Shown: positions 1 through 11,352 of the stretch, one piece after another | Numbering within the stretch: position 1 is the first letter of the stretch | Layout: every line of letters starts with the position of its first letter | Source of the DNA: Clostridia bacterium | GTDB taxonomy: Bacteria; Bacillota; Clostridia; Christensenellales; Borkfalkiaceae | Direction: 5' to 3' | NCBI GenBank assembly: GCA_029054485.1 | Contig: JAIDFD010000099.1 | Location: 1-11,352, forward strand | Length of the DNA: 11,352 nucleotides | The notes under the pieces: model-generated | What the model was told of the DNA's origin: nothing | The model's database searches: none | The model's input: the letters and a program-made list of their open reading frames with translations, nothing else | Made by a program: the position numbers and the translations under genes

Positions 1-288
1 GTACCCGATATGAAAATTGTGTCAGAGAATATATTTGTTAAAAGCAAGGGCAACGCATTGACAAGTGAAGCATTTGCCGCTTTTATAAGTGATAACGGCA
101 TAAAAGAGTTTTATGTGGCAGGTGCGGACGCAGTTGCTTGCGTAAAATCAACTTGCTATAATATGGCTAAAAACGGCTTTACAGTCCACGTTCTATCAAA
201 CTGTATTACAAGTTATGACAAAAAGAAAATCCCCGAAATGTTTGACTACTATGAGCGAAACGGTTGTAGTATTGAAACTTTGGGTTAG
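1..288 (+). CDS. Isochorismatase-family cysteine hydrolase, C-terminal part (5' end outside window)
   Basis: The reading frame is open to the left edge (Val-Pro-Asp precede the first Met at base 10), so this is the last ~95 residues of a longer protein; members of this family are usually 170-220 residues. The visible part has the family's C-terminal landmarks: a lysine in a VKSKGNALTSEAF segment, then a beta strand EFYVAGADAVACVKSTC, whose first Cys (residue 44 counted from the Met at base 10) sits at the nucleophile position. A VHVLSNCITSYD strand and a final helix follow. Family members hydrolyse amide or vinyl-ether bonds (nicotinamidase, isochorismatase, carbamoylases); the substrate cannot be told from this fragment. 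It ends at TAG and converges on the minus-strand ATP-grasp gene, sharing its terminator. Family assignment is fairly sure; function is open. Confidence 0.8.
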   Translation, partial: VPDMKIVSENIFVKSKGNALTSEAFAAFISDNGIKEFYVAGADAVACVKSTCYNMAKNGFTVHVLSNCITSYDKKKIPEMFDYYERNGCSIETLG

Positions 289-317
289 TTAAACTTCAAT
301 TTATTGTACTGTACTTA

Positions 318-347
318 AAAAAGCCTCCGAATTTTCGGAGGCTTTTT
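318..347. terminator. Bidirectional rho-independent terminator between convergent genes
   Basis: A perfect 13-bp stem (318-330 with 335-347) encloses the loop ATTT. The arms read AAAAAGCCTCCGA and TCGGAGGCTTTTT, giving a U-run after the GC-rich core on both strands. It lies 30 bases after the stop of the plus-strand hydrolase and one base beyond the stop of the minus-strand ATP-grasp gene (349-351), so it probably serves both units. Confidence 0.93.
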
Positions 348-348
348 A

Positions 349-1536
349 TTAATGGGTTTTTAAAACTTCTTTGTAGAAGTTATCCATTTCAGACTTGGTT
401 TTGAATTTTGCAACAAACATAGTGTTTGCCATTGCTCCGCTTAAAACATCGGGTATTCTTTCTACCATCTTGATATTTTCGGAATAATTCGCTTTAACTT
501 CATCATCGGAAAGCACAAAGTTTTTACCGTCGCGCCTGCCCGCATACGCGCAATAGAACCTCTCGCCCGTCTGCCCTTCGCAGGTGCCGTTGGCAAACAC
601 GTCTGCCCAGATATTATAGACGTCCGTACTGCATGCAAAGTTCATCATATCGGGGGTAAAGCCGCCCGCAGGACGCATATTTACTTCCAAAGCAACGACC
701 TCGCCCTTTTTGCCTATGCGCTGGTCCTTTGTCAGACGGAAAAATTCAAAGTGAACAAACCTGTTTTTCACGCCGAACGCCTTTACGGTGCGCCTGCCAG
801 CATCGAGAATATCGGGCGCAAGAGAGTTGACTATGTAATAAACGCAGTTGCCGTTTTCGTTTACAATGTCCATAAGCGAATTAGGCGTTACGTTGCCCGT
901 TTCGAATACGGGGTTGCCCTTGCCGTCTACGATAGCGTCGTAAGAATTAACCTCCGCTTCGATATACTCTTCCATAATATAAGGAATTTCGGGCTTGGAT
1001 TCAAGGAAATCGATAAGCTCCTGCTCGTTATTGATTTTGTAAGTTGCGGTTGCGCCTATGCCGTTATCGGGCTTCACGATTACGGGATAGCCGACTTCGT
1101 CTATAAGCTTCTGGCAGTTTTTCAAAGTCTTTACTATGCAGAATTTAGCCGTCTTAATGCCCGCTTTCTGATAGTACTTCTTCATCTTAGACTTGTATCT
1201 GATTTTCTTTACGTCGCCGGTTTTAAAGCCCGTAGTAATGCCGAACGCCGTCCTCAAAGCCGCGTCGTGTTCGAGCCAGTACTCGTTGTTGCTTTCGAGG
1301 AAGTCGATTTTGCCGTACTTAAATACGAAGAAAGCAACCGCGCGGTAAACCTCATCGTAATTTTCAAGATTATGTACCCAGTAGTATTCATGCACGTTCT
1401 GTTTTACGTTTTCCGAGAGCGAATCCCAAGGGCAGTCGCCAATCGCCAAGACGTTAAAACCGTGATTTTTAAGCTCGCGGCAAAACTTCCAGTAGTTTGC
1501 CGGAAAGTCAGGTGAAATAAATATAAAATTTTTCAT
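349..1536 (-). CDS. ATP-grasp domain ligase, specificity unknown
   Basis: 395 residues. The N-terminal ~110 residues form a preATP-grasp Rossmann-like part (FIFISPDFPANYW start). A KSKMKKYYQKAGIKTAKF segment (~115-132) follows, typical of the lead-in to the ATP-grasp fold. The ATP-binding strand and loop are PVIVKPDNGIGAT (151-163), and IPYIMEEYIEAEV (184-196) is the second strand of the adenine pocket. The metal ligands are visible as HFEFF (Glu264) and ALEVNMRPAGG (Glu284, Asn286). Enzymes of this superfamily join a carboxylate, activated as acyl phosphate, to an amine, thiol or other nucleophile; the acceptor is not evident here. The ATG has a good ribosome binding site (AAGGGAGGA, 1542-1550). 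It is the last gene of the unit behind the two alpha/beta hydrolases. It is not purK, purD, carB or ddl by context or motifs. Confidence 0.85.
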   Translation of the reverse strand: MKNFIFISPDFPANYWKFCRELKNHGFNVLAIGDCPWDSLSENVKQNVHEYYWVHNLENYDEVYRAVAFFVFKYGKIDFLESNNEYWLEHDAALRTAFGITTGFKTGDVKKIRYKSKMKKYYQKAGIKTAKFCIVKTLKNCQKLIDEVGYPVIVKPDNGIGATATYKINNEQELIDFLESKPEIPYIMEEYIEAEVNSYDAIVDGKGNPVFETGNVTPNSLMDIVNENGNCVYYIVNSLAPDILDAGRRTVKAFGVKNRFVHFEFFRLTKDQRIGKKGEVVALEVNMRPAGGFTPDMMNFACSTDVYNIWADVFANGTCEGQTGERFYCAYAGRRDGKNFVLSDDEVKANYSENIKMVERIPDVLSGAMANTMFVAKFKTKSEMDNFYKEVLKTH

Positions 1537-1575
1537 AAAAAATCCTCCCTTTATGAAATATGATTAATTATAAAT

Positions 1576-2322
1576 TCAGTTGCCGAACAACACGTTTATA
1601 AAGTAAGGTATCTGCTTTCCCCAGCTTGCTTCCGAATGTATGCCGTCCGGTACTATGCGCGAGGTCACAAAAACCCCTTTTCGGATTAAAACCGAAGTTG
1701 TTTCCGCAAAATAATCCTTCCGGCTGTCGTGGTTTTTAAACTCACGGCTTCCATAATCTGTATAAAGCCGTGTGCCCGCCTTATATTTAGTATTATTAAT
1801 AAAGTCGGGAACGCCCTTATAAACCCATAAACTCGGTGAAAGCGCGGCACCGCGCGAAAAGTACTTTTTGTAAGCGGAAAGCGCGTAGAGGGTCATAAGT
1901 CCGCCCATAGAACTTCCGCCGATCGCGGTATTTTCCCAATCGGGCAAGGTCGGATAGTTTTCATCGATATACGGCTTGAAAGTTTTTACAAGCCAATCCA
2001 TATATTTTTTGCCCCTGCCCGCTATTTTTTGACCGCGCATATCAAAATCTATCGGGGAATACTCCGAAAGTCTTTCGTTCCCCTCGTGATTGCACTCAAC
2101 CGCCGCTATTATGAGCGGAATTTTATTTTCGTCCAGATAGTCCGAAAGTCCCCAACTCTTCCCGAAAGTCGCTTCCTTATCGGAAAAGAGGTTGTGACCG
2201 TCGAACATATACATAACGGGAAACTTTTCGCCGTTGCCGTAATTTTCGGGTAAATAGACGTAAGCTTTGCGCGTTTTTTCGCCTGTGAGCGCAGGAATTT
2301 TAATATCCCAACTTTCTATCAT
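1576..2322 (-). CDS. Esterase-D/enterochelin-esterase-like alpha/beta hydrolase
   Basis: About 248 residues. It shows the esterase-family layout: WDIKIPALTGEKTRKAYVYLP at the N-terminus, then YMFDGHNLF and AIGGSSMGG, whose second Ser (147 in the longer numbering) is the nucleophile of G-x-S-x-G. Late in the protein, GIHSEASW supplies the catalytic His (~238), with an acidic residue in LYTDYGSREF before it. There is no signal peptide, so it probably acts in the cytoplasm on an ester of a sugar, siderophore-like compound or formylglutathione-like thioester. I chose the ATG at 2322 because the protein then starts MIESWDIKIP, as in relatives. A TTG at 2349, overlapping the upstream stop codon as TTGA, would add nine residues and allow coupling. 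Neither start has a strong ribosome binding site. Confidence 0.82.
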   Translation of the reverse strand: MIESWDIKIPALTGEKTRKAYVYLPENYGNGEKFPVMYMFDGHNLFSDKEATFGKSWGLSDYLDENKIPLIIAAVECNHEGNERLSEYSPIDFDMRGQKIAGRGKKYMDWLVKTFKPYIDENYPTLPDWENTAIGGSSMGGLMTLYALSAYKKYFSRGAALSPSLWVYKGVPDFINNTKYKAGTRLYTDYGSREFKNHDSRKDYFAETTSVLIRKGVFVTSRIVPDGIHSEASWGKQIPYFINVLFGN

Positions 2323-2345
2323 ATGTTTTCCGTCTGAAATGCGTT

Positions 2346-3269
2346 TCAATTCATATGCGCCGTGATAAACGCAAGTATATCCTCTTTCACCTTTTCACTG
2401 CAAGTATCGTTTAAAATTTCGTGTCTGCCGTTTTCGTAGAGAGTAATATCCACTTCTTCTATGCCCGCTTTTTTAAACTTGTCGTAAGCCTTTTGCACGC
2501 CCTTGCCGTAGTCGCCCACGGGGTCGTTTGCGCCCGCCACGAAAAATACAGGCAGATTTTTGGGAACGGCGTTTATCGTTTCGCGCGAGCAAGCACTTTT
2601 AATTACGCGGAATAGCACGCTGTAACCGTTGTTCGTAAAGTCGAACCCGCAAAGCGCGTCCGCCTCGTACTTGTCCACGTTTTCACTGCTTTCCGAGAGC
2701 CAGTCGTTTTCGGTTCGCGCGGGTGAAAATCTTTTATTGTAGCTGCCGAAGGCAAGTTTTTTGATGAATTTACTTCTGTGCCGCCAACCGCAGAAAAGCG
2801 CGTCGAGCCCAACGAAAAACAGTGCCGCGTTTAAGGTTGCCATACTTTTAAAGCCGCTTCCCATAATCACCGCGCCGTTGAAATCGCCGCCGTACTGCGA
2901 TATATATTTACGGCAGAAAAACGAGCCCATACTGTGACCGAGAATAAAAGAGGGCACGTTTCCCACCTGTTTTTTCACCGCGAGCTGTAATGCGCGTATA
3001 TCCTGAATTATAATGTTAATATCGCGCCTTTTGTTAAAGTAACCCAAATCGTCCGCGCTTCTTACAGACTGACCGTGTCCCAAATGGTCGTCTGCGCAGA
3101 CGGCAAAACCGTTTTCAGTGAGATATTCCGCAAAGGGCGCGTATCTTTCCGCATACTCCGCCATTCCGTGGATTATCTGTACTACGCCCTTGATTTCGCC
3201 CTCGGGCAGCCATAAACAGGCGTGGATTGTCGTTACGCCGTCGTGTGACGGATAATAAATATTTTCCAT
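2346..3269 (-). CDS. Alpha/beta hydrolase, monoacylglycerol lipase/lysophospholipase type
   Basis: 307 residues of the 'Hydrolase_4' (serine aminopeptidase S33-like) group. Landmarks in order: oxyanion strand VVQIIHGMAEYAERY (29-43), DDHLGHGQS (60-68, a hallmark of monoacylglycerol lipase-like members), nucleophile elbow GHSMGS (Ser113), acid AGANDPVGD (Asp249) and NGRHEILND (His283). A longer insertion between the nucleophile and the acid (about 140-200) would form the lid or cap. No signal peptide. Likely substrates are mono-acyl lipids or other short esters. The ATG is preceded by AAGGAA and, at 3296-3324, by a consensus promoter, so this gene opens the unit that continues into the esterase and ATP-grasp genes. 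The family call is firm; the substrate is inferred. Confidence 0.88.
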   Translation of the reverse strand: MENIYYPSHDGVTTIHACLWLPEGEIKGVVQIIHGMAEYAERYAPFAEYLTENGFAVCADDHLGHGQSVRSADDLGYFNKRRDINIIIQDIRALQLAVKKQVGNVPSFILGHSMGSFFCRKYISQYGGDFNGAVIMGSGFKSMATLNAALFFVGLDALFCGWRHRSKFIKKLAFGSYNKRFSPARTENDWLSESSENVDKYEADALCGFDFTNNGYSVLFRVIKSACSRETINAVPKNLPVFFVAGANDPVGDYGKGVQKAYDKFKKAGIEEVDITLYENGRHEILNDTCSEKVKEDILAFITAHMN

Positions 3270-3295
3270 TTATATATTCCTTATATAACAAATTT

Positions 3296-3324
3296 ATTAT
3301 ATCATATAACGCAAACTTATGCAA
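3296..3324 (-). promoter_or_regulatory. Promoter of the lipase-esterase-ATP-grasp unit
   Basis: On the minus strand TTGCAT (3319-3324) and a perfect TATAAT (3296-3301) are separated by exactly 17 bases. Predicted transcription start is about 3289, giving a ~20-base leader that contains the AAGGAA ribosome binding site of the lipase gene. Confidence 0.8.
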
Positions 3325-3346
3325 GAAAAAAGCAACTTTTGACGTA

Positions 3347-4342
3347 TTAACGTAAACCGAATACGTTTTCAAAGCAAATTTTGCGCTTTCCCTGCTCTAT
3401 TTCGTGCGCTATTTTGCATAATTCAGCGTTTAACGGCGAGTGCGCGCCGACCTTTTCCGCCGCCGAGCAAACCGCACCGTTCATAAAATCGATTTCACAC
3501 GGTTTACCCGCTTTTAAATCGAAATACATTCCCGAAACGAGTTTTTTATGGCTGTGCATCGCCAAGGGCAGCAATACGAGCGCGACTCTTTTTTTAAAAG
3601 CGCTTTTGTATGAAAAGAGTTTGTCTATGCGGTGTCCCTGTATTTTTTCAAGCCTTACGCCCGATTTTTCTGCGACCGCAAAGACCTCGTTTAAAATTTC
3701 AAGCGCGACACGCCTCGTAATTTTATTTTTACCAACCTCGCCGAAAGTCATACCGCAAATTGCGGAAAGTGATGAAAAAGCGCAGTTTATCGCAAGCTTT
3801 GCCCACCGTGCGCCCTCTGAATTTTCGGTCACTGTAACTTTGCCCGCGCAGGAAAGGTATTCTTTTACCGCTTGGGTTTTGGCGGCGCCGCCTTTTATTG
3901 AGCCGAGCGCGAAAGTCATTTTATTTCTCTTGGAAGTAAGCTCGCACTTACCGCTCCCTGTAAACGTTGCGCCCCAGCTTACCGAACAGCCGAGGCACCT
4001 GTCCTCTCCGACCGCCTCAGCAACCGCCCTTTCAGGCAAGCCGTTTTGCAATGTGCAGACAACTCCCTCCTCTTCGAGAAAGTCGTTTAAAAAATCCAAG
4101 CTTTCGCCGCTCTGCTTGGTCATTAAAAAAATTACCGAATATCTTTCCGATACCTCTTCGGGCGTAAGCGCGTTCACCTTCACGCAAAAATTCACACCGC
4201 CCGAAATTTGCGCGCCCCGCTCTTTAAGCGATGAAATATGCGTGCGGTTGCGGCTGATTAAATCCACTTCCTTTCCCGCCGCGGTTATAAATGCGCCCAA
4301 AACGGTGCCCATTGCGCCCGCGCCGAAGATAGCGGCTTTCAC
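3347..4342 (-). CDS. Ketopantoate reductase (PanE/ApbA) family oxidoreductase
   Basis: 331 residues. An N-terminal Rossmann fold begins MKAAIFGAGAMGTVLG, followed by LMTKQ (73-77) and LQNG (Asn100). The helical C-terminal domain has WAKLAINCAFSSL (Lys182, Asn186) and GMYFDLKAGKPCEIDFMNG (Glu283). PanE enzymes reduce 2-dehydropantoate to pantoate with NADPH on the way to coenzyme A. Aligned by eye with E. coli PanE, the catalytic Lys and Glu are kept, but the second substrate Asn is Ser190 and the substrate Ser is Gly271. The true substrate may therefore be another 2-keto or beta-keto acid. The start is GTG, supported by GAGGAG eight bases upstream; it overlaps the SGNH stop as GTGA, implying translational coupling. 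No panB or panC is nearby. Confidence 0.85.
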   Translation of the reverse strand: MKAAIFGAGAMGTVLGAFITAAGKEVDLISRNRTHISSLKERGAQISGGVNFCVKVNALTPEEVSERYSVIFLMTKQSGESLDFLNDFLEEEGVVCTLQNGLPERAVAEAVGEDRCLGCSVSWGATFTGSGKCELTSKRNKMTFALGSIKGGAAKTQAVKEYLSCAGKVTVTENSEGARWAKLAINCAFSSLSAICGMTFGEVGKNKITRRVALEILNEVFAVAEKSGVRLEKIQGHRIDKLFSYKSAFKKRVALVLLPLAMHSHKKLVSGMYFDLKAGKPCEIDFMNGAVCSAAEKVGAHSPLNAELCKIAHEIEQGKRKICFENVFGLR

Positions 4343-5481
4343 TTGTTCAGCTCCTCAAATGCAAGGCGCGCCATATGCTTGTACGCCTCTTCCGAGGGGT
4401 GCAGATGGTCGCCGCTGTCGTACCCCTCTTTGAACGCCGCACCGTCCTTTTCCGAGCGAAGCGCGCTTTCAAAGTCGATACAGTCTTTGCCGCAGTTCTT
4501 AAGCCAGTCGTTTATTCCGTTTTTCAATTCTTCCCTGAAAGGCGCGTAAGTCCTCCACCCCTTTATCGGCAAAAGCGTTCCGCAAAAAACTTTCAGTCCG
4601 TGCTTTTCCGCGGTATCGAAATAGTATTTTAAGCCCCCTTCCAATTCTTCCAAAGTCGGCAAATCGGACATCGGTCTGAAAGGGTTTATTTCGGTGCCAA
4701 CGGGGTGGATAATATCGTTTATGCCCTGCTGGATTACAACGGTATCCGCGCCGCTGACCGAAGAAATTTCGCGCTCGAAGCGGTGTTTGCCGCTCAGTCC
4801 GTAGCTTTCGTATGTAATGCAGTCGTATTCACGCAAAACCCTTGTACCGCTTGCCGCGCGGCGCACGATTGCCGTTTTATTGTACGGGTCGTCCATGCAG
4901 AGCATGGAAAGATAGTCGGGCCAGCTCTGCGACGTTATCGAGTCTCCGTAGCAAATCACACAGCGGTTTTTGTCGTCCGTCAACAGGTCTACGCCCGTCA
5001 AAAAATAAAATACGTTCGTAGTCCGCGTTTTTTCGAGCGGAAGAACGGATTTCAACGCGCAGTTGCCAAGCGAATAAAAGCCGCTTGAAAGCGGTCCCGT
5101 AACAACCACGGAAGAGCGCATAAGTGTAAAATCTTTCAGATAAATACTGACGGAAACCTTGCCAAGAGGTTTTACGCGGAAATCTATTTCGTCCGAAAAA
5201 ATTTCCTGCCCCGCCTTAATCTTTACGCTTTCCTTACCCGAAAAGGTGACGAGCGCCGCGTCCTTTAAATTTATTTCCCTGTCGGAAACCGCAGGAGCGA
5301 TTGTAACCTGATTTAATGTAATATCTTCCGTTCCGCAGAAGTTGGAAAAGTGCAGTCTTATTTTATTGCCCGCAAAAGCGCACTTTACCGGATAGCGCAA
5401 AGTTATATCCTTTGCGTATGTTTCGGGGCGGTGTTCTGAAACCGAAGCCGCGTTACCCCAAACGGTCACCCATTTAGACAT
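4339..5481 (-). CDS. SGNH/GDSL hydrolase with beta-rich N-terminal domain (probable carbohydrate esterase)
   Basis: 380 residues. Residues ~1-150 contain many short beta-type segments and no catalytic motif, as in two-domain carbohydrate esterases. The SGNH domain starts at ~172: block I VICYGDSITSQ (Ser181), block II AASGTRV (Gly212), block III VVIQQGINDI (Asn255) and block V SGDHLHPS (Asp358, His361), so all four SGNH residues plus the Asp are present. There is no signal peptide. Such enzymes remove acetyl or other acyl groups from sugars. Placement one base after the GH3 stop and overlapping the ketoreductase start (GTGA) ties it to glycoside turnover. The ATG is preceded by AAGGA at good spacing. 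The fold is very likely; acetyl-xylan or other specificity is not shown. Confidence 0.87.
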   Translation of the reverse strand: MSKWVTVWGNAASVSEHRPETYAKDITLRYPVKCAFAGNKIRLHFSNFCGTEDITLNQVTIAPAVSDREINLKDAALVTFSGKESVKIKAGQEIFSDEIDFRVKPLGKVSVSIYLKDFTLMRSSVVVTGPLSSGFYSLGNCALKSVLPLEKTRTTNVFYFLTGVDLLTDDKNRCVICYGDSITSQSWPDYLSMLCMDDPYNKTAIVRRAASGTRVLREYDCITYESYGLSGKHRFEREISSVSGADTVVIQQGINDIIHPVGTEINPFRPMSDLPTLEELEGGLKYYFDTAEKHGLKVFCGTLLPIKGWRTYAPFREELKNGINDWLKNCGKDCIDFESALRSEKDGAAFKEGYDSGDHLHPSEEAYKHMARLAFEELNK

Positions 5482-5482
5482 A

Positions 5483-7666
5483 TTATTTATCCTTTTTGTT
5501 TTTTGAAATTATGGTCTTTAAGCCCCTGAAAAGCATGCCGTTGAAAATTTCGGTTATTCCTTTTAATATACTCGTATCAAACCCGCCGAACTGCGCGAGC
5601 GTGCGAAGCGGCAGGTATTCCATTGTGCCGTAAATCGTACGTTTTTTTCTTACCACGGCAAGGACGAGATATACGAAAATTCTGCCCCATATGCCCTTTG
5701 CGTTTTTAAGTTCGCAAAAAGGCGTTTCTGCCGTTGCGATTGTATTGCCCTTTGCGTCCTTTAAAATAGGGTACCTTTCAGGCATAAGACAGAGCGTGTC
5801 GGGCGCGGGAACGCAGTCGCAATCCCCCTTTCTTTCTATTTTGCCGCAAAGCCTTAAATCGGCTGAGGACGCGCCTATAAAAACTTCGTATCCGCCCGAA
5901 ACTTCAACCCACTTGTTACTCTTTGTATCGAAACTGCGGAATGAGTATTCATCAAACGGAATAAAAACCTTTTTGCTTTCGTCCGTGCTTAAAAACACCT
6001 TGTCAAAGCCTTTGAGCTGTAAAAAAGGAGCGTTGGCTTTTTCGGGATAACGGATATAAAGCTGCACCGCTTCACCGCCGAAAACTTCGCCCGTGTTTTT
6101 AATATCGAAGCTCGCGCCCTTTTCGTTCACCCTTAAATTGGAGTACTCAAACTTTGTATAAGAAAGCCCGAAGCCGAAGGGATATTTTATATTTTTGCCG
6201 CTGCGGTAACCCACATTTAAACCGTTGGCGTAAACCGATGAATAGGGGTCCTGCTTTTCATAAGCGTAAGATTTAAAAAAGGTTTCGGTGAGTTTGCCCG
6301 AGGGATTGACCTTTCCGAAAAGAATATCGGCAACTGCCGAACAGCTCGCCTGACCGCCCAGTCCCGCGTATAAAAGCGCGGGGATTTTTTCGTCCCAGCT
6401 CGTTTCCACGGCACAGCCGCAGAACAGCACTACTACTATATTTTCATTTGCCGCGCGCAGTTTTTCAAGAAGTTTAATCTGCTTTTCGGGCAGGGAATAA
6501 CTGTCTCTGTCCGCGCCCTCCGCGTCCTCTTCGCGGTAGCCCATACAGTAAATCACCGCGTCCGATTTTTTTGCAAGCCGGACGGCTTTCGCTCCGCCGT
6601 TTGCAAACTTTGCGCCCTTTAAACAGCTTTTAAGACTGACTGCGGCTTTGGGATTTACGCGCGAGGAACCGCCGCCCTGAATTACGGGTTTTTTCGCAAA
6701 ATCACCTACAAGCGCGATTTTCTTATCCTGCTTCAAAGGCAGTAAGCCCTCGTTTTTCAAAAGCACGGCGCACTCGTTTGCACATTGCCCGGCAAAATCT
6801 TTATGTCCCGAAATATCGGGGCGCGGCGGCTTTTCGCGGTGTGAAAGCTTCACTATACGCTCCGCGCATTTATCTACTTCCTCTTCCTTTAAGCGACCGC
6901 TTTTTACCGCGTCCAAAATTTCGTCCTTGGAAAAATAGCAACAGGGCATTTCGATATCGGCGCCCGCCTTGATTGAGGCAACCCTGTCGTGCGTGCCGCC
7001 CCAGTCGGAAACGACTATTCCGTCAAAGCCCCACTCACCGCGCAGAATATCGTATAAAAGCCAACCGTTTTCATTGCAGTAAACGCCGTTTAGCCTGTTG
7101 TAAGCAGTCATAACCGCCGCGGGCTTTGCCTCTTTGACCGCCATTTCAAATGCGGTTAAATATATTTCACGCAGCGTCCTTGCGTCCACAACCGAGTCGC
7201 AGACCATTCTTGCAAACTCGCGGTTGTTTGCGGCAAAATGCTTTACGCACCCGCCGACGCCCGCGGAATGTACGCCGCCAAGATACGCCGCGCCCAGTTT
7301 TCCGTTTAAATAGGGGTCCTCGGAAAAATACTCGAAATTTCTGCCGTTTAAGGGATAGCTTTTAATATTCAAATCGGGCGCGAGCAAAACGTCCACGCCG
7401 TAGTAAGCCGCCTCTTTTCCTATACTTTCGCCCACACTTTTCACAAGCTCTTTGTTCCAGCTTGCGGCAAGCGCGGAGTGCGCTGGAAAACAGGTTGCGG
7501 GCATAGAACCGTTTATTCCCAGATGGTCGCCCTTTTTGCCCTGTATTCTCAGCCCCGACGGACCGTCGGAAAAGCGTATTTTTTCCGCCCCACACTTTTT
7601 GGCGGTATTCCAGAAATCTCTACCGGATAATAGGCGGGCTTTTTCTTCAAGACTGTATTCTTTCAT
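5483..7666 (-). CDS. Glycoside hydrolase family 3 beta-glycosidase with C-terminal extension
   Basis: 727 residues from the ATG at 7666 (MKEYSLEEKARLLSG, the usual GH3 opening). Domains: (beta/alpha)8 barrel ~10-270 with VKHFAANN (substrate Lys142-His143) and IVVSDWGG (nucleophile Asp221); alpha/beta sandwich ~300-470 with DAEGADRDSYSLPEKQ (candidate acid/base Glu383); fibronectin-III-like domain ~510-605. About 115 further residues follow, including a hydrophobic patch IFVYLVLAVV (~663-672) and an MEYLPLRTLAQFGGFD segment. GH3 enzymes release terminal beta-linked sugars with retention. No signal peptide, so it likely acts on imported oligosaccharides or glycosides. It is first in the operon with the SGNH esterase and ketoreductase. 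A GTG at 7708 would add 14 residues but lies within the promoter. The exact sugar specificity cannot be read. Confidence 0.93.
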   Translation of the reverse strand: MKEYSLEEKARLLSGRDFWNTAKKCGAEKIRFSDGPSGLRIQGKKGDHLGINGSMPATCFPAHSALAASWNKELVKSVGESIGKEAAYYGVDVLLAPDLNIKSYPLNGRNFEYFSEDPYLNGKLGAAYLGGVHSAGVGGCVKHFAANNREFARMVCDSVVDARTLREIYLTAFEMAVKEAKPAAVMTAYNRLNGVYCNENGWLLYDILRGEWGFDGIVVSDWGGTHDRVASIKAGADIEMPCCYFSKDEILDAVKSGRLKEEEVDKCAERIVKLSHREKPPRPDISGHKDFAGQCANECAVLLKNEGLLPLKQDKKIALVGDFAKKPVIQGGGSSRVNPKAAVSLKSCLKGAKFANGGAKAVRLAKKSDAVIYCMGYREEDAEGADRDSYSLPEKQIKLLEKLRAANENIVVVLFCGCAVETSWDEKIPALLYAGLGGQASCSAVADILFGKVNPSGKLTETFFKSYAYEKQDPYSSVYANGLNVGYRSGKNIKYPFGFGLSYTKFEYSNLRVNEKGASFDIKNTGEVFGGEAVQLYIRYPEKANAPFLQLKGFDKVFLSTDESKKVFIPFDEYSFRSFDTKSNKWVEVSGGYEVFIGASSADLRLCGKIERKGDCDCVPAPDTLCLMPERYPILKDAKGNTIATAETPFCELKNAKGIWGRIFVYLVLAVVRKKRTIYGTMEYLPLRTLAQFGGFDTSILKGITEIFNGMLFRGLKTIISKNKKDK

Positions 7667-7676
7667 ATTCTCTTTT

Positions 7677-7705
7677 ATTTTAACACAAGTAAATTTATTT
7701 TGCAA
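7677..7705 (-). promoter_or_regulatory. Promoter of the GH3 operon, start site almost at the ATG
   Basis: On the minus strand TTGCAA (7700-7705) and TAAAAT (7677-7682) are 17 bases apart. Predicted transcription start is about 7670, four bases before the ATG at 7666, leaving no room for a ribosome binding site. It sits directly downstream of the DUF378 terminator. Confidence 0.68.
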
Positions 7706-7710
7706 CACGC

Positions 7711-7745
7711 AAAAAAAACGTTCCCGCTTAAATGGGGAACGCTTT
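7711..7745 (-). terminator. Rho-independent terminator of the DUF378 gene
   Basis: Minus-strand stem AAAGCGTTCCC (7735-7745) pairs with GGGAACGTTTT (7715-7725), 11 bp including one G-U, loop of nine bases, followed by a U-run (7711-7718). It starts five bases after the stop codon at 7750-7752 and insulates the GH3 operon. Confidence 0.9.
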
Positions 7746-7749
7746 AAAC

Positions 7750-7989
7750 TTATTGAACTTCTTTCTCGCGGTTTTTTACATTGAGCCTTAATCCGTTACC
7801 TGAAATGATGGGTGAGATTATAAGCCATATCGCCGCCAGCGTAATCAGAACGTAGACAATAATCGAGCCTACCGAGCGCGGACCCTGAAAAATCCAGCCA
7901 ACGAGATTGAATCCGAAGAGACCGTAAAGTCCCCAGTTGAGCGCGCCCGCAAGGACGAGAACGTAAGAAATTATGTTTGCTATTACCAT
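7750..7989 (-). CDS. DUF378 small membrane protein
   Basis: 79 residues, two predicted transmembrane helices (about 4-26 and 41-62), and a basic/acidic tail LNVKNREKEVQ likely in the cytoplasm. The segment GALNWGLYGLFGFNLV followed by a Gly/Ser-rich loop and IIVYVLITLAAIW matches my memory of the DUF378 family (B. subtilis YuzA type), which has no assigned biochemical role. The length is typical. The start ATG is well supported by AAGGAG (7998-8003). It is monocistronic: its own terminator follows at once. Upstream lies the structured RNA element with a terminator ~55 bases before the ATG, so the gene either has its own promoter or is reached by read-through of that terminator. Confidence 0.85.
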   Translation of the reverse strand: MVIANIISYVLVLAGALNWGLYGLFGFNLVGWIFQGPRSVGSIIVYVLITLAAIWLIISPIISGNGLRLNVKNREKEVQ

Positions 7990-8007
7990 ACCTTTTTCTC
8001 CTTAAAA

Positions 8008-8037
8008 TCAGTATCGGTATTATCGGAATAATTATTC
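8008..8037 (-). other. Palindrome and tandem repeat upstream of DUF378 (possible operator)
   Basis: GAATAATTATTC (8026-8037) is a perfect 12-bp palindrome. Next to it, TATCGGTAT and TATCGGAAT form a tandem near-repeat (plus strand, ~8012-8029). They lie between the upstream RNA's terminator and the DUF378 ribosome binding site, where a promoter or operator would be expected. A TTGAAT ... GATACT pair with an 18-base spacer overlaps it, a weak promoter candidate. No regulator can be named. Confidence 0.35.
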
Positions 8038-8042
8038 AAGGA

Positions 8043-8074
8043 CAAAAGAAAAGACGCGTCTTGCGACGCGCCTT
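8043..8074 (-). terminator. Rho-independent terminator of the structured RNA
   Basis: On the minus strand AAGGCGCGTC (8065-8074) pairs with GACGCGTCTT (8051-8060), 10 bp with one G-U, closed by a GNRA tetraloop GCAA (8061-8064) and followed by a U-rich tail TTCTTTT (8044-8050). Confidence 0.85.
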
Positions 8075-8222
8075 GCAAAGCTATCTCTTTCAGGTTACCA
8101 CACCATCTAATTTTATCCGCGCAGAGCAAATATATAGAGAAAGAGATAAACGTTGCCGAACGTTAATCCCGCCTGCGTATTTTTCCGAACCGCGGGCCCG
8201 GAAGGATTGTAGATAATGTGGT
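8043..8222 (-). ncRNA. Putative structured RNA, ~180 nt, with closing helix and pseudoknot
   Basis: The predicted transcript starts at 8222, seven bases after a consensus -10 box, which is also the first base of a 13-bp helix (8210-8222 with 8097-8109, two G-U pairs). Within it lie a hairpin (8199-8203 with 8183-8187) stacked on AATCC/GGATT (8204-8208 with 8165-8169), with a 13-nt one-sided internal loop. A hairpin AACGTT-CGGC-AACGTT (8149-8164) abuts these helices. Immediately next, 8139-8148 pairs perfectly over 10 bp with 8082-8091, outside the closing helix, making a pseudoknot. Seven bases later comes the terminator. I see no open reading frame with a ribosome binding site. It could be a stand-alone small RNA or a leader acting on the DUF378 gene. 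I could not assign a family; the raiA-type RNA of Clostridia and 6S RNA are candidates to test. Confidence 0.62.
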
Positions 8223-8228
8223 GAAAGT

Positions 8229-8257
8229 ATTATATCATACAATTTCAAAGCTTTCAA
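8229..8257 (-). promoter_or_regulatory. Near-consensus promoter of the structured RNA
   Basis: TTGAAA (8252-8257) and TATAAT (8229-8234) on the minus strand, spacer exactly 17 bases, with TG one base upstream of the -10 box (extended-type). Predicted start is at A 8222. It lies only 34 bases after the hpt stop codon, and no hpt terminator is visible between them. Confidence 0.85.
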
Positions 8258-8290
8258 GCCTTTTTATCATATAAATTTAATCATTGGCAA

Positions 8291-8839
8291 CTATTTTTCG
8301 TAAACGCTTCTCTTTAAAATGCCAATGTAGGGAAGATGACGGTACTGCTCGTTGTAATCAAGCCCGTAGCCGACAACGAACTCGTTTTCTATTGGGAAGC
8401 AGTTATAGTCGGACTTTATGTCGTACTCGCGCCTTTCGAATTTGTCCAGAAGAGTAACTATGCACACCGAAGCCGCGCCGCGCTTTAAAAGCAAATCTTT
8501 AAGGCAGGCAAGGGTAAAGCCGCTGTCGATAATGTCCTCTACGATAATCACGTCCCTGCCCTTCACGTCTCTGTCAAGGTCTTTTTTGATATTCAGCTTA
8601 CCAGATGAAACCGTGCCCGAGCCGTAGGACGAAACAGCCATAAAATCAAGTTCTACAGGCATCGATAAAAAGCGGATAAAGTCAGAGTAGAAAATTATAC
8701 TACCCTTTAAAATTCCCACAACGAGCGGACACTTGTCCTTGTAAACCTCGTCCACCTGTAAAGCCACTTCCTTTACGCGTGCGCGCAACTGCTCGTCTGT
8801 CAGCATTATGCGCTCGCAGTCATTATGCAAATCGTGCAT
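8291..8839 (-). CDS. hpt: Hypoxanthine(-guanine) phosphoribosyltransferase
   Basis: 182 residues, normal family length (~175-185). It makes IMP and GMP from hypoxanthine or guanine plus PRPP in cytoplasmic purine salvage. Visible motifs are LVVGILKGSIIF (39-50, the PPi loop region), the flexible-loop segment SSYGSGTVSSG (70-80), the PRPP-binding signature VIIVEDIIDSGFTL (97-110; Glu101, Asp102, Asp105), TLLDKFERR (Lys133, base recognition) and FVVGYGLDYNEQYRHLPYIG near the C-terminus. The ATG has AAGGAG six to seven bases upstream. It is the last gene of the tilS unit, 28 bases after the MIF-like gene. Linkage of tilS with hpt is common in Firmicutes, though ftsH, often next, is absent here. 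Confidence 0.96.
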   Translation of the reverse strand: MHDLHNDCERIMLTDEQLRARVKEVALQVDEVYKDKCPLVVGILKGSIIFYSDFIRFLSMPVELDFMAVSSYGSGTVSSGKLNIKKDLDRDVKGRDVIIVEDIIDSGFTLACLKDLLLKRGAASVCIVTLLDKFERREYDIKSDYNCFPIENEFVVGYGLDYNEQYRHLPYIGILKRSVYEK

Positions 8840-8867
8840 ATCATTCTCCTTAAGTAAAAAAATTTAT

Positions 8868-9209
8868 TTAAAAGTTTGTGCCGTTCCAGCCCCAATCGTT
8901 CACACCGTGATAGGTTACGTAAACCGACCTGCCGTCTATGCCAAGCTCTTTTTCCAAAATATCGCAAATAGTTCCCGTCATTTTTTCATACAGAGAACCC
9001 GCAGCCGAACCGAATAAACTTACCGAAACGTATGCGCCCTCTTCAAGTTTTTTACCCGCGAAATACAGGTCGTATCCGTCGTTAATTCCCACCATTAAAT
9101 AGCTCTCGGTCTTGTGCAGAATAGCAACCGCTTTGCCGAGCTCGCTCTTTAATTTATCCTTTTGTCCGTCCGATAATTTTTGCGTAAGTTTACAGTCGAT
9201 AAAAGGCAT
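8868..9209 (-). CDS. MIF-like tautomerase (macrophage migration inhibitory factor family)
   Basis: 113 residues, the size of animal MIF (~115) and nearly twice that of 4-oxalocrotonate tautomerase. It starts Met-Pro, and Pro2 becomes the N-terminal catalytic base after Met removal. Other family landmarks are Lys33 in LHKTESYLMVGI (equivalent to MIF Lys32), the strand GAYVSVSLFGSAAG (58-71) and the C-terminal block VYVTYHGVNDWGWNGTNF, which closely resembles the MIF end (VYINY...VGWN-STF). The protein should form a trimer with keto-enol tautomerase activity towards phenylpyruvate-like compounds; no signal peptide, but animal MIF also lacks one. The ribosome binding site AAGGGGG is clear. It lies between an unrecognised gene and hpt in the tilS unit. 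Its role there is unknown. Confidence 0.88.
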   Translation of the reverse strand: MPFIDCKLTQKLSDGQKDKLKSELGKAVAILHKTESYLMVGINDGYDLYFAGKKLEEGAYVSVSLFGSAAGSLYEKMTGTICDILEKELGIDGRSVYVTYHGVNDWGWNGTNF

Positions 9210-9231
9210 AAAAATTCCCCCTTAAAATTAA

Positions 9232-9738
9232 TTACATTTTAACAAGCGCGAAAGCCTTATTGAAAACAAACTGCTTATCGCCGAAAAAGTTACTGTATTT
9301 GGCGAGCAGAAAGTCAATTCCCTTGCCGTGCTTTTTTACAGTTTTCTGCGCGGTTTCGGCGGTAATTTCGCCGCCCTCAACGCCGGACCAGTAGTCCTCG
9401 CACTCGCCGTCCGCGGCGTAGAACTCAACGTCCACCGCCCTGTCCATAACGGCGTAGAGTTTTTTGACAAATCTGTCAAGTCCCTCATCGCTCATCTCGT
9501 CCCAGACACCTTCCTCTTCGGAATAGTCATCGTCGACGTAGTCCCAGAACCTTACAGTTTTGTCCACGCCGTCCAGCCGCACCGCGATAGTCTTTTCGGT
9601 CTTGACGCTCTTGACGTACACGAAAAGGGGCGCGGGATACTTGAAGTCGGGACAGGTCACGTTCAGCCGCTTATCGGGTGACAGTTTGCGCATAAGCAGA
9701 GTTTTGAATTTTTCCTCTCTTCCTGCTATATCGTTCAT
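9232..9738 (-). CDS. Acidic protein of unknown function
   Basis: 168 residues from the ATG at 9738, chosen because AAGGAGG lies five bases upstream, embedded in the tilS stop region; an ATG at 9765 inside tilS would put that site inside the gene. I do not recognise the family. The protein has no signal peptide or membrane helix. A basic N-terminal stretch (REEKFKTLLMRKLSPDKR) leads to a beta-rich part with FKYPAPLFVYVKSV and KTIAVRLDG, then a very acidic segment (DYVDDDYSEEEGVWDE, ~67-83). A predicted helix and a second acidic patch, GECEDYWSG, follow. The C-terminus is LLAKYSNFFGDKQFVFNKA. Its place between tilS and the MIF-like gene shows co-transcription, not function. Confidence 0.72.
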   Translation of the reverse strand: MNDIAGREEKFKTLLMRKLSPDKRLNVTCPDFKYPAPLFVYVKSVKTEKTIAVRLDGVDKTVRFWDYVDDDYSEEEGVWDEMSDEGLDRFVKKLYAVMDRAVDVEFYAADGECEDYWSGVEGGEITAETAQKTVKKHGKGIDFLLAKYSNFFGDKQFVFNKAFALVKM

Positions 9739-9748
9739 TTTTCCCTCC

Positions 9749-11032
9749 TTATCTCGTTTGCGCATTACAAATAAGATAATAAATTTTTTGTGTTTCTTCC
9801 GTAATTTTTACTCCGTCTGAAATTTCCACTCCGCAGACTAAAAGCACATTATTTCCGTCTGCTATAAGCGGAATTTTTTTTCTCAGCCGCACGGGGATTT
9901 TTTTGTCGGTGAAGTAGTCGCCGAGGCTCTTCGTGCCGCCTCCGAATTTTTGAAATCTGTCGCCCGTTTTCATAAAGCGGATAACGGCGGACTTCGGAAT
10001 TTTATCTAAATCAAACTTTAAAACTTTGCCGTCCTTTTGTTCGGCGGTTATTTCAAGGGGCACTCCGCAAAAGTCTTTGCCCTTATATTCATAAAACGGG
10101 ACTTCGCCGAAGCGCTCCTCTTTATTCTCTTCAATGGAAACGCAACCCTCTTCTTTGCGAGCGGTAAGTCCCAAAAATTCAAACCTTTTGCCGGTTTCGG
10201 AAAACTGTAAGAAATAGAGATTTTCCGCGTGCCAAGCCGTGTAGTCCTTGCGCCCGAATATTCTGCCGACCGCCGACACCGCCGCGCGGCTGAATAGCGG
10301 TTTTTGCTCGCAGTGCTTTATTTTTACGCCGTTCGGCACGGACTCTATCAAGCCGCGTTCTTCTACAAGCTTACGGAAAAACTGCTCGTCCTCTGCGGCA
10401 AGGCGTGAAAAGCGGTAAATAGCTTCCGCCGCCTGCGGCACGGCTTTTTCAAGCTCGGGCAAAACCTTTAACCGGATTTTGTTGCGCGTGTACCTCTCGC
10501 TTGCGTTTGTCTCATCCTCGGTAAAGGGCAGGTTGTTTTCTTTTATATATTCATCGATTTCTCTGCGGGAGCAGTTGATCAAGGGTCTTATTATTTTCAG
10601 TCCGCTAATTTCGCAGTCGCAAATTCCCGCAAGCCCCGAAAGAGAACTTCCCCGCGCAAGGTTGAAAAGCACGGTTTCGGCGTTATCGTTAAGGTGGTGA
10701 GCCGTTGCGATTACGTCCGCACCGCTCTTTTTGAGCGCGTCGCGGTAGCAGTCCAGCCGCCAGAGGCGCGCGGAATTTTCACTGCCGTCCTCCGCCCCTT
10801 CGCGCTTGTAACAGATAAGCGGAATATTTAACGATGCGCACCACTCCTTAACAAACGCGCTGTCGCGCGCGGAACTCTCACCGCGGATACCGTGGTCGCA
10901 GTTCATTGCCGAAAGAGTTATTCCGTAGCCGTCCTTATTCAAATAAATATAATGGGCAAGAGCTATCGAGTCCCTCCCGCCGGACAGGGCAACGCATATT
11001 TTCAAGCCGCGATAAGTCGCAAGGTCTTTCAT
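9749..11032 (-). CDS. tilS: tRNA(Ile)-lysidine synthetase TilS
   Basis: 427 residues from the ATG at 11032. TilS uses ATP and lysine to turn C34 of the CAU anticodon of tRNA-Ile2 into lysidine, switching it from AUG/Met to AUA/Ile. Seen: the N-type ATP pyrophosphatase loop ALSGGRDS (15-22), CDHGIRGESSARD (~60-72), ATAHHLNDNAETVLFNLARG (the HH-x-x-D-x-A-E-T core), the ENNLPFTEDETN segment and the C-terminal domain RFMKTGDRFQKFGGGTKSLGD ... DKKIPVRLRKKIPL. An upstream TTG at 11080 would add 16 residues but lies beyond the promoter, so I reject it. The chosen ATG has no ribosome binding site and coincides with the predicted transcription start. It heads the unit tilS, unknown, MIF-like, hpt and is divergent from two CAU tRNAs. 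Confidence 0.95.
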   Translation of the reverse strand: MKDLATYRGLKICVALSGGRDSIALAHYIYLNKDGYGITLSAMNCDHGIRGESSARDSAFVKEWCASLNIPLICYKREGAEDGSENSARLWRLDCYRDALKKSGADVIATAHHLNDNAETVLFNLARGSSLSGLAGICDCEISGLKIIRPLINCSRREIDEYIKENNLPFTEDETNASERYTRNKIRLKVLPELEKAVPQAAEAIYRFSRLAAEDEQFFRKLVEERGLIESVPNGVKIKHCEQKPLFSRAAVSAVGRIFGRKDYTAWHAENLYFLQFSETGKRFEFLGLTARKEEGCVSIEENKEERFGEVPFYEYKGKDFCGVPLEITAEQKDGKVLKFDLDKIPKSAVIRFMKTGDRFQKFGGGTKSLGDYFTDKKIPVRLRKKIPLIADGNNVLLVCGVEISDGVKITEETQKIYYLICNAQTR

Positions 11033-11038
11033 ACATAA

Positions 11039-11067
11039 ATTATAACAAACAAAACCGAGCTTTGCAA
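11039..11067 (-). promoter_or_regulatory. tilS promoter predicting a leaderless mRNA
   Basis: On the minus strand TTGCAA (11062-11067) and TATAAT (11039-11044) are exactly 17 bases apart. The seventh base after the -10 box is the A of the tilS ATG (11032). The bases between, TTATGT, hold no ribosome binding site. Confidence 0.78.
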
Positions 11068-11111
11068 CAGCAAGCGGCAAAATAAATATTTTTTCTATAC
11101 CCCAAAAACAG

Positions 11112-11140
11112 TTGACAAAGTTTAAATAATCTAATAGAAT
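11112..11140 (+). promoter_or_regulatory. Promoter of the tRNA pair
   Basis: TTGACA (11112-11117) and TAGAAT (11135-11140) with a 17-base spacer. Predicted start is about 11147, some 20 bases before the first tRNA. It is divergent from the tilS promoter, with ~45 bases between the two -35 boxes. Confidence 0.85.
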
Positions 11141-11145
11141 AATAA

Positions 11146-11163
11146 AGCCTTTGCAAGAAGGCT
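11146..11163 (+). other. Small hairpin in the tRNA 5' leader
   Basis: AGCCTT (11146-11151) pairs with AAGGCT (11158-11163) around a six-base loop, between the predicted start and the tRNA-fMet 5' end at 11169. With no U-run after it, it is more likely part of the pre-tRNA leader removed by RNase P than a terminator. Confidence 0.45.
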
Positions 11164-11168
11164 AATAT

Positions 11169-11245
<77 letters not shown>

Positions 11246-11246
<1 letters not shown>

Positions 11247-11268
11247 AAAAAATCCTGCATTTGCAGGA
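11246..11268 (-). terminator. Terminator-like hairpin between the two tRNAs, oriented against them
   Basis: TCCTGC (11253-11258) pairs with GCAGGA (11263-11268) over a four-base loop. The seven A residues at 11246-11252 become a U-run after the hairpin only on the minus strand. On the plus strand it is a plain spacer hairpin between tRNAs. Confidence 0.5.
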
Positions 11269-11272
11269 ATAT

Positions 11273-11350
11273 GGCGACGTAGCTTAGTTGGTCTATAGCG
11301 GCCGGTTCATACCCGGCAGGTCGGCGGTTCGAATCCACCCGTCGCTACCA
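11273..11350 (+). tRNA. tRNA-Met (CAU), elongator type, CCA encoded
   Basis: Acceptor GGCGACG pairs with CGTCGCT (first pair G1-U72), the anticodon arm is GCCGG-TTCATAC-CCGGC, the variable loop AGGTC and the T-loop TTCGAAT; CCA is encoded at 11348-11350. The sequence pattern around the anticodon (TTCATAC) and the ending CGCTACCA match elongator tRNA-Met of Firmicutes. I prefer this to tRNA-Ile2(CAU), whose acceptor usually reads GGACC-like and whose loop is CTCATAA. Oddities: a C-A mismatch in the middle of the T-stem (GGCGG/CCACC), a long D-loop and a weak D-stem. Total length is 78 with CCA. Confidence 0.88.
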
Positions 11351-11352
11351 AA

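Follow-up and report, generated by a model that had tools for sequence, protein, structure and literature searches.

c-di-GMP often controls surface proteins, upstream of which its riboswitches occur many times in a genome, a likeness to the RNAs described here. T-box leaders choose between a terminator and an antiterminator, a trait that they share with the present leader family. raiA RNA (RF03072) is likewise structured, with a model of about 200 positions, and is present in the same order as the DNA analyzed here. The window, which is the whole stretch of 11,352 nucleotides that was analyzed (contig JAIDFD010000099.1 of a Clostridia bacterium), carries on its minus strand, between hpt and a DUF378 gene, an RNA that an earlier note had taken for a self-contained RNA gene, either of a known class such as raiA RNA or of a new one. 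Comparison with related genomes indicates that the RNA at 8222–8043 is a copy of a structured leader family outside Rfam that probably acts as a transcription attenuator. As judged from sequence comparisons, this leader RNA family is absent from Rfam and seen only in the order Christensenellales. The features of the window copy and its neighbors are as follows.

8291–8839, minus strand: hpt, the upstream gene, with a phosphoribosyltransferase domain
8252–8257, minus strand: −35 box TTGAAA of the predicted leader promoter, which jointly with the −10 box gives 11 of 12 consensus matches
8229–8234, minus strand: −10 box TATAAT, with a predicted start near 8222
8210–8222, minus strand: 5′ strand of the closing helix P1, ACCACAUUAUCUA; its partner is 8097–8109, and the helix covaries in relatives
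8183–8203, minus strand: GC-rich side hairpin (8203–8195 with 8191–8183), inserted between P1 and P2
8171–8177, minus strand: 5′ strand of P2, CGCAGGC, in the predicted fold; its partner is 8120–8127
8166–8170, minus strand: GGGAU, local competitor of the pseudoknot in the predicted fold; its partner is 8143–8147
8149–8164, minus strand: P3 hairpin AACGUU-CGGC-AACGUU in the predicted fold, carrying the GGCA loop motif of the family
8139–8148, minus strand: 5′ strand of the pseudoknot, UAUCUCUUUC, with coevolution in relatives
8120–8127, minus strand: 3′ strand of P2, GCUCUGCG, in the predicted fold, with one bulged U
8097–8109, minus strand: 3′ strand of P1, UAGAUGGUGUGGU, whose GGUGUGGU end is the best-conserved block among the larger members
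8082–8091, minus strand: 3′ strand of the pseudoknot, GAAAGAGAUA, in the linker 3′ of P1; in most relatives it pairs with the terminator too
8051–8074, minus strand: predicted intrinsic terminator, a stem-loop with a GCAA loop, then an interrupted U tract to about 8044
7750–7989, minus strand: DUF378 (PF04070) gene, downstream, encoding 79 hydrophobic amino acid residues, with the ribosome-binding site AAGGAG

The main elements of the window copy were recovered as the earlier note had drawn them. The two promoter boxes are separated by 17 nt, with TG 5′ of the −10 box; the closing helix comprises 13 bp, two of which are G-U pairs; the 10-bp pseudoknot is perfect, with a predicted duplex energy of −13.5 kcal/mol; and the terminator lies at the claimed position, followed by a U tract that is broken up (TTTTCTTTT). 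Several finer points of that drawing were revised. The one-sided loop, given as 13 nt, has 15 nt in the predicted fold, and CGCAG (8177–8173) and CTGCG (8124–8120), proposed as an extra contact, belong to a predicted stem. The claim that helices abut holds for the P3 hairpin and the pseudoknot strand and fails for P1 and the pseudoknot, between which AACCU (8096–8092) is placed. The pseudoknot strand 8147–8143 is also paired locally with 8170–8166 in the predicted fold, so that the two pairings compete. The region 8222–8043 folds at −66.7 kcal/mol versus −45.0 ± 3.9 kcal/mol for shuffled sequences (z −5.56, 0 of 200), and the structured domain alone gave a z of −5.73. Scans of 7700–8900 yielded two promoter sites versus 2.0 ± 1.6 in shuffled sequences and one terminator site versus 1.4 ± 1.2, with no excess in either case; thus, the assignment of the promoter and the terminator rests on their quality, position, and conservation in relatives.

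The window RNA, which had looked undescribed in the earlier note, matched none of the 4227 families of Rfam 15, with the gathering cut-off of each family taken as the membership threshold. At this cut-off the only matches in the whole window were two tRNAs within 11169–11347, with none over the RNA; these two genes are located on the plus strand at 11169–11243 and 11273–11347, near the window end, beside a gene on the opposite strand that we take to be tilS-like. At E values up to 10, the best match in 7980–8310 had an E value of 0.48. No gathering matches were obtained among 19 related loci with the core, and none over the RNA in 24 divergent loci at E values up to 0.5 or 1. RF03072 matched neither the window nor any of the 37 genomes searched in the genus, including that of the window, and raiA RNA was rejected as the identity; sampling of 24 other genera of the order gave matches in 10, nine of these over the cut-off. 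Gut-1 (RF01706) was matched at locus L274 and in 47 of 200 genomes sampled from the order, with up to 24 matches per genome. These matches look like a dispersed GATATT-rich repeat and not an RNA gene, and Gut-1 was rejected as the identity because the repeat is located elsewhere. In term searches of the main texts of PMC8040213, PMC11109978, and PMC8632094, the family was not found, although a supplementary table may list it unnamed. PMC8040213 made no mention of lipoprotein and had passages on riboswitches and terminators, PMC11109978 had one pseudoknot passage and no downstream-gene terms, and PMC8632094 had no match to the terms used.

A DNA search with the window RNA returned one syntenic orthologue and six short partial matches, five of which were other copies of the family. 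The copies keep a frame of ACCACA ... UAUCUCUU ... GGUGUGGUAACCU-N-AAGAGAUA followed by a terminator, with variable interiors. The exact core pattern occurred 19 times, in nine genomes out of 200 and always within the genus, and had no match in viral contigs. In public genome contigs, the pattern was found in 23 stretches. Seventeen of them carried the core and came from records titled Clostridia bacterium or uncultured Clostridia bacterium, for which record names such as 'Lapin' lead us to guess a gut origin; the other six (L068, L070, L073, L082, L087, and L088) were unrelated chance matches and were discarded.

R1, a covariance model covering the 3′ core together with the terminator, was built with the window copy and two orthologues among its sequences; in the genus it detected 149 places, spread over 50 of 93 genomes. 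The weaker matches included many divergent compact members with a P1-enclosed span of 80–100 nt, and these lack the side hairpin found at 8183–8203 in the window (compact alignment A4). A covariance model of the compact form (R2) detected 92 places in 47 of the 93 genomes and, at E values up to 0.01 in the order, matched 57 of 297 genomes and 27 of 125 genera; at this per-genome threshold, some of the genus- and order-level matches may be due to chance. The union of R1 and R2 in the genus, in which hits with centers within 250 nt were counted as one place, comprised 191 places in 59 of 93 genomes. The richest genomes had 12, 9, 9, 9, and 8 copies, and the window's genome had seven. The counts of genes, terminators, and union places exclude three of the 149 R1 hits: two without the core (G025:C13 and G087:C117) and one with a linker and terminator and no script-found P1 (G067:C43). 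At E values up to 0.001, a compact model (R3) matched the window's genome alone in a 398-genome sample of the phylum, in which genomes of the order were counted together with the rest, and the family thus looks restricted to the order on this sequence comparison. Absences in the large genome searches are soft, since scoring there covered just a few top candidates from each genome.

Since the window copy and its two orthologues had helped to build R1, a sequence profile was rebuilt without them; it matched 8104–8065 with an E value of 1.8e-6. With R3, the top hit lay over the window RNA with an E value of 0.55, and the next hit had an E value of 0.68. By these matches, the window copy is tied to the family through the larger members and not directly through the compact ones. 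It has the defining parts of the family, namely, P1, GGCA, the 10-bp pseudoknot, the linker AACC, and the terminator, and the order hpt-RNA-DUF378 is kept in three genomes. A −10-like box was located at P1 in 138 of the 149 relatives, with at most one mismatch in 130, as counted by a P1-finding script that favored P1 choices beside such a box.

The earlier note had named compensatory change in the long helix and the pseudoknot as its own test, and such change was present in relatives for both. In 97 distinct members, P1 pairs 9–12 were paired in 91–96% of cases versus 41–46% with shuffled partners, and both sides had changed in 44–58 of the 97 members, with 58 of 97 at one pair. This set was drawn from the 108 of 149 records having both the ACCAC and GTGGT anchors and was aligned at the outer end of the helix; as the search was anchored on the ACCAC/GTGGT block, the invariance of the block is partly due to selection. 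In 30 compact members, double changes were found at seven of nine P1 pairs. The alignment used for them, A4, contains 30 of 32 compact records and was not fitted to R2, unlike A5 and A6. In the same 30 members, the joint score of P1, P2, and the pseudoknot was 0.391 versus 0.206 for shuffled sequences (0 of 500), and slid versions scored at most 0.217; P2 is poorly aligned in these members, with pairing in no more than 64% of cells. Across 68 sequences from the order, the pseudoknot strands paired at −10.9 kcal/mol with their own partners versus −8.8 ± 0.24 kcal/mol with swapped partners, uncorrected for kinship, and the pairing types included GUAUCUC:GAGAUAC, CUUCUC:GAGAAG, and AUGCUUC:GAAGCAU. 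The unpaired bases that are conserved comprise T-N-AAT, which follows the 5′ strand of P1, a loop of the form GG-N-A, and AACA 3′ of the helix.

In most members, the linker is also complementary to part of the terminator, namely its 5′ arm and loop, with varying letters, as in CAAUCGGA:UCCGAUUG, CAUUGAGA:UCUCAAUG, and CAAUUAAGAGA:UCUCUUAAUUG. The duplexes averaged −14.1 kcal/mol with the own terminator versus −9.9 ± 0.29 kcal/mol with swapped ones in 115 distinct sequences, uncorrected for kinship; 92 of the 115 reached −8 kcal/mol or better, and 23 were weaker. The set was taken from 138 records in which the script had placed P1 next to a −10-like box; 118 of these had a script-found terminator, 115 of them distinct. 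The pairing of the linker with the terminator overlaps that with the pseudoknot, and the two are consequently mutually exclusive. Both competing pairings coevolve at the level of the family, and disruption of the terminator by the linker is predicted.

An attenuator with a stated direction can be inferred from these two overlapping, coevolving pairings. The comparison shows a promoter-like site ahead of the closing helix P1, which encloses a P2/P3 arm with a GGCA-type loop; the strand that follows P1 forms the pseudoknot with the inner arm and, in most relatives, can pair with the terminator (5′ arm and loop) instead. In the attenuator model, when the pseudoknot is formed, the linker would be held, the terminator would fold, and the gene would be off; when it is absent, the linker would open the terminator and the gene would be on. 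Because the pseudoknotted state corresponds to off, a small molecule or protein stabilizing that fold would be the off signal. The best reading of the family is a class of cis-acting transcription attenuator, and a candidate orphan riboswitch, for surface-protein genes.

The genes behind the leaders were examined in the genus. A same-strand gene with a ribosome-binding site was called downstream in 132 of 146 members, at a median distance of 25 nt after the modeled terminator end and at 20–27 nt in 69 of the 132; in the window, the predicted promoter is followed by the RNA and then by DUF378. No downstream gene was called in the other 14, some of which end at the limit of the stretch or contig or have a TTG start. 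Among the products of the 132 genes, 75 are lipoprotein-like, 41 have another signal or membrane N-terminus, and 16 have neither, so that 116 look exported by a crude hydrophobicity rule on the N-terminus. The same rule called 8 of 80 hpt-neighborhood genes and 3 of 21 upstream genes exported, these control genes being called more strictly (closed, at least 100 amino acid residues). The window DUF378 protein was not called exported by this rule. A Pfam search of 122 of the 132 proteins, cut to 350 amino acid residues, found BspA-type leucine-rich repeats in 25, Listeria-Bacteroides repeats in 6, DUF378 in 3, and bacterial Ig-like domains in a few, as counted among the 25 of 43 families listed.

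Further elements were observed around the leaders. A palindrome close to ACCACAATATATTGTGGT starts 95–98 nt upstream of P1 in 27 of 146 loci (examples are L091, L093, and L121), some of the 146 having too little upstream sequence for it to be seen; it resembles a transcription-factor operator and was not found at the window copy. A second foldable conserved element (CCACGTCATCTG ... CAGAGAACCTCTCTTA ... GC-rich hairpin) is located in the interval between the terminator and the gene in 10 of 146 loci, including L091, where it is downstream of the terminator, G010:C145, and G063:C188, and the loci scanned yielded no match to it at the Rfam gathering cut-offs. In L050, L059, and L064, another terminator-like hairpin, sharing the TCTCTTTGGGAGA core of the first, is present between that one and the gene. 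The first codons of the gene are complementary over 10–15 nt to the P1 3′ strand and linker in L114, L115, L118, L195, L199, and L214, with matched letter changes such as GCGTGG/CCACGC and GTGTGGTGAC/GTCACCACAC. This complementarity was detected in 6 of 132 called genes versus a mean of 0.56 and a maximum of 3 in 200 swaps, and was also seen by eye in L188, L197, and L203, which have TTG starts.

The attenuation step would be the same if the leader were bound by a protein, or sensed temperature or ion state, instead of a small molecule, and we regard this reading as possible, if somewhat doubtful. The genes behind the leaders share no single pathway, and therefore point to no obvious metabolite, and the palindromic, operator-like site at near-fixed spacing in 27 of 146 loci fits a protein regulator nearby; set against these points, the conserved unpaired bases, together with the pseudoknot, bear a resemblance to a ligand pocket. 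A cyclase for c-di-AMP is encoded in 86 of the 93 genomes of the genus, and this near-universal occurrence decides nothing on c-di-AMP as a signal.

The window copy departs from the family in the strength of its linker-terminator duplex. The duplexes of this copy and its two orthologues were −5.3, −5.3, and −3.4 kcal/mol, respectively, and that of the window copy is bulged and reaches −10.8 kcal/mol when the U tract is counted. Thus, a coevolved terminator-disrupting pairing was not found for the window copy (−5.3 kcal/mol), which would mainly terminate or be controlled differently. Because it is without a strong antiterminator pairing, it may be a derived, mostly terminating member. With that pairing weak or missing here, the claim of a self-contained RNA gene, which fails for the family as a 5′ leader by comparison, could still apply to the window copy alone; that copy would then be a free-standing small RNA of about 180 nt, trans-acting or protein-binding, with DUF378 incidental. 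The near-consensus promoter and terminator of its own would fit such an RNA, as would the weak antiterminator pairing in all three copies and the distance of 57–61 nt from their terminator end to the DUF378 start, versus the family median of 25 nt. We nevertheless consider it unlikely, since the relatives are leaders of same-strand genes in 132 of 146 cases, the gene order around the RNA is conserved among three genomes, and no separate DUF378 promoter was scored in the scan of 7700–8900.

A c-di-GMP riboswitch, or a near variant of one, is a very improbable identity for the family. The multiple copies in single genomes and their usual position before genes for predicted exported proteins would fit that assignment, but no known c-di-GMP model matches the window or the 19 related loci. 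A GGDEF protein was found in 40 of the 93 genomes of the genus and is absent from the window's genome, which is 97% complete and has seven copies of the RNA, and from 31 of the 59 RNA-bearing genomes. Both the absence of GGDEF and the lack of model matches disfavor c-di-GMP as the ligand. A mobile or selfish repeat landing near genes by chance, which several copies per genome with variable interiors might suggest, is highly implausible and was rejected on the compensatory change, given also that the copies differ nearly everywhere outside the conserved motifs, keep the promoter-like box and terminator along with the compensatory pairs, and lie mostly upstream of same-strand genes, and that Gut-1, the repeat near one copy, is unrelated and has no match in the window's genome.

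Returning to the attenuator reading, we consider evenly poised the wider proposal that an order-wide, unrecognized riboswitch class runs a cell-surface protein program, with an ancestral pseudoknotted sensor of 80–100 nt in up to 12 copies per genome, a linker for which the aptamer and the terminator compete, joined in one lineage by the first codons, and a signal other than c-di-GMP. If true, the leaders, which occur in 59 of 93 genomes within the genus and in 27 of the 125 genera sampled in the order, would constitute a major control layer for the surface of these bacteria, and the question arises of which signal sets the surface program in bacteria known here only from metagenome assemblies. 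If the complementarity between the first codons and the leader is used in the one lineage that has it, control there would gain a further, unusual layer. With a length of about 110 nt, the compact members are of a size suited to in-line probing and ligand screens.

Among described systems, T-box leaders (RF00230) differ from the present family in that their model has no match at the RNA; one sub-threshold T-box was detected in locus L111, away from the RNA. A close likeness, of a general kind, is to riboswitches that act through a transcription terminator and an antiterminator: both are 5′ leaders with a conserved folded domain including a pseudoknot, mutually exclusive pairings of a linker, an intrinsic terminator, and a ribosome-binding site soon after. 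The present family differs from them in that no Rfam class matches over its RNA and in that it precedes diverse predicted exported proteins.
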